DNA from: Spirosoma taeanense
Lineage (GTDB): Bacteria; Bacteroidota; Bacteroidia; Cytophagales; Spirosomataceae
Reading direction: 5' to 3'
Length of the DNA: 64,000 bases
NCBI RefSeq assembly: GCF_013127955.1
Contig: NZ_CP053435.1
Span: forward strand, 3,162,001-3,226,000
Shown one piece after another: positions 1-64,000 of this stretch. The notes under the pieces are model-generated. The model saw nothing but the letters and a program-made list of their open reading frames with translations, was not told the DNA's origin and did not search any database. Numbering within the stretch: the stretch's first letter is position 1; every line of letters begins with the position of its first letter. A program made the position numbers and the translations under genes.

Positions 1-1267
1 GTGGCAGAATCAGGTCGGTCACTTTCAGCAGCAGCATCGACATGCCAAAGGCGAATACGGATACCAGTACCAGAGCGATCATGTGGTTAATGAACAGTGT
101 CGTCTGACCAAAGGCCAGTCCTTCGCCACCTTCGGCAACGGCCGAGTTCACACTGCGGCTGGCGAAGATACCCGTCATGATCATACCCACCATACCGCCA
201 ACACCGTGGCAGGGGAATACGTCGAGCGTATCGTCCAGCGTCGACTTCGAGCGCAGATGCGCTACGTAGTTGGACACCATCGCAGCCACCGTACCGATGA
301 AGATAGCCGTTGGCACCGTTACGAAACCAGCCGCCGGAGTGATAGCTACCAGACCAACTACCGCGCCGATACAGAAGCCCAGGGCCGATACCTTTTTGCC
401 TTTAGCCGAATCGAACAATACCCAGGCCAGACCCGCAGCCGCAGCCGCCGTGTTGGTTGTGGCAAAGGCCGAAGCCGCCAGCGAGGTTGCCCCTACCGCC
501 GAACCGGCGTTGAAACCAAACCAGCCGAACCACAGCAGACCCGTACCGAGCAGGACGAACGGAATGTTAGCCGGGGGAAAGAAGCTGGCTTCCAGATGCG
601 ATTTCCGGCGCTTCAGGTAAAGAGCGCCCGCCAGTGCAGCCCAGCCTGCTGACATGTGTACTACCGTTCCACCCGCGAAATCGAGGACGCCCAGCTTGAA
701 CAGGAACCCTTCGGGATGCCAGGTCATGTGCGCCAGTGGTGCGTATACAAACAGGCTGAACAAAATCATGAACAGCACGTAAGAGCGGAAGTTGATACGC
801 TCGGCCATCGAGCCGGTTACGAGAGCAGGTGTAATAACAGCAAATTTCAACTGGAAGAAAGCGAACACCACCAGCGGGATACTGGCAGCCAGCGACCAGG
901 GCTTACCATCCAGCACACCCTTGAACATGAAGTGGTCCATAGGGTTACCAATGAAACCGCCAACGGATGATCCAAAGGCCAGGCTATAGCCTACCACTAC
1001 CCACAGGACACTAATCACGCCCATTGCGATGAAGCTTTGCAGCATGGTCGAGATCACGTTTTTGTTGTTGACCATACCGCCATAGAAATACGCCAGGCCG
1101 GGCGTCATCAACAAAACGAGAGCGGTTGCTACGAGCATCCAGGCGGTGTCACCGGAGTTAATACCTTCCGTCACAATCTGCGTCGGAACACCATTGAAAC
1201 CAGGTAAAATGCCAAGGACAGCGACGATACCCAGCAGAATCAGAGGAACGTAATTAGGTTTTTGCAT
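1..1267 (-). CDS. amt: Ammonium transporter Amt (3' part beyond window)
   Basis: Integral membrane channel of the Amt/MEP/Rh family that conducts ammonium or ammonia across the inner membrane. The visible 422 codons read as an N-terminal segment followed by a long series of hydrophobic helices. The two pore histidines of the family are visible at about residues 204 (VVHMSAGW) and 354 (FPCHGVGG), and the GDTAWML and TPGLAYFYGG motifs sit near the N-terminus. The start is the ATG at 1267. The C-terminus runs off the window start. It lies 66 bp behind the porin gene on the same strand, so the two are probably one transcript. No GlnK/P-II gene is visible, though one could lie outside the window. 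Confidence 0.96.
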   Translation of the reverse strand, partial: MQKPNYVPLILLGIVAVLGILPGFNGVPTQIVTEGINSGDTAWMLVATALVLLMTPGLAYFYGGMVNNKNVISTMLQSFIAMGVISVLWVVVGYSLAFGSSVGGFIGNPMDHFMFKGVLDGKPWSLAASIPLVVFAFFQLKFAVITPALVTGSMAERINFRSYVLFMILFSLFVYAPLAHMTWHPEGFLFKLGVLDFAGGTVVHMSAGWAALAGALYLKRRKSHLEASFFPPANIPFVLLGTGLLWFGWFGFNAGSAVGATSLAASAFATTNTAAAAAGLAWVLFDSAKGKKVSALGFCIGAVVGLVAITPAAGFVTVPTAIFIGTVAAMVSNYVAHLRSKSTLDDTLDVFPCHGVGGMVGMIMTGIFASRSVNSAVAEGGEGLAFGQTTLFINHMIALVLVSVFAFGMSMLLLKVTDLILP

Positions 1268-1333
1268 GCGACTAGAGAGGTTTTTGTTGTACTGACTGTA
1301 AAGTATTTAAGTTAAGAAAACGAGATACGTAGG

Positions 1334-2542
1334 TTAGAACTTGAAGATGGCGGCCATACCGAGCGTAGTCTGGGATTTGGTCAGCGAACCATCGTTTTTC
1401 TCAAACTTGTCGCCTGAATAACTATCGATACGCAGCTCAGGCTTTAGCAGAACATGTCCGTCAGCTGCGGTTATGTTACCGGTCAGAGTCAGCGAGTTCA
1501 CAGTGGCCCCGTTACCGGCCGCGTCTGTCAGGGCACGGGCACCGTCTTTATTATCAAACACTTCGTAACGGGCACCAAAACCAAATTTGTCGGTGAAGGT
1601 ATAATTACCGTACAGCGCTACACCACTCCAGCTCCGGGTCGTTGCCGGACCGCCATACCCCTGATAATCCCCTTTCTGGGAGCCCTTGGCTGCATTCAGC
1701 CCGAGGAAAAACCTGGACGTGATCTGGTACGTCGTTGTCAGGTCAAAAAGCGAATAGTTCGCATCGTCGGCGGCTACTCCGTTCGCATCTTTGGAGGCTT
1801 CATTCGAGACGATCGCATTCAGGTAGACATTCCAGCCCGATACAGGCGATACAAAGAATTGACCAATCAGCCCTTTCTTTTTGTTGTTATCGAACAGATT
1901 ATCGACGTTGTTCACTACGCCCAGCATCAGGTAAACCCGATCGCTGAAGGAGTATTGGCCTTTCAGGCCGATGTGGTAAAAGGGGCCGTTGTTGAACAGG
2001 TTCGACAGTGAGTAGTTGTAGTTGACGGGTGCGTCAATGACTTCGTAGCCGATGTGCGTACCAAACTGGCCAGCGGTAAAGGAAAGTTTAGGCGTAGCCT
2101 TAAGGGTAATATACGCCTGCTTTATAGCCAGGGCGGTCGATCCCGCTCCCAACGGACCTACAAAATTACCGTAGTTGCCCAGATCAGAATAGGGACCGAA
2201 AGTTAAATCCATGACGGCATCCACCTTATCGGCCGAATAAACTGCTTTAGCCTGAATCAAACCAATACCGAACTGCCCAGCCCGCTGATCGAACGCCCGT
2301 GCGTTGCCAACGCCTTCACCATTTAGTCCCAGGTTCGACTGGCTTTTGGGATTATTGAAATTACCAAAATAGTAAGTATCCATATAGCCCGAGAAAGTGA
2401 ATTTTCCCGTAGCTGCCGGTTCAGAAACAACGGTTGTGACGGCAGGGTCTACCGTTTTCTTCATAGCCACGCCTGTAGTATCCTGTGCATTTGCGGCCAG
2501 AGTTACAAGCGAAGGAATTAGCAGTAAATATTGCTTTTTCAT
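1334..2542 (-). CDS. Outer-membrane beta-barrel porin next to amt
   Basis: Exported protein of about 402 residues with a clean signal peptide (MKKQYLLLIPSLVTLAANAQ) and alternating beta-strand sequence, ending in a C-terminal phenylalanine (AAIFKF) as is usual for outer-membrane barrels. It is probably a passive porin paired with the ammonium transporter directly downstream; in Bacteroidota such barrels often precede amt. The frame can be opened at 2593, but that start lies inside the predicted promoter (2591-2621), so the ATG at 2542, which begins the signal peptide, is chosen. Substrate is not readable from the sequence. Confidence 0.85.
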   Translation of the reverse strand: MKKQYLLLIPSLVTLAANAQDTTGVAMKKTVDPAVTTVVSEPAATGKFTFSGYMDTYYFGNFNNPKSQSNLGLNGEGVGNARAFDQRAGQFGIGLIQAKAVYSADKVDAVMDLTFGPYSDLGNYGNFVGPLGAGSTALAIKQAYITLKATPKLSFTAGQFGTHIGYEVIDAPVNYNYSLSNLFNNGPFYHIGLKGQYSFSDRVYLMLGVVNNVDNLFDNNKKKGLIGQFFVSPVSGWNVYLNAIVSNEASKDANGVAADDANYSLFDLTTTYQITSRFFLGLNAAKGSQKGDYQGYGGPATTRSWSGVALYGNYTFTDKFGFGARYEVFDNKDGARALTDAAGNGATVNSLTLTGNITAADGHVLLKPELRIDSYSGDKFEKNDGSLTKSQTTLGMAAIFKF

Positions 2543-2590
2543 ACAGATAATTTGGCAGAGTATAAGAGAAGACTGTGGTTTGTTCAGGGA

Positions 2591-2621
2591 CAAATTTTAT
2601 GAGATAATTTATCTTACGCAA
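2591..2621 (-). promoter_or_regulatory. Candidate Bacteroidota promoter for porin-amt
   Basis: On the minus strand there is TTG (-33) at 2619-2621, a 19-nt spacer, then TAAAATTTG at 2591-2599, one extra base away from the TAnnTTTG -7 consensus. It would start transcription about 40 nt before the ATG at 2542. Pattern match by eye only. Confidence 0.4.
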
Positions 2622-2818
2622 GAGATTTGCTTTCAGATAATGCTATTTTTAATGGTTTAATGCAATTTTGTTTAAAATGTGATAATTATTAAAGCCATAA
2701 TACACTAAAACGCATATAATTTTTCTTCTCAATTAAATTCTGATTATTTCTTATTTTGCCAAATAAAATTTTTCTATAAACAAACAGTAAACCGCGGCTA
2801 CTAAAACGGTTAAATACA

Positions 2819-2852
2819 AAAAAGCCTGTCCAATGAATTGGACAGGCTTTTT
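2819..2852 (-). terminator. Intrinsic terminator of the ferredoxin gene
   Basis: Perfect 10-bp stem (GCCTGTCCAA at 2824-2833 with its complement at 2838-2847), tetraloop TGAA, flanked by A- and T-runs on both sides, so it could work in both directions. It lies about 20 bp behind the ferredoxin stop codon. Confidence 0.85.
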
Positions 2853-2873
2853 ATTCCTGAATGAAGATAGAAA

Positions 2874-3224
2874 TCAGGCTTCGGCGTGCAGCCAGGCTTT
2901 TTTAGCCAGCAGTGTTTCTTCATCCTCTACGTGTTCAGGGTCCGGAACACAGCAATCGACCGGACAAACGGCCGCGCACTGCGGTTCTTCATGGAAACCC
3001 ATACATTCAGTGCATTTATCACTCACAATGTAATAGAACTCATTAGAGACCGGGCTTTGCGGTGCCTTACCGCTCACGACCGTACCGTCGCCGAAATCTA
3101 CTTCGGTCAGTTCGGTTCCTCCGCCCCAGGTCCATTCGACGCCACCTTCATAGATAGCGGTGTTGGGGCATTCGGGTTCGCAGGCACCACAATTGATGCA
3201 CTCGTCGGTGATCATGATTGCCAT
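2874..3224 (-). CDS. 2[4Fe-4S] ferredoxin, Alvin type
   Basis: Small soluble electron carrier of 116 residues. The first cluster motif has C9, C12, C15 and C19 followed by proline. The second has C71, C74, C83 and C87-P, with eight residues between C74 and C83; such an insertion is typical of the Allochromatium-type dicluster ferredoxins. The stretch between the two motifs is long and acidic. It is divergent to the LuxC-like acyl-CoA reductase with a 135-bp gap; the reductase could be a functional partner, but that is inference. A well-formed promoter sits at 3277-3307 and a strong terminator follows the stop. Confidence 0.93.
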
Positions 3225-3276
3225 GAGCAGTACAGTTTTATAAAATCGTAAAAAATGTTCCCTGTAGAATGAACAA

Positions 3277-3307
3277 CAAATATAACTATTTAAAGGTTAG
3301 CGCCAAA
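3277..3307 (-). promoter_or_regulatory. Consensus -33/-7 Bacteroidota promoter for ferredoxin
   Basis: On the minus strand TTTG (3304-3307), exactly 19 nt, then TATATTTG (3277-3284), a full match to the TAnnTTTG -7 box. The predicted leader before the ATG at 3224 is about 45 nt. Confidence 0.65.
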
Positions 3308-3359
3308 CTAAAATTTAATCACTTCCGTTGATGGGTCATTACTACTGTTTATACTATAC

Positions 3360-4409
3360 ATGCTGCAATCAGAACGCCTGCAAACGTTCGTGGCCCTGGG
3401 CGATTATCTTCGCTCAGCCAACGCTCAACCTGAATTAAACGAAATTGCCCACCGGGCCTATCTGAAAAATAACTGGTTTACGCCTGACAATACATTAAAT
3501 GCGCTGCAAGCCATTGCCCAGGAATTTCTGGCAACCGATAAACTAACTGCATGGGTCAATCAGTACCGGGCCGAGCCTGAAACAGCCCGCACCGTCGGTG
3601 TCGTAATGGCAGGTAATATCCCGGCAGTTGGCTTCCATGATCTGCTTTGTGTGTTAATGAGCGGCCATACGCTGCTGGCCAAAACAAGCTCTCAGGATTT
3701 TGTACTTATCCATTATTTAATACAAAAAATAAAGGACATCAATCCTGCCTTTGCCGATCGGATTGAGGAAGCTGAGCGGCTCAATAAGGCCGAAGCATTC
3801 ATTGCTACAGGTAGTAACAATACAGCACGCTATTTTGATTATTACTTCGCAAAGAAACCAAACATCATTCGCCGGAACCGCACCTCGGTTGGGATTTTGA
3901 TGGGCGAAGAGACAGATGAGGAGTTCCTGAAACTGGGGCATGACATCTCCGATTATTACGGATTAGGCTGCCGGAATGTTTCGACTTTGTTGGTTCCCGA
4001 GGGACCGAATGGCGAAGCCTATAGTTTTACGCCCCTGCTCCGGGCGCTGGAACCGCAGGCCAGTACATACCTCAATAACCATAAGTATCAGAACAATTAC
4101 GACTATAACAAGTCGATTTATCTGATTAATACCGTGCCACACCTCGACAACGGTTACCTGCTGCTGACCGAAAACAGCGGTCTCGTCTCTCCGATCTCGG
4201 TCGTTTATTATCAGACCTATCGAACGCTGGACGACGCCAGGACCTGGCTCACCGCCCATGCCGGGCAGATTCAGGTTGTGGCCTCGGCACAGTCCAGTTC
4301 AGGGCATGCGTGGTACCCTGACAGCGTTGCCTTTGGCCAAACGCAGCGACCCGGCCTCACTGACTACGCCGATGGCGTCGATACGATGGCATTTCTGAGT
4401 AAGTTATAG
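3360..4409 (+). CDS. LuxC-family acyl-CoA reductase
   Basis: NADPH-dependent reductase of the aldehyde-dehydrogenase fold that would reduce a fatty acyl thioester to an aldehyde. Length 349 residues fits the short LuxC-like proteins of Bacteroidota. Features seen: MAGNIPAVGFHDLL around residues 83-96 in the cofactor-binding region, ATGSNNTARYFDYYF around 149-163, and the likely catalytic cysteine C204 in GLGCRNVS. The ATG at 3360 is the first in frame. No luxD/luxE gene is near, so bioluminescence is not suggested; the physiological aldehyde is unknown. It ends in a 15-bp hairpin shared with the convergent esterase gene. Confidence 0.85.
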   Translation: MLQSERLQTFVALGDYLRSANAQPELNEIAHRAYLKNNWFTPDNTLNALQAIAQEFLATDKLTAWVNQYRAEPETARTVGVVMAGNIPAVGFHDLLCVLMSGHTLLAKTSSQDFVLIHYLIQKIKDINPAFADRIEEAERLNKAEAFIATGSNNTARYFDYYFAKKPNIIRRNRTSVGILMGEETDEEFLKLGHDISDYYGLGCRNVSTLLVPEGPNGEAYSFTPLLRALEPQASTYLNNHKYQNNYDYNKSIYLINTVPHLDNGYLLLTENSGLVSPISVVYYQTYRTLDDARTWLTAHAGQIQVVASAQSSSGHAWYPDSVAFGQTQRPGLTDYADGVDTMAFLSKL

Positions 4410-4428
4410 CAGTTTTTACAGAAGTTTA

Positions 4429-4470
4429 AAACGGGGAGGAGAAGCTAGTAACGACTTTTCCTCCCCGTTT
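4429..4470. terminator. Convergent bidirectional terminator
   Basis: Fifteen-pair stem (AAACGGGGAGGAGAA at 4429-4443 against 4456-4470, one G-U pair) with a 12-nt loop and T-runs on both strands. It lies between the acyl-CoA reductase and the minus-strand esterase, whose stop codon touches position 4470. Confidence 0.8.
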
Positions 4471-6194
4471 CAGTATCGCCAGCTTTTCAAATCAGCCCCT
4501 TTGGGTGCCGACTGTTCAATCCGCCGGAGAATTTTGTCGACGTACATTGTATTGTAGCGCAGGCGGCTAATGTAGTTCGGTTGCGTAGGATCGCCATTCC
4601 AGCAGTGTTCGGCCCGGTCGCCGTAAGCGACTTCGCTGCTGGCCGATGGATTCTGAACACTCTTCAGAAAATCCTCCATCAGGTACACCGCATTGTTGAG
4701 GTAGTAGTTATCCATGTCGCCACAGTAAATGTGAATCTTGCCGGCGACTTTTGGGCCCAGCGTCTTCCAGTCGCGCCGAAGAATGTGCAGCAGATCGTAA
4801 TGCTCACGCCAGTATTCAGCAACAGTCGCGTCAATATCGCCGGTCAGCTTGTTCCAGATGCGTTTCGGATACCCGTCCGGTCCAACCGGCGAATAAACTG
4901 CCTCCCAGATATCGAACTGATCGCCCGAACGGCTATGGGTACCCATCACCAGTTCACGATGGTTTGTTTCTTCGAGCGTGCATTTGACCTGCCCGAGGTA
5001 ATTGCGCTGGCCGGGCCGGGGTGTCCGCCGAAACGGTCCTTCCGAGTAATACGCATTCTTATCTTTATACAGGTTAAAGACGGTATAAGCGTCGAACGCA
5101 ATCGGGTCAGGGCAGGCCGCAAAGCAGCCGTTGAATGCATCGGGATAGAACACCTGCGCAGCCAGGGCCTCCCAGCCACCCGTTGAGCCACCATACGTAA
5201 ACCGCGCCCAGCCCTGCCCAATACCACGGAACTGCCGTTCAATTTCCGGCAGCAGTTCATACATAATGGCGTCGCCGTACGGTCCCAGATTCGCCGAATT
5301 GACGGCGTAGGAATCGTCATAATACGGATTGGCGTGCTGAATTTCGACGATCAGCATCCGCGGAAAATCCTTGCCTGTCCATTTCTTGTAAAAATCATAG
5401 GCCTCCTGCGCCACAATTTTCTTGTAACCATATAGTTTAAACCGTTCGATATAATCGGTCGTATCCATATTGGCGGGCGGGGGTGTTTCGCTGAAGCCCG
5501 AAAAATCGTCGGGAAAGTGACCATGAAACAAACAGAGCGGGTAACGGGCCTCCGGGTGCTCGTCGAAACCAGCGGGCAGCAGAACGTGAGCCCCCAGGAA
5601 CATGGGGCGGCCCCAGAACTCGGTCAGTCGTTTGCTCTGAATGTTGATGTGCTTAATGAATTTCGTGTCTTTCGGCTCCGGTATCGGCGGATTCACCTGA
5701 TCCAGGAGCACGGCAATCGCCTGCCGTGAGCCAGGTTTAAGGCTGATTTTCTGCGGTTTGCTGAACAGGTTGCCAGGGGCCGTCCGCCAGTTCTGGCCTT
5801 CGCCCCGATCCATTGGCAGCTTGACCGTATGCCCGTCTTTCCGTTTAAACGTTTCGTATTTGTGCAACACTGCCTGTACGTAATAGTCGCCGGGTTTCAG
5901 ATTCCGCAAACTCCGCTCAGGATACCCAAACACCGAAGCGTCAATGAGCGCGGCCTGCCCCGGCTTCAGTCCGTTGACATCCACGCCGAAGATCTGCGCG
6001 GTTTCGACGGCATCGCTGACCTGCAACCGTGGTTCTGTCTTGTCAGTTTTGGCGATGATGAGCAGCACCCGGCCATCCAGGGGCTGGCCACTTTGCGAAG
6101 CCGGAAAGGACACTGAAAACGTAGTCTGGGCCCGGACGATGCTAGGGAGCAAACAAATCAGAACGAGAAACGGTATCTGGTAGCGCATGGCCAT
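4470..6194 (-). CDS. Exported esterase with enterochelin-esterase-like fold
   Basis: Secreted or periplasmic alpha/beta hydrolase of 574 residues. Signal peptide at 1-23 (ends in VRAQ). Residues about 24-170 form a beta-rich domain, and the hydrolase domain starts near 190 (GAHVLLPAGFD, then LFHGHFPDD). The nucleophile is S337 in GGSTGG; a histidine near the C-terminus (RAEHCWNGD) probably completes the triad. This is the putative-esterase family (PF00756-like), which includes enterochelin and xylan-ester esterases; the real substrate is unknown. Either ATG of MAMRY could be the start. Confidence 0.8.
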   Translation of the reverse strand: MAMRYQIPFLVLICLLPSIVRAQTTFSVSFPASQSGQPLDGRVLLIIAKTDKTEPRLQVSDAVETAQIFGVDVNGLKPGQAALIDASVFGYPERSLRNLKPGDYYVQAVLHKYETFKRKDGHTVKLPMDRGEGQNWRTAPGNLFSKPQKISLKPGSRQAIAVLLDQVNPPIPEPKDTKFIKHINIQSKRLTEFWGRPMFLGAHVLLPAGFDEHPEARYPLCLFHGHFPDDFSGFSETPPPANMDTTDYIERFKLYGYKKIVAQEAYDFYKKWTGKDFPRMLIVEIQHANPYYDDSYAVNSANLGPYGDAIMYELLPEIERQFRGIGQGWARFTYGGSTGGWEALAAQVFYPDAFNGCFAACPDPIAFDAYTVFNLYKDKNAYYSEGPFRRTPRPGQRNYLGQVKCTLEETNHRELVMGTHSRSGDQFDIWEAVYSPVGPDGYPKRIWNKLTGDIDATVAEYWREHYDLLHILRRDWKTLGPKVAGKIHIYCGDMDNYYLNNAVYLMEDFLKSVQNPSASSEVAYGDRAEHCWNGDPTQPNYISRLRYNTMYVDKILRRIEQSAPKGADLKSWRY

Positions 6195-6525
6195 GCTTCA
6201 GGTTGATGGTTTGTGGGTAAGATAGCAATTTGCCAGAACATGCGTCAAGTATGTTCCCTGAAACAAAAGCGGCCACCCCGAAGAAGTGGCCGCCCGTCAT
6301 AGTTGGATAGTAAGCAGAAGTACGTTCTCGGTTAATCAGAGAGTCCGGACAGAAAAGTGGAGCCGAAAACTAACGCTTTGACTTTTTCAGCGGGAAACTT
6401 CCTGAGTAAACGGTAATGCGCTCGACTCATACACAGGATTAGTCGCGCCCGGAAGCCCGGTCGGAAACACAAGCGCCCGGCAGCATTGGATGCTGCCGGG
6501 CGCTTAGCCGGAAATCAATCCAGAA
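6195..6525. other. Intergenic stretch, 331 bp, with two hairpins
   Basis: No gene is seen. An 8-bp hairpin (GCGGCCAC with its complement) lies at about 6269-6293. The strong GH16 terminator lies at 6471-6505. The region upstream of 6194 must hold the promoter of the esterase gene, but no clear box was found. Confidence 0.6.
6471..6505 (-). terminator. Perfect 16-bp hairpin behind the GH16 gene
   Basis: AAGCGCCCGGCAGCAT (6471-6486), loop TGG, exact complement 6490-6505. It lies 20 bp behind the GH16 stop. The following T-tract on the minus strand is interrupted (CTTGTGTTTCC), so termination is likely but not textbook. Confidence 0.7.
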
Positions 6526-7383
6526 CTACTGGTACACCCGAACGTAATCCACCTCCATCCGGCGTGGCCAGATGGTTTCGTCCACGCCTTTCTGTCCACC
6601 CCAGTTTCCGCCGACGGCCAGGTTCAGTATCAGGTAGAACGGCTGCGCAAACGGCCACTGCGCTTCTGAACTGCCCAGCACCGATCGTTGTACCGTATAG
6701 TATTTGGTATCATCCACAAAAAAATCGATCTGGTCGGGCGTCCACTCGATCGCGTAAAGATGAAAGGCGCTCGTTGCGTCCTTAACCAGGATGGTCTGGC
6801 CTTTCTGCGTTCCCTTCACGTGGTTGTAAGCCTCCGTATGGATGGTTCCGTGCACAGCGCCCTCATCGTAGCCAACGTGTTCCATGATGTCAATTTCGCC
6901 ACCTTTAGGCCAGCCAGCACTCGAAACGTTCTTCCCCAGCATCCAGACGGCCGGCCAGGTACCGCGCCCGGCGGGTAGCTTGGCCATGGCCTCAACGCGG
7001 CCATACATCCAGGTAGCTTTGTTACGGGTCAGGAGCCGGGCCGACGTATAGTTCTTACCCTGATAGGCTTCTTTACGGGCTTCAATGATGAGTTTGCCGT
7101 TTTCAACCCGGGCATTATCGGGCCGACGGTTGGTGTAAAACTGCAACTCGTTATTGCCCCAGCCGCTGCCGCCCACTTCATAGCCCCACCTGGTTGAATC
7201 GGGCAGACCGTTTCTGTCAAATTCATCGGCCCAGACGAGCTTGCGGCTGGCTGGCGCGGCTGTCGAACTGACCGGAGACGTAACGCTTACGGGGGTCTGG
7301 GTAACCAGCGAGATCGGATCTGCTTTGCAGGCCAGCAAAATCGCCAGGCCCAGCGACGTAAACAGAGAAAGTTTCATTTGCAT
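6526..7383 (-). CDS. GH16 family glucanase lipoprotein (laminarinase-like)
   Basis: Glycoside hydrolase of family 16, expected to cut beta-1,3(-1,4)-glucans at the cell surface. From the ATG at 7383 the protein has 285 residues. The N-terminus is a lipoprotein signal with lipobox LLAC (cysteine at about 19), then a Ser/Thr/Pro linker, then the lectin-like GH16 domain starting near LVWADEFDRNG. The catalytic signature GEIDIMEH is present with nucleophile E163, D165 and acid/base E168. The C-terminus RRMEVDYVRVYQ is the usual end of the family. The frame opens upstream to 7467, but that would overlap the esterase gene and hide the lipoprotein signal. It lies 32 bp behind the esterase gene, so probably one transcript. 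Confidence 0.93.
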   Translation of the reverse strand: MQMKLSLFTSLGLAILLACKADPISLVTQTPVSVTSPVSSTAAPASRKLVWADEFDRNGLPDSTRWGYEVGGSGWGNNELQFYTNRRPDNARVENGKLIIEARKEAYQGKNYTSARLLTRNKATWMYGRVEAMAKLPAGRGTWPAVWMLGKNVSSAGWPKGGEIDIMEHVGYDEGAVHGTIHTEAYNHVKGTQKGQTILVKDATSAFHLYAIEWTPDQIDFFVDDTKYYTVQRSVLGSSEAQWPFAQPFYLILNLAVGGNWGGQKGVDETIWPRRMEVDYVRVYQ

Positions 7384-7415
7384 AGGCAATAAAGCGTTTC
7401 CGGCGGCTTTCCTCC

Positions 7416-8297
7416 TTATGGATGACCAAAGGCCCAGGTCAGGAAGTCCGGCATGACGGCGCTCCACGTTTCCTGGTTATGCTTGCCGCCAACCACTTCT
7501 ACGTACCGGATTGCCGTTTCGCGGGCGTAGCCTTTCCGAACCAGCTCGTCAATCAGATCGGTGGTATCGTCAATGGCGTCAATGATTCCGTTATTGTTAC
7601 GGTCACTGGTTTCATCTTCGGTGCCGGCTTCGAACCAGAACCGAAGCGACTCATGATGCGAACCCTTCCGAACCAGATCGTGCATGATCCGGTCGGTTTC
7701 GTCGCGGTAACCGTCCTCGGTACTTTTGCTGCGCCACCAGAACGAGCCGGAGAAGACGCCTGCCCGGCTGAAGTGCTCGGGATGATGAAAGACCAGATCA
7801 AAGGCCGACAGCCCGCCGAGCGAAAAACCGGCAAAAACCGACTGCGCCGGATCAGTACTGACGCGGTAGTGTTTGCTGACGTAAGGCAGCAGTTCCGTCA
7901 GGACAAAATCGGTATAGAGTCCGGCCTTGCTGCCGCGGTGCATATAGTCGGCGCGGGCGGCCGTGCCATACTCCTGAATCCGGTCGCCAGCGTGAATAGC
8001 CACCAGCACAAACGGTTTAATCGCCCGTTCGCGATAGAGGGAGTCAAGCACGGCCCGCATGTGCAGGCGGGGCAAATCCTGCCCGTCATTCAAATACAGA
8101 ACCGGATACCGGGTGGTGGAAGTATCGTAGTCCGGAGGCAGAACAACGTCTAAATGAACCGTTCGCTTTAGTGGAACGGAATACAGCGAATCGTCGCGCC
8201 GGACCGTTACAGTCGAGTGGCCGACGCCAATCAAGGCCGGAGAATTTTCAGCCATAAGCGCAAAACAGATCAACAATAGATAAATCACAAGATGCAA
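7416..8297 (-). CDS. Exported alpha/beta-hydrolase esterase
   Basis: Putative esterase of 293 residues with an N-terminal hydrophobic signal (about residues 2-15), a VVLPPDYD...YPVLYLNDGQD entry to the hydrolase fold near 50-75, nucleophile S159 in GFSLGG, and a late histidine in GGKHNQETW. A DRNNNGIIDAIDDT segment looks like a calcium-binding loop. It shares an operon with the GH16 glucanase downstream, which suggests a role in taking substituents off polysaccharides, though this is inference. It is divergent from the esterase at 8401 with about 100 bp between them. Confidence 0.8.
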   Translation of the reverse strand: MHLVIYLLLICFALMAENSPALIGVGHSTVTVRRDDSLYSVPLKRTVHLDVVLPPDYDTSTTRYPVLYLNDGQDLPRLHMRAVLDSLYRERAIKPFVLVAIHAGDRIQEYGTAARADYMHRGSKAGLYTDFVLTELLPYVSKHYRVSTDPAQSVFAGFSLGGLSAFDLVFHHPEHFSRAGVFSGSFWWRSKSTEDGYRDETDRIMHDLVRKGSHHESLRFWFEAGTEDETSDRNNNGIIDAIDDTTDLIDELVRKGYARETAIRYVEVVGGKHNQETWSAVMPDFLTWAFGHP

Positions 8298-8400
8298 AGT
8301 AGCTAATTTTTTCGGCTCATTGCCCCGCCCCTTTTGCCGTTACGTGTGAATTCCTCTATTTTCAGCCGAATTTTCAACGTTACTCTAACCAGACACCATT

Positions 8401-9105
8401 TTGCAGGAAGACTATCGCAGGTGGTACTCACACCACCTCGGCCGCGACATTGAAATGCTGGTTTATGGCAACTGGGGCTACCCGGTCGTTCTGTTTCCAA
8501 CGTCAATGGGCCGTTACTATCAGTATAAAGATTTCAGCATGATCGAGACCGTCCGCTGGTTTGTCGAGACGGGTAAGGTCAAACTGTATTGCATTGACAG
8601 CATTGATCGTGATAGCTGGTACGCCAAACACCTGCACCCCGGCACCCGTATCTGGAATCATGTCCTGTATGATCGGTTTCTGCACGAAGAACTGGTGCCC
8701 GGCATTCAGCGCGAGTGCAACGTACAGAAGATTGGCGTGGCGGGCGCGTCCTTCGGCGGCTATTATGCGCTCAACTTCGCCTTTCGGCATCCCGAACAGG
8801 TGGGGCATCTGCTGACTATGGGCGCAGCCTTCAACATCCGGTCGTTTCTGGGGGGATATTACGACGAGAACGTTTATTTCAATAACCCGCCCGACTTCAT
8901 GCCGAATGCGCACAATGACGATTTCTACCGCATGAATATTGTGCTGGGCACTTCGGAATACGATTTCTGCAAAGGCAGTAACTACCAGATGTCGGAGATT
9001 CTGAACCGCAAGGGCATTCGGCACCGGCTCGACGTAATGCCCTGGGGCGATCATGACTGGCCGGTCTGGAAACAGCAGTTTCCGACGTATCTGAGTATGA
9101 TCTGA
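8401..9105 (+). CDS. Cytoplasmic esterase-family alpha/beta hydrolase (TTG start)
   Basis: Compact hydrolase of 234 residues without a signal peptide. The entry strand is EMLVYGNWGYPVVLFPTS, the nucleophile is S117 in GASFGGYYAL, and the C-terminal histidine lies in WGDHDWPVW. No in-frame ATG lies near the conserved N-terminus; TTG at 8401 gives LQEDYRRWYSHHLGRD, which looks complete. It belongs to the putative-esterase group; substrate unknown. It is the third esterase within 5 kb but faces the other way and is not exported. Confidence 0.82.
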   Translation: MQEDYRRWYSHHLGRDIEMLVYGNWGYPVVLFPTSMGRYYQYKDFSMIETVRWFVETGKVKLYCIDSIDRDSWYAKHLHPGTRIWNHVLYDRFLHEELVPGIQRECNVQKIGVAGASFGGYYALNFAFRHPEQVGHLLTMGAAFNIRSFLGGYYDENVYFNNPPDFMPNAHNDDFYRMNIVLGTSEYDFCKGSNYQMSEILNRKGIRHRLDVMPWGDHDWPVWKQQFPTYLSMI

Positions 9106-9274
9106 CGGAGGATGCCGGATTGATTTTCCCGAAGATTATCCGGCTTACGTAGAACATCTTCCGAAAACATTGTTGTACTGAAAACCGGCCGATCATAACC
9201 GGCTGCAGGACAAATCAGGGTTGTGCTCTGTTTACCGTAACTAGCTAACTCGCCCGAAACAAGTCTTACAACTC

Positions 9275-9514
9275 ATGGACAAGCTCGAAAAATTATCATT
9301 TGCCGATCTTGAGTCATTACGTCAGTATTACACGTCTCAGCTAACGGATGAGCGGAGAATGAATAAACCGGGTAACAAAGAGGTGATCAATCTGTATATC
9401 GATCTGATCTCTGAGGCCATTGAAACGAAATTCCAGGCGCTTGTCACCGTAGATGAGCCCCGGTCGAGTGCGTCTTTTGTTCGTATGGCCAGTAAGAAAT
9501 CAAAGGGGGTATGA
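9275..9514 (+). CDS. Small conserved-looking protein of unknown function
   Basis: A 79-residue soluble protein, mostly helical, with a charged N-terminal half (MDKLEKLSFADLESLRQYYT) and a basic C-terminus (ASKKSKGV). No family is recognised. The ATG is well placed after a 169-bp gap. It points towards the ATP-grasp gene 183 bp downstream; co-transcription is possible but unproven. Confidence 0.6.
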   Translation: MDKLEKLSFADLESLRQYYTSQLTDERRMNKPGNKEVINLYIDLISEAIETKFQALVTVDEPRSSASFVRMASKKSKGV

Positions 9515-9697
9515 AACTATAATCCTCCACTGCTAGCCGGGGGCTTTTCTCATGGTCTCATTCTCCTAAAAGTTTAACACGCCTGAACAGAGCTGTTCCT
9601 TATTTATAGGTTTGTCCGGCCAATTGGCAGCGAGTAATGGCCAGATTGTCCTCTAGTTGCACCGACATCCAATCAACTTAACGTTAACCAATTCATT

Positions 9698-10828
9698 ATG
9701 AGCAATCAACGTAAGATAGGTATTCTTTTTGGACAGGAAAATACATTCCCGCAGGCGTTTGTCGATCGCGTTAATGAAAAGCAGAGCGAGTTCCCGGCCG
9801 AGTTCGTGAGCATCGATCGGGTCGAGCAGAGTGTTCCGACGGACTATGCCGTCATTATCGACCGGATTTCGCAGGACGTTCCGTTCTACAAAGCCTTTCT
9901 CAAGAACGCAGCCCTGACGGGTACGGCCGTGATCAACAACCCATTCTGGTGGAGCGCCGACGAGAAGTTTTTCAACAACGCGCTGGCCGTGCAGCTGGGC
10001 GTGCCGGTTCCTAAAACCATTCTGCTGCCCTCCAAAGAACGTCCAGACGACACCAACCACAACTCCTTCCGCAATCTGCAGCATATGAACTGGGACGCCA
10101 TTTTCAACCACATCGGCTTTCCGGCATTCATGAAACCCCATGCCGGGGGCGGCTGGAAAAGCGTCTATAAAGTCGACAATCCCGAACAGATGTTCCGGGC
10201 GTATGATGAGACGGGGCAGCTTGTCATGCTTTATCAGGAAGCCATAGATTTTCAGGATTACTTCCGGTGCTACTGCATCGGCGGCAAGGACGTACGGATC
10301 ATGCCCTACGAGCCCCGCAACCCGCATCACCTGCGCTATGCCGCCGAGATGAAAACTACCGGCGACGCCGGCAGGAAGCTGATGGAAACCATGACCGATT
10401 ATATCCTGAAACTCAATCAGGGGCTCGGTTATGACTTTAACACAGTGGAGTTTGCCGTGCGCGATGGCATTCCGATTGCCATTGACTTCTGCAACCCCGC
10501 TCCCGATGCCGACATTCATTCGGTAGGTCAGGCGAATTTTGAGTGGGTTGTGGAGGCAGCTGCCAATATGGCTATCGAGCGGGCCAGAAAGGCACAAACG
10601 GGCAAAGACAACCTGACTTGGGGAACGTTTGTACGCGGCTCAATAACGGGTCAGGGTCAAGTCCAGGCTCCGGCAAAAGCATCGAAAGTCGAGAAAGACG
10701 CGAAGGTTAGCAAAGAAGAGCCCAAGGCTGAAAAGGAGGCAAAACCCACGAAGGCCGTAAAAGCGGGGACTACCAGGAAAGAAGCGGCCCCCGCCAACGA
10801 GGGGAAAGCTAAGAAAGCCAAGAAATAA
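9698..10828 (+). CDS. ATP-grasp ligase with lysine/alanine-rich C-terminal tail
   Basis: Predicted carboxylate-amine (RimK/D-Ala-D-Ala-ligase-like) ATP-grasp enzyme of 376 residues. An N-terminal pre-ATP-grasp domain (KIGILFGQENTFPQAFV) is followed by the ATP-binding lobe (PAFMKPHAGGGWKSVYKV, about 146-163; VMLYQEAIDFQDYFRCYC, about 176-193) and a metal-binding acidic stretch ending IAIDFCNPAPDAD. From about residue 327 the protein changes into a roughly 50-residue tail of K, A, E and P repeats like histone H1 or AlgP tails. Substrates are unknown. A strong terminator follows. A second ATP-grasp-like protein is at 31220, in the amidoligase cluster. Confidence 0.82.
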   Translation: MSNQRKIGILFGQENTFPQAFVDRVNEKQSEFPAEFVSIDRVEQSVPTDYAVIIDRISQDVPFYKAFLKNAALTGTAVINNPFWWSADEKFFNNALAVQLGVPVPKTILLPSKERPDDTNHNSFRNLQHMNWDAIFNHIGFPAFMKPHAGGGWKSVYKVDNPEQMFRAYDETGQLVMLYQEAIDFQDYFRCYCIGGKDVRIMPYEPRNPHHLRYAAEMKTTGDAGRKLMETMTDYILKLNQGLGYDFNTVEFAVRDGIPIAIDFCNPAPDADIHSVGQANFEWVVEAAANMAIERARKAQTGKDNLTWGTFVRGSITGQGQVQAPAKASKVEKDAKVSKEEPKAEKEAKPTKAVKAGTTRKEAAPANEGKAKKAKK

Positions 10829-10840
10829 CGGTTTACGTTC

Positions 10841-10883
10841 TCACCTTCCGTACCGGCTCCGGGTTGCGGAAGGTGATTTTTTT
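10841..10883. terminator. Terminator behind the ATP-grasp gene
   Basis: Ten-bp stem TCACCTTCCG (10841-10850) with its complement at 10867-10876, followed by seven T residues. It also lies behind the convergent small gene, so it may serve both. Confidence 0.85.
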
Positions 10884-10917
10884 AGCGCTATACCCAAAGT
10901 CGGATGCCGGGTTGGGT

Positions 10918-11133
10918 TCACAAGCCAATGGATTTCGGATCAATGCCCGCATCTCCGGCCGACGCCCGTAGAATGGCCAGCATCTCGATATAGCTGAATA
11001 GTCGCCCGTCGATATAATCCTGCTCCTCCGGATCGGCAAAACTCTTCTTCTCTTCCAGATCTCGAATGTTGGCGTGGATGCTGATCAGCACATCCTGAAT
11101 AAACTCTTCCATCTGTCGTTCGTAGGTTGTCAT
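10918..11133 (-). CDS. Small acidic helical protein, unknown function
   Basis: A 71-residue protein (MTTYERQMEEFIQDVLISIH at the start) that reads as two amphipathic helices with no membrane segment or known motif. It has an ATG start and good codon use for the window. It is convergent to the ATP-grasp gene and divergent to the TldD array, so it is probably a single-gene unit. Confidence 0.6.
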   Translation of the reverse strand: MTTYERQMEEFIQDVLISIHANIRDLEEKKSFADPEEQDYIDGRLFSYIEMLAILRASAGDAGIDPKSIGL

Positions 11134-11355
11134 CGGTTAGTACGCCTTAGTTTCTTTGCCGTTAATCAGTCGCCCGGTTTGTTTTACTTACAAAATTTTA
11201 TTTCGCATTTCCCTGTTTTGCGGCTTACCGTTCATCACAAAAGGCACGGTCAATGCTGCTCTATTTGGCTTTTTTAACCATATTCGCGTTTCTTCTTCTG
11301 CGAGAAGCAATCCAATCATCAACGAATAACTGCTTTTTATCTGTAAATCAAATCA

Positions 11356-12999
11356 ATGAAGAGACGTGATTTTATTCAGTTGTCTGGCTTAGGCATTGGT
11401 GCGCTCATGGGCGCGTCAATACCGGTTATGGGCAACGCAGTCCCGTTGGAACACCTGCTCGAGCCGGGCATCGACGTCGCCACAAAAAAACGGCTGGCCG
11501 ATATTGCCCTGAACGCAGCTAAAAGCAAAGGCGCTACATACACCGACGTTCGCCTTGGCCGTTATTTGCAACAGTACCTGTTTACCCGCGAAACAAAAGT
11601 TCAGAATGTGGTCAACGCCGAGTCCTACGGCATCGGTATCCGGGTTATTGCCAACGGAACCTGGGGTTTTGCCGCCACAAGCAACGTAACGCCCGAGGCC
11701 ATTGCCAAATGCGCCGAAACCGCCGTGGCGATTGCCAAATCCAATGCCAAACTGCAGAAGGAACCCGTGCAGCTGGCACCACAAAAAGGGGTTGGCGAAG
11801 TAAGCTGGAAAACGCCTATCAAAAAGAACGCGTTCGAGATTCCAATTCAGCAGAAAGTTGACCTGCTGATGAACGTAAACGGCGCGGCCCTGAAAACCGG
11901 CGCGGCCTTCGTTACGTCCAACCTGTTCTTCATCAACGAGCAGAAGTACTTTGCCTCAACCGACGGGTCGTATATCGATCAGGATATTCATCGGGTCTGG
12001 CCGACGTTTACCGTATCGGCCATTGACCGGACAACGGGCAAGTTCAAAACCCGCGACGCGCTTAGCTCGCCGATGGGCATGGGCTATGAGTATCTGGACG
12101 GCCTGGCCTCCGAAAAAATTGCGGCCCCAAACGGTCTGGTCGGTTATCGCAATTCCTACAACATGGTCGAAGATGCGACGCTGGCCGCCAAACAGGTAAA
12201 AGAGAAGATTACGGCCAAAACCGTGCAGCCCGGCAAGTACGACCTGGTACTGGACCCCAACCACCTCGGCCTTACCATCCACGAATCCGTCGGGCACCCG
12301 CTCGAACTCGACCGCGTGCTGGGCTATGAAGCCAACTACGCCGGAACCTCCTTTGCCACCCTCGATAAGTGGAAAACCAAGTCATTCAACTACGGCAGCA
12401 AACTCGTCAATATTGTGGCCGATAAAATCCAGCCTAATACGCTGGGCAAAGTCGGGTACGACGACGAGGGCGTGCCGAGCAAAGAATGGGACCTTATTAA
12501 AGACGGGGTTCTGGTTAACTACCAGGCTATCCGCGATCAGGTGGCTATTCTAGGCGAGAACGAATCCAACGGCTGCTGCTACGCCGACCACTGGAGTTCC
12601 GTGCAGTTCCAGCGAATGCCAAACGTATCGCTCAAGGCAGGTACCGAAAAACGCTCGGTGTCCGACATGATCAAAGGGGTCGATAAAGGCATCTACATCA
12701 TTGGCCGGGGGTCGTATTCCATCGATCAGCAGCGCTATAACTTCCAGTTTGGCGGACAGTTGTTTTACGAAATCAAGAACGGCGAGATCATCGGCATGCT
12801 CGACGACGTAGCCTATCAATCAAACACCCAGGAATTCTGGAACTCCTGCGCGCAGCTCTGCGACAAAGACGATTACCGCACCTTCGGCTCGTTCTTTGAT
12901 GGCAAGGGCCAGCCCTCGCAGGTCAGCGCGGTGTCGCACGGCAGTGCTACCACGCGCTTCAATGGCGTGAATGTAATCAATACCGGACGTAAAATCTGA
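11356..12999 (+). CDS. TldD-family metallopeptidase with Tat-type leader (copy 1)
   Basis: Zinc peptidase of the TldD/PmbA family, 547 residues, the catalytic member of TldD/TldE heterodimers that cut unfolded peptides. The HExxxH zinc motif is HESVGH (H309, E310, H314). The N-terminus MKRRDFIQLSGLGIGALMGA has the twin-arginine pattern (RRDFI) plus a hydrophobic stretch, so the protein should be exported folded by Tat; classical TldD is cytoplasmic. It is first in a plus-strand array and is followed by its TldE partner after 41 bp, which hold a small hairpin. A close paralogue lies at 14483. Confidence 0.92.
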   Translation: MKRRDFIQLSGLGIGALMGASIPVMGNAVPLEHLLEPGIDVATKKRLADIALNAAKSKGATYTDVRLGRYLQQYLFTRETKVQNVVNAESYGIGIRVIANGTWGFAATSNVTPEAIAKCAETAVAIAKSNAKLQKEPVQLAPQKGVGEVSWKTPIKKNAFEIPIQQKVDLLMNVNGAALKTGAAFVTSNLFFINEQKYFASTDGSYIDQDIHRVWPTFTVSAIDRTTGKFKTRDALSSPMGMGYEYLDGLASEKIAAPNGLVGYRNSYNMVEDATLAAKQVKEKITAKTVQPGKYDLVLDPNHLGLTIHESVGHPLELDRVLGYEANYAGTSFATLDKWKTKSFNYGSKLVNIVADKIQPNTLGKVGYDDEGVPSKEWDLIKDGVLVNYQAIRDQVAILGENESNGCCYADHWSSVQFQRMPNVSLKAGTEKRSVSDMIKGVDKGIYIIGRGSYSIDQQRYNFQFGGQLFYEIKNGEIIGMLDDVAYQSNTQEFWNSCAQLCDKDDYRTFGSFFDGKGQPSQVSAVSHGSATTRFNGVNVINTGRKI

Positions 13000-13003
13000 G
13001 CCA

Positions 13004-13026
13004 TTCCGTAGCCGGGAGCTACGGAA
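13004..13026 (+). terminator. Small hairpin between tldD copy 1 and tldE
   Basis: TTCCGTAGC (13004-13012) and its exact complement (13018-13026) with a 5-nt loop, no T-run. It is more likely an attenuating or mRNA-end-stabilising hairpin than a full terminator. Confidence 0.4.
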
Positions 13027-13040
13027 CAATCCTTCACAAT

Positions 13041-14366
13041 ATGCTAACCAAAGAAGAAGCCAAACGAATTATCGATAAAGTTCTGGCGTACTCAAAAGCC
13101 GACGAGACAAGTATCAATCTGTCGGGTGGCCGCACCGGCAACATCCGGTACGCCCGCAACTCGGTTTCCACCAGTGGGGAATCCGACAACCAGTCGCTGT
13201 CCGTAACGGCGGTATTCGGCAAACGCTCCGGCACGTCGACCGTCAATGAGTTCGACGATACGTCGCTCGAAAAAGCCGTTCGTCGGGCCGAGGAGATCGC
13301 CCGGCTGGCTCCAGAGAACCCGGAATATATGCCCTTGCTGGGACCGCAGACGTATCTGCCAACCAATACCTATTCGGCTAAAACGGCCGCGATGGATCCA
13401 GCCTTTCGCGCCAATGCCGCGTTCGACAGCATCAATCCCTGTCGGCAGAAGAACCTGACGGCCGCCGGTTATATGGAAGATAACTCGGGCTTTACGGCGA
13501 TTGGCAACAGCAAAGGTCTGTTCGGCTACAACCAGAATACCGACGTTAATTTTTCCATCACCGTTCGGACCGCCGATGGCCTGGGATCGGGATACGCCAC
13601 CCGCGACGTCACCGACGTATCGAAACTAAACACCCACGACGTAACGGAGATTGCCATGCAGAAGGCAATGGCCTCAGTCAACGCACGGGCACTCGAACCG
13701 GGCAAGTACACGGTCATTCTCGAACCGGCCGCGCTGGTGTCCAACACGGATGCATCGCTGCTGGCGGCTATGGTACGCGCTATGGACGCCCGTAATGCCG
13801 ACGAAGGCCGCAGCTTCCTGAGCAAGAAAGGCGGAGGAACCCGCCTGGGAGAGAAACTGGTTGATGAGCGGGTAACCATCTATTCGGACCCGACGAACCC
13901 CGAAATCCCCACGAGTGGCTTCAGTGGCGACGGCCGGCCGCAGGAAAAGGTCGTCTGGATCGACAAAGGCGTGGTCAAGAATATGCCTTACTCGCGCTAC
14001 TGGGCCGAGAAAAAAGGCGTTAAGGCGATTCCGGCCCCGAGCAGCTTCATCATGGAAGGCGGTACGCAGTCAATTGCCGATATGATCAAGAGTACGGAAA
14101 AAGGGATTCTGGTGACGCGTTTCTGGTATATCCGCCCGGTTGATCCGCAAACGCTCCTCTACACGGGACTGACCCGCGACGGGACGTTCTATATCGAGAA
14201 CGGGCAGATCAAGTTTCCGGTCAAGAACTTTCGCTTCAACGAGAGCCCCATCATCATGCTCAACAACCTGGAAGCGTTGGGCCGACCGGTTCGTATAGGG
14301 GGCAATCTGGTCCCCCCGCTCAAGATTCGGGACTTTACGTTTACGAGCCTGTCGGACGCTGTTTAA
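13041..14366 (+). CDS. TldE/PmbA-family protein (non-catalytic partner of TldD)
   Basis: A 441-residue member of the TldD/PmbA family. It begins MLTKEEAKRIIDKVLAYSKA and carries NIRYARNSVSTSGE around residues 34-47, which is the usual TldE/PmbA N-terminus. It lacks the HExxxH motif, as expected for the TldE partner. There is no signal peptide or Tat leader, which contrasts with both TldD copies next to it. The N-terminal helix starts directly at the ATG at 13041, so no longer form is likely. Either the heterodimer forms with an unexported pool of TldD, or this partner is carried through Tat by its mate. Confidence 0.9.
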   Translation: MLTKEEAKRIIDKVLAYSKADETSINLSGGRTGNIRYARNSVSTSGESDNQSLSVTAVFGKRSGTSTVNEFDDTSLEKAVRRAEEIARLAPENPEYMPLLGPQTYLPTNTYSAKTAAMDPAFRANAAFDSINPCRQKNLTAAGYMEDNSGFTAIGNSKGLFGYNQNTDVNFSITVRTADGLGSGYATRDVTDVSKLNTHDVTEIAMQKAMASVNARALEPGKYTVILEPAALVSNTDASLLAAMVRAMDARNADEGRSFLSKKGGGTRLGEKLVDERVTIYSDPTNPEIPTSGFSGDGRPQEKVVWIDKGVVKNMPYSRYWAEKKGVKAIPAPSSFIMEGGTQSIADMIKSTEKGILVTRFWYIRPVDPQTLLYTGLTRDGTFYIENGQIKFPVKNFRFNESPIIMLNNLEALGRPVRIGGNLVPPLKIRDFTFTSLSDAV

Positions 14367-14482
14367 TCAGTCATTCATTGTCATTGGCTGCGCTATCATT
14401 TGTCTTCATTCGTTGTTGGCCAGTGAATGTTCACGCCTGACAGCGCAGTCAACGGCGTAACGTAAATGCCTCGTCACTAACT

Positions 14483-16123
14483 ATGAACCGCCGAGATTTT
14501 AATCAACTTTTAGGCATGGGAGCCGCCGGGCTGATGCTCCCCTCCCTGCCTGCGTTTTCCCGTACTGTTGCGCCGGAAGTGCTACTCGAACCCGGCCTTG
14601 ACGTCGCTATCAAGAAACGGCTGGCCGACGCAGCTCTGAACACGGCGAAAAGCCTCGGGGCGACCTACGCCGATGTGCGCATTGGCCGCTACCTGAACCA
14701 GTTTGTGCTTACCCGCGAAAACAAGGTGCAGGGAATCATCAACTCCGAATCTTACGGCGTTGGCGTCCGCGTAATTGCGAACGGTTGCTGGGGTTTTGCC
14801 GCTGTGGGTGATGCCCGCGATGAGTCCGTTGTGGCGAAAGCTGCCGGGAAAGCTGTAGCGATTGCCAAAGCCAATGCCCGGCTGTTAACCGAACCGGTGC
14901 AACTGGCTCCGCAGAAGGGTTACGGCGAGGTGAGCTGGAAAGCGCCCATCAAGCGCAATGCCTTTGAAGTGCCCATTAAAGAAAAGGTAGATTTGCTGCT
15001 ATCGTGCAACGCTGCGGCCATGCAGAACGGTGCCAACTTCGTGAACAACGTCCTGTTTCAGGTGAACGAACAGAAATACTTTGCTTCTACGGATGGGACC
15101 TATGCCGATCAGGATATTCACCGCATTGGACCGAGCTTTACGGTAACGGCTGTTGATCCGCAGAACGGGCGATTTGCTACCCGCAACTCGCTGAGCGCGC
15201 CCATGGGCATGGGCTACGATTATTTGCAGGTCAATCCAGGCGATAAAGTTACCGGCGTAACGACCCGCTACAACAAAGGGTACGATATGCTGGAAGATAT
15301 TACCGCTGCGGCCAAACAGGCTAAAGAAAAACTGTCGGCCAAGTCGGTCGAAGCGGGTAAATACGATCTGGTGCTGGACCCGTCGCACCTGTGGCTGACC
15401 ATCCACGAATCCGTCGGGCACCCGCTGGAACTCGACCGTGTGCTGGGCTACGAAGCCAACTACGCCGGTACGTCGTTCGCTACCCTCGATAAGTGGAAGT
15501 CGAAAAACTTCAACTACGGCAGCAAACAGGTAAATTTAGTAGCCGACAAAACGCAGGTTGGTTCGCTTGGGGCCGTTGGCTGGGACGATGAAGGCGTTAA
15601 GACGAAGCAGTGGGACTTGGTGAAAGACGGGGTTCTGGTCAACTACCAGGCCATTCGCGACCAGGTTCACATCATCGGCGAAAATGAATCGCAGGGTTGC
15701 TGCTACGCGGACAACTGGAGCTCCGTGCAGTTCCAGCGGATGGCTAATGTATCGCTGGCGGCCGGCAAAGCGCCCCTGTCGGTACAGGATATGATCAAGG
15801 ATGTCAAGAAAGGCATCTATATCATTGGCGACGGTTCGTTCTCCATCGACCAGCAGCGCTACAACTTCCAGTTTGGCGGACAACTCTTCTACGAAATCAA
15901 GGACGGCCAGATCGTTGGCATGTTGAAAGATGTAGCCTATCAGGCCAATACCCTCGAATTCTGGAACTCCTGTGTGGCCGTTTGCGACGAGCGTGACTAT
16001 CGTCTGGGTGGTGCCTTCAATGATGGCAAAGGTCAGCCACCCCAGTCGAGCGCAGTGTCGCACGGCAGTGCCACGGCCCGCTTCAATGGCGTCAACGTAA
16101 TCAATACGGCCCGGAAGATTTAA
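14483..16123 (+). CDS. TldD-family metallopeptidase with Tat-type leader (copy 2)
   Basis: Paralogue of the protein at 11356 (546 residues, near-identical domain order). The zinc motif HESVGH lies at about residues 308-313, and the stretch around HPLELDRVLGYEANYAGTSF is identical in both copies. The leader MNRRDFNQLLGMGAAGLMLP again carries RRDF followed by a hydrophobic run, so Tat export is predicted. Behind it are a 13-bp hairpin and then a short reading frame that looks like the start of a second tldE gene, which suggests that an ancestral tldD-tldE pair was duplicated and the second tldE was lost. Confidence 0.92.
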   Translation: MNRRDFNQLLGMGAAGLMLPSLPAFSRTVAPEVLLEPGLDVAIKKRLADAALNTAKSLGATYADVRIGRYLNQFVLTRENKVQGIINSESYGVGVRVIANGCWGFAAVGDARDESVVAKAAGKAVAIAKANARLLTEPVQLAPQKGYGEVSWKAPIKRNAFEVPIKEKVDLLLSCNAAAMQNGANFVNNVLFQVNEQKYFASTDGTYADQDIHRIGPSFTVTAVDPQNGRFATRNSLSAPMGMGYDYLQVNPGDKVTGVTTRYNKGYDMLEDITAAAKQAKEKLSAKSVEAGKYDLVLDPSHLWLTIHESVGHPLELDRVLGYEANYAGTSFATLDKWKSKNFNYGSKQVNLVADKTQVGSLGAVGWDDEGVKTKQWDLVKDGVLVNYQAIRDQVHIIGENESQGCCYADNWSSVQFQRMANVSLAAGKAPLSVQDMIKDVKKGIYIIGDGSFSIDQQRYNFQFGGQLFYEIKDGQIVGMLKDVAYQANTLEFWNSCVAVCDERDYRLGGAFNDGKGQPPQSSAVSHGSATARFNGVNVINTARKI

Positions 16124-16129
16124 AGAGCA

Positions 16130-16166
16130 GGCGAAATGTCCCGACGGTTTCTTGGGACGTTTCGCC
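16130..16166 (+). terminator. Hairpin terminator behind tldD copy 2
   Basis: GGCGAAATGTCCC (16130-16142) pairs with GGGACGTTTCGCC (16154-16166) over 13 pairs, one of them G-U. The T content after it is modest (CATCTTCT). It may separate the TldD part from the MoxR part of the array. Confidence 0.6.
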
Positions 16167-16193
16167 CATCTTCTGCTAACCACTTCATGAACA

Positions 16194-16307
16194 ATGGCAG
16201 TCATCTTAACTACAGCCGAAGCGAAGGCCGACAAGTGCGAAGTCATTTTATCGGGCGAACTGATTGATAAATTTGGCGGTATTCCAGGCGTTCGGGATAA
16301 TTATTAA
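16194..16307 (+). pseudogene. Relic of a second TldE/PmbA N-terminus
   Basis: A 37-codon frame reads MAVILTTAEAK, then ADKCEVILSGE, then unrelated sequence to a stop at 16305. The first two blocks match in order the TldE start at 13041 (MLTKEEAK, then ADETSINLSGG), with the roughly 10 residues between them missing. It lies exactly where tldE would follow tldD copy 2. I read it as the remains of a duplicated tldE. The match is short, so this stays an inference. Confidence 0.5.
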
Positions 16308-16344
16308 TTCCAAAGTTCTCATCAACAACGTCTCAGCGTTCATT

Positions 16345-16962
16345 TTGAAACCATTTGTTTTCACCCGCATTCAGTACACCTCCGGCGACTGGGACACCGA
16401 CCAGCGGATGCCGTCCAATCTGCTGCATTCGCTGGTGGAATACACAACAATTCCGGTCGATCAGAAAGAGCGCGTGGTGCAGCTGAGCAGCCCGGATCTG
16501 TTCAAAAGTCCGTTCTGTTACCTCAGCGGGCACAAACTGGTTGAGTTTTCGACCCAGGAGCGGGATCACTTCAGGCGTTACGTACAGAACGGCGGATTTG
16601 TGTTCGTGGATGACTGCAACCACGACATTGACGGGCTGTTCGCTAAATCGTTCGAACAGGAAATGGCCCGTACGTTTGGGCCGAAAGCCTTGCAGAAAAT
16701 CCCGAATAACCACCCGATTTATACGTGCTTTTTCAAGTTTGAGGAAGGGCCACCCACCACCTCGTTCGAGCTGAACGGCTGGGGCGATGACCTGGTCCAC
16801 GATTATCTCAAAGCGATACGGGTCAACGGCCGCATTGGGGTTTTATACAGCAACAAAGATTACGGCTGCGAGTGGGATTACGACTTTCGCAACAAACGCT
16901 TTCTGGCCGAGGACAATACAAAGTTCGGCGTCAACATTGTTACGTATGCTCTGACGGCATAG
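16345..16962 (+). CDS. DUF4159 domain protein
   Basis: About 206 residues, soluble. Core motifs: FTRIQYTSGDWDTD at the start, FCYLSGHKLVEFS, then GGFVFVDDCNHDIDG and FEQEMARTFG. The GGFVFVDD stretch fits a Rossmann-like glutamine-amidotransferase-type fold often noted for DUF4159, without an obvious active site. The start is uncertain: TTG at 16345 begins the conserved part, while an in-frame ATG at 16264 would add 27 hydrophobic residues and overlap the tldE relic. It stands in front of moxR and DUF58, the usual context for the family. Confidence 0.8.
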   Translation: MKPFVFTRIQYTSGDWDTDQRMPSNLLHSLVEYTTIPVDQKERVVQLSSPDLFKSPFCYLSGHKLVEFSTQERDHFRRYVQNGGFVFVDDCNHDIDGLFAKSFEQEMARTFGPKALQKIPNNHPIYTCFFKFEEGPPTTSFELNGWGDDLVHDYLKAIRVNGRIGVLYSNKDYGCEWDYDFRNKRFLAEDNTKFGVNIVTYALTA

Positions 16963-17008
16963 CCAGGAAGCGGCCATTAGCGTTTAGAAATACAACCGGA
17001 TAGAACTG

Positions 17009-17992
17009 TTGGAAACCCAGGAATTAACACATTACAAAACGCTGGTAGCCCGGCTACCGAAACTACGACAGGAAATAGGCAAGGTCATTATCGGGCAGCA
17101 GGAAGCCATCAGCGAGGTGTTGATTTCGCTCCTGGCGGGTGGCCATTGCCTGCTCGAAGGCGTACCGGGGCTGGCCAAAACGCTCATGGTCAAGACGATG
17201 GCCGACGCGCTGGCCATGCGCTTTAAACGCATTCAGTTTACGCCCGACTTGATGCCCGGCGATATTGTCGGCACCGAGATTCTGGAAGACGACCACGAAA
17301 CGGGGCATAAAGTGTTCGTTTTCAACCAGGGACCCATTTTTGCCAACGTTGTGCTGGCCGACGAAATCAACCGCACTCCGCCCAAAACCCAGGCGGCTAT
17401 GCTTGAGGCCATGCAGGAATACAAGGTTACGTATGGCGGCAATGACTACGCCCTGCCCCGCCCGTTCCTGATCATCGCAACACAGAACCCCATCGAGCAG
17501 GCCGGTACGTACCCGCTGCCCGAAGCCCAGCTGGACCGGTTTCTGCTGTACATCAAGCTTAGCTATCCCTCTGAACACGAAGAGCTTGAAGTCCTCCGCA
17601 GCACCACGGGTACCGCGCGGCCCGAACTGCAAACGGTTCTTTCGGATCAGGATATCATCGACCTGCAAAGTCTGACCCGGCAGGTTCACATCAGCGACGA
17701 GCTAATCGGTTACATTAACCGACTCGTTCGGGCCACGCGCCCGGCCGACAGTCCGGTGGCTTTCGTGAAACAGTGGGGCGAATGGGGCGCCGGTCCCCGC
17801 GCCGGTCAGGCGCTGGTGCTCTGTGCCAAAGCCCGCGCGGTGCTGAACGAGCGGTTTTCAGTTATTCCGGAGGACATCAAAACGCTGGCGTATCCGGTTC
17901 TTCGTCACCGTATTGCCCTCAACTTCCGGGCAGAGGCCGAAACTATTACCACCGACAAGGTCATTACCGAACTGCTGGCGGCCGTCCGCTAA
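17009..17992 (+). CDS. MoxR-family AAA+ ATPase
   Basis: AAA+ chaperone-like ATPase of 327 residues. Walker A is GVPGLAKT (residues 51-58), Walker B is VLADEINRTPPKTQ, and the sensor 1 region is ATQNPIEQAGTYPLPEAQLDRF. MoxR proteins remodel partners that carry von Willebrand A (VWA/MIDAS) domains; here DUF58 and BatA-like genes follow directly, the classic MoxR set. The start is TTG at 17009 (METQELTHYK), 46 bp after the DUF4159 stop. Confidence 0.95.
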   Translation: METQELTHYKTLVARLPKLRQEIGKVIIGQQEAISEVLISLLAGGHCLLEGVPGLAKTLMVKTMADALAMRFKRIQFTPDLMPGDIVGTEILEDDHETGHKVFVFNQGPIFANVVLADEINRTPPKTQAAMLEAMQEYKVTYGGNDYALPRPFLIIATQNPIEQAGTYPLPEAQLDRFLLYIKLSYPSEHEELEVLRSTTGTARPELQTVLSDQDIIDLQSLTRQVHISDELIGYINRLVRATRPADSPVAFVKQWGEWGAGPRAGQALVLCAKARAVLNERFSVIPEDIKTLAYPVLRHRIALNFRAEAETITTDKVITELLAAVR

Positions 17993-18039
17993 ACAGTCAG
18001 CCTCAGGGTTAATTGCTGCCCATCTCTTTTTTTGAAACT

Positions 18040-18906
18040 ATGCTCACCTCCGAACTCATCAAGCTCAATAACCTGCAGTTGGCTGGCAGACTGGTCAGCG
18101 ATGAACTGTTGCTGGGCATCCAGACCAGCCGACGGTCGGGGATAGGAACGGAGTTTGAGCAGTTCCGGCATTACGCCCCCGGCGACGATCCGAAACGAAT
18201 TGACTGGAAGCTGTTCGCCAAAACCGACCAGTATTTAGTTCGCGAATCGGCGACGGAAAGCAACCAGACTGTCCGGCTGCTGCTCGATTTGTCGGGTTCG
18301 ATGAATTACGCCGAATCGGGCATTAGCCGGTTGGGGTACGCCAAGATTCTGCTGGCCTCCCTGGCTTACCTGAGCAACCGACAGGGCGATCAATTGAGTC
18401 TATACGGCCTTAAGCAGGGTGTGCTGCAGGCTCTGGTGCCAGCCGGAAAGCAGGCGTTTCAAAAACTTGTCGCCACCCTCGAAACGGCGCAGGCATCCGG
18501 TCCCTGGCGACCCACTACTGGTGACCGCTCGCAGGCTACGTTCCCGGAGTTTAGCCGTAAGCAGAGTGAGCTGCTGATTCTCGCATCCGACTTTCTGCAG
18601 ATTGATGATGAGTGGTTAAGTCTGATTCGTAGCGTAGCCGGCCCTCGCCGGGAGATCGTCATTTTCCAGATTCTGGGCGATCAGGAGCTTGATTTCAACC
18701 TGCAGGGCTTTTATCGCTTTCAGGATCTGGAAACCGGGCAGGAGGTCGAATTGCAGGCCGACGCGGTTCAGGATACCATCCGGCAGCGGGCAGCCGCCTA
18801 CATGACCTATCTGGAAGAGAACCTGCGGATACCGCACGTACGGCTAATCCGGGCGCGGCTTAGTGAGCCGATAGCCCTCGTTTTAAAACAGTTTTTATTG
18901 AGTTAA
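18040..18906 (+). CDS. DUF58 domain protein (VWA-like), MoxR partner
   Basis: A 288-residue DUF58 protein. The signature FRHYAPGDDPKRIDWKLFAK is near the N-terminus, followed by the VWA-like core LLLDLSGSMNYAE, which has a MIDAS-type DxSxS pattern (DLSGS). It is expected to be the MoxR substrate or adaptor. The ATG at 18040 starts directly at MLTSELIKLNNLQ; an in-frame TTG at 18013 is less likely. One base separates it from the next gene, so translation is probably coupled. Confidence 0.92.
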   Translation: MLTSELIKLNNLQLAGRLVSDELLLGIQTSRRSGIGTEFEQFRHYAPGDDPKRIDWKLFAKTDQYLVRESATESNQTVRLLLDLSGSMNYAESGISRLGYAKILLASLAYLSNRQGDQLSLYGLKQGVLQALVPAGKQAFQKLVATLETAQASGPWRPTTGDRSQATFPEFSRKQSELLILASDFLQIDDEWLSLIRSVAGPRREIVIFQILGDQELDFNLQGFYRFQDLETGQEVELQADAVQDTIRQRAAAYMTYLEENLRIPHVRLIRARLSEPIALVLKQFLLS

Positions 18907-18907
18907 G

Positions 18908-20113
18908 ATGCAGTTTGCTGAGCCATTCTTGCTGTGGGGTGCATTGGCCGTCGGTATCCCGGTGGCTATTCATTTCTGGCACCAGAAGCGCGGGAAGCCC
19001 CTCCCCTGGGCAGCGACCCAATGGCTTATAGAAAAAGATCAGCAGCAAAGCCGGGGTCTGCGACTTGACAACATTTTTTTGCTGCTTATACGGTGTCTGC
19101 TCCTGGTTCTGCTGGCTTTTATGTTGAGTCAGCCGCTGATCAACTGGCTTAATAAACCCCAGACTATACAACGCATTCACCTGGTAGAACCTAATGCGTT
19201 CGTTACTGATAATTTCCGGTTTGAGTTGGACAAAGCGCGACGAAACGGTGAACAGCTATACTGGGCCAATGACGCCCTGGAACCGATAGGCGACAAACTG
19301 AATGCAGCTGCGCAGACTAACGTAAAACCAGCTCCCTATTCACCCCTAACGCTCCAAAACGCCATCAACCGGCTTCCGCCCGACCAGACCGAACTGCATC
19401 TGTACGTTCGGAACTGCCAGACCCTGGCCGACGTACCGGCTATTACAGTTCCGGCCCGATTCCGGCTGCATAGCGTGCCTGATTCGGCAAACGTACTGGG
19501 TGTCTATTTGACAGTGCGAGATAACAAAAAGCTGTTTATCAACCGAGCCGGTAAACTGACAAGCGGGGTTACGCTCGATCCTACATTACGGTTTCGCTCG
19601 TCACCCGTCCATACGGGTCCGATCCGGGCGCTGCTTCACTACCAGGATGCACGGGAGCGGCAAACCGTCCGGGCTGCGCTGGCTGCACTATCGGATGTAT
19701 ACGGCCTTGACCTCACGACTATCGATAAACAGCAGCCCGACCAGTCCTACGACTGGGTCCTGACCGATCAGGTACCTGCGCGGCCTGGGCCCGAAACGCT
19801 GTATATAGTATCCGGCACGGAACCGCCCCGAACGGCTGACAACCTTGTTTTTACCCCCCAGCAGCTGACCCCGCAAACCTCTGAGCAGGTCGAGTCGGGT
19901 CAGTTACCGGAGTGGCTGGGGGAGCAGTTGTTACGTCATTATACCATCCGGCCCACCGATGGAATACTCAGCCAGCAGGAATTAATGGCCCTGTTCGTGC
20001 CGACGACCCGACATGATACTGCCCAACAAGCTCGTTTTCAACACATTCTTGGCCTTCTGTTCGTTGGTTTAATAGTCCTCGAACGTTGGCTGGCTTTGAC
20101 TAAAAACGCATGA
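18908..20113 (+). CDS. BatA N-terminal-like membrane protein
   Basis: A 401-residue inner-membrane protein. The N-terminus (MQFAEPFLLWGALAVGIPVA) plus HFWHQKRGKPLPWAATQWL is the BatA N-terminal domain, with a second membrane helix near residues 55-75 (IFLLLIRCLLLVLLAFMLSQ). A large soluble part follows, and one more helix sits near the C-terminus (FQHILGLLFVGLIVLERWLA). It belongs to the MoxR/DUF58 module. The stop overlaps the next start (ATGA at 20110-20113). Confidence 0.85.
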   Translation: MQFAEPFLLWGALAVGIPVAIHFWHQKRGKPLPWAATQWLIEKDQQQSRGLRLDNIFLLLIRCLLLVLLAFMLSQPLINWLNKPQTIQRIHLVEPNAFVTDNFRFELDKARRNGEQLYWANDALEPIGDKLNAAAQTNVKPAPYSPLTLQNAINRLPPDQTELHLYVRNCQTLADVPAITVPARFRLHSVPDSANVLGVYLTVRDNKKLFINRAGKLTSGVTLDPTLRFRSSPVHTGPIRALLHYQDARERQTVRAALAALSDVYGLDLTTIDKQQPDQSYDWVLTDQVPARPGPETLYIVSGTEPPRTADNLVFTPQQLTPQTSEQVESGQLPEWLGEQLLRHYTIRPTDGILSQQELMALFVPTTRHDTAQQARFQHILGLLFVGLIVLERWLALTKNA

Positions 20114-22323
20114 ACGATCTTAGAAAGCTACTCGCCACGGTTACGTACCAACTTTACGCCAATGCGTTGCTGCGTTGCGTTCTGCTGGGCGTAGCGGCTT
20201 ACGTGCTGACGGCCACCTTCGCCGACACGTTTCTCTGGCCGGCCTTAATGGGGATGGCGGGCCTGATCGTGGGCGCAGCGTTAACCAGATTATACGAAAA
20301 TAAAAAACCGCAGGCTGTTCAGCTAATTCACCAGACCGTTGGCGACGTCGAGTATAGTTTACCTCTGCTGGAAAAAGCGCACCTGAACCTAGCTGAACAG
20401 TTGCAGTTGGAGCGGCTCAGTGAACGCGCCCGTAACGTACGGGTGCCGACAGCAGTCCTCTGGGCAAAGGCAGGTTGGTATGTCACTCCCCTTCTGATCG
20501 CTCTGGGGGTTTATGTAAGCTATCCTTATATCCGGCAAACCGACTCACCCAGCCCCGAAAAACGGCGTAGACTGGCCGCATTATTACCTGAGCGCAAGCC
20601 TGCTGCGCCCCGATTCCAGACGGCTAGCCTGCATATTCAGCCTCCAGCCTACACACACCTGCCCGCAACCCACTCCACCGATCTCAACGCGTCGGCGCTG
20701 GTGGGGTCTGTGCTGACGTGGCGACTGCAGTTCAGCGATCCTCGTCAGTTGTCGGTTCAGCTGGCCAACAACCGGGGCCAGGAGCTGCCCTTTCGGCTGT
20801 CAGGGGAGGCCTTTACGTACCAGGACAAATTATTAAACGCGGGTCTGTATACAATAAAGGCTTACTGGCACGACCAGCCCAATCATGATTCGCTGGTGTA
20901 TCAGTCCGACTTCTACCGACTCGACGCGAAGCCCGATCTGGCGCCCAAAATCCAACCGGACAGCAAGGAGTTATATCGGTTTCATTATCTGAAAAATGCC
21001 AGGACGCTGCCTATCGGAGCCAAAATCTCCGACGACTTCAGCGTAGCGCGGGCATTTATTGTGGCAACGGTAGCCCGGGGCTCGGGAGAGAACGTAAAGT
21101 TTCGGGAGGTCAGAATCCCGCTCAGCCGGGCTAATTTTCGCGAAGCCCGGCTCACCAAAACGCTTGATTTGAACGCCCTGCAATTCGCACCGGGCGATGA
21201 ACTCTACTATTACTGGGCCGCCTTCGACAACCGCCAGCCCGAGCCCAACTTCACGAAGTCCGACACCTATTTCGTGGTATATAAAGACACGACGAAGATG
21301 GAGGAAAGCGAACTGGCAACGATGGCGGTCAACGTCATGCCCGAGTACTTCCGGAGCCAGCGGCAGATAATCATTGATACGGAAAAATTGATCGCCAATC
21401 GGAAACGGATAGCCGACAAGCCGTTCAAAAGCGCATCCAACGAGATTGGCTTTGACCAGAAAGCGCTGCGGCTGCGTTACGGTCAGTTTCTGGGCGAAGA
21501 GTTTGAAAACTCTATCGGCGGAGGCAACGCTCTGCCCGACGATGAGGACGGCAATCTGCTGGCGGGTTATATGCATGACCACGATAAGGGCGAAGGCGAG
21601 CATACGCCCATTCAGCGCGAAACGCATGCCGAGGAGCACGATCACCACAATCATGGAAACAGTGGAGCCGACGAAAACAAAGACCCACTGGCGGCTTTGA
21701 TGGAACAGTACGTCCACCAGCATGACGATGCCGAGGTCAACACTTTTCATGAGCAGTCGACGCGGTCGCTGCTCAAGATGGCGCTCGAAAACATGTGGCA
21801 GTCGGAACTCCATCTGCGATTGTATGAGCCGGAAAAAGCACTTCCCTTTGAGCACAAAGCCCTAGAATACCTGAAGCTATCCCAGCAGAAAGCCCGCTCC
21901 TATGTCCGAAAAACCGGCTTCGATCCGCCCCCGATCAAAGAAAAAGAACTTCGGCTCACCGGCGAGCTGAAGAACGTTACCCCGGCCTTTACGCAGGAGC
22001 GCATCTATACCCAGCCGCAGTTGCAGAAGCTGGTGAGCGAGGTGCTAGGCTACGCTGATTTGCCGCAGCTTTCGCAGTCGCAGCGGTTCCGGGTGCAGCA
22101 GCTCGGCAACGCCCTGGCCAACCGGACACTGAGCAGTGGGCTTACCAACTGGTTGGTGCTGACTGACTTACAACAGTTGGCCAGCGGCAAACCGCTCTCT
22201 GAATCCGGGAAGACCCGGCTCAAAACCAAACTATACGCTTTGGCAGGGACATCGGAACAACGAGGTCCGGCGCATAGCAGCGACCGAACGCTGGAACGAG
22301 CCTTCTGGCGGCACATGAACTAA
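20110..22323 (+). CDS. Large DUF4175-like membrane protein with His-rich insert
   Basis: A 737-residue protein with two hydrophobic hairpins at the N-terminus (about 20-60 and 120-140), then a long soluble part with beta-rich domains (about 170-390) and a helical C-terminal half. Around residues 488-545 there is a His/Asp/Glu-rich stretch (MHDHDKGEGEH, then EEHDHHNHG, then VHQHDD) that looks able to bind divalent metals. The layout resembles the DUF4175 proteins of MoxR/DUF58 operons; the name is tentative. It overlaps the gene before it by 4 bp and is 20 bp from the one after it. Confidence 0.7.
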   Translation: MNDLRKLLATVTYQLYANALLRCVLLGVAAYVLTATFADTFLWPALMGMAGLIVGAALTRLYENKKPQAVQLIHQTVGDVEYSLPLLEKAHLNLAEQLQLERLSERARNVRVPTAVLWAKAGWYVTPLLIALGVYVSYPYIRQTDSPSPEKRRRLAALLPERKPAAPRFQTASLHIQPPAYTHLPATHSTDLNASALVGSVLTWRLQFSDPRQLSVQLANNRGQELPFRLSGEAFTYQDKLLNAGLYTIKAYWHDQPNHDSLVYQSDFYRLDAKPDLAPKIQPDSKELYRFHYLKNARTLPIGAKISDDFSVARAFIVATVARGSGENVKFREVRIPLSRANFREARLTKTLDLNALQFAPGDELYYYWAAFDNRQPEPNFTKSDTYFVVYKDTTKMEESELATMAVNVMPEYFRSQRQIIIDTEKLIANRKRIADKPFKSASNEIGFDQKALRLRYGQFLGEEFENSIGGGNALPDDEDGNLLAGYMHDHDKGEGEHTPIQRETHAEEHDHHNHGNSGADENKDPLAALMEQYVHQHDDAEVNTFHEQSTRSLLKMALENMWQSELHLRLYEPEKALPFEHKALEYLKLSQQKARSYVRKTGFDPPPIKEKELRLTGELKNVTPAFTQERIYTQPQLQKLVSEVLGYADLPQLSQSQRFRVQQLGNALANRTLSSGLTNWLVLTDLQQLASGKPLSESGKTRLKTKLYALAGTSEQRGPAHSSDRTLERAFWRHMN

Positions 22324-22343
22324 TCCGAATTAATCGAGTACGA

Positions 22344-23975
22344 ATGATAACGCTTGGCGTTGACCAAACTGATTGGATAAACTGGCTTATTGGACTGGCC
22401 CTGGTGATCCTGCTGGCCGTGCAAATCTGGCTTCTGATACGCCAATCGCTGCCACAGGGCCGGAAGTGGTTAAGATCGGGTCTGAACGTTCTGCTCTGGC
22501 TGATCCTGACGGGCTATTTTTTGCAGATCAGCTGGCGAACTCCGCATCCGGCGACCCATGCGCTGCTCGTGGGCGACGAGGTGCCTTCGTCCGTTGCCCG
22601 CAGCCTGGCCGACAGCCTGCATATTCCGGAACGCTTCACCGCCCGAACCTTCAAGGCTACCTACGACTCCGTTACGTTAGTAGGGCAGGATTTTCCGGTT
22701 GAAACCCTCACCCGCCTGAGCCGCGCGGCTGTACAATGGATACCGTACGACCAGCCCAATCAGCTACAGACTATTCACTGGAAAGGAATCGTGCCGCTTG
22801 GCGGGATGCAGCGCGTAACGGGCCGTGTTCAGTCGACTGGCAGGCAGATGCTGGCTATCCGTTACGGCAATCAAGGACTGGACAGCATCAGGTTGCGCGA
22901 AGGGACAAACGCATTCGCACTCCAGTTCCCGGCTTTTGCGCAGGGGCGGACCGAGGTCGAACTGGTTCTGGGACAGACGGTGCTCGACACAATCCGTTTT
23001 TTGGCCCACCCGACCCCGCCCATCACCGTTCGATTCCTGCTGGATAGCCCTGATTTTGAGAGCAAAACACTAGCCGACTGGCTCGGCAAACACGGACATA
23101 CCGTGGAGTTATCGGCAACGCTCTCCAAAAACCTGAGTAGTACGGTTCAGATCAATAAAGCGGGAAAAGCCCCGGCGAAAACGCCGGATCTGCTCATCAC
23201 CGACCCAGCCAATGCTGCCAGTTCGATTATTCGGAAAGCTTATACGGAGGGGAAAGCCGTATTGTTCATCAATCTGACCGAGCCGGAAGCCGACAGCCGG
23301 CGTGTCAATCAGGCACTGGGCAGCCGCTGGCAGGTCCGGAAGATTTCAAACGAAGCCCTGGTTCCGATTAGCGCTAATCTGAACGCGCTCCCCTATAAGT
23401 TTGCCGATGGCCTGAATCAGTTTTCGGTGCCGGGCTATCCGGTGGCCGTTCAGCAAACCGCCGGGCGCATGGGCATGAGTCTGCTGAGCGAAACGTTTCC
23501 TCTCTCGCTTAGTGGCGACAGCCTTACGTATAACCGCATCTGGACGGCAGTTTTAGCCAGGCTACAGCCAGCCAGCAATGGTGTTTACGTCAATGCGCCG
23601 GTGTTCAGGAAACTTCCGGCAACCATCCGGGTGAACACACTGACAACGCCCCCAACGACTGTAAAGGTTGGCCAGGACACCGTCAAACTGGTTCGCTCGC
23701 CCCTGAACGACCACTCGGCGCAGGGTTTCTTTCGGCCGAATCAGCCGGGCTGGCAGTCCGTTCAGGATTCGCTGGCGGTTTACGTTGAGACAAACACAGC
23801 AGAAGATCCAATGGCAGGAAGGCAGTTGGTCAGCCAGTTCCTGCTGGCGCATTCCCGGTATCCATCAACCGCTAAACAGGCAGCGCGTCAGACGGAAGCC
23901 CGGATTCCTAACTGGGTCTGGCTAACGTTATTCGTAACCTGCCTGACAGCTCTGTGGATTGAGCCGAAGCTGTAA
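22344..23975 (+). CDS. Membrane-anchored protein at the end of the MoxR array, unknown
   Basis: A 543-residue protein with two N-terminal helices (about 13-32 and 44-62), a long extracytoplasmic part with beta-sandwich character and a segment that resembles a VWA/GATase-like fold (PPITVRFLLDSPDFESKTLA, then DLLITDPANAASSI), and a C-terminal helix (IPNWVWLTLFVTCLTALWIE). This architecture matches the large last gene of many MoxR-DUF58-BatA operons. No catalytic motif is seen. Confidence 0.7.
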   Translation: MITLGVDQTDWINWLIGLALVILLAVQIWLLIRQSLPQGRKWLRSGLNVLLWLILTGYFLQISWRTPHPATHALLVGDEVPSSVARSLADSLHIPERFTARTFKATYDSVTLVGQDFPVETLTRLSRAAVQWIPYDQPNQLQTIHWKGIVPLGGMQRVTGRVQSTGRQMLAIRYGNQGLDSIRLREGTNAFALQFPAFAQGRTEVELVLGQTVLDTIRFLAHPTPPITVRFLLDSPDFESKTLADWLGKHGHTVELSATLSKNLSSTVQINKAGKAPAKTPDLLITDPANAASSIIRKAYTEGKAVLFINLTEPEADSRRVNQALGSRWQVRKISNEALVPISANLNALPYKFADGLNQFSVPGYPVAVQQTAGRMGMSLLSETFPLSLSGDSLTYNRIWTAVLARLQPASNGVYVNAPVFRKLPATIRVNTLTTPPTTVKVGQDTVKLVRSPLNDHSAQGFFRPNQPGWQSVQDSLAVYVETNTAEDPMAGRQLVSQFLLAHSRYPSTAKQAARQTEARIPNWVWLTLFVTCLTALWIEPKL

Positions 23976-24004
23976 GTTACGTCGTTAGCTCTCAACCAAC
24001 ACCT

Positions 24005-25267
24005 CTATCTTTTGAGTCTGTTTTCGAATAAATAAACGCCGTTTTTGTTCGCTACAACGACATCGGGCTTGCGATCGCCATTCATGTCCTGCGCCACAAT
24101 GTTCAATCCCGCGCCGGAATCATTGTCAATGACGTGCTCTTTATAATACGGCGCCTGACCGGGCGTAAACTCAAACCACATCAGAATAGGCGCTTCGCTA
24201 TCGCCGGGGTCACGGCCATGATGGGCCAGGAATCGCTTGCCAGTAATATAATCCTTCTGTCCGTCGCCGTTCAGATCGGCCATGATAGACGAGTGAGTCT
24301 GGGCGGTTGTGTTGCTCATCAGGTGGGTTTTAAAGTCGATTTTACCCTGCTCATCCGCCACCTGCTCGTGCCACCAGACGCCCAGCGCATGAGCTGATGC
24401 ACTCACGACGTCGTTTTTCCCGTCACCATTTACGTCCAGCACCTGCATATGCGAACAGGGCTCGCCCAGATTGGCCGGGTGAAACACCCAGTTCCCCGAA
24501 GTTTTATCTGCAGTTCCTTCAAACCATCCTTCCCGAATCACGACATCGTTAAAACCATCCTTATTTACGTCTCCATAGCCGATGCCGTGCGAAAAGATTT
24601 CCGTTCCGGGTACGTTCTCCTGACTGAGCGCAAAGCGTTTCCATTCGGTCTCACCGGGCTTCGACGGCGCCTTCAACCAGACAATCTGTTTTTTTGCCTT
24701 GTCTCCGCAGAGAATATCCAGCCGCCCATCGCCATCAATGTCAATAAAACCCGGGGATTCATTGGCAATCCCTACTGAATCGGCCAGGATGTGTTTTTTC
24801 CATTGGCCGGCCTGATTTTTGGGGTTCTCAAACCAGAAGCCAGGCAAGCCGGGAAAATCAACCACCACGACGTCGTCCCATCCGTCCTGATTGACATCCA
24901 TTCCCAGGTTCAAAAACGAGTTGCTATACTCTTTTCGCGGATCGAACAGGCGGGACGGAGCCATTTCGTGTCGGGTCCAGTTGGGGGCTTCGAACCAGTA
25001 GTACCCCGCCACGATATCCAGTTTACCATCTTTGTTCAGATCAGCTACGGCGACGCCTTCCGAAATGAAATCGCCGGTGATTTTTGTCTTTTTGAAGTCA
25101 TTGGAAGGCACAACGGTTTTACTGGATGGGGTCGTCACCGTTCCCTCGGCCATCTGCTGACGCATCTTAAACAGCGGTTTCGCCTGGCTGTAGGCGTTTG
25201 TCATCCAACAGACAAGCAATAGTCCGCTCAGAACGCGTCGGCCCTGTTTATCTATTCGTGTGTTCAT
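24005..25267 (-). CDS. Exported FG-GAP/VCBS repeat protein
   Basis: About 420 residues, secreted (signal peptide ending near NAYSQA). It contains at least six calcium-loop repeats of the form DLNKDGKLDIV, DVNQDGWDDVV, DIDGDGRLDIL, DVNKDGFNDVV, DVNGDGKNDVV, DLNGDGQKDYI and DMNGDRKPDVV, which build a seven-bladed integrin-like propeller. Such proteins often accompany PVC and DUF1080 proteins in sugar operons. The ATG at 25267 is preferred over the upstream GTG at 25276. It is last in a three-gene minus-strand operon. Confidence 0.88.
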   Translation of the reverse strand: MNTRIDKQGRRVLSGLLLVCWMTNAYSQAKPLFKMRQQMAEGTVTTPSSKTVVPSNDFKKTKITGDFISEGVAVADLNKDGKLDIVAGYYWFEAPNWTRHEMAPSRLFDPRKEYSNSFLNLGMDVNQDGWDDVVVVDFPGLPGFWFENPKNQAGQWKKHILADSVGIANESPGFIDIDGDGRLDILCGDKAKKQIVWLKAPSKPGETEWKRFALSQENVPGTEIFSHGIGYGDVNKDGFNDVVIREGWFEGTADKTSGNWVFHPANLGEPCSHMQVLDVNGDGKNDVVSASAHALGVWWHEQVADEQGKIDFKTHLMSNTTAQTHSSIMADLNGDGQKDYITGKRFLAHHGRDPGDSEAPILMWFEFTPGQAPYYKEHVIDNDSGAGLNIVAQDMNGDRKPDVVVANKNGVYLFENRLKR

Positions 25268-25297
25268 ACCAGACACATTAAAGGTTAGTCCCGACTC

Positions 25298-28168
25298 TTA
25301 CTCGCCCAGCGCCTTCGCCAGCGCCATCTGCACGTCATGATCCTCAGGCGAGTGTCCCCGTTTGCCAACCCGCTCGTTCAGCTCTTTCAGCAGATTTTTA
25401 GCATCGTCGGTGCCAATGGCCGCGATACGCTGGATAGTGTAGGGCAGGTGCTTCGGCATTTTTGATTTCTGTGCTAAGGCCAGTGCCCGTTTCATGTCGA
25501 TGGTAGCCAGGGGCTCGCTGGCGTACCAGAGCATGAGGGGCAGATTATGGTCGTCTTTATCCTCAACTTTCTGCACGAGTGCATCCAGGACGTCCCACCG
25601 CTGGCCGGGTTCCAGTCGAAGCATGGCCGACGTCAGGTACATCCGGACAAGCGCCGACTTGTCAGTCTGGGCCAGTGCGGCAAACCGCTTCAGGGTTTCC
25701 GGCGAAACGGCTTTGTCTTCGGCCAGCAGTTGAATAGCCCAGCTTCTGACGTATTCATTGTCGCTGGCCAGCAGGTCGGTCAGTTCTTTTTCCGAGAGTC
25801 CTTTCGTTACGTGCAGTGTCCAGAGCGCGCGGAGTTTGCGGGTTGCATCCGGGTTCTTCGCCAGGATTTCTTTCAGGGCTTTATGCACCTTTTTGCTGGG
25901 TCCGCGCTCCTGCAACAGCAACCGGGCCTGACGCACGTACCATTCATTCGGGTTCAGGTGGTAGTTCACCAGTTCCATATCCGACGCGTTGGCCAGATCT
26001 ACCGGTGTCCATTTGTCATTCTCGTGACTGATCTTAAAAATCCGGCCCATCGTTTTGTCGTGGACGTCCGGGTTCGAGCTATGGCACTGGTTTTTATCGT
26101 ACCAGTCAATCGCCCATACCGAGCCGCTGGGGTCGTACTTCATATTCAGCCATTGCGACCAGGAGTCGTTCATGGCCATGAAATCCGGTTTGTGCGTCAC
26201 CAGGTAGCCCGACCCTTCCCGAACCGGATGATCGTGGTTCAGCTTGGCCCCGTTGATATTATTCATGAAAATATCATTACGGTACTCCTGCGGCCAGCTA
26301 TTACCCAGGTAGATCATCGCTCCCGAATGGGCATGCCCACCACCCGCCGAAGCCGACCGGAAATTACCGGCATGCGGCCCTCGTTCGCCTACCCAGTGGA
26401 CGTGGTCGGCATGGGTTTTGATGTCATCGTAGGTATAGGGGTTAAAATGCTTACCGGCCTGCCGCTGGTAGCGCCCCCCCTGGATCATGTGGTACATGTG
26501 CGGAATCACGCAGGCCGTAATGAAGGCATGGCCGTAATCATTGAAATCAAGTCCCCAGGGGTTGCTGGTGCCTTCGGCGAATAGCTCGAACTGATGCGTC
26601 GTTGGGTGATACCGCCAGACGCCCGCGTTCAGTCTGGTCCGCTCCGAATCGGGAGCGCCCGGTTTGCCGACGTTCGAATTGGTAAATACACCGTGGTTGC
26701 CATACAGCCAGCCATCCGGTCCCCAACGTAAGCTATTCAGGGTTTCGTGAGTATCCTGCGTACCCCAGCCGTCGAGGAGTTTCTGGGGCGCTCCGGTCGG
26801 CTTATCGGTTTTGAAATCGGCAGGGATGAACAGCAGATACGGGGCTGCACCGAGCCAGACGCCACCCATGCCGACCTCAATGCCGCTTACGAGATTCAGA
26901 CCCTCCGCAAAAACTTTACGTTTGTCCAGCGTACCATCGCCGTTGGTATCTTCGAAAATAAGAATGCGGTCGCGCCCCTGCCCTTCCGGTGCCGGAACGG
27001 GATACGTATGCCCTTCAACCACCCAGAGCCGACCGCGCCAGTCGATGGTAAAACAGATCGGGCGAATAACATCCGGCTCAGCGGCTGCAAGTGTAATCTT
27101 AAAACCCTTCGGTGGGGTCATCGCCTGGGCCGCTTTGATGCCCGAAAGGCCCGCATTGAGCACGGGGTCGAGCGGGGGCAGGATAATGATGTCTTTTTGC
27201 TTCAGTTCGTTCGGGAACGTAGGGCGCGTGGCGTAAAAGCGAAAGTCATCGAAGTTGATGTGCGCCCATTTGTCATTGGGGATGTAGGGAATCTGCGAAA
27301 TCCCCGTCTCGTTATCAATGATCCGGATGAAAATTTCCTGATTCAGGTACGGCTGCAGATCGACAACGACCGGCTGAAGGGTAGCCCGGCCTTGTCCGGT
27401 GCTGTGAAAAATAACCTTGTTGGTTCCAGCCTGCACCAGTTCGACCCGCGTATCCTGCAAGGCCCCGCCCGACACGTTAAATGCAGCAAACGGCTGGGTT
27501 ACGGCAAACGGTACCGAGGTTAAGCTGCCCGTCAGTTTGTAATTGGTCGTGCCTCCGCTGCTCAGGAAATGTTTCCCCTCAAAGCCGATGTGCATGTCTT
27601 TTTCGTGAACCGGCGACGGATCATCCTGTGAGAAAAGCGGGCTGGTAAACGCATCGCCGGTCGCTGTCCAGTCCTTCAGGCTACCCGTTTCGAAATTCAG
27701 GTTTACCGGCTGACCATTCTTCATGGGTAGTTGGCCGGCAACCGTCGCATTGGAAATAACGCCCTCGACCACTTCAAAGCTGCCCACCATACCGGCCGCC
27801 CGGTGCCCCGGCACGGTGCAGAAGTACGTATCGCTTTTATCGGCGGTAAACGTAATGCTCGTTCGGGCTCCCTTTTCCTGAAGCGTCTTGCTTTTCAGTC
27901 CGAGTTTTTCCAGGGCAATGTCGTGCGTCATCTGCTCGCCATCAGTAATGGTGATACGCACCCGGTCGCCTTTGTTGGCTTTCAGGACAGGGTTACGGGC
28001 ACCATCTTTCGAAAAATAGCCCAGCATGGTCGCTTCCAGGGCGTAATCGCGGTCGACCGTTACGGTGTCCCGCCCGGATTTCACTTTGGAAACCTGCCCC
28101 AGACAGTCCGTTTCAGGCAGCAATAAAACGACAGAAAAGAAAGGTATGAGCAAACAGGACTTGTTCAT
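25298..28168 (-). CDS. Cupredoxin / PVC-type propeller / HEAT protein, no heme motif
   Basis: A 956-residue exported protein (signal peptide about 1-24). Residues about 35-135 form a plastocyanin-like cupredoxin with the four type-1 copper ligands H82, C117, H122 and M127. Then comes a beta-sandwich of about 200 residues, then a PVC-type six-bladed propeller (AAAEPDVIRPICFTIDWRGR, then WVVEGHTYP, EDTNGDGTLDKRK and GLNLVSGIEVGMGG). The last roughly 250 residues are helical repeats of HEAT type. Proteins of this kind frequently end with a cytochrome c domain, but no CxxCH is present here, so copper may be the only redox centre. The substrate may be a sugar or sugar alcohol. Confidence 0.87.
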   Translation of the reverse strand: MNKSCLLIPFFSVVLLLPETDCLGQVSKVKSGRDTVTVDRDYALEATMLGYFSKDGARNPVLKANKGDRVRITITDGEQMTHDIALEKLGLKSKTLQEKGARTSITFTADKSDTYFCTVPGHRAAGMVGSFEVVEGVISNATVAGQLPMKNGQPVNLNFETGSLKDWTATGDAFTSPLFSQDDPSPVHEKDMHIGFEGKHFLSSGGTTNYKLTGSLTSVPFAVTQPFAAFNVSGGALQDTRVELVQAGTNKVIFHSTGQGRATLQPVVVDLQPYLNQEIFIRIIDNETGISQIPYIPNDKWAHINFDDFRFYATRPTFPNELKQKDIIILPPLDPVLNAGLSGIKAAQAMTPPKGFKITLAAAEPDVIRPICFTIDWRGRLWVVEGHTYPVPAPEGQGRDRILIFEDTNGDGTLDKRKVFAEGLNLVSGIEVGMGGVWLGAAPYLLFIPADFKTDKPTGAPQKLLDGWGTQDTHETLNSLRWGPDGWLYGNHGVFTNSNVGKPGAPDSERTRLNAGVWRYHPTTHQFELFAEGTSNPWGLDFNDYGHAFITACVIPHMYHMIQGGRYQRQAGKHFNPYTYDDIKTHADHVHWVGERGPHAGNFRSASAGGGHAHSGAMIYLGNSWPQEYRNDIFMNNINGAKLNHDHPVREGSGYLVTHKPDFMAMNDSWSQWLNMKYDPSGSVWAIDWYDKNQCHSSNPDVHDKTMGRIFKISHENDKWTPVDLANASDMELVNYHLNPNEWYVRQARLLLQERGPSKKVHKALKEILAKNPDATRKLRALWTLHVTKGLSEKELTDLLASDNEYVRSWAIQLLAEDKAVSPETLKRFAALAQTDKSALVRMYLTSAMLRLEPGQRWDVLDALVQKVEDKDDHNLPLMLWYASEPLATIDMKRALALAQKSKMPKHLPYTIQRIAAIGTDDAKNLLKELNERVGKRGHSPEDHDVQMALAKALGE

Positions 28169-28221
28169 AGAATCAGTCGCAATTGCGGAAGTTAAGGATA
28201 GGAATAAACTGGGGCAGGGCG

Positions 28222-28911
28222 TTACAGTTCCGATATGGTCAGGTCTCTGAACTCCACCTGAGCAACTCCACCGCTGTGAATCTGAACGGCAATAACTCCT
28301 TTTTGCGGAATCCGGCTGTCCTGCTCGGTGTAGTCACAGGTTTTTACCCCGTTGATATACAGTTCATGACGGTTGCCTTTGCAGCGAATGATGTAGCTGT
28401 TCCAGCCATCTTCTTTCAGGATGCGTTTAAGAACGCTCAGATCACCACCAGCGAGTTTGCCACGCCGGTGTTCATCGTAAATATCGCCCCAGTACCCATT
28501 GCCAATATCGGCCTGATAACCAACTATTTTACCGCCTTCCAGGATGGATCGGTACTGAATTCCGCTGTTAATCATGCCCGTTGCCGGATCGCCCGACAAC
28601 CGGAACAGGCAACGAAATTCAAAATTGCCGTAGTCTTTCAGCGTATGCAGATACGTATTCTCCGGTATTTTTTTCAGCCCGTCACCGCTGCGGATAACGC
28701 TGTCTTTAACGAACCACAGTTTCTCATGGGACGGATCAACGGTCTTCCAGCCGGTCAGGGTTCTTCCGTCAAATAAAGACTCAGTTTTTCCAGCCAGTTG
28801 GGCAAAAGCCGGCGCACTGCAGCCCATTTGAATCCACAAGAAGACAGACAGCACTAAAAACCGCTTCGATACACCTGACCCAGCGAGGACGTCGTGCCAG
28901 TTACATTTCAT
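28222..28911 (-). CDS. DUF1080 family protein (3-keto-disaccharide hydrolase-like)
   Basis: A 229-residue exported protein of the DUF1080 family, a lectin-like jelly roll. Motifs: SLFDGRTLTGWKTVD, WFVKDSVIRSGDG, YGNFEFRCLFRLSG and GMINSGIQYRS. The N-terminus ends in a possible lipobox (IQMGC). Characterised members cleave 3-keto-glucosides. It leads an operon with the PVC/cupredoxin and FG-GAP proteins, which suggests that a sugar is oxidised and then cut outside the cytoplasm; this is inference from family knowledge. Confidence 0.9.
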   Translation of the reverse strand: MKCNWHDVLAGSGVSKRFLVLSVFLWIQMGCSAPAFAQLAGKTESLFDGRTLTGWKTVDPSHEKLWFVKDSVIRSGDGLKKIPENTYLHTLKDYGNFEFRCLFRLSGDPATGMINSGIQYRSILEGGKIVGYQADIGNGYWGDIYDEHRRGKLAGGDLSVLKRILKEDGWNSYIIRCKGNRHELYINGVKTCDYTEQDSRIPQKGVIAVQIHSGGVAQVEFRDLTISEL

Positions 28912-29140
28912 TCCCGTACAGGTTTAGGTAAACGCTCCGTATCTAAAGCACAGAATCCGGGAAAATCTCCTTGTTGAGCCTTATCTAAATAACTCTTGAG
29001 CCTTACTTTACAGCCGCAATCGGGTCGCGCTACTTTACGCATTTACAAAACCCTGAGGCTCAAATCCGTCAGGATTTGTTTTTCTGAAAACCCTTAGCCC
29101 ACCCGTCAGGTTTTTGAAAAAAAGGTATCTTACCTCTCAG

Positions 29141-29171
29141 TTTGTTCAACCTGTACAAACACGTACTTTTC
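29141..29171 (+). promoter_or_regulatory. Candidate promoter of the amidoligase cluster
   Basis: TTTG (29141-29144), 19-nt spacer, TACTTTTC (29164-29171), one mismatch from TAnnTTTG. It lies just before the ATG at 29187, which leaves a very short leader. Confidence 0.4.
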
Positions 29172-29186
29172 TAACCCAACGCACCA

Positions 29187-30287
29187 ATGCCCGTATTTAC
29201 GCTCGGAATCGAAGAGGAATTTCAGACAATAGACCCCAACTCCGGCGAACTGCGTTCGCACATGTCGAAGATTGTTGACGGCGGTAAAATCATCCTTCAG
29301 GAGCGCGTTAAAGAAGAAATGCACCAGGCGGTCGTCGAAGTGGGCACTAACATCTGCCGGAATATACAGGATGCCCGCCATGAGGTTACCTACCTCCGCA
29401 AAATGATCATCGACCTGGCGGCTCAGCAGGATCTGAAGATAGCAGCCGCTGGCACGCATCCCTTCTCGGACTGGCAGACCCAGCTTATTACGCCCAACGA
29501 GCGGTATGACCAGCTCATCACCGAAATGCGTGACGTGGCGCGTTCCAACCTGATTTTCGGCCTGCACGTTCACGTAGGCATCGAGAACCGGAACGAGGGT
29601 ATCCAGATTATGAATGCCGTCCGGTATTTTCTGCCGCACGTTTACGCCCTTTCAACCAATTCGCCATTCTGGCGGGGACGTAATACGGGCTTCAAATCGT
29701 ACCGCTCGAAGGTGTTCGACAAGTTTCCCCGCACGGGTATTCCCGACTTCTTTGCGTCGGCCGCCGAGTACGACGAGTATATCAGTCTACTTGTTAAAAC
29801 GGGCTGCATCGACAACGGTAAGAAAATCTGGTGGGACATCCGGCTGCATCCCTTCTTCAACACAATCGAGTTCCGCATCTGCGACGTGCCCATGCGCGTT
29901 GACGAGACTATCTGCCTGGCCGCCATTATGCAGGCGCTGGTAGCTAAGATTTATAAATTACACCAGCAGAACCTCAATTTCCGGCCCTACCGGCGCATTC
30001 TCATCAATGAGAATAAATGGCGGGCAGCCCGCTACGGCATTGAGGGTAAACTCATTGATTTTGGCAAACAGGCCGAAGTGCCAACGCATGAGCTTATTCA
30101 CGAACTGCTCAATTTTATCGACGACGTAGTGGACGAACTGGGTAGCCGTGCCGAATGTGAATATGCCCTCAAAATCCTTGACATGGGCACCGGCGCCGAC
30201 CGCCAGCTGGCCGCTTTTCAGGAACACAATGATCTGAAACGCCTTGTGGATTATATAGTTGAGGAAACTTCTTTCGGAATCGGGTAG
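29187..30287 (+). CDS. GCS2/YbdK-family carboxylate-amine ligase
   Basis: A 366-residue enzyme of the glutamate-cysteine ligase 2 (YbdK) family with the glutamine-synthetase-like fold. The N-terminal LGIEEEFQTIDP metal-binding motif, GTHPFSDWQ at about residue 90, FGLHVHVGIENR at about 123-134 and the HPFFNTIEFRICD motif near 227-239 are all present. The family joins a glutamate-like carboxylate to an amine with ATP; the real substrates in Bacteroidota are not known. It is first in a four-gene plus-strand cluster; 48 bp separate it from the amidotransferase. Confidence 0.92.
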   Translation: MPVFTLGIEEEFQTIDPNSGELRSHMSKIVDGGKIILQERVKEEMHQAVVEVGTNICRNIQDARHEVTYLRKMIIDLAAQQDLKIAAAGTHPFSDWQTQLITPNERYDQLITEMRDVARSNLIFGLHVHVGIENRNEGIQIMNAVRYFLPHVYALSTNSPFWRGRNTGFKSYRSKVFDKFPRTGIPDFFASAAEYDEYISLLVKTGCIDNGKKIWWDIRLHPFFNTIEFRICDVPMRVDETICLAAIMQALVAKIYKLHQQNLNFRPYRRILINENKWRAARYGIEGKLIDFGKQAEVPTHELIHELLNFIDDVVDELGSRAECEYALKILDMGTGADRQLAAFQEHNDLKRLVDYIVEETSFGIG

Positions 30288-30335
30288 TTATCTTCTGAAC
30301 GGTCATCAACACTTCATTTACCGTAACTGACACCT

Positions 30336-31172
30336 ATGAGTTTAGTAAAAATTGCCGTTCTGGATATGAACAACAACCATGCGAACGAAGGCATGCGTTG
30401 TATTTTGCAGCTGATCCGGAACGTACAGGGTAACGACCATGCCGAACTGGCCTTTGACGTTTTTAACGTTCGCGCCGGCAACGAGATTCCTGGATTAGCG
30501 TATGATGTATATATCTCGTCAGGAGGTCCGGGCAGTCCGCTGGCGTCCGACGAACCCTGGGAGCAGCCTTATTTTAAGCTGATTGACCAGCTTTTTGACT
30601 GGAATCGCCATAACGAGCGTAAAAAATTCGTTTTCCTGATCTGTCATTCGTTTCAGCTGGTGACGCGGCATCTGAAACTCGGTGAACTGAGCCGGCGTAA
30701 ATCAACATCGTTCGGTATTTTCCCGATTCATAAGACCGACGACGGCCACTTTGATGCGGTGCTGAAACCGCTGCCGGACCCGTTCTACGCCGTGGACTCA
30801 CGCGACTATCAGGTTACCGAACCGGATCTGGAACGAATGGAAGAGATGGGTGCGCGGATTCTTTGTCTGGAGAAAATCCGGCCGCATGTTGATCTGCCCC
30901 GGGCAGTCATGGCGATTCGCTTCTCCGACGAGATTGTAGGGACGCAGTTCCACCCCGAGGCCGACAACGAGGGGATGCTGCGCTATTTTCTGACCGACGA
31001 GAAACGCAATCAGATCGTAACAAATTTCGGGCAGGACAAATACGACGACATGGTTGCTTACCTGCAGGACCCCGACAAGATTGCCCTGACCGAGTCGGTG
31101 ATCCTGCCCGGTTTTCTTCGGCAGGCCATTCGTTCATTGTCGCCCGCAAGAGAATATATCCGACAGGCTTAA
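30336..31172 (+). CDS. Class-I glutamine amidotransferase-like protein
   Basis: A 278-residue protein with the class-I glutaminase triad: nucleophile C103 in LICHSFQ, and H206 and E208 in TQFHPEAD. The SSGGPGSP oxyanion-hole loop is at 61-68. It is longer than a bare GuaA amidotransferase domain, with an extra helical C-terminus. It could supply ammonia, or it could hydrolyse a gamma-glutamyl amide like PuuD. Its place between a GCS2 ligase and an ATP-grasp-like protein supports a part in amide metabolism; which of the two roles applies is open. Confidence 0.88.
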   Translation: MSLVKIAVLDMNNNHANEGMRCILQLIRNVQGNDHAELAFDVFNVRAGNEIPGLAYDVYISSGGPGSPLASDEPWEQPYFKLIDQLFDWNRHNERKKFVFLICHSFQLVTRHLKLGELSRRKSTSFGIFPIHKTDDGHFDAVLKPLPDPFYAVDSRDYQVTEPDLERMEEMGARILCLEKIRPHVDLPRAVMAIRFSDEIVGTQFHPEADNEGMLRYFLTDEKRNQIVTNFGQDKYDDMVAYLQDPDKIALTESVILPGFLRQAIRSLSPAREYIRQA

Positions 31173-31219
31173 CCGGAATCTTGGTATTCTGGTTAAGCCT
31201 GTACTCCATTTCGATTCTT

Positions 31220-32416
31220 ATGCTCCAGCCTGTCCGCCAAGCCTACAACCACGCTTTCAGCCCGGAACTTTACCGGAGCTTTCTCGACAAAATTGAAGCT
31301 GACTTTCCCGGTCAGCTGGATTTTCGTATAGCCGAAACGCCGGTTTTTGTCCCGAAACGCCTGACCGATAAATTGCTGGCAGCCTGCGGGGATATTGTCT
31401 CGGTTCTTACGCGCGACGATTTTAAGTCGTTGACGGATAAGGCGATTCCGGACGAACTGCGGGTCCCGAACGAAGACGCGCATACGCAGTTTCTGGCGAT
31501 TGATTTCGCCGTCTGTACCGATGAGTCTGACGAGCTAACCCCGCAGTTGATCGAGCTCCAGGGATTTCCGTCGCTATACGGTTTTCAGCCTTACGTTGCC
31601 GATCAGTTCCGCGCTCATTTCCCGATACCGAGCGATCTATCGCATCTGTTTAACGTGGATAACAACGCCGACTACCTGGAGAAGATGCGTCAGTTACTCG
31701 TAGGGGATTGCAATCCGGAAGAAGTGATTCTGCTGGAGATTTATCCCGAAAAGCAGAAAACCCGCATTGACTTTACGCTGACCGAACAGTATACAGGCGT
31801 TGCACCGGTTTGCTTGACTAAAATTCGGAAAAACGGCCGGCAGTTGTTTTACGAAAAGGACGGTCGCCAGATTCCCATTAAGCGAATTTACAACCGCTTG
31901 ATTTTCGATGATCTTCGTCACTTTCCGGATCTGCAAACCGATTTTAAGCTGACCGACGACGTTGATGTTGAGTGGGTAGGGCATCCGAACTGGTTCTTCC
32001 GCATCAGTAAATACACACTGCCTTTACTGAAAAGCCCTTACGTTCCCGACAGCTTTTTCCTGTCGGATTTAGACGAATATCCCGGCGATCTGGACAATTA
32101 CGTTCTGAAACCGCTGTTTTCGTTTGCGGGTAGTGGCGTCAAACTCCACATCGCCCCCGCCGACCTCGACGAGATCCCGGCCGAGCAACGAAATGGGTAT
32201 CTGCTTCAGCGTAAGGTTAAGTACGAACCCGTCATTCAATCGCCCGATGGCCTGGTCAAATGCGAAATCCGAATGCTGTTCATCTGGCCGAAGGAAGACG
32301 CTCAGCCGACGCTCATCACAAACCTTAGCCGACTGAGCCGGGGCGAGATGATCGGCGTTAATTTCAACAAAAATAAAGATTGGGTTGGCGGGAGCGTCTG
32401 CTTCTTCGAGAAGTAG
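31220..32416 (+). CDS. ATP-grasp-like protein of the amidoligase cluster
   Basis: About 398 residues. The C-terminal half has an ATP-grasp look: NYVLKPLFSFAGSGVKL as the first ATP-binding lysine and glycine loop, GYLLQRKVKYEPV as the hinge strand, CEIRMLFIW, and a final GVNFNKNKDWVGGS that resembles the metal/ATP-binding asparagine end. The family is not recognised with certainty; it resembles circularly permuted or glutathionylspermidine-synthase-like ATP-grasp proteins. The start is set at the ATG at 31220 (MLQPVRQAYNHAF); an upstream in-frame TTG at 31181 is possible. It is followed after 41 bp by the aminotransferase. Confidence 0.7.
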   Translation: MLQPVRQAYNHAFSPELYRSFLDKIEADFPGQLDFRIAETPVFVPKRLTDKLLAACGDIVSVLTRDDFKSLTDKAIPDELRVPNEDAHTQFLAIDFAVCTDESDELTPQLIELQGFPSLYGFQPYVADQFRAHFPIPSDLSHLFNVDNNADYLEKMRQLLVGDCNPEEVILLEIYPEKQKTRIDFTLTEQYTGVAPVCLTKIRKNGRQLFYEKDGRQIPIKRIYNRLIFDDLRHFPDLQTDFKLTDDVDVEWVGHPNWFFRISKYTLPLLKSPYVPDSFFLSDLDEYPGDLDNYVLKPLFSFAGSGVKLHIAPADLDEIPAEQRNGYLLQRKVKYEPVIQSPDGLVKCEIRMLFIWPKEDAQPTLITNLSRLSRGEMIGVNFNKNKDWVGGSVCFFEK

Positions 32417-32457
32417 TGACGTGGTTTCTGTACGCCAACGCGCAATAGTTCTGGCTT

Positions 32458-33663
32458 ATGCATTCGGTTACGCACCGGCAATTGTTTTTTCAGCACGTCG
32501 CACAAACTTCCGAGTTTCCCTTAGCCCTGGAAATCGAGCGGGCCGAAGGCATTTATCTCTACGGCACCGACAGTTTCTCGGCGGGTGATAAGCGATATAT
32601 CGACTTAATTTCGGGTATTGGCGTCAGTAACGTGGGGCATCGTCACCCGCGGGTGCTACAGGCCATTCAGGCCCAGCTGGACAAGTATCTGCACCTGATG
32701 GTGTATGGCGAATACGTGCAGACGCCCCAGACGCAGCTTGCCCACGCGCTGGCTCAGACCCTACCGCCTGGCCTGGACAACGTGTATTTTACCAACTCCG
32801 GCACCGAAGCCATCGAGGGCGCGATGAAGCTGGCTAAACGCTATACCGGCCGCAGCGAATTCATTAGCTGCTTTAATGCCTACCACGGCGCTACGCAGGG
32901 CGCTTTATCGCTTTCCGGCGACGAGAATTTTAAACAGAACTACCGGCCGCTGCTGCCGGACGTTCGGCATATTCGACACGGCGCGTGGGAAGATATTTCG
33001 AAGATCAGCGCCCGCACCGCAGCCGTCGTAATTGAGGTAGTAGCCGGCGAAGCGGGAATCCGAGTACCCGACGCGGCATATCTACAGGCCGTTCGCCAGC
33101 GCTGTACCGACATGGGCGCACTGCTGATCTTCGACGAAATTCAAACGGGTTTCGGGCGGACCGGCACCTTCTGGGCGTTCGAAGGGTTTGGCGTCCAGCC
33201 CGACGTACTGGTCTGCGCCAAAGGCATGGGGGGCGGTATGCCCATTGGGGCGTTTATTAGTTCGGCGGAGGTGATGAGCGTGTTTAAGAACAACCCCATT
33301 CTGGGTCATATCACGACCTTCGGCGGGCATCCGGTTTCGTGCGCGGCCTCACTGGCAACCCTCCACGTTATCCAGCAGGAAAAACTGCACGAACAGGCCG
33401 AGGCCAAAGGAGAGTTATTCCGGCAATTGCTCAACCATCCGGCCATTCGGGAGGTACGCGGCAGAGGGCTGATGCTGGCGGCCGAGTTCGACTCGTTCGA
33501 CACACTCAAGCCTGTCATCGACCGCGCCATTACGCAGGGCGTTATCACCGACTGGTTCCTGTTCTGCAATAATTCGATGCGTATCGCCCCGCCCTTAATC
33601 ATCACTGAAGAGCAGATTCGGGAAGCCTGCGCCGTGATTCTGGACGCTATTGATGCCACGTAG
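32458..33663 (+). CDS. Class-III PLP-dependent aminotransferase
   Basis: A 401-residue aminotransferase of the ornithine/GABA/acetylornithine group. PLP-binding features: NSGTEAIEGAMKLAKR (113-128), YHGATQGAL, acidic D226 in LLIFDEIQTGFGR, and the Schiff-base lysine K255 in VCAKGMGGGMP. Class-III enzymes act on terminal amines of diamines or omega-amino acids, which would fit supply of, or use of, an amine by the upstream ligases. It is last in the cluster; no terminator was found. Confidence 0.93.
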   Translation: MHSVTHRQLFFQHVAQTSEFPLALEIERAEGIYLYGTDSFSAGDKRYIDLISGIGVSNVGHRHPRVLQAIQAQLDKYLHLMVYGEYVQTPQTQLAHALAQTLPPGLDNVYFTNSGTEAIEGAMKLAKRYTGRSEFISCFNAYHGATQGALSLSGDENFKQNYRPLLPDVRHIRHGAWEDISKISARTAAVVIEVVAGEAGIRVPDAAYLQAVRQRCTDMGALLIFDEIQTGFGRTGTFWAFEGFGVQPDVLVCAKGMGGGMPIGAFISSAEVMSVFKNNPILGHITTFGGHPVSCAASLATLHVIQQEKLHEQAEAKGELFRQLLNHPAIREVRGRGLMLAAEFDSFDTLKPVIDRAITQGVITDWFLFCNNSMRIAPPLIITEEQIREACAVILDAIDAT

Positions 33664-34116
33664 CAACGGCATTTTCTTCAGAGAAAGAATTCGCTTTGCA
33701 GAATAATTACGCTTTCAGGCACCAATAAATCAGGCCAGAACGTAATTGAAGAGTTTTATTACCTACCCGAGGCTGTTCTAAAACAGAATAGACAGTTACA
33801 GCTCTCTGCAGTGCCCGCTGGCTGCTCATTAACGTAAGCATCGTTTACAAGCACCTGCTGCCGTTTCATTTCCGCCCATAAACTGGCAAATAAGGTTGTG
33901 CCTATCAATAGTAGGTAACTGATTGGCAACCAGCAATCCGTATTAGCCCTCAACTCCTGATTATTATCTAGACTGGTCATAGCTTTACGGTTAAAACTTT
34001 ACCCCTATTCTATATCAACACGTATAGAGAGCAAGCCTAAACTATAAAAGACAAATAGCTTGCTTTACTAAAAATACGATTGCAAATTTACAATTGCAAA
34101 AATACAGCCGTAAATT
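33664..34116. other. Intergenic stretch with a possible small gene and TTGCAA repeats
   Basis: The stretch holds one weak minus-strand reading frame (33759-33980). An AT-rich region before 34117 contains two palindromic TTGCAA hexamers (34080-34085 and 34094-34099) separated by 8 bp, just upstream of the DUF932 gene; they could be an operator but nothing else supports this. Confidence 0.4.
33759..33980 (-). CDS. Possible 73-residue membrane protein
   Basis: ATG start, one hydrophobic segment at about 18-36 (LPISYLLLIGTTLFASLWAE), and a cysteine pair near the end (CNCLFC). No family is recognised, and the frame has no strong start signal. It may be a real short protein or chance. Confidence 0.35.
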   Translation of the reverse strand: MTSLDNNQELRANTDCWLPISYLLLIGTTLFASLWAEMKRQQVLVNDAYVNEQPAGTAESCNCLFCFRTASGR

Positions 34117-35091
34117 ATGACATCCATTAGCTCTCAGCCGCGGTCTACAGATTCCTGGGAAGACATATGCTTTCCGGTTGAGCCTGTCTGGCTTGCCGAC
34201 CTATTGCCGGATTACGAAATTATGGCAACGGATCGTCAGCAATTAGTTGTGGGCCAGCCGACTGGCGGCCGAAAGACTATTTACGGGATTCAGAGCGCCG
34301 ATTATACGATTATCCCTAACCGGGTAATCCAGCAAGTTGTCGATAATTTACTAACTGATTATACGCTCCAGATTAAATACACAACCACGGGTGAATTCAG
34401 TATCAGTATTATTCTGCCCGATGCGCAGTCGGTGGGTGGCGAGTGGCTGCAACGCAGTTTGATTCTAACGAACAGTTACAACGGCAAAACTCCGTTCAGC
34501 ATACAGGGTCAAACGCTTACTACACTCCTGGATACAACCTCCTCAATGGGCAGCAGTATGTACCGGGCCATCTGTCAGAATGGGTTGATGGGCTGGGCTG
34601 ACTTATTCGATAATTTATCTGCTTATCAGCATTGGCTCGGCCAGCAGTCGGACGGAAGAAAAACACGAACTACTAAAAGTCAGTCGGGGGAGAGCCGATC
34701 AGCGCAGACTGGCCCGGCCATCCGCAAAATCCATCATAGCCGAATCACACTTGAGCTGTTTCAGCAGCGATTGCATGATTTGCTGGCCGATCACCTGCGG
34801 GCAACTCAAACGTTAACGACTACAGTTTATGACCACTTCCAGCAGACAGGAGTCGCCGGGGCGACTGAGGGGCTCCTGCGCACCCTACCTATTCCGGTTC
34901 AACTGGCTAAACAGGCGCAGGAACGATTACGGCTGGAAGAGCGTCTGCTGGGGTCACGTCCCTCCTACTGGCTGGTTTACAACGCGGTGAACTACGCCTT
35001 ATTCACGGCCCGAAGCAGTCTTACGCTGAACGACCGATACCGGCTGGATGAACGTGTATTTCATCAGTTAGCAGCTTCTTCCTATGCCTGA
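34117..35091 (+). CDS. DUF932-like (phage/plasmid-type) protein
   Basis: A 324-residue soluble protein with the DUF932 outline: IYGIQSADYTIIPNRVIQQV near the N-terminus, GEWLQRSLILTNSYNGKTPF in the middle, MYRAICQNGLMGW, and YWLVYNAVNYALF near the C-terminus. DUF932 proteins are usual on plasmids, phages and integrative elements, often near anti-restriction genes; their function is unknown. A Ser/Thr/Arg-rich linker sits at about residues 185-205. No integrase is nearby, so any mobile origin is inference. Confidence 0.65.
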   Translation: MTSISSQPRSTDSWEDICFPVEPVWLADLLPDYEIMATDRQQLVVGQPTGGRKTIYGIQSADYTIIPNRVIQQVVDNLLTDYTLQIKYTTTGEFSISIILPDAQSVGGEWLQRSLILTNSYNGKTPFSIQGQTLTTLLDTTSSMGSSMYRAICQNGLMGWADLFDNLSAYQHWLGQQSDGRKTRTTKSQSGESRSAQTGPAIRKIHHSRITLELFQQRLHDLLADHLRATQTLTTTVYDHFQQTGVAGATEGLLRTLPIPVQLAKQAQERLRLEERLLGSRPSYWLVYNAVNYALFTARSSLTLNDRYRLDERVFHQLAASSYA

Positions 35092-35148
35092 ACGTATCCT
35101 GAGCAGCCAAGTCATTGTTTCTTCTCACCCCATAAACAGAGCATCCGT

Positions 35149-35526
35149 ATGGTTTCCAAGTCGAACTCACCCATGTATTCTCCTGACCTTTGTATGGGTT
35201 TAGGCAGTCTTGTTTATGCACTGTCCAAACTGGACGGCTCTCTGCAACGGGAAGAAATACAGACTGTCCGGGAGCTGTTCGCCAGCGACCCCCATGCCGA
35301 TTTAGTCATTTACGCCTATTTTATTCGGGAAAACACGGGTGAATCGGTCGATGAGGCCTATGCGTTTGGTATGCGCCGGCTAATGGCTCAGCGGGTAGAA
35401 CTAAACGAACAAACCAAAAAACGATTTGTCAGCATCCTGCGCCGGGTTGCCCGAGCCCACGAGGGTATCTCCCGTCAGGAACGAGCGTTTATCCGACGGT
35501 TCTGGCACGAGATTCGACACCTTTAA
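35149..35526 (+). CDS. TerB-like helical protein
   Basis: A 125-residue all-helical protein similar in layout to the tellurite-resistance TerB fold: SLVYALSKLDGSLQREEIQTV near 19-39, a middle helical part, and VARAHEGISRQERAFIRRFW near the end, the two acidic/DG-type repeats being typical of the family. No other ter genes are near. It lies 57 bp behind the DUF932 gene in the same direction. Confidence 0.65.
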   Translation: MVSKSNSPMYSPDLCMGLGSLVYALSKLDGSLQREEIQTVRELFASDPHADLVIYAYFIRENTGESVDEAYAFGMRRLMAQRVELNEQTKKRFVSILRRVARAHEGISRQERAFIRRFWHEIRHL

Positions 35527-35649
35527 GTCGGTTGGGTCTGCCGGTAAATCACGGACATTCATCAACTGTTCAGATTTTTCAGGTTTGGCAGGCTTCAATC
35601 AGTATGCGGACGTTAAAATATAAACCCAACATGCTTTATCCAATACGTT

Positions 35650-36333
35650 ATGAAAGTATCCTTTGGTATTCAGCAGAAAGTAAAAGCGTCCGGTTTGCTT
35701 TTGGGAATTATGCTCGTGCTTGTGCTTACTTCCCTGAGTATGAAGCAGGTTGTAAGGGATCTGGATCAGGTTGTCGCGTCAGTGTATGTAGACCGGCTGC
35801 AGCCTGCCGTAGATTTGGTGTATCTGAGCGAAAATTTACATGCCAAACGGCTCCTGCTGGATAGCTACCTGGCAGACCAGTCGACGGGGTCAGCATCCGT
35901 CCTGAAAGCTCAGTTAAAGCGTTACGATACGGGTAGCTCTCAATTAATTCATCAACTCGAGCGGACGAAACTTTCGGCCAGCGAAGCCAACTGGTTACGG
36001 ACGTTCAAGGCCAATCGAAATCAGTATATCCGTCTGGAACATAATGTGCTGCATCTGGAAGCGAGTGGTCAACACCAGGCGGCTGTTCACCTCTTTAAAA
36101 CACCCGGGGAGGAGTTATTCCACCAGGGCGTACTGGCCCTTCATGAGCTGGCGCACATTCAGGACCAGACCGGTCAGAACGAAGTAAAAGTAGCTCACCG
36201 CCAGGCTGCCGGTAGCTCCATCCACGCTACGTTGCTGCTGGCCGTTGCCCTAATTATCGGTCTGCTGCTGTTGAGTCTGATTCATACCGCAAAGCTGCCG
36301 GATCGAAAGCCTCAACCGTTCCATCTGAATTAA
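35650..36333 (+). CDS. Four-helix-bundle sensor domain protein, no output domain
   Basis: A 227-residue membrane protein with an N-terminal helix (about 11-30), a long helical extracytoplasmic part of about 155 residues, and a C-terminal helix (HATLLLAVALIIGLLLLSLI). This is the layout of a chemoreceptor-type 4HB sensory module, but it stops about 15 residues after the second membrane helix, with no HAMP, kinase or MCP domain. It may pass signals to another membrane protein, or be a truncated receptor. Confidence 0.65.
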   Translation: MKVSFGIQQKVKASGLLLGIMLVLVLTSLSMKQVVRDLDQVVASVYVDRLQPAVDLVYLSENLHAKRLLLDSYLADQSTGSASVLKAQLKRYDTGSSQLIHQLERTKLSASEANWLRTFKANRNQYIRLEHNVLHLEASGQHQAAVHLFKTPGEELFHQGVLALHELAHIQDQTGQNEVKVAHRQAAGSSIHATLLLAVALIIGLLLLSLIHTAKLPDRKPQPFHLN

Positions 36334-36667
36334 GGGGACGCCTGTCAACTGTTTCGCTCCCTGGCGTTCTGGTGCGTAACGCATACCGTATTCCACATCT
36401 TAACGAATAGAAATTCCGGATAGGAACGGCCTCCTGAATAGTCTTAGATCACCTGATTCATCGATTTAAAACGGTAAGACGAGACAGTGGTTAGCCTGAC
36501 CAAAGTCCTCGCCAAGGTGGTTTTCATGACCCGGTTTTAAGCCTTTGCTTGAAAGTGTGGCCACGGATACTGAAGCGAACCGTCTGATTTATAAGCAAAT
36601 TCTAAGGAAACAGAGCCCTCAAATATCGGTTAGGAAAGAATAGGGTTTCTATTTTTTCTGTTTACTA
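36334..36667. other. Intergenic stretch before the TonB receptor
   Basis: 334 bp with no gene that I can support and no convincing terminator or promoter. AT-rich sequence directly upstream of 36668 is the likely promoter region of the receptor gene. Confidence 0.5.
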
Positions 36668-39367
36668 ATGAAGTTTTCGTTCCTGCTTTGTACCGGTTCT
36701 ATTATCTGTTTAAGTCTGAGCGCAGCCAGTGCCCAGCAGCCATCGGCTGCGAAGAATGGTCTGCTCCAGGCAATCGGTGTGCAGCCGGATACAACCCGCC
36801 CCGGTACCTCGACACTTGCGGATTCCACCCTACTGAACCCGACGAATCAATCGGATGCTCAGACCGCGCCCGGCCAGTCTTCCCCGGCCATCAACGGCCT
36901 CGATACGCCTTCAACCGCTACGGTACCGCAGCCCGCACCCGGCAACGCTGCTACCGATGACGATGAAGCCACTGCGCGGATAGGAACACTCAGCGGGCGG
37001 CTGGTCGCTACGCAGGATGGTAAAAAACTCCCCGTCGAGTTTGCCAGCATTGGCGTTTTCCGGGCCAGTGACTCCAGCTCCGTTACGGGCGGTCTGACCG
37101 ATGAAAAAGGGTTTTTCTCCATTCCCAATCTAGTACCTGATACCTATTACGTCCTGGTTCAGAGCCTTGGGTATGCATCAAAGCAAATACCCCGGGTTAC
37201 GATTGGGGCGGCTAACCCGGCTGTGAATCTGGGGAACATCGTTATTGCGCAGGCCACCCGGCAGTTGGCGGAAGTTGTTGTGCAGGGCCAGCGGCAGGCC
37301 TACGAATACTCGCTCGACCGAAAGATTGTCAACGTCGATCAGTTGCCGATTGCGCAGGGTGGTTCAGCGGTAGATATTCTGCAGAATGTACCGTCTGTTA
37401 CGCTCGATGTGGATGGTACGCTCAGTCTGCGCGGCAGCAGCAACGTCATCGTTCTGGTAGACGGTAAACCATCGGGCCTGACGGGCCTCGACCGGCAGGC
37501 GGTGCTGGATCAGATTCCGGCCAGCAATATTGAGCGCATTGAGGTGATTACGAACCCTTCGTCCCGCTACGACGCCGATGGTGCCGCCGGAATTATTAAC
37601 ATCATTCTGAAGAAAGAACGCGCCCCCGGCTTTAATGGCACGGCTCAGGTTAATATCGGTACGCGCGACAAATACAATGCCTCGGTTAACTTGAACGCCC
37701 GGTTTAAAAAACTGAACGTATTCGGCAGTTATAACTTCCGGGCTGACCGGCGGTTTCAGTACCGGATCTCGGACCGCCAGAACTTGTTCGCCGATTCGGT
37801 CAGTTACCTGGCCCAACGTAACGATGCCATTCGTCGGCGGGTGAACAACAACCTGCGGCTCGGTTTCGACTACGCACTGTCGCCCCGCGACAACGTCAGC
37901 ATATCGGCGCTGTACCGGCCTGAATACAGTTATGACTCGGAGGTAGAAACCTTCGATACGCAGGATGCCAGCCGCCGATCGCTGGGGCAAACGCTCCGTT
38001 TGAACGAAGAGCGTGAACCTGAACGTGGCCTGGATTATAAAGCCGGCTATCGCCGTACCTTTGGCAAGGAAGGCCGGGAGTTAACGGTCGATGGCACGCT
38101 CTCAACCAATCGTGGAATGGAACGGCAGGACTTTGTCAATACCACAACCCTGCCTGAAAACCTGCTGACGCCCAGCTTTCTGATTGGCCAGCAACGTGCA
38201 CAAAACAGCCGCAACAACCGCATTATGGTGCTCCAGGCCGACTTCATTGAGCCGCTGAAACGCAGACAGCGACTCGAAACAGGGCTTAAATACACGTCGC
38301 GTCTGCTGGGTGCCGATTACGTCTTTGAAAACCTGCAGAACGGAAGCTGGGTCCTGAATACAGCAATCAGCAATAACTTTATTTATAATGAACGTACCAG
38401 CGCAGCCTATGTCAATTATGGCAACGAACTGAAGAAATTTAGCTACCAGGTAGGCCTGCGGACAGAACACACCCTGATCAACACCGATCAGCGGACAACC
38501 AACCAGCAGAATACCCGGCAGTATATTTACCTGTTTCCCAGCGCTTTTGTCAATTACAACCTTAGTCAGGCGCAGAAACTCCAGGTGAATTATACCCGGC
38601 GGATTAACCGCCCCTCGGTGCGTTCACTGAACCCGTTTATTGACTTACAGGACCCTCTGAACATTCGTTTTGGTAATCCGCTGCTCAATCCGGAACTGAT
38701 CAATTCGTTTGAGCTGAGTCATCTCTGGACGGGCAAGACAACCGCTCTAACGTCGTCGCTGTTCTATCGGCAGACCAATAATGAAATTACCAGTTACCGC
38801 ACCCTGCGCGAAGACGGCATAACGGAGCAAGCCCAGCTAAACCTGAACCGTTCGCAGAATTACGGACTGGAGATTGTGCTGGAGCAGGAAATTACCCGGT
38901 GGTGGAAAGCCAATGGCAACGTTACGTTCTTTCAGCGGTCTATTCAGGCCAGCGCCGACGTACCGGGTATTCTGACCCGAACTAACCGTAGCTGGACGGG
39001 CCGCCTGACCTCAACAATGCGCCCCGTGCGCGGAATGGCTATTCAGGTTGCCGTCAATTACCGTTCGCCGTTTCTGATTGCACAGGGTACGATTAACAGC
39101 TTTTTCAACGTCGATATTGGCGTAAAACAGGACGTGCTGAACGGGCGCGGCACGGTGAACCTGCGGGTGAGCGACATTTTCAACACGCTGCAATTCCGGA
39201 GCGATACGTTTGGCCCGAACTTTCAGGCAACCAGCCTGGGCAAGCGTGAAAGCCGGATTGGGCTCATTGGCTTCAGCTACCGCCTGAGTCGCCAGAAAGC
39301 CCGCAGCCGCGATGATGACAATGAACGTCAGCCCGATAACTCAACGCTCGATCCGGACCTGAATTAA
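36668..39367 (+). CDS. TonB-dependent outer-membrane receptor (OMP_b-brl_3 type)
   Basis: An 899-residue outer-membrane receptor. Signal peptide 1-23, a Pro/Thr/Ala-rich low-complexity linker of about 75 residues, a carboxypeptidase-regulatory-like domain (GRLVATQDGKKLPVEFASIG and onward), a plug with LSLRGSSNVIVLVDGKPSGL and IERIEVITNPSSRYDADGAA, and a large beta-barrel. There is no SusD gene beside it, so it is not a canonical polysaccharide-utilisation pair. The barrel type is that of the Bacteroidota group often tied to peptide or siderophore uptake; ligand unknown. Confidence 0.9.
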   Translation: MKFSFLLCTGSIICLSLSAASAQQPSAAKNGLLQAIGVQPDTTRPGTSTLADSTLLNPTNQSDAQTAPGQSSPAINGLDTPSTATVPQPAPGNAATDDDEATARIGTLSGRLVATQDGKKLPVEFASIGVFRASDSSSVTGGLTDEKGFFSIPNLVPDTYYVLVQSLGYASKQIPRVTIGAANPAVNLGNIVIAQATRQLAEVVVQGQRQAYEYSLDRKIVNVDQLPIAQGGSAVDILQNVPSVTLDVDGTLSLRGSSNVIVLVDGKPSGLTGLDRQAVLDQIPASNIERIEVITNPSSRYDADGAAGIINIILKKERAPGFNGTAQVNIGTRDKYNASVNLNARFKKLNVFGSYNFRADRRFQYRISDRQNLFADSVSYLAQRNDAIRRRVNNNLRLGFDYALSPRDNVSISALYRPEYSYDSEVETFDTQDASRRSLGQTLRLNEEREPERGLDYKAGYRRTFGKEGRELTVDGTLSTNRGMERQDFVNTTTLPENLLTPSFLIGQQRAQNSRNNRIMVLQADFIEPLKRRQRLETGLKYTSRLLGADYVFENLQNGSWVLNTAISNNFIYNERTSAAYVNYGNELKKFSYQVGLRTEHTLINTDQRTTNQQNTRQYIYLFPSAFVNYNLSQAQKLQVNYTRRINRPSVRSLNPFIDLQDPLNIRFGNPLLNPELINSFELSHLWTGKTTALTSSLFYRQTNNEITSYRTLREDGITEQAQLNLNRSQNYGLEIVLEQEITRWWKANGNVTFFQRSIQASADVPGILTRTNRSWTGRLTSTMRPVRGMAIQVAVNYRSPFLIAQGTINSFFNVDIGVKQDVLNGRGTVNLRVSDIFNTLQFRSDTFGPNFQATSLGKRESRIGLIGFSYRLSRQKARSRDDDNERQPDNSTLDPDLN

Positions 39368-39380
39368 ACCCGCTACTCCA

Positions 39381-39497
39381 TCAGGGGAACAGGACGGATA
39401 ATGTGCCGACGATCAGGGCCAGACTGAAGATGATCAGCAGACCAATCAGAACGGTTCGGAGCAAACTGCCGGACTTTTTTGGGGATGGATTTGCCAT
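39381..39497 (-). CDS. 38-residue single-helix membrane protein behind the carboxylase
   Basis: A very short frame, ATG at 39497 and TGA at 39381-39383. The protein starts MANPSPKKSGSLLRT and continues as one hydrophobic helix (VLIGLLIIFSLALIVG), then TLSVLFP. The basic N-terminus before the helix suggests an N-in orientation. It begins 15 bp behind the stop of the acyl-CoA carboxylase gene on the same strand, so the two are probably co-transcribed. No family is known to me. It could be a small subunit or membrane tether; chance is also possible but the hydrophobic pattern and position argue for a real gene. Confidence 0.55.
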   Translation of the reverse strand: MANPSPKKSGSLLRTVLIGLLIIFSLALIVGTLSVLFP

Positions 39498-39512
39498 ACA
39501 ATCTATCTGGAC

Positions 39513-41099
<1,587 letters not shown>

Positions 41100-41308
41100 G
41101 AGTTGGTTTGTTGGCGTCAAGTGTGGGCAAAGTTAATTTTTCTTTACAATTCCAACCGACTCGATTGCATTTGGTCATCCGTGCACATTCTTTTTCTAGT
41201 TTCAGGCTCATCAGGTTCCAGTACACTGCACCGGTTAAGAAGTTAAGCTCGTTATATAACGGGCCGAAAAATTGGCTTTTCTTTGTAGCGCACTGCTCAT
41301 CTCCTGAC

Positions 41309-42340
41309 TTGAAAGCATTTTTCGCTTCTTTATTGATTCTGATCACCTCCTCGGTAGTGAACGCCCAGCCCTTCGGCGGGCAGCGTGTTTTTTCGTTTCT
41401 GGACTTACCAACCCACGCCCGCGTAGCGGCTCTCGGCGGTCAGGTAGCTACGGCAACGCGCCCGGATGGGTCGTACCACCTGAACAACCCCGCCCTTACC
41501 GATTCGTTGCCTGACAATCAGCTTTCCATTAGTCTAATGCCGTATCTGGCAGCGGCTAAATATTATACGCTGCAGTATGGCTTGCCGATTAAAAGCCGGG
41601 GAACGTGGGCTATGGGTTTGCAGTATCTCAGCTATGGTCAGTTTGACCTGACCGATCCGGCCGGGAATCTGCTCGGCACGTTCCGGGCCGACGACTATGC
41701 CCTGAGCCTGAGTCACGCCCGCACGGAGGGCAACTTTACGCTGGGGGCAACAATCAAAGCGGTGGGGTCAGCCATTGAAACTTACTCGGCCTTTGGCGTT
41801 CTGGCCGATCTCGGTGGTATCTGGCGGCATCCGAAGCAGGAGCTAACGTTCGGATTAGTCGCCAAAAACGTCGGGTATCTGATCAACAACTTCGGTCCCA
41901 CCGATGCCGACCTGCCGTTCGATCTGCAGGCGGGGGTTACGCTCAAACCTCGTTACGCCCCTATCCGGCTGACCCTGACGGCTCATCATCTTCAACGGTT
42001 CGACATCAGCTATAATGATCCGAATCTCAATGTGCGTTACGATCTGAACGGCAACCCAATTCCGCAAACCGTTAGCATCGTTGAGAAAGCCGCCCGGCAC
42101 CTGAGCGTCGGCATCGAGTTTCTCATCAGCCGTAACGTGCATCTGCTCGCTGGTTATAACCATCAGAAGCGACAGGAAGGCAAACTCCTGACGGGTGGCG
42201 GGGGCGCAAGTATTTCGTTCGGGGCGTCGGTGCAGGCGCATGGGTTTCAGTTAACTTATGGCCGGTTTTCGGCCGTGCCAACGGCGGGCGGTAGCAGTCA
42301 GTTGTCGCTGCGGATAGACCTGGATCGGCTGCTCAACTAG
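41309..42340 (+). CDS. porQ: Type IX secretion system protein PorQ (TTG start)
   Basis: Outer-membrane beta-barrel protein of the type IX secretion system, 343 residues. The TTG at 41309 begins a clean signal peptide (LKAFFASLLILITSSVVNAQ); the frame is open back to 41108 but that part has no protein-like character. The conserved start is RVFSFLDLPTHARVAALGGQ, then NPALTDSLPDNQLSISLMPYL, followed by strands to the C-terminus (SLRIDLDRLLN). PorQ works with PorU, PorV and PorZ in attaching secreted cargo to the cell surface. It is divergent to the carboxylase gene. Confidence 0.92.
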   Translation: MKAFFASLLILITSSVVNAQPFGGQRVFSFLDLPTHARVAALGGQVATATRPDGSYHLNNPALTDSLPDNQLSISLMPYLAAAKYYTLQYGLPIKSRGTWAMGLQYLSYGQFDLTDPAGNLLGTFRADDYALSLSHARTEGNFTLGATIKAVGSAIETYSAFGVLADLGGIWRHPKQELTFGLVAKNVGYLINNFGPTDADLPFDLQAGVTLKPRYAPIRLTLTAHHLQRFDISYNDPNLNVRYDLNGNPIPQTVSIVEKAARHLSVGIEFLISRNVHLLAGYNHQKRQEGKLLTGGGGASISFGASVQAHGFQLTYGRFSAVPTAGGSSQLSLRIDLDRLLN

Positions 42341-42468
42341 TGCTGGTTTTCCGTCACTGCCTGCCTACTTTTGCCGGCATTATTGGGAATTTGAGTTCAT
42401 CACCGACACATTTTCCTGTTTCCTGTGTTTGTCTAGATAAATGCGCGCAAAGCGCGTTCTGCTTTTCA

Positions 42469-43854
42469 ATGACTCAGTTACTCAAAGACCTTACGCCCCG
42501 GCAGATTGTTGCCGAGTTGGATCAATACATAATCGGGCAGAATGATGCCAAACGAAACGTAGCGATTGCGCTCAGAAATCGCTGGCGCCGGATGAACAGC
42601 GCAGCCGACATGCAGCGCGAGATTACGCCCAACAACATCCTGATGATCGGCGCAACGGGCGTCGGCAAGACCGAAATCGCCCGACGGCTGGCAAAAATCG
42701 CCGATGCGCCCTTCATTAAAGTCGAAGCTTCCAAATTTACGGAAGTCGGTTACGTCGGCCGCGACGTCGAGAGCATGGTGCGCGACCTGGTCGAGCAGGC
42801 GGTCAATATGGTGCGGGCGGCCAAGAAAGAAGCCGTCAAGGCGAGGGCGCAGCAGATGGTCGAAGATGCCATTCTGGACATCCTGATTCCGCCCGTCAAG
42901 CCCGCCAACGGTCAGCATCTGGGCTTTGAGAACGAAAAGCTGGACCCGGATGCCGAACTGAACGAGCGTACCCGCGAGCGTTTCCGCGAGAAAATTCGCT
43001 CCGGCGAAATGGACGACCGCAAGATCGAAATTGATGTTCAGCAGAGCCAGACACCAAACATCGGGATTATGGGCGGAGCCGTCGATGACTTGTCCATGAT
43101 GAACCTTCAGGAGATGATTGGCGGGATGATGCCCAAACGCGGCAAAAAACGAAAAGTGACCATCGCCGAAGCCCGCACAATCCTGCTGGAAGAAGAAGCC
43201 GCCAAGCTCATCGACATGGACGAGGTGAAGGAAGAAGCCATTCGTAAGGCCGAAGACGCCGGGATCATCTTCATCGACGAAATTGACAAGGTAGCCTCCA
43301 GCCGCGCCGGTGGCTCAGGCGGGCCAGACGTCAGCCGCGAGGGCGTACAGCGCGACCTGCTGCCGATTGTCGAGGGCAGCGCGGTCAATACCAAGTACGG
43401 CGTCATTCATACCGACCACATTCTGTTTATTGCAGCCGGGGCCTTCCACGTCAGCAAACCCAGCGACCTTATCCCGGAGTTGCAGGGTCGTTTCCCAATT
43501 CGAGTGGAGCTGCAGAGCCTGTCCGAAGATGATTTTTACCAGATTCTGAAGGAACCGCGTAACGCCCTGACGAAGCAGTACGAGGCCATGCTGGCGTCGG
43601 AGAACGTCGAATTAACGTTCGACGACGATGCCCTGCGCGAACTCGCCCGGATTGCATTTGAGGTCAACAGCGAGGTGGAAAACATTGGCGCGCGCCGGTT
43701 ACAGACCGTCCTGAGCCACCTCATGAACGATTTCATGTTCGACATCCCCGACGTCATCGGCGCGAATGCGCATGTTGTCGTTACGAAGGAGTTGGTCGGT
43801 GAAAAGCTGAACAGTCTGGTTCAGAACCGGGATTTAAGCCAGTTCATTCTATAA
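42469..43854 (+). CDS. hslU: ATP-dependent protease ATPase subunit HslU
   Basis: AAA+ unfoldase of the HslUV protease, 461 residues from the ATG at 42469 (MTQLLKDLTPRQIVAELDQY); the frame extends upstream but without homologous sequence. Walker A GATGVGKT (61-68), the pore-loop GYVG region, a variable I domain between about 105 and 260, Walker B GIIFIDEIDK, and the conserved C-terminus ending LSQFIL, which inserts into HslV. The partner hslV is not next to it. It overlaps the convergent gene by 11 bp. Confidence 0.96.
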   Translation: MTQLLKDLTPRQIVAELDQYIIGQNDAKRNVAIALRNRWRRMNSAADMQREITPNNILMIGATGVGKTEIARRLAKIADAPFIKVEASKFTEVGYVGRDVESMVRDLVEQAVNMVRAAKKEAVKARAQQMVEDAILDILIPPVKPANGQHLGFENEKLDPDAELNERTRERFREKIRSGEMDDRKIEIDVQQSQTPNIGIMGGAVDDLSMMNLQEMIGGMMPKRGKKRKVTIAEARTILLEEEAAKLIDMDEVKEEAIRKAEDAGIIFIDEIDKVASSRAGGSGGPDVSREGVQRDLLPIVEGSAVNTKYGVIHTDHILFIAAGAFHVSKPSDLIPELQGRFPIRVELQSLSEDDFYQILKEPRNALTKQYEAMLASENVELTFDDDALRELARIAFEVNSEVENIGARRLQTVLSHLMNDFMFDIPDVIGANAHVVVTKELVGEKLNSLVQNRDLSQFIL

Positions 43855-44293
43855 GGCGTGTCTGGCCGGGCGGGATTATCAGCCCGGTCAGACTTTGCAC
43901 AACTTGCTCCACGGCCCGGTCGGTATCCGCCCGCTTACGCTCGGGCGGGTCGAACCGGTTGAAGGGCCGCAGTTCGAGCACGAACGTTTCCTCAATCGTT
44001 ACGTCATCAATGGGCGTGTACAGCTTATACCCGATCAGGTTTATTGGAATCAGGCCATGCCGTACCTTGAAGCTCGTCAGCAGCCCGGCTAGTAGCTGTT
44101 CAACCCGCTCCATCGAAACGCCTGGTATGGGTACGAACCGAACTTCGGCCCGATTGCGGTCAACGAGCGTTTGGTCGTGGGGAGCGTAGTGACCCTCGCA
44201 GCTTGAAAACGTCTGAACCAGCCCCGTCGCGTTCAGGGCATCGACCAGCGGCCTGATTCGGGGCTCAATAGCGTCGGTGAGTTTAGCGTCCAT
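43844..44293 (-). CDS. Conserved-looking protein with SSCEGH motif
   Basis: A 149-residue soluble protein, alpha/beta, with FSSCEGHYAPHD at about residues 29-40, where the SCEGH cluster could be a metal or active site. The rest shows alternating strands and helices (RAEVRFVPIPGV, then VLELRPFNRFDPPERKRADT). No family is recognised with confidence. The 3' end overlaps the hslU 3' end by 11 bp on the opposite strand. Confidence 0.65.
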   Translation of the reverse strand: MDAKLTDAIEPRIRPLVDALNATGLVQTFSSCEGHYAPHDQTLVDRNRAEVRFVPIPGVSMERVEQLLAGLLTSFKVRHGLIPINLIGYKLYTPIDDVTIEETFVLELRPFNRFDPPERKRADTDRAVEQVVQSLTGLIIPPGQTRLIE

Positions 44294-44320
44294 TCGTCGG
44301 CTATGGGCGTAATGCGATGA

Positions 44321-45562
44321 TCAGTCGGCTATGGGCTGACGAACCGTTTTACGTTGGAAGAAGACCAGGTAAATGACTGCTACGACAGCCAGCATGCCCG
44401 CCATACCAAAGGAAGCATCCAGCCCTGCTTTGCCCGCGACATGATTCAGCAACCAGCCCGCCACCACCGCGCCAATGCCGATACCGGCTTCGAGGGCAAT
44501 GTACATGGTTGCCATCGCCCGGCCGCGCGTCTGTTCATCGCTCAGGTCGGCGGTCCAGGCCTGCACCGTTGGTGAGTTCATTCCCCACGACATCCCGTAA
44601 AAGATAGCCGCCGTCCAGAACCAGACTGTCGAGTTGGTCAGCATCAGCATACCCATCGAAATAGCCAGTACCACGGTTGAGATCAGCAGGACCGGCACGC
44701 GCCCGTGCCGGTCGGACGAACGGCTGAAGGCCAGCCGCACGGCCAGCGAGGCAACCGTATAGACCGTAAAAAAGAGTCCTTTGTTGGTAATACCCAGCGA
44801 AGAGCTTACTGTTGAAATAACGGTCAGAATCACCCCCGACGAGAACGACTGCAGCAGCAGGACGATGAAAGGCGGCAAAGCCTGCTTGTCGAAAATTTCG
44901 TTCTTTTTCAGCCGCAGCAGACTAAACCGGAAAGGCTGCGTATTGACCAGCGTTTCAGGCATCCGGAGCAGAATCCCAATCGACAGCAGGGCAAAGGCCG
45001 ACGAGGTCCAGAACATGACGTTCATGGAATACGAATCGGCAAGCCAGCTGCCAATGGCTGGCCCAAGCGACATGCCCATGGCTGTAAACAGGCCCAGCAT
45101 GCCCATGGCTTCGCCCCGGCGCGTGGCCGGCACGACATCGGCCACGTAAGCCGATGTGGCTGTAGGCTTGGTGCCCGTCGAAAAGCCGTGAATGAGTCGG
45201 AGCGTCAGAAAACCCCAGACCGTAATCAGATACGGATACAGAAACCCGCAGATAAAGCAGACCAGTGAGCCGAAGGCCATGACGGGTACCCGCCCGACCG
45301 TATCGGTAAGTTTGCCGCTGAATGGCCGGGAAACACCCGCAGTCAACGTAAATAAGGCGATGATTAAGCCGACGTATTCGCGCCCGCCGAGTTGCGTCAG
45401 GTACTCGGGCAATTCGGGAATCATCATGGAAAAACTCGCTGAGAACAAGAAGTTACTGACGCACAGCAACCAGAAGGAAAGCGTATAAAGCGAGGGACCG
45501 CGCGATACTCGGCGAATGAAAAGCGGGCGAACGACCAAAACAAGTTGATTTAGTTCACCCAA
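44321..45562 (-). CDS. MFS transporter
   Basis: A 413-residue major-facilitator protein with about 12 membrane helices. Typical motifs: GKLTDTVGRVPVM at the loop between helices 2 and 3 (about residues 85-97), and the homologous SRSSDRHGRVPVLL in the second half. It looks like a drug or sugar exporter of the DHA1 group. The start is uncertain: TTG at 45562 or TTG at 45538, with no ATG before the first helix. The short gap to the upstream LytS gene (52 bp) may allow co-transcription. Confidence 0.88.
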   Translation of the reverse strand: MGELNQLVLVVRPLFIRRVSRGPSLYTLSFWLLCVSNFLFSASFSMMIPELPEYLTQLGGREYVGLIIALFTLTAGVSRPFSGKLTDTVGRVPVMAFGSLVCFICGFLYPYLITVWGFLTLRLIHGFSTGTKPTATSAYVADVVPATRRGEAMGMLGLFTAMGMSLGPAIGSWLADSYSMNVMFWTSSAFALLSIGILLRMPETLVNTQPFRFSLLRLKKNEIFDKQALPPFIVLLLQSFSSGVILTVISTVSSSLGITNKGLFFTVYTVASLAVRLAFSRSSDRHGRVPVLLISTVVLAISMGMLMLTNSTVWFWTAAIFYGMSWGMNSPTVQAWTADLSDEQTRGRAMATMYIALEAGIGIGAVVAGWLLNHVAGKAGLDASFGMAGMLAVVAVIYLVFFQRKTVRQPIAD

Positions 45563-45614
45563 ATTTACGCATATATTCGGTAACGAATTGGCTATCCTTA
45601 GTGAACGGCTGCGT

Positions 45615-46700
45615 TTATTTAGCCACGCTCAGGGGGGCCAGCAGGGGCAGGACAACCGTAAAATAGCCATTGTCGTCGCTAACGATGGGGTCAGCCTGCG
45701 CCAGCAGCCGGTATTTTGCCGCGATATTGGTCAGGCCAATCTGGTTCGACGCAACGCGGCCCGTTTTACGCTGAAGATTATTCCGAACCTGCAGCCATCC
45801 GTCGTCCGTCGTGGTAATGGAAATGTGCAGCGGACGCCCCGCCAGAATCACATTATGCTTCACGGCGTTTTCCAGCAGCATTTGGAGGGTTAAGGGCGGT
45901 AACTGATGCTGGCGGTAATGGGGCGGCACATCAACCGTCAGATCAATACCCGCCCGGTAGCGGGTCTTCAGCAGGTGATAATACGAGTCAATGAAGCCTA
46001 ATTCCGTTGCCAGCGTTGTCAGCTCCCCTTCGTTGGTTTGCAGCAGATACCGGTACGTTTTCGCCATTTCATCCACAAACTGTTCGGCCTTGTCTGGTTC
46101 GTCGGCAATGAGCGAGGAAAGCGAGTTCAGGCTATTGAACAAGAAGTGCGGGTTTACCTGCGCTTTCAGACTTTCGAACTGGCTTTGCAGATTCACCTTG
46201 CGTAACTGCTCGCGCTCGATGGCGTTTTCCCGCCATTGGTTGAGCGAATAAACACTTTCGTCAATCCCTACCGACAGCACGTTCGCGCCTAAATTCACGA
46301 CCAGAATCAGCTGGGTGGTGCTCCAGTCATGCTGATACCCGTATAAATGAAAATACGAGTACAGGGCTATTGGCCCAAGGATGAAGAACGGGGTAACAAG
46401 GATAAAAACGAGCAACAGCCAGCTCACGCGCGGCCAGGTCTGCCCAATTCCGGGGTAATGTCGAATAACTTTCTGCGTCAGTTGGTCGAGCGTCAGCAGG
46501 CAGCAACCCGCAATGCTCAGGTTCAGCAACGTAGACGATACAAACGTCCAGCCATCCGTCAAGTACTTCGGACCGACGACCCAGTACGTCAGCAACGGAA
46601 TAAACCACGGGAACAGCAACGCGAAGTGCCATTTCGTCTGCTGCCGAATCGAGGGCAGACTTCGCCAGAAGAGGACTATATTCTTCACGAACGGCTTCAT
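45615..46700 (-). CDS. LytS-type sensor histidine kinase (second of tandem pair)
   Basis: A 361-residue kinase with four predicted membrane helices in the N-terminal half, then the His_kinase domain (PF06580 type): H-box LKAQVNPHFLFNSLNSLSSL, N-box LLENAVKHNV, and GLTNIAAKYRLL near the G-box. It overlaps its upstream paralogue by 4 bp. These kinases normally pair with a LytTR response regulator, which is absent here; the nearest LytTR is the relic at 53728. Confidence 0.9.
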   Translation of the reverse strand: MKPFVKNIVLFWRSLPSIRQQTKWHFALLFPWFIPLLTYWVVGPKYLTDGWTFVSSTLLNLSIAGCCLLTLDQLTQKVIRHYPGIGQTWPRVSWLLLVFILVTPFFILGPIALYSYFHLYGYQHDWSTTQLILVVNLGANVLSVGIDESVYSLNQWRENAIEREQLRKVNLQSQFESLKAQVNPHFLFNSLNSLSSLIADEPDKAEQFVDEMAKTYRYLLQTNEGELTTLATELGFIDSYYHLLKTRYRAGIDLTVDVPPHYRQHQLPPLTLQMLLENAVKHNVILAGRPLHISITTTDDGWLQVRNNLQRKTGRVASNQIGLTNIAAKYRLLAQADPIVSDDNGYFTVVLPLLAPLSVAK

Positions 46701-47770
46701 GATATGGTAGTCGGCAGCGGCCCGGTCAGCAGAGGTAACGTAACGGTAAAGTCGGTATCGGTCTGTTCAATCCGCACTGATTCATTCCCGATCAGCCGGT
46801 ATTTGGCCAGCAGATTCGCCAGCCCCGACTGGCTGGTTTCGACCCGGATGGTTTTCTGCTGCCGGTTGTTCTGCACCCGAAGCTCGCCATCGGTCGTGGT
46901 CGAAATGGTAATCAGCAATGGCTTGTTCGTCAGCATTACATTGTGCTTGATTGCGTTATCAATCAGGGTCTGAAGGCTCAGGGGCGGCAAACTTCGCTCC
47001 AGATAAGCCCTTGCCACCTGCTGCTCGATACGCAGACTTGACCCGTAACGCGTCTGGAGCAGACCGGCATAAATGGTTATAAATCTTAATTCGGCCTGCA
47101 GACTAATCCACTGGTGGTTACCTGCCTGCAGCAGATACCGATATACCTTCGACAAATCGTCCACAAACTGCTCGGCCCGGGCCGGATCGTCGCCGATGAG
47201 CGAGGAGAGCGAGTTCAGGCTGTTAAACAGAAAGTGGGGACTCAACTGCCCTTTCAGGGTGTCGAACTGGTGCTGCAAGGCTGTTCGTTTTAACTGCTCA
47301 TTTTCGGTCTGGTACGTTTTCCACTGCGCATACGTATAAAAAACGCTGAGAGCAATGCACAGAAACACATCGAAGATAAACCCCAGAATCCAGATTGGCT
47401 GCACGGCCGCCCACGTAAACCGAACGCCCGTTACCGGTATCAGGCTATATGTCCAGACATCGAAAATGGCCAGCACCACCGTCAACCCACCCACCACCGC
47501 CAGCATGACCAGCGTACGGGGTAGCGCCTGACGCACGTCGGGAAACCAGCGGATCACCTGTTTCACGGCCAGAGTCAGTACCACAATCGACAGCCAGTAC
47601 AGGCCACACACCAGCGCTGTGCCGACGGCAAACGTCACCGGATCGCGAAAGTAGCGCAGGCCAATGAAGTAGTAGTTGCCAAGCGGGAACAGCACCGGCA
47701 TCATCAGCAGGTGATACCACCACTCCAGTTTAGAGAAAAACCGAGGACGTCTCAGGCGTACTGAACTCAT
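46697..47770 (-). CDS. LytS-type sensor histidine kinase (first of tandem pair)
   Basis: A 357-residue paralogue of the next gene, with the same layout: four membrane helices, H-box LKGQLSPHFLFNSLNSLSSL, N-box LIDNAIKHNVM and GLANLLAKYRLIG. The ATG at 47770 begins MSSVRLRRPRFF. A tandem duplication is evident from the shared motifs and equal length. No regulator gene is attached. Confidence 0.9.
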   Translation of the reverse strand: MSSVRLRRPRFFSKLEWWYHLLMMPVLFPLGNYYFIGLRYFRDPVTFAVGTALVCGLYWLSIVVLTLAVKQVIRWFPDVRQALPRTLVMLAVVGGLTVVLAIFDVWTYSLIPVTGVRFTWAAVQPIWILGFIFDVFLCIALSVFYTYAQWKTYQTENEQLKRTALQHQFDTLKGQLSPHFLFNSLNSLSSLIGDDPARAEQFVDDLSKVYRYLLQAGNHQWISLQAELRFITIYAGLLQTRYGSSLRIEQQVARAYLERSLPPLSLQTLIDNAIKHNVMLTNKPLLITISTTTDGELRVQNNRQQKTIRVETSQSGLANLLAKYRLIGNESVRIEQTDTDFTVTLPLLTGPLPTTIS

Positions 47771-48070
47771 GGCCGCCTTAGTTAGCCCAACCGGACACTA
47801 TCCGGAACCTTTGTTTCCAAACACTTCTCAATTCTATCGTCTGCCACTGGCCGAAAAATTGCCCTAACCAGGCCCTGTTTTGTCTCATCTGTCCGGTTGA
47901 TCGTAAACGCTAAAATAGCAGTATTTGACCTGAAACCGACAATGCAGAGCGTATACCCCAGTAATTTGCACGCCCTTGAGTCTGGCTCCACGCCGAAGTC
48001 CAAGGGCTTCTGATAGTCACTGATCACGTACTGAATACCATCAACTGGCCGGAGCCGGGATTCAGAATCA
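47771..48070. other. Stretch with no supported gene
   Basis: A minus-strand frame at 47782-48027 has no protein-like pattern. The sequence is probably the decayed remainder of the ZU5-type gene just upstream. Confidence 0.4.
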
Positions 48071-48412
48071 CTATGCCCACCTTAACCGGATTATTCGTTT
48101 ACGGGTTGCTTTTGCCCAGTGCATTGTCTCAACGGCCTGTATCGTAATGACCGTCTCCCTGCTGACAGCCCCGGCTGGAAACGTCAGCGAAAATTTACCA
48201 TCGGGCGTAACGAGTGAGCCGCCTGATAGGCCGATCGTTTTGGTAACCGGAGCGCCAATCAGCTGACCAACGGCGGTGGGTGTGCCTGGCGACGGCAATT
48301 GTACGTTCGGATCGTCCGAGGTGATTACATTGTCGGTTTTCGGTTCGCAGGCCAGCAGGCTTAGCAGTGCGAAAGGTAAAAGTTTAGTCAGAGAGTACCG
48401 GGTTAATTGCAT
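48071..48412 (-). pseudogene. Truncated ZU5-like lipoprotein gene
   Basis: The frame begins with a lipoprotein signal (MQLTRYSLTKLLPFALLSLL, then lipobox cysteine AC), a linker, and the start of a ZU5-type domain (GLSGGSLVTPDGKFSLTFPA, then GAVSRETVITIQAVE). It then runs into MHWAKATRKRI and stops at 48071. In another frame the expected continuation is visible as NALGKSNP, so a frameshift seems to have broken the gene near 48125. The gene is probably dead. Confidence 0.6.
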
Positions 48413-48959
48413 AATCGGAAGAAGGACTAACGGATTGATCTGTGAAGACGGAGCAAAGTTGAGGTCAGATTGGGGCTGGGTCAATGTTGCTCCACCTTAA
48501 CTAGCCTATTCACGGGATGAATTGGGCGCATCTATGAGCGAACTGTTTCATCCGGAAGAACAGGCAATGAACACCTTCAATATAAAAGCCAGCGGCACGG
48601 CTGGTGCGCCTGCCTTTACCTTCCTGGATTACATCACCAATCTTCCGGCCTGAATGATACGGCACGACTATCCACCTGATACGTTCGGAAGTAGACTCCT
48701 TCCCAAAAGCCGTCGATGGCTGACGCTTCATGAGAGACTTATTCCGTTTCAGAGGGGTTGTCATTGGCTTTGGGCATAGCTGGACGCAGTTTTACTCTGG
48801 CCCCGGCTTTCGAATCACAAGAGCAATCATCTACGCCGGAGTTACTGGCCTTAGCTTAGAGTAGGTATCCGCAAGTCTGTCGGGCGAACGGATATCAGTC
48901 CTGCTGAGCGAACTCCAGCGCGGAGCTTATGTAGTCGATCCCTTATTAAACCTTATATC
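48413..48959. other. Decayed sequence between ZU5 relic and cupin gene
   Basis: Short plus-strand frames with protein-like content are seen, for example MSELFHPEEQAMNTF at about 48535-48651 and GHSWTQFYSGPGFRITRAII at about 48772-48860, each broken by stops. I cannot name the original gene. It looks like decayed coding sequence. Confidence 0.35.
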
Positions 48960-49511
48960 ATGGCTTATCAGAACAAAACCATTCAGAATCGGATAACCGG
49001 ACAGACTATCCGATTTATCCATACGGCTCAGGACACCGGCGGGCAACTCCTGGAAATGGAGGCTCTTTTTCAGCCACAGACGGTTGAACCCGCCCCGCAC
49101 TATCACCCCCGGCAGGAGGAAAACTTCAAAATTCTGTCCGGCGAGCTAACTGTCCGAATTGATGGGCAAGTAAAAACATTCCGGCCGGGCGACGAACTGC
49201 ATATTCCGCCGAAGACCGTCCATTCAATGTGGAACCAGTCTAGTCAACGAACTATCGTTAACTGGCAGGTGCAGCCGGCGCTGGATACGGAATTTTTTCT
49301 TGAAACCGCAACCGGACTGGCTAACGACGGGAAGGTCAACGCAGCCGGCAGACCGCCCCTGTTGCAGGTTGCGTTGCTGGCCAACCGGTTTTCGGACGTA
49401 TTTCGGCTGGAAAAACCCAGTCGGTCGGTTCAGAAGGTGTTGTTTCTCCTGCTGACCCCGCTGGCTTATCTAAACGGGTACAGGCCAACCTATAAAAAGT
49501 ACCTGAACTGA
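48960..49511 (+). CDS. Cupin-domain protein
   Basis: A 183-residue protein. Residues about 20-110 form a single cupin barrel: motif 1 is PHYHPRQEENFKILSGEL (two histidines and glutamate as metal ligands) and motif 2 is FRPGDELHIPPKTVHSMWN with the third histidine. The C-terminal 70 residues are helical with a hydrophobic segment (VLFLLLTPLAYLNGY). It may be a small-molecule-binding or isomerase-like protein; function unknown. Confidence 0.85.
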   Translation: MAYQNKTIQNRITGQTIRFIHTAQDTGGQLLEMEALFQPQTVEPAPHYHPRQEENFKILSGELTVRIDGQVKTFRPGDELHIPPKTVHSMWNQSSQRTIVNWQVQPALDTEFFLETATGLANDGKVNAAGRPPLLQVALLANRFSDVFRLEKPSRSVQKVLFLLLTPLAYLNGYRPTYKKYLN

Positions 49512-49603
49512 TGCTTCAGGTTGGCTGGTAACCTCCGCTCAATTCCGTATTTTGCCCGACCCGATGCCGCCCTGTCTGGCCCAGTCGGCTCCTGTATGCT
49601 GTT

Positions 49604-49730
49604 TTAAAATTTTGTCATGATGGCCTTGGCGATCAGCCCGGCCGCAATAAGTCCCGGTTGAACATTTTTTAGGCCGGTCAGCCCCATGATGTCTTTCAAC
49701 GGCACGTCAAGTCGGTGAGTAGGCTTATTT
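49604..49730 (-). pseudogene. Short coding remnant (unknown gene)
   Basis: A minus-strand frame reads THRLDVPLKDIMGLTGLKNV and goes on to a hydrophobic end (IAAGLIAKAIMTKF) before a stop at 49604. Its upstream part is interrupted by a stop. It looks like the tail of a lost gene, unidentified. Confidence 0.3.
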
Positions 49731-49757
49731 CAGTGGCTTCAGCCTTTGGCCGGGATA

Positions 49758-50315
49758 TTACACGACGGGCTGGAGCCGATGAAGTAATTTAGCCGAATCG
49801 CGGGCGCGTTTTAGCCGCATCTTCATAGCACTCACGCTAACTCCCTCCTCGCTGGCCAGCGTTGCAATCTCTTTATCCATCAGGTATTTGACCCGCAGAA
49901 GCTGCTCATCACGGACGGGCAGGCGGGCCAACGCTCCTTCGGCTAAGCGCCAGCGTTCGTCCAGCGAGGGTTCGTCAGACGTAGTTTGCCCCATGAACAT
50001 CTCTCCTACTTCTTCCAGCGACAGATGATGGCGTGAACGCTTTCTCGACTGCTGGACATCGAAACAGTGATTGCGGGTGAGCGTATATAACCAGGTGGAA
50101 AACCTGGACTGATGGCGGAAACCCGACAGACGCGTAAAGACTTTGCAGAATATCTCCTGAGTCTGATCCTGCGCTTCGTCAGAATCGTTCAGCAGCCGCA
50201 GACAGGACTGGTAAACTTTACGGTGGTAGCGCTGATACAGCGCGTTGAAATATTCATCGCGATGGGTCGCTAAAAATTGATTTACAAGTTCCTCATCAGT
50301 ACGGCTGCTCTTCAT
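49758..50315 (-). CDS. ECF-type RNA polymerase sigma factor
   Basis: A 185-residue sigma-70 family protein of the extracytoplasmic-function type. Region 2 is seen at about 20-90 (EYFNALYQRYHRKVYQSCLR, SDEAQDQTQEIFCKVFTRL, RFSTWLYTLTRNHCFD), and region 4 at about 125-180 (LPVRDEQLLRVKYLMDKEIA, then SVSAMKMRLKRARDSAK). No anti-sigma gene is adjacent, so control is unclear. The start is ATG at 50315. Confidence 0.93.
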   Translation of the reverse strand: MKSSRTDEELVNQFLATHRDEYFNALYQRYHRKVYQSCLRLLNDSDEAQDQTQEIFCKVFTRLSGFRHQSRFSTWLYTLTRNHCFDVQQSRKRSRHHLSLEEVGEMFMGQTTSDEPSLDERWRLAEGALARLPVRDEQLLRVKYLMDKEIATLASEEGVSVSAMKMRLKRARDSAKLLHRLQPVV

Positions 50316-50754
50316 TGAAGTGTATTGTTTTAAAAAGTACGGTGGTGTCTTGTTAACTCAGCCGGGATGATATTCACCTAAGTAAAGCCCCGGCAAGGCT
50401 GTCATTTATTGGTGTCTGATTCAATGGATTGAGCCTGCCGGGGCAAGTACAGTTACGGCGAAATCGTAAGTAGTTCTACTTACGACGTTAAGACGGCCCG
50501 AAATAGATGTAGTTACATTAAAGTTCAATTAAGAATTAGTTGTTAATATCAAGAGGCAGATATGGCTTGGGAAGCCACCTTAAATAGATCAGAAAACGTT
50601 TTGCCTCGCTCGCAACCCATTTAAAGCCACTTGTAATCAGGTGACTAAGCGCAGGGCAACGATGCCGCCAGTAAGAGCGGCCATCTACTCAACAAAGCTG
50701 GGCCGCAGCCACTTTTTTTATAGATTAGTTCGTGTGAGTTGTCGTAGACTATCA

Positions 50755-50877
50755 GCAAACATAGCCGTTAAATATCAGCTCCTGAATCAGCCGGCTCCGC
50801 TTATTGAAGAATGCGAAGGCTGGTTTCAGGTGACGCTCCCTCCCTGCAGTCTCGCCTTTGCCGGTTTCCAACGTTAA
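50755..50877 (+). pseudogene. Relic of a LytS-type kinase C-terminus
   Basis: The frame reads NIAVKYQLLNQPAPLIEECE and then GWFQVTLPP, which lines up with the C-terminal ends of the two LytS kinases at 45615 and 46697 (NIAAKYRLLAQADPIVSDDN, then GYFTVVLPL). The H-box, N-box and membrane part are missing. It is a decayed third copy. Confidence 0.55.
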
Positions 50878-50920
50878 CCAGGTTAGCAGCCGCGAACGTT
50901 CGTAGGGTTAGAACAAACAA

Positions 50921-50949
50921 AAATCCCCGGCGTAAGTGCACCGGGGATT
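50921..50949 (-). terminator. Terminator of the small lipoprotein gene
   Basis: AATCCCCGG pairs with CCGGGGATT around a 10-nt loop; on the minus strand it is followed by TTTTTGTTTG. It lies about 27 bp behind the stop at 50976. Confidence 0.75.
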
Positions 50950-50975
50950 CCTATCTTCTCAACCTAACCTAACTT

Positions 50976-51266
50976 CTATTTCTGATTGACTTTTTCGGAA
51001 GCAACCGGCGTCTTCTGAGCCGTTACGCTGCGCTGCGGCTTATAGATAGCGCCCGTTGCAAAGTCCACGATAGCGCCGGGCCAGAACAGGATGATGTCGG
51101 CGACTAGCGCCCCTACGCGCACCTGCCGCTGCTGTTCGCCGGGCATGGGCTTACGTTTCTGATGTTCGGTTACGCGTCCGCCAAACACGGTAGCGCAGCT
51201 GGTCAATGAACCCGACAGGGTAATAGTGGCCAGAGCCAGCAGAGTAAATTTCTTAATGGATTTCAT
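50976..51266 (-). CDS. Small lipoprotein
   Basis: A 96-residue lipoprotein with signal MKSIKKFTLLALATITLSGS and lipobox LTSC (cysteine about 24). After it come a basic segment (EHQKRKPMPGEQQRQVRV) and a hydrophobic stretch (ALVADIILFWPGAIVDFATG), the layout of small membrane-associated lipoproteins with a FWPG motif. Function unknown. It lies 27 bp behind the next lipoprotein gene on the same strand. Confidence 0.8.
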   Translation of the reverse strand: MKSIKKFTLLALATITLSGSLTSCATVFGGRVTEHQKRKPMPGEQQRQVRVGALVADIILFWPGAIVDFATGAIYKPQRSVTAQKTPVASEKVNQK

Positions 51267-51293
51267 GCTCGTGTTTTTGATTAAAAAGAGGAG

Positions 51294-51731
51294 TTATTTA
51301 GCCAGAATAAGGGTAAAGGGCACATCTTTGGCGTCGCTGGTTTCAATCATCAGCTTTCCTTTTTTGGTGTAGGCAATCTGCTCGCCGTCTTTTCGGAAAT
51401 CAACATCGCCGTTGCCGGTTTCGCTAACCGTAATGTCGTCAATCGTTCCACTCAGGAACGACTCGTTAGACGAGCGCTGGATGATGTCAACCTGAATCGA
51501 TACGGTTGTAGCTGTCTCGCGGGCGATCGTACTGCTGCCCGTTAACTGAGTCTCACCAACCGCATACGTTTTTCCGCTCACCGACAACTGAGCGAGGTTG
51601 TAGTGTCCGGCTACCCGTGTAGCCAGATCGGCGGCCGGAGCCGGATCGTTTTCTTTTTTGCAGGCCGTTAGGGAGACAGCGGCCAACAGGAGCAGCAGCG
51701 CTGAGCGACGGAAAAGAGTTAAGGGGTTCAT
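51294..51731 (-). CDS. Lipocalin-like lipoprotein
   Basis: About 145 residues from the ATG at 51731: signal with lipobox LTAC (cysteine about 23), an acidic linker, then a beta-rich barrel-like domain (VAGHYNLAQLSVSGKTYAVG and onward) ending VPFTLILAK. It belongs to the general group of Bacteroidota lipocalin-like surface proteins; ligand unknown. The frame opens upstream to 51821, but that part carries no signal peptide. Confidence 0.75.
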   Translation of the reverse strand: MNPLTLFRRSALLLLLAAVSLTACKKENDPAPAADLATRVAGHYNLAQLSVSGKTYAVGETQLTGSSTIARETATTVSIQVDIIQRSSNESFLSGTIDDITVSETGNGDVDFRKDGEQIAYTKKGKLMIETSDAKDVPFTLILAK

Positions 51732-52068
51732 CGTATTGTTGTTATGTTCTGGTAAAAGAGGAAGATTCTGCCCGACCCTGTTCCGGTTGGGTGATACAAA
51801 GTTGGCCGGTCGGGCAGGCACAAGGAAGCATTGGGTGCATCAACCGACAGGAAGAGGTTCCGAACTGCCATATTAATCGGTTGAGTTGACCAAAACGCAT
51901 CTCAGCAACCCCCGCTCATTTCTCTAAAATTCGTAGCAACTAATCTGTCTCACAACCCATGTATGCTCTGCGACAACTGGCGTCAGAAACGGGGCAGTTC
52001 ATACGGAATATGGTTTTGGACAAGACGAAGTCAGGCCACTTTTGGCGAACAAAACCAAACGTTCGCTC
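51732..52068. other. Intergenic stretch with a possible short coupled frame
   Basis: Divergent promoter region. A 37-codon plus-strand frame (51959-52072, MYALRQLASETGQFIRNMVL at its start) overlaps the next gene start by ATGA. It could be a real leader peptide or a fragment; I cannot decide. Confidence 0.3.
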
Positions 52069-52788
52069 ATGAAAATCCGCTGTTTTCAACTCCTTACCGC
52101 TGCCCACCTGCTAATTGGGCTCTTTCTATTCACCGCGACCAACGGTCTGGCTCAGTCGTCTGGCCGAAAATTCAGCTTCGGCGTGAAAGTGGGAGCCAAC
52201 TTCTCCCAACTGAATAACCTTAGTTTCTCAACGCCCCGGCTAACGGCCAATGGCTTACCGGTGATGTCGGGCGGGCAGGTCGTGTATGATTTTTTCCAGC
52301 AGAATGACGCCCGCACGACGGGCATTGTTGGCGGGTTGTTTGCTCGTTTCGGCAATCGGCTGTATCTCCAGCCCGAACTGCTCGTTTCGGCAAAAGGCGG
52401 TAAGTTCGATGTGATCCGGCAGGGGCTGGCCACTCAGTCCGTGGACGTAAAGCTGACGACGGTTGACCTGCTCCTGCTGATTGGGGTACGTCTGGGGCCG
52501 CTTCGGCTGAACGCGGGCCCTATGGCGTCTCTGACGGTTTCGGAAAGCGGCAACCTGAAAGCAACCGTTCAGCAATACACTAACCAACCCATTAGCAAGA
52601 CGGCTAAACAGGCGGTGTTTGGGTACCAGGCCGGGGGCGGTATAACGTTGGGTGGTCTGCAACTGGATCTGCGCTACGAAGGGAACCTGTCTGACCTGTC
52701 GTCGGTCGGTATTCAGACGCCCAATAACGACACGCGCTTTTCGACCAAGGCCAGTCTCTGGCAGTTAACTGTTGGCTTTGGCTTTTAA
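52069..52788 (+). CDS. PorT-like outer-membrane beta-barrel protein
   Basis: About 239 residues from the ATG at 52069: signal peptide (MKIRCFQLLTAAHLLIGLFL, ending GLAQ), then SFGVKVGANFSQLNN, the typical start of the outer-membrane beta-barrel (PorT/OmpA-barrel) family, a series of amphipathic strands and a C-terminal LTVGFGF. It may be a small eight-stranded barrel of unknown role. There is no link to the true T9SS PorT. Confidence 0.85.
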   Translation: MKIRCFQLLTAAHLLIGLFLFTATNGLAQSSGRKFSFGVKVGANFSQLNNLSFSTPRLTANGLPVMSGGQVVYDFFQQNDARTTGIVGGLFARFGNRLYLQPELLVSAKGGKFDVIRQGLATQSVDVKLTTVDLLLLIGVRLGPLRLNAGPMASLTVSESGNLKATVQQYTNQPISKTAKQAVFGYQAGGGITLGGLQLDLRYEGNLSDLSSVGIQTPNNDTRFSTKASLWQLTVGFGF

Positions 52789-53199
52789 CCCTTGCCATTC
52801 TGACCGATTCCGCGTACCTCTGGCATGTACCCCTTGAGTACGCGGAATACCTCATGCAAAACATTACCGTCACTGACCAGTTTTCAGGCAAAACAGATTA
52901 GTCCGTTTCGACATAATCGCTGCCATCATACTCAGAAATTTAGCGCCGGATGGCGAAACCAGCCCCGGAAGTCCGGGTCAGCGCTCTTCCCGGACCGATG
53001 AGGATGTACCAACCCGACTTAAGCGACGATGAAACCGCTTACCGGGAACGGGGCCAGATTCGGTGGGGCTGCTGGACGAGGACGATCGAACCGAAGGCCC
53101 GTTGACGCTTGATACCCATACCGGCGACAATGAAACCGTAACACCGGGAGCCTGATCTGCACGCGAATATTGCGGCAGATGGATGGTGTGAGCTACCTG
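52789..53199. other. Degraded non-coding stretch
   Basis: Short frames with acidic content (for example GLLDEDDRTEGPLTLDTHTG at about 53070) are interrupted by stops. The original gene cannot be named. Confidence 0.35.
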
Positions 53200-53506
53200 C
53201 TACGCGAGTTGCAGGTCATTTTTCTTGTCCTGATGTTTCTGCATCCGGCGTAAGCACCATTCAGGATTTCGACCGTGCGCACAATGTGGAACCTTTGTTC
53301 AGCATGACACATTCGACGCGGTGCCCCATGGCGGCATCGGCGATCTCGGCCCGCGACGGCAGGCCGGTTTTGGCTATTCCTTCCAGAAGCTGCGTCGCCC
53401 AGATGATGCCAGACCATCCGGTCCAAGAAGTCCTAAGAGGGCATGCCGCTGAAAACTGCTCAAGAAAGGTCTGCTTACAGCGACCATACTTAGCGCTGAA
53501 TATCAT
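53200..53506 (-). pseudogene. Frameshifted pyruvate kinase C-terminal relic
   Basis: Three minus-strand frames in succession carry pyruvate-kinase-like sequence: IIWATQLLEGIAKTGLPSRA, AEIADAAMGHRVECVMLNKG, then HIVRTVEILNG, then RRMQKHQDKKNDLQLA to a stop at 53200. The match to the conserved IWATQxLEGxAKxGxPSRAE region of pyruvate kinase is clear. At least two frameshifts and loss of the N-terminal part show it is dead. Confidence 0.75.
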
Positions 53507-53727
53507 TTTGCCTAACTTGTTTGGTTACCAGTCAATCAGTATTGAATGACTCATGGCAGCCCGCCCCCCTACCAACAGCCCCATAATGTTATCCTGATTG
53601 AGAGTTAGCCGGGCAGTCAGTACACTTGATGAGGGCGGAGGCATCAGATGGCCTTGTTCAATCAGGAACGTCGTCTTTTTCTGGTGGAGAAACGCATACA
53701 GGTAGCAGGCCAGCGGTCCAGCAGTGC

Positions 53728-54057
53728 TTTCGGGACCGGTTTCTGGCGCACATGGGCCAGCGGCTCCTGCCCATCGACGTAGCAGAGGTCGCTTATTACT
53801 TCTCGGCCAACAAGCTAACGTACCTGAAGACCTACGCTGATAAGCAGTACGTGCTTGATTATTCGCTGGATGAACTCGAACACATCCTCGACCCACGCCG
53901 GTTCTACCGCGCTAACCGGCAGTTCATCGTCAGCCTTAAAGCCGTGCAGAAGATTTATCTTTACTTCACCAGCAAGCTGAAAGTGGACCTCAATCCGGCG
54001 GCTGAAGAAGACTTTGAATTATCTGCTTGGCGACCCACTCCTTTGGTAGTGGCTTAG
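53728..54057 (+). pseudogene. LytTR DNA-binding domain relic (response regulator)
   Basis: The frame reads RDRFLAHMGQRLLPIDVAEV, AYYFSANKLTYLKTYADKQY, DYSLDELEHILDPRRFYRAN and RQFIVSLKAVQKIYLYFTSK, which is a good LytTR domain. There is no receiver domain in front; the upstream sequence has no protein-like pattern. The end (RPTPLVVA, stop at 54055) leaves the family pattern just where the 22-bp inverted repeat begins (54045). Probably a dead partner of a LytS kinase. Confidence 0.65.
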
Positions 54058-54129
54058 GTGCGTTGAAACAGGAGACTGCTTTTGAGACCATTCACAAAGA
54101 TGCCGACTCAACGCACCTAAGCCACTACC
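54045..54129. repeat. 85-bp element with perfect 22-bp inverted repeat
   Basis: Left arm GGTAGTGGCTTAGGTGCGTT plus GA (54045-54066) and its exact complement (54108-54129) with a 41-nt centre. The left arm carries the stop of the LytTR relic and the right arm the stop of the serine-hydrolase gene, each within GGTAG. It could be a small non-autonomous mobile element, or a strong bidirectional terminator. No target-site duplication is seen. Confidence 0.7.
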
Positions 54130-55612
54130 GTCGAAACATTAACCCACCAATCATTAACGTTTCGACGCGTCCAGAGACATTCAGGGTAAAGTGGGCCGTT
54201 GCTTTGCCGTTCCACGCTTTATCGTAGGTACCGCGAAATGTGTCGTAGTGCCAATGCGGCAACGTCGCTTTTAATACATTGTTGATGTTGAACGATAGCC
54301 GATCTCCTGTAACCAATACTTCTGCTTCACCGTACAGCGGACTGGTATATCGTCCCGCGTAAGCGTCTAGCGGTAAAGATGGTTTCGTGTTGGCCACCCG
54401 CTTCGCGTTTACAGCAACTTCCGCTTTTCGCTCCTGAGCATTTAAATTATCGTAGAGTGTTTTAAACTCGGTGTTCCAGTCGCGGGTGCCACCCAACGCA
54501 AACCAGTCAAGCGTTTTATAAAGCAGCGCATGTCGTCCTTCGGCATGGTCGAGGTTCCCAAAGGCGAACACACCTAACTTGGCTTCGGGGAGTTGAGCCG
54601 TAATGGCAGTCAGTCCTGCTAGGCTACCCGTATGGAAATTCACCTTGTGGCCCCGATAGTCGTGCTGATACCAGCCTAGGCCATACGTAAACCAGTTGGG
54701 TTTAAGAATCTGCATGGTTGCATACTCGTCATCAGGTACCATCGTTTGTGGTCTAAAGATTTCCGTCCAGGTAGCTGGTTTCAGCAACCGTCCACCGGCG
54801 TATTTGCTACTGTCGAGCATGCAGATAAGCCACTTGCTGATATCGTCGGCTGACGACCAGACTGCTCCTGCCGAGCCAACTTCGCTGTCGGGGCCAAAGT
54901 CAATGACCCGGATAGTATCGTTGATACGGAAGTGCGGCCGGGTCAGGTTATCGTCTTTGATATAACCCCGTTTAGGCACCGTCCGGGTCATGCCCAGCGG
55001 CTGAAAAATCCGTTCGCGAATGGCTTCCGCCCAGGTCTTACCCATCAGCCGTTCGATGATACGTCCGGCGGCCGAGTAGAGCGTGTTCTGATAAATAAAA
55101 CCCGATCGCATTGAGTAGCTTGGCTTCACCAGCACCATGCGCCGAAACATTTCGTTAACCGGAATATTCATGGCACCTGTAAAAAAGTCGGTGCCACCTA
55201 CGCCCGTATCATGAATCAGTAAATCGCGGATGGTCACTTGCTGGGTTACGTACGAATCCTGAAACTGCAACTCGGGCAGGTACTTATAAACCGGGTCATT
55301 CCAGCTCAGCTTACCTTCATCGACCAGCATACCCATCAGTGCAACGGTCATGGCTTTTGTGGTCGACGCACACGCGAACAGCGTCTGGGTATCGACCAAA
55401 TCGGGCTTGGCTAGTTCACGCACGCCGTAGCCTTTGGCGAAGATGACCTGTCCGTCTTTCACTACTGTAATCGACAGCCCAGGTATATCCCACTGCTTAC
55501 GAACGGTTTCAACATACTGATCGAAGGCCTGAACCTGTTTCGAAATGGACGTTTTCTGAGCAAGGGCGTTATGGAAGACAAGGGCAATAAATAAAAGAAA
55601 GTAGGATTTCAT
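54125..55612 (-). CDS. Class-C beta-lactamase-like serine hydrolase
   Basis: A 495-residue exported serine hydrolase. Signal peptide 1-18. Catalytic motifs: S83-T-T-K86 (SxxK), Y174-Q-N176 (YxN) and HTGS near residue 330. The C-terminal part (about 400-495) is a lipocalin-like DUF3471 domain. Members are peptidases or esterases as often as true beta-lactamases. It is last in a three-gene operon; only 1 nt separates it from the class-A gene. Its stop lies in the inverted repeat at 54108-54129. Confidence 0.92.
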   Translation of the reverse strand: MKSYFLLFIALVFHNALAQKTSISKQVQAFDQYVETVRKQWDIPGLSITVVKDGQVIFAKGYGVRELAKPDLVDTQTLFACASTTKAMTVALMGMLVDEGKLSWNDPVYKYLPELQFQDSYVTQQVTIRDLLIHDTGVGGTDFFTGAMNIPVNEMFRRMVLVKPSYSMRSGFIYQNTLYSAAGRIIERLMGKTWAEAIRERIFQPLGMTRTVPKRGYIKDDNLTRPHFRINDTIRVIDFGPDSEVGSAGAVWSSADDISKWLICMLDSSKYAGGRLLKPATWTEIFRPQTMVPDDEYATMQILKPNWFTYGLGWYQHDYRGHKVNFHTGSLAGLTAITAQLPEAKLGVFAFGNLDHAEGRHALLYKTLDWFALGGTRDWNTEFKTLYDNLNAQERKAEVAVNAKRVANTKPSLPLDAYAGRYTSPLYGEAEVLVTGDRLSFNINNVLKATLPHWHYDTFRGTYDKAWNGKATAHFTLNVSGRVETLMIGGLMFRR

Positions 55613-55613
55613 A

Positions 55614-56675
55614 TCAGCGCGAGGAGGTGGATAAAGCCGTGGGCTGAAACAAAAAGAAATCGTAGAGGGTGCGGGTCAGGTGGGCGATTGTTTGCTCCCG
55701 TTCGGCCAACGGCCGGGTCGAATACCCAACAAAGACAGCAATAGCCAGGTGCCCTGCGTCGCCCGGCAGGGTGATGATGCCTACATCGTCGGTGGCGGTT
55801 TCGTCCAATGAACCGGTTTTATGGGCTATGATGGTTGCTGGCGGCAGGTACCCTTTTAGTCGGTTAACCCCACCCCGGCAGCGTTGCATAACAGCCAGTA
55901 AGGTATCCCGGCTAGCCGGTTGAAGCGCCTTACCCCGGTAGATTTGGGCCAGGAGGTTAACCATCGCTTCGGGTGTTGATCGATCGCGCGGATCGTTGTT
56001 AAACTTGGTAACGGCCGCTTTGCGCGCTTCTGGTGTGAGGCCCTTGCTCAGCCGGTCGTAAAAGCCAAGCGTCCACTGATCGGCGGGCGGTAAGGTAACG
56101 CCTTCGAGATCGGCCAATAGCTGAATAATTGACCGGTCTACGGACATGCCTTGAATGCCCAGCGTCCGTAATCGGTTCATTACTGCCTGCGGGCCACCCG
56201 CCAGCCGAAGCAGAATATCCGTTGCCGAATTGTCACTAATGACCATCATCAGCTCTAGCAGGTTCTGTACCGACAACTGAACACCGGGTTTGGCAAACAA
56301 CACGTCCAGCGTACCGCTACCCGGATGCAAGTCGGCAGGTTGCAGATTAGTCATGGTCATCAGCGACAGTTCGCCCTGCTCGATGCGGTGGAACAACTGA
56401 GCAGCAATGGCTACCTTGACCGTACTTGCCATTGGAAACGCCTGTTGAGCATTCAGATTGATCTGGCGACCGCTCTCCAGGTGCAGGGCACAGACACCAA
56501 CGGGTCCCTTTGCTAATTTGGCAATGCGTTCCAGTTCCTGCTCCAACCGTTGGGTAGCTACGTCTATGCTCTGAGAATGAGTAGTTTTAGTTTGGGCGCG
56601 AGCTGGCAGCGTCGTGAGCAATATACCCACCGCTACCAGGCCCACTCGAATAGACGAGTAGATGGCTTGTTTCAT
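55614..56675 (-). CDS. Class-A beta-lactamase
   Basis: A 353-residue exported enzyme: signal peptide about 1-28 (ends ARAQ), S84-T-V-K87, SDN at 147-149, and the HKTGS motif with K286-T-G. STPEAM is at 233-238. The glutamate that acts as general base in class A is not obvious at the expected distance from SDN, so the omega-loop may be divergent, as in the Bacteroidota A2 subgroup; beta-lactamase activity is therefore likely but not certain. It stands between a PLP lyase and a serine hydrolase. Confidence 0.88.
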   Translation of the reverse strand: MKQAIYSSIRVGLVAVGILLTTLPARAQTKTTHSQSIDVATQRLEQELERIAKLAKGPVGVCALHLESGRQINLNAQQAFPMASTVKVAIAAQLFHRIEQGELSLMTMTNLQPADLHPGSGTLDVLFAKPGVQLSVQNLLELMMVISDNSATDILLRLAGGPQAVMNRLRTLGIQGMSVDRSIIQLLADLEGVTLPPADQWTLGFYDRLSKGLTPEARKAAVTKFNNDPRDRSTPEAMVNLLAQIYRGKALQPASRDTLLAVMQRCRGGVNRLKGYLPPATIIAHKTGSLDETATDDVGIITLPGDAGHLAIAVFVGYSTRPLAEREQTIAHLTRTLYDFFLFQPTALSTSSR

Positions 56676-56712
56676 AGTCAGAAAAAAAGTGAATGAATCT
56701 TACCTTAATAGC

Positions 56713-57897
56713 TTATGGCAGCTTCGCCAAGGCCTGATCGAGATCAGCAAGTAGATCGTCGACGTTTTCGATACCAACCGAGTAGCGAACTAGCCCTTCG
56801 GGAATACCCAACTGAGCCCGTTGCTCCGAAGTAAGCTCAACGTGGCTGGTAGTGCGCGGAGGTCCGGCCAAGGTACTGACTGATCCCAGGCTGGCCGCCA
56901 GATGCACGAACCGTAACGCTGGCAAAAACTGCTTTACGGCTTCATAACCCGCCTTAAGCGAAAAGCTCATCATACCGCCAAATCCCGACATTTGTGCCTT
57001 AGCGATAGCATGCCCAGGGTGCGTTTCCAGTCCAGGATAAAAGACGGCTTCTATTTTCGGGTGGTCGCTCAGGTAACGGGCAATCCGCATCGCTGACGCG
57101 TTCTGGCGCTCAATGCGCAATTCCAGAGTTTTCATTCCTCGTGCGATCAGATAAGCCGGTTCAGCCTGCAAACTGGCCCCGTTGATTTCCCGAAAGCGAA
57201 AGACTTTTTCGACCAGTTCCTGCTTACCGCACAGCACACCACCCATGGCGTCGGAGTGGCCACAGAGAAATTTGGTGGCACTATGCACTACTAAGTCCGC
57301 TCCGAATTGAAGTGGGTTCTGGTTGATCGGTGTCGCAAACGTATTGTCAACTACAACGCCCGCACCTACTTGCCGGGCCGCTGCTGCCAGGCGTTTTATA
57401 TCGACAATCTTAAGCGTTGGATTGGTGGGTGTTTCCAGGTAAAGCAAGTCACAACCCTGGGCAATTTGTGCTTCTATTTGCTCATGGTCGGTCGTATCGC
57501 AGAGCATTACCTCGACACCATAATGGGGTAGGAAATCCAGAAATAATCGACTGGTGCCGCCGTAGGTATCTTTAAGCGATACCACCCGCTTGTCAGGGCC
57601 TAACAAAGCAAACAGCGTGTTGCTGATGGCACCCATGCCCGTTGCAAAGGACGTAGCCGCTTCAGCTCCTTCCAGAATACGAACTTTCTCTTCGAGGACA
57701 TGCACCGTTGGGTTAGTGTTACGGCTGTAGATGTGTCCTTCCACTTTTCCGGTTGCTACAGCGTGCCACTGATCTAAATCGCGGTACGCATAGGTAACAC
57801 TGTTGACAATAGGTGGGGTAGTGGCTCCCTCAACAAAAGGCTTGGTTTCTCCCGCCCAGACGGATGCGGTGCCTTTTTGGGCGTCAAATTCATTCAT
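56713..57897 (-). CDS. Cys/Met-metabolism PLP-dependent enzyme (CGS/CGL-like)
   Basis: A 394-residue enzyme of the cystathionine gamma-synthase/lyase family. PLP features: YSRNTNPTVHVLEEKVR, ATGMGAIS near 85-92, ETPTNPTLK around 155-163, DNTFATP, and the Schiff-base lysine K209 in HSATKFLCGHSD. Family members act as cystathionine synthase, cystathionine or methionine gamma-lyase, or O-acetylhomoserine sulfhydrylase; the exact activity is not readable. The gene leads the beta-lactamase operon; 37 bp separate it from the class-A gene. Confidence 0.93.
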   Translation of the reverse strand: MNEFDAQKGTASVWAGETKPFVEGATTPPIVNSVTYAYRDLDQWHAVATGKVEGHIYSRNTNPTVHVLEEKVRILEGAEAATSFATGMGAISNTLFALLGPDKRVVSLKDTYGGTSRLFLDFLPHYGVEVMLCDTTDHEQIEAQIAQGCDLLYLETPTNPTLKIVDIKRLAAAARQVGAGVVVDNTFATPINQNPLQFGADLVVHSATKFLCGHSDAMGGVLCGKQELVEKVFRFREINGASLQAEPAYLIARGMKTLELRIERQNASAMRIARYLSDHPKIEAVFYPGLETHPGHAIAKAQMSGFGGMMSFSLKAGYEAVKQFLPALRFVHLAASLGSVSTLAGPPRTTSHVELTSEQRAQLGIPEGLVRYSVGIENVDDLLADLDQALAKLP

Positions 57898-58247
57898 GTA
57901 GTGCGTTTCAGGTTATTTGATCAACAAATTAGGCCCAAAACGAATTAGACTAGTGAGAGATAACAACTTTATTTTTAATGGCAGAAAGCAAACTTAGGCC
58001 GGGTTACAGGCTTACTTTACTTATAACTTCCATAAAAGCTGGGTTCTTTTTGTGTTGTCTGGGGAAAATTTGACGTAATTATTAAAAGAGAAGCAAAAGT
58101 AAAGTATCAATAAGCTATTTTCATTTAATGGATTGCCTGTTTATTTGCATACCATTAAAGCGGCAACCTTAAGATGGTCCAGGTTTGACGCACAGTCTAG
58201 GTGCTTAGTTTAGTCGTCTATGTCGAAACCGGCCCATCTCAAGGTGG
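57898..58247. other. AT-rich promoter region, no gene
   Basis: Upstream region of the PLP-enzyme gene. No S-adenosylmethionine riboswitch signature was seen and no clear promoter box was assigned. Confidence 0.5.
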
Positions 58248-58590
58248 ATGGCTGATCATAAGCAGGTTAGCCAACGTAAAGCCTGCCGATGGGTGGGTCT
58301 CAGCCGCAATGTCTTTGCTGAACCAGTACTCATCAGAGAAAAGATAAGGCGCTGATAAGCCAGATTGAGCAGTTGGCTCGACGGCACAAACATTGGGGTG
58401 TACCTAAGATTTATCGTCAGTTGCGTAAGAAAGAAGCCTTCAGTGAGATAGGTAATAGCCTTGTTTACTGACGTTCGCCTACTCGTTATCCTTACCGGAG
58501 ATGGTCCGGCTACCCGATACATCACCGCCGGTTGCCCCCGGATTATCGCCCATGTTCCCACCCGATCAAGTCGGACCATCAGGAGCCTAC
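58248..58590 (+). pseudogene. Broken IS3-family transposase (OrfB) relic
   Basis: ATG at 58248 opens VSQRKACRWVGLSRN, the start of an IS3-type orfB. It breaks at a stop near 58350 and continues in another frame as ALISQIEQLARRHKHWGVPK and IYRQLRKKEAFSEIGNSLVY. The DDE catalytic core is missing. Terminal inverted repeats were not found. It marks an old insertion at the edge of the plastic region. Confidence 0.65.
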
Positions 58591-58667
58591 TGTCTGATTA
58601 ACATTTTCATAACCATACATTGATTGTTGTTCTTTCGACTGGTTCTGGTAGATGGTTTACGTTGAAC

Positions 58668-59327
58668 TCAGACCATTTGTCGCGCTTTTTCCAATAAATC
58701 CATGACCTCCTTGTCGGTTGTCTGGGAGAAGTCTTCGTACCATTCACCGACGCCGTAGAACGGTTTAGGCGTCATCAGGCACACCATCGCATTCGCTTCC
58801 CGACGAAACTCGGCGCATACCTCCTCTGTAGCGACAGGCACGGCTATTACCAGTTGCGCGGGCTGCTGCTGCCGTAAAGCCAGGGCCGCTACCCGCATGG
58901 TTGCCCCGGTGGCCAGTCCGTCGTCTATGAGAATAATGGTCTGCCCCTCCACTACGAGTTCGGGCTGGCCGATCCGGTAGGCCCGCTCACGCCGTTCCAG
59001 TTCGCGGCTTTCGCGTTCGGTCACCTGCTCAATCTGTTCATCCGTAATTTTTCCTGCGTTCACAATGGACTGGTTCAGTATCCGGATCGGTTTACCCGTT
59101 GTTCCACCCGAAGCCACGGCCCCCATCGCCAGTTCGTCAAAGCCAGGGACGCCTAGTTTCCGCACAATAAACACGTCGAGCGGTGCTTTCAGCCGCAGAG
59201 CCACTTCATAGGCCACCGGTACGCCCCCCCTGGGCAGGGCCAGGATCAGCACGTCGGTCTGGCCGGCATAATTCAATAACTGCCCCGCCAGCAGGCGGCC
59301 AGCCTCGCTTCGATCAAGGAATTTCAT
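58668..59327 (-). CDS. Type-I phosphoribosyltransferase-like protein
   Basis: A 219-residue protein with the PRPP-binding motif IILIDDGLATGATM around residues 130-143 and LALPRGGVPVAYEVALRL at about 29-46. This is the group of stand-alone phosphoribosyltransferases often annotated as ComF-unrelated PRTases; the base is unknown. It has an ATG start at 59327. The gene is single on this strand. Confidence 0.88.
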   Translation of the reverse strand: MKFLDRSEAGRLLAGQLLNYAGQTDVLILALPRGGVPVAYEVALRLKAPLDVFIVRKLGVPGFDELAMGAVASGGTTGKPIRILNQSIVNAGKITDEQIEQVTERESRELERRERAYRIGQPELVVEGQTIILIDDGLATGATMRVAALALRQQQPAQLVIAVPVATEEVCAEFRREANAMVCLMTPKPFYGVGEWYEDFSQTTDKEVMDLLEKARQMV

Positions 59328-59656
59328 ACCTGCTTTTCCGGCGTTTTAATCCGGTTGAAACGGCTTCGATAAGCAATCAGATACTCCTAGCCGTATCAAT
59401 CGGTACGGAGGCTGATTGTTGCCGAACAAGGTCAAAAATTTATTCTTATTTCACCTTCAACAAATTCAATATACTGACGTACAGAGCTTTGCCAGTAAGC
59501 ATGACAAACCAGCTGATCAGGCTTTTTAGCCGTTTCAGGCGCTTGTTTTATCAGTTGATGATTCAGAGAGTGGGTTCCGGCGGGGTTAATTGAAAACTTT
59601 GCATCGTCAGTTTAACGAAGAGCTGGCGAACGTAAACAACCCTAGAACTACCGAAA
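59328..59656. other. Divergent intergenic region, no gene
   Basis: About 330 bp with no supported gene. It must carry the promoters of the two flanking genes, but no box could be assigned with confidence. Confidence 0.5.
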
Positions 59657-60184
59657 ATGAAAACCCCTTTCCTCTTTTCAGCTCTCAAGGCAGCATTAAT
59701 TGGACTATTACTGGTAACGGCCTCCTGCAAACACGACACAGACGTTGTTACGCCCGATGGCAGCACTAGTGGCTCATCGCTGGCCTTCGTTGGCAAGAAT
59801 CTGCGCATGACAGCCCTGGCGCTTGAGCCCGCTCAGGACCTCGACGGCGATGGCAAGATAGACAACGACCTGCTCCAGTTCCTGCCCGACTGCGCCCGCG
59901 ACAACACCATTCGCTTTGATAAAGACGGCCGACTGTCCGGCGACGAAGGGAAGCAGGTTTGCCCGAGCACAGGCGACGAGGAAGGCCCAACCAGCGTAGA
60001 GCCCAGCACCTGGTCGTACAATGCCCAGACGCACATTCTCCGCATTGTCAACAACGGCGATGCGACAAACGTAACCGAGTGGGAGGTTGTCGAGCAATCG
60101 GCCAGCGGCTTAAAAGCTAAAATACGGATGACTTCCGATGAAGGCGCTACGCTGAAGATGGTGATGACCTGGAAAACAGCCTAA
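59657..60184 (+). CDS. Lipocalin-like lipoprotein
   Basis: A 175-residue lipoprotein: signal MKTPFLFSALKAALIGLLLV, lipobox TASC (cysteine about 24). After a short linker the domain begins with LRMTALALEPAQDLDGDGKI, where DLDGDGKID is a calcium-loop-like stretch, and continues with beta strands (WSYNAQTHILRIV, WEVVEQSASGLKAKIRM). It fits the lipocalin-like Bacteroidota lipoproteins. Ligand unknown. Confidence 0.75.
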   Translation: MKTPFLFSALKAALIGLLLVTASCKHDTDVVTPDGSTSGSSLAFVGKNLRMTALALEPAQDLDGDGKIDNDLLQFLPDCARDNTIRFDKDGRLSGDEGKQVCPSTGDEEGPTSVEPSTWSYNAQTHILRIVNNGDATNVTEWEVVEQSASGLKAKIRMTSDEGATLKMVMTWKTA

Positions 60185-60246
60185 TTGATTGACAACTGAT
60201 TGCATTTCGTAAAACAACATCCATAAACCTCTGAACAACAAAAACT

Positions 60247-60615
60247 ATGAACGCCTTTTTTGCCCTGTTACTGGTCGGCACGCTGCACACCAGCCTATCC
60301 GCCGAAACGCCTTCGCATACAACCTCTTCGTATGTTGCCAATGAAAAAATGGCCGTTTGGGTCTCGTCCGACCAAAAGGTTCATCTGGTTCTGGGTCCTG
60401 AAAGCACCAGCGCCGAAGTTCGCTTGGTTGACAAGCACGGCGAATACCTCCAGCAGCGGATTAAGGTGCACGATCGGGCGGTTCGCCAGAATTATGACCT
60501 GTCGGCGCTGCCAAACGGTACGTATGAACTCCAGGTGCGGACTGGCCAGCAGACTATCCGCAAAGCGATCGTGATCAGTCAGCCAGCTGCCCAGCGCGTC
60601 GTTACGATCTCGTAA
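60247..60615 (+). CDS. Small exported protein with C-terminal beta domain
   Basis: A 122-residue protein with a signal peptide (MNAFFALLLVGTLHTSLSAE), then a beta-rich domain with LPNGTYELQVRTGQQTIRKA, resembling the C-terminal sorting-type (T9SS type A) fold or a small Ig-like domain. It lies 62 bp behind the lipoprotein gene in the same direction. A 20-bp hairpin terminator follows. Confidence 0.7.
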   Translation: MNAFFALLLVGTLHTSLSAETPSHTTSSYVANEKMAVWVSSDQKVHLVLGPESTSAEVRLVDKHGEYLQQRIKVHDRAVRQNYDLSALPNGTYELQVRTGQQTIRKAIVISQPAAQRVVTIS

Positions 60616-60630
60616 GCTAACGTACTCAAT

Positions 60631-60672
60631 ACTAAAAAACGCTTCCTGATCAATCAGGAAGCGTTTTTTAGT
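60631..60672. terminator. Strong bidirectional terminator
   Basis: ACTAAAAAACGCTTCCTGAT pairs with ATCAGGAAGCGTTTTTTAGT, about 20 bp, with runs of A and T within the arms. It lies between the convergent exported-protein gene and the FHA gene. Confidence 0.85.
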
Positions 60673-60687
60673 ATATCAGACAGGGAT

Positions 60688-61581
60688 TTACACCAGTTCA
60701 AACAGCAGCTTTGCCTCACCGCCCAATTCAATCTGATCGCCGGGATTGAGGACGTAGCCCATACCGGGGATGTCGGCCCGCTCGATGGTATCGTCCGGGT
60801 GCAGGATTTTGGTTTTATTCCCGGCGGTTGGCAGCCCGCCCAGATCGGCAAAGAGCCGGTAACGGTGCTGAGCTGCATCGTAGCGAATGCTGGCGTGCTG
60901 CCGGCTGACCGCCAGGTTCGGATCGCCCCGTTCGGGGTCGAAGTCTGGATCGTTGGCATCCACAAATACAATGTCATTGGTGCGCACCCGACCGGTTGCC
61001 GTCTGCACGGTATGCCCGCGCCCAATGCAGTAGTCGGCTTTAACTGCCGGGTCGAGCAGGTAGGTTTCTTCGGCAGTCTGCCCCGTCAGTACCCGCACTT
61101 GCCCCCGGGCTGCAACCTCATATACCTTCGTTTTAGGATGAACAACTGTCAGCCCCAGATTGCCCGACCGGTGAGTAGCCTCGGCGGGCAGCGCATCCCG
61201 AACGATTTGCCACTCAAACTGCCAGTTAGGCGCAAGCCGGATATAGTGATTCGCCAGATGCCGGTTCAGCTCCTCCTGAAAATGGCCGGGCTGGCTGGCA
61301 TACAGCACCACAGATAACAGTTCCTCCTCATCCGGATTGGGGCAAAGGGCCCACAGCCGCAGCGCAACCGGCGGGTTTTCGGTCTCAGTAGCGTAGGGAG
61401 CCAGCTTCTCCACAATAAAGCGAATCAGGGCTTCCCGCTTCTGCGGAGCGGGCGGCAGTTTCGGCACAACGGGTGGTGCAACGTCTTCTACGGGCGTTGG
61501 CGCGGGCTCACGAACGGCCGCCGGTTCATTGGGGACCGCACCTAAGCCAAACAATCGTTTAACGTTTTCAAGTAAACTCAT
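60688..61581 (-). CDS. FHA-domain protein
   Basis: A 297-residue soluble protein. A Pro-rich linker at about 18-48 leads into a middle domain (about 50-170), and the C-terminal FHA domain spans about 185-297, with CIGRGHTVQTATGRVRTNDI and AVSRQHASIRYD, the phosphothreonine-binding Arg and Ser/His. FHA proteins dock phosphothreonine from Ser/Thr kinases. It follows the SEDS-PBP fusion gene by 92 bp on the same strand. Confidence 0.9.
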   Translation of the reverse strand: MSLLENVKRLFGLGAVPNEPAAVREPAPTPVEDVAPPVVPKLPPAPQKREALIRFIVEKLAPYATETENPPVALRLWALCPNPDEEELLSVVLYASQPGHFQEELNRHLANHYIRLAPNWQFEWQIVRDALPAEATHRSGNLGLTVVHPKTKVYEVAARGQVRVLTGQTAEETYLLDPAVKADYCIGRGHTVQTATGRVRTNDIVFVDANDPDFDPERGDPNLAVSRQHASIRYDAAQHRYRLFADLGGLPTAGNKTKILHPDDTIERADIPGMGYVLNPGDQIELGGEAKLLFELV

Positions 61582-61673
61582 TGTGAATGATGTTCAGATT
61601 AAGAATCGGTTCGGGGTACCAGACCGCCAGGCAATCTGCCGAATCAATAACGGATACTATAACCTTTGTCTGA

Positions 61674-64000
61674 TCAAAATGACCCTAAATATCCCTTCTC
61701 TTTTAAGATTGGCGCCAGAGTTGTATTAGCTAGCTTTACCGCATCCGCCGACGACTCGCCCAGTTCAATTCGGACACACACGACTGTGTGCGACCGGCCG
61801 TTCGGTGTCGGTGCGAAGAAGACATACCAGCCGTCGTTGCGCGTCTCGCCCAGTACCACCCGTTCGGGCGTTCCGGTCTTTCCCGCCACCCGGCTGATGC
61901 TGATCTTGGGCCGGCCCGGCGGGTTCGACTGTTCGATCATAAAATCACGCATCAGATCGGCGTACTCCGGCTCCCGCATCAACGGCAGGCCTGGCTTCAG
62001 CGCCACCTGCTGTCCACTCCGGCGCAGGACGTAACGCGAGGGCTGCATAACGCCCCGGTTCGCAATAGCCCCGGCCATGCGGGCCATCGACGCGGGCGTT
62101 GCCGTCAGCTGCCCCTGCCCCCAGGCCAGGCCAGAAAACTCGCTGCGGTACCGCTTGGGATACTGCGTGCTGCGATACAGCGACCGCCTGACCACAAACG
62201 AGGAGTCGCGCCAGTGTTGCCGGATTCCTTTCTTTTCGACCTCTGTATGCGTATCGGCGAAGGAGTATCCCCCGACATAGTCCACGTTCATGCCCGTGGC
62301 CAGATATAGGGCGGCCAACTGATCGTCCAGAGTCTGATCATTCGCCAGACGGATAAAATAAACGTTACTCGACCGGACGATGGCTTTTCGCATATCGACC
62401 CGCTCTCCACAGGGTTCGCTCTCATACTGACCCCGGCGAATAATCTCTCCGCAGCTAATGGCGTAACTCGTCTTTGCCCCCTCTATACCCAGCTTGTTCA
62501 GGGCGGCCGTCGCCGTCAGGATTTTAGCCGTTGAGCCGGGAGCGGTCGGATAGGTCAGAGCCAGATCCCGGTCGGTGACCAGATACGGTAAGCGAAGGCG
62601 GTCCCGGTCAGATAGCTGCATTTCTTCGGGCTTCTGCAGGTTCGGCAGAGGGTGTATGGCCGAGGCCAGCACTTCGCCCGTAGCGGCATCCAGCACGGCA
62701 ACAGACAGCCGTTTATCATTATATTCCGATTCGGCCAGCGCCTTTTGCAAAGCGACCTGCAGCCCTCCATCAACGCTCAGGTATACGTCGCGGTCGCGGG
62801 ATTTTCGTTCGGCCACCACCCGGCTGTCCAGTCCAGCCCGCAGGGCCGGGGCCAGTTCACTGTAGTCGTAAACGGGCAAGGTCAGCGGTCGGGCAACGGC
62901 AGGCGTAAACCGGTCGGCCCGGTACTTACTCGCCAGCAACGTATTCTGTCTCGGCCGGTTGTTGAACCCCCGCAAATCACTCAGGTGGGCCGCTTCGGCA
63001 AAATACCCGTTCTGCTGCGACCAGAACAAACGGGTGTTGGCATCGCCTACCCAGAAAAACAGATGCTCACCAAAAGGATAATAACGCTGGACACGCCGTT
63101 GGGTCAGCTCGGTTATTCGCTTTGCGTCAAGCCCTGTTTTACGGAGTTGCGGCAGATTGCGCCGGACCGTATCGGGCGAGCTGGTCGCCAGTACCCGACC
63201 CGCCCGGTCATAAATCGTCCCGGCCGACAGGGTTTCTGTCAGGCGGTCCAGACGGGGATTGTAGCTATAGACCGGCAGACCGTTCCGGCTCACTACCCGG
63301 GCAGGCCGGACGATATAATCATCCCACCGAACAAGCGCCACATCGGCAGCTTTCCCTACCAGCACCAGCGTACCAACCAGAAAGCCGGCAATGCCCGTTG
63401 CCAGAACGGGATCGTAGTGCTGTTCGAGATACGCGTGCTGGCGGGCTTCGCCGGGACGACTGGCAATGGCAAACACCACCCCCATGGCCGTCAGGTTGAT
63501 AATCAGCGACACCTTCCCGTAGCTCAGAAACGGAACTGAAATGCCCGTGAGGGGCAGCAACCCCAGCGAGCCACCCGCAATCAGCAGAAACTGCACACCC
63601 GTTGCCAGCGCAATACCCGCGCATAGATAAAAACTGAACGGCTGTCCGGCCCGGCGGGCGTGCAGCAGCGTCCGGTGGAGGAGGATGAACAGCAGCAGGC
63701 AGACCGACACCAGCCCCATCCAGCCGATTTCTTCGGCCAGACTCGGCAGCATCATGTCGGTATGGGCAGCCGGCATGGCGTTGGCGAAGCCTTTGCCTAA
63801 CCCCTGCCCGGCCCAGCCGCCCGTAGCGAGTGTCCAGTAACTATGCGCCAGATGGTCGCCCCCATATACGTCATTATTCCAGGGGTCGAGCCACATCGCC
63901 TTGCGGCCCGCCAGCCGGTCGCCTACCAGCGGCAGCAGGTCTCCAAAGGCAAACGCAGCCATGACCAGCACCAGCAGAATAGGCCCTTCGGCCACCAGCG
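61674..64000 (-). CDS. SEDS (FtsW/RodA) protein fused to penicillin-binding transpeptidase (5' part beyond window)
   Basis: A single open frame of at least 775 codons that joins a glycan polymerase and a class-B-like transpeptidase; its start lies beyond the window end. Counted from the residue encoded at 63995, positions 1-180 are SEDS sequence with GGWAGQGLGKGF and HTDMMLPSLAEEIGWMG (the FtsW/RodA signature, with helices). Residues about 200-230 hold the link helix. The transpeptidase follows with S488-T-A-K491, S542-S-N544 and K706-T-G708. The stop is at 61674. Fusions of these two partners put the polymerase and cross-linking enzymes of wall synthesis in one chain. Confidence 0.93.
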   Translation of the reverse strand, partial: LVAEGPILLVLVMAAFAFGDLLPLVGDRLAGRKAMWLDPWNNDVYGGDHLAHSYWTLATGGWAGQGLGKGFANAMPAAHTDMMLPSLAEEIGWMGLVSVCLLLFILLHRTLLHARRAGQPFSFYLCAGIALATGVQFLLIAGGSLGLLPLTGISVPFLSYGKVSLIINLTAMGVVFAIASRPGEARQHAYLEQHYDPVLATGIAGFLVGTLVLVGKAADVALVRWDDYIVRPARVVSRNGLPVYSYNPRLDRLTETLSAGTIYDRAGRVLATSSPDTVRRNLPQLRKTGLDAKRITELTQRRVQRYYPFGEHLFFWVGDANTRLFWSQQNGYFAEAAHLSDLRGFNNRPRQNTLLASKYRADRFTPAVARPLTLPVYDYSELAPALRAGLDSRVVAERKSRDRDVYLSVDGGLQVALQKALAESEYNDKRLSVAVLDAATGEVLASAIHPLPNLQKPEEMQLSDRDRLRLPYLVTDRDLALTYPTAPGSTAKILTATAALNKLGIEGAKTSYAISCGEIIRRGQYESEPCGERVDMRKAIVRSSNVYFIRLANDQTLDDQLAALYLATGMNVDYVGGYSFADTHTEVEKKGIRQHWRDSSFVVRRSLYRSTQYPKRYRSEFSGLAWGQGQLTATPASMARMAGAIANRGVMQPSRYVLRRSGQQVALKPGLPLMREPEYADLMRDFMIEQSNPPGRPKISISRVAGKTGTPERVVLGETRNDGWYVFFAPTPNGRSHTVVCVRIELGESSADAVKLANTTLAPILKEKGYLGSF

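Follow-up and report, generated by a model that had tools for sequence, protein, structure and literature searches.

Work on kinase and FHA control of wall growth has, to our knowledge, centred on Actinobacteria and Firmicutes. A gene cluster with the order fhaA-fhaB-pstP-rodA-pbpA-pknA-pknB has been described in Actinobacteria (PMC6554272, PMC11898655). The FHA proteins of the mycobacterial cluster read phosphothreonines set by PknA and PknB; FhaA recognises the phosphorylated forms of MviN and CwlM and has a role in polar peptidoglycan synthesis, and PbpA is reported as a phosphorylation target of PknB (PMC11898655, PMC6554272, PMC3601408). As for the union of the polymerase and the cross-linker in a single chain, artificial RodA-PBP2 fusions are functional in cells and in vitro (PMC10449877, PMC6207328), and a natural SEDS-PBP fusion has been mentioned for Rhodococcus sp. 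RHA1 (PMC10449877, its reference 18). Among open-licence papers, we found no account of a fusion of this type in Bacteroidota, of an operon containing it, or of its kinship with the actinobacterial genes.

The window analysed here is a stretch of 64,000 nucleotides (G000:C1:3162001-3226000) of the genome of Spirosoma taeanense, which comprises two contigs and 5.72 Mb. An SEDS-PBP fusion followed by an FHA protein, in the manner of the actinobacterial wall cluster, had been noticed at the end of the window from the sequence alone. FHA, PP2C, SEDS, PBP and Ser/Thr kinase (STK) genes indeed share one locus that is conserved in relatives; in S. taeanense itself three genes split the locus.

The fusion protein

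The fusion gene begins beyond the window and is read on the minus strand as a single frame uninterrupted by stops (Table 1). From the N to the C terminus, the protein is laid out as a membrane anchor, a carboxypeptidase-regulatory-like domain, a complete SEDS domain and a PBP transpeptidase. The N-terminal membrane segment is predicted. The carboxypeptidase-regulatory-like domain is weak in this protein (CarboxypepD_reg, PF13620, E 1.6e-5 at residues 165-243, under the Pfam cut-off) and exceeds the cut-off in two distant relatives, L092 and L093. The SEDS domain matches Pfam FTSW_RODA_SPOVE with an E-value of 8.6e-43 and 147 bits against a cut-off of 26.4.

Table 1. Features of the S. taeanense locus. 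Positions are counted from the first nucleotide of the window; those above 64000 lie beyond it.
Feature	Position	Strand	Remarks
Downstream FHA protein, 297 aa	60688-61581	minus	92 bases past the fusion gene; FHA fold at residues ~160-297
SEDS-PBP fusion gene	61674-65678 (continued past 64000)	minus	1,334 codons, stop-free frame
Fusion gene, portion inside the window	61674..64000	minus	Open frame; Pfam FTSW_RODA_SPOVE and Transpeptidase; 77 full-length homologues
Transpeptidase domain, residues 992-1324	61707..62705	minus	Pfam Transpeptidase E 4e-25 and motif conservation
KTG (K1267-G1269)	61872-61880	minus	Transpeptidase motif
SxN (S1103/N1105)	62364-62372	minus	Transpeptidase motif
SxxK (S1049/K1052)	62523-62534	minus	Transpeptidase motif
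Predicted transmembrane helix, residues 759-777, leading from SEDS to the extracytoplasmic PBP part	63348..63404	minus	Family-averaged hydrophobicity of 78 sequences; topology inferred
SEDS (FtsW/RodA) domain, C-terminal part	63462..64000	minus	Pfam; domain start at about residue 396, beyond the window
Catalytic aspartate D641 of the SEDS HTD motif	63756-63758	minus	Invariant in 78/78 fusion sequences
S8 protease, bestrophin and carbonic anhydrase genes	66105-69008	plus	Separate the fusion from the remaining module
STK	69146-70459	minus	Beyond the window
STK	70466-72028	minus	Beyond the window
PP2C phosphatase	72028-73497	minus	Beyond the window
Second (upstream) FHA protein	73615-74658	minus	Beyond the window

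The FtsW/RodA motifs and the SxxK, SxN and KTG motifs on which the original prediction relied are all found in the fusion. Of 78 fusion sequences, 77-78 retain the catalytic residues of the SEDS and transpeptidase halves, and 10 have S in place of the central T of KTG. The shared HTD motif aligns D641 with D262 of E. coli RodA. By its domains and motifs, the protein belongs to both the SEDS family and the class B PBP transpeptidases, and a single chain is predicted to bear an intact SEDS active site together with an intact transpeptidase. The possibility that an assembly or sequencing error hides a stop between the two parts is effectively ruled out by 77 further full-length homologues, from named Bacteroidota genomes and MAGs, that are fused alike; other fusions are recognisable down to 37-43% identity.

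The FHA, kinase and phosphatase genes

Comparison of the FHA genes with solved structures by sequence gave nothing useful, and AlphaFold models with a fold search were then used. The protein encoded next to the fusion stays under the Pfam FHA cut-off (E 0.018). Its model, with a mean pLDDT of 89, matches solved FHA domains at a Foldseek probability of 1.00 (41 matches at E <= 0.001), and 79-80 of 80 homologues retain the GR / SRxH / N pocket for phosphothreonine. The match to solved domains and the conservation of the pocket show that the adjoining gene had been rightly labelled as that of an FHA protein. The upstream FHA protein was assessed through a model of its Fibrella homologue, which aligns with the FHA domain of MDC1 over 102 residues (VIA-align Z 14.9, rmsd 1.9), the C-terminal FHA domain filling the alignment. 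On the evidence of this model, the upstream protein has the FHA fold. The Arg and Ser of its phosphothreonine pocket are present in 38 of 70 relatives, S. taeanense included, and lost in about 32 of the 70. Since the upstream protein often lacks these residues and the downstream protein retains its pocket, the latter is the better candidate for a phosphothreonine reader.

PP2C and kinase genes had been expected just past position 64000. The sequence there contains the N-terminus of the fusion, two STK genes, a PP2C gene and the second FHA gene, so that the expected genes are present but not adjacent: three genes on the opposite strand intervene. The kinase and PP2C motifs are intact, and both the PP2C and one of the kinases have a clear predicted transmembrane helix behind the catalytic domain. 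The kinases of the Sphingobacteriaceae have the ATP-binding lysine (AVK). A Pfam search of the module kinases at E up to 1 returned no PASTA match, only the kinase domain and spurious weak families; any sensing of the wall would therefore go another way. The region contains no match to the Bacteroidota promoter consensus, which is uninformative.

Gene order in Bacteroidota

A scan of genome contigs yielded 208 relatives. The best 80 of the 208 are nearly all Bacteroidota by title and include Spirosoma, Fibrella, Rudanella, Larkinella, Fibrisoma, Arsenicibacter, Niastella, Flavihumibacter, Longitalea, Mucilaginibacter, Pedobacter and others. Full-length fusions occur in 77 of these 80, and 71 of the 77 have 6 kb of upstream sequence. 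The downstream FHA gene accompanies the fusion in 77/77 and an STK gene in 71/77; in the subset with upstream sequence, a same-strand FHA gene precedes the fusion in 67/71 and a PP2C gene is found in 69/71. Median gaps between neighbours range from -1 to 95 bases, and touching or overlapping genes are frequent. Most relatives carry one unbroken operon of the form FHA-PP2C-(STK)-SEDS/PBP-FHA-(STK), and the conserved neighbourhood that had been made a touchstone of the prediction exists.

All 17 main-type stretches with sufficient upstream sequence, which cover Spirosoma and six further genera of this family, show FHA - PP2C - STK - (STK) - fusion on the same strand with no intruders; L053 ends at the fusion. 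An FHA gene follows the fusion in all of the 17 but L067, where an overlapping open frame had been called on the opposite strand; the FHA gene of L067 was recovered by profile. In Sphingobacteriaceae, the kinases flank the module instead of lying inside it. More distant fusions were found in other classes of the phylum. One of the genomes, G685, goes further in joining the parts: PP2C, SEDS and transpeptidase form one frame of 1,384 codons (L096 10262-14413) between two FHA genes. This predicted triple fusion is strong circumstantial evidence that the phosphatase and the synthase work together.

Inheritance of the module

Among 200 genomes of the family, the fusion is present in 46, the upstream FHA gene in 47 and the downstream FHA gene in 46. 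The upstream FHA gene accompanies the fusion in 46/46 genomes and the downstream one in 45/46, the exception (G121) being an assembly that is 71% complete. FHA genes unaccompanied by a fusion match occur only in G167, a fragmented assembly. Conversely, nine genomes of the same genus have no fusion, and both FHA genes are absent from all nine, several of which are single-contig assemblies with 99-100% completeness. The co-occurrence has a Fisher p of 1e-44 over the 200 genomes, a value inflated by the kinship of the genomes. Broken operons keep all their parts in the genome—as in S. taeanense, in G031, where they lie 79 kb apart, and in G132, where the downstream FHA gene is 3.6 Mb away. In Spirosoma oryzicola, the complete set resides on a plasmid (record of 137 kb), where RefSeq has annotated each of its genes. 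Judging by genome content, the module is gained and lost as a unit. Its patchy presence within the genus and the plasmid copy indicate that it is dispensable and possibly mobile.

The same genome has separate FtsW, RodA and PBP2 genes elsewhere, and the fusion is therefore additional to the resident synthases. Polymerase and cross-linker are normally two proteins, and a natural fusion of the two has a precedent in Rhodococcus RHA1 (PMC10449877).

Relationship to the actinobacterial cluster

The likeness to the actinobacterial cluster, originally drawn from the kinds of genes, appears to go beyond analogy. A SEDS tree of 42 sequences, whose root is unknown, includes 16 fusions, three RodAs of actinobacterial clusters and one clostridial SEDS from an FHA cluster, plus others. 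The fusions, the three cluster RodAs and the clostridial SEDS encoded beside an FHA gene fall together on one side of a branch with 100/100 support. The FtsW and RodA sequences of E. coli, Bacillota, Chlamydiae, Actinobacteria and Bacteroidota, those of S. taeanense included, lie on the opposite side of the branch. As far as an unrooted tree with four cluster sequences allows, the SEDS part of the fusion shares ancestry with the RodA of the actinobacterial cluster.

A second, possible trace of kinship comes from the FHA proteins. A whole-genome search found FhaA_N (PF12401) in the first, upstream FHA gene of G546 at 25.7 bits against a cut-off of 25, and matches under the cut-off in G542 and G685; neither the FHA gene nor the genome of Spirosoma has a Pfam match to this family. 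Profiles of the FHA N-domains, compared directly with two FhaA sequences of Actinobacteria, gave no significant match. A profile of the Spirosoma-type N-domain ranked the FhaA_N proteins of G546, G542 and G685 first among 649 frames, weakly, with a best E-value of 0.0016.

Independent assembly of common parts in the Bacteroidota would explain why the gene order differs in detail from that of Actinobacteria, why FhaA_N goes undetected in Spirosoma, and why the fusions, which cluster together in the PBP tree (100/99), are not placed with the PbpA of the clusters. The shared SEDS branch and the FhaA_N matches in distant members speak against such convergence, which we consider unlikely. In Actinobacteria, the RefSeq annotation of Tsukamurella lists DUF3662+FHA, FHA, a stretch with no gene listed, FtsW/RodA, PBP2, STK and a PASTA STK, and the clusters of Nonomuraea and Nocardia, read directly, have a PP2C gene at the corresponding place.

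Proposed function

The sequences and their distribution lead us to regard the locus, with good though not full confidence, as the Bacteroidota counterpart of the FHA/PP2C/SEDS/PBP/STK wall module of Actinobacteria, with polymerase and cross-linker united in one chain. The fusion would act as a third, accessory SEDS-PBP synthase in addition to FtsW and the RodA/PBP2 pair already present, its SEDS part polymerising lipid II and the attached PBP cross-linking the product. The covalent bond would fix the ratio of the two activities at 1:1 and keep the synthase coupled to the cross-linker that it carries, not to the resident RodA or FtsW. At the cytoplasmic face of the membrane, the kinases may phosphorylate threonines of module or wall proteins; the FHA proteins would bind these marks and thereby switch or position the fused synthase, and the membrane-anchored PP2C would reset the system. 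This sequence of marking, reading and resetting is made probable by the homology of the parts and their position with respect to the mycobacterial cluster, and the kinase, phosphatase and FHA motifs, being intact, agree with it. The locus suggests phosphorylation control of wall synthesis outside Gram-positives.

The synthase may be real and the phospho-signalling genes may nevertheless act on other targets, such as the lipid II flippase, precursor enzymes or envelope transport, with the operon only co-regulating expression. Mycobacterial FhaA offers a parallel, being reported to act via MviN and CwlM and not on RodA or PbpA directly (PMC11898655). The strict co-inheritance of the FHA genes with the fusion and the direct fusion of PP2C, SEDS and PBP in G685 argue otherwise, making this an improbable account. 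A conflict or anti-phage system akin to kinase-kinase-phosphatase modules, with wall synthesis as the effector, is very unlikely: the patchiness, the plasmid copy, the scores of the module kinases against PADLOC kinase models and a Swt1-like HEPN domain on one distant downstream FHA protein are set against the generic nature of the PADLOC kinase and PP2C matches, the former resembling those of any Hanks-type kinase, the lack of any PADLOC defence model matching the fusion or the FHA proteins, and the conservation of the module in several families, where it sits mainly on large contigs.

Several observations were counted against the reading of the locus as a Bacteroidota form of the actinobacterial module: the PBP part, which its tree does not place with cluster PbpA, the FhaA_N domain missing from Spirosoma by Pfam, the non-significant comparison with actinobacterial FhaA and the missing PASTA domains, and likewise the upstream pocket loss, the split operon of S. 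taeanense and the promoter result. A bolder form of that reading is put forward tentatively, as a possibility: a widespread accessory wall machine of Bacteroidota, a phosphothreonine-switched single-chain SEDS-PBP with ancestry common with the mycobacterial cluster, into which some lineages build the phosphatase, making a single molecule of polymerase, cross-linker and reset switch.

Comparison with known systems

A natural single-chain SEDS-PBP is a ready-made construct for probing the coupling of polymerisation and cross-linking, hitherto approached via artificial fusions. The module is related to the mycobacterial one and occurs in Gram-negative Bacteroidota. Part of the genus lacks it and one copy lies on a plasmid, so that its deletion or transfer is probably not lethal, in contrast to that of much of its mycobacterial counterpart.

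The RodA-PBP2 and FtsW-FtsI pairs have both activities by domain and catalytic motifs identical to those of the fusion. The Spirosoma synthase differs in being naturally fused, in belonging to another SEDS branch and in its presence in addition to the organism's own FtsW, RodA and PBP2. The fusion mentioned for Rhodococcus sp. RHA1 likewise encodes SEDS and PBP in one frame; its host is an actinobacterium, and the passage of PMC10449877 that mentions it does not give the regulatory setting. Monoglobus pectinilyticus (Clostridia) has adjacent FHA, SEDS and PBP genes and a SEDS on the branch of the fusions, but the three genes are separate and the stretch examined contains no PP2C or kinase. The actinobacterial cluster shares with the Bacteroidota module the kinds of genes in one locus, the position of FHA and PP2C ahead of SEDS and PBP, and the SEDS branch. 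The Bacteroidota module, on the other hand, combines SEDS and PBP in a single chain that also bears an N-terminal anchor and a carboxypeptidase-regulatory-like domain, has one FHA gene behind the synthase, employs kinases that have no Pfam PASTA match, unlike the PASTA kinases of the PknB type, and is accessory and patchy in its distribution.

Variation of the SEDS-PBP module among relatives

The operon that carries the SEDS-PBP fusion together with its FHA, PP2C and Ser/Thr kinase (STK) genes is conserved in most relatives, and in the Spirosoma taeanense genome it is interrupted by three genes of the opposite strand, encoding an S8 protease, a bestrophin and a carbonic anhydrase. Three Spirosoma genomes (L064, L065 and L066) contain a second copy of the module, about 40% identical, in which the FHA and STK genes are rearranged; a full module also resides on a plasmid (Table). 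In loci of the Sphingobacteriaceae type (from L142 on), the upstream FHA domain has Gly and Asn in place of its phosphate-binding Arg and Ser (approximately 32 of the 70 sequences), and the kinases are of the HGD (non-RD) type. The distant relative G685 joins PP2C to the fusion.

Elsewhere in the window, inspection by eye suggested a class A beta-lactamase-like gene with STVK, SDN and KTG motifs adjoining a serine hydrolase gene (55614-56675 and 54125-55612, both on the minus strand).

Table. Loci illustrating variation of the module
Feature	Location	Remarks
S8 protease, bestrophin, carbonic anhydrase genes	L005 8105-11008 (window coordinates 66105-69008)	Beyond the window's end; opposite strand
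Full six-gene module	L188, Spirosoma oryzicola plasmid NZ_CP089545.1, record 69767-80323	137-kb plasmid record
PP2C, SEDS and transpeptidase in a single 1,384-codon frame	L096 (G685) 10262-14413	FHA genes on both sides
Downstream FHA protein, Swt1-like HEPN domain at its start	L096 (G685) 14479-15750	Pfam E 7e-22
FHA, SEDS, PBP genes side by side, unfused	L187 4864-7849	Clostridia (Monoglobus pectinilyticus) plasmid record

Relation to an unfused clostridial locus

The SEDS protein of Monoglobus pectinilyticus, encoded by a separate gene, shares a common branch of the tree with the SEDS parts of the fusions.
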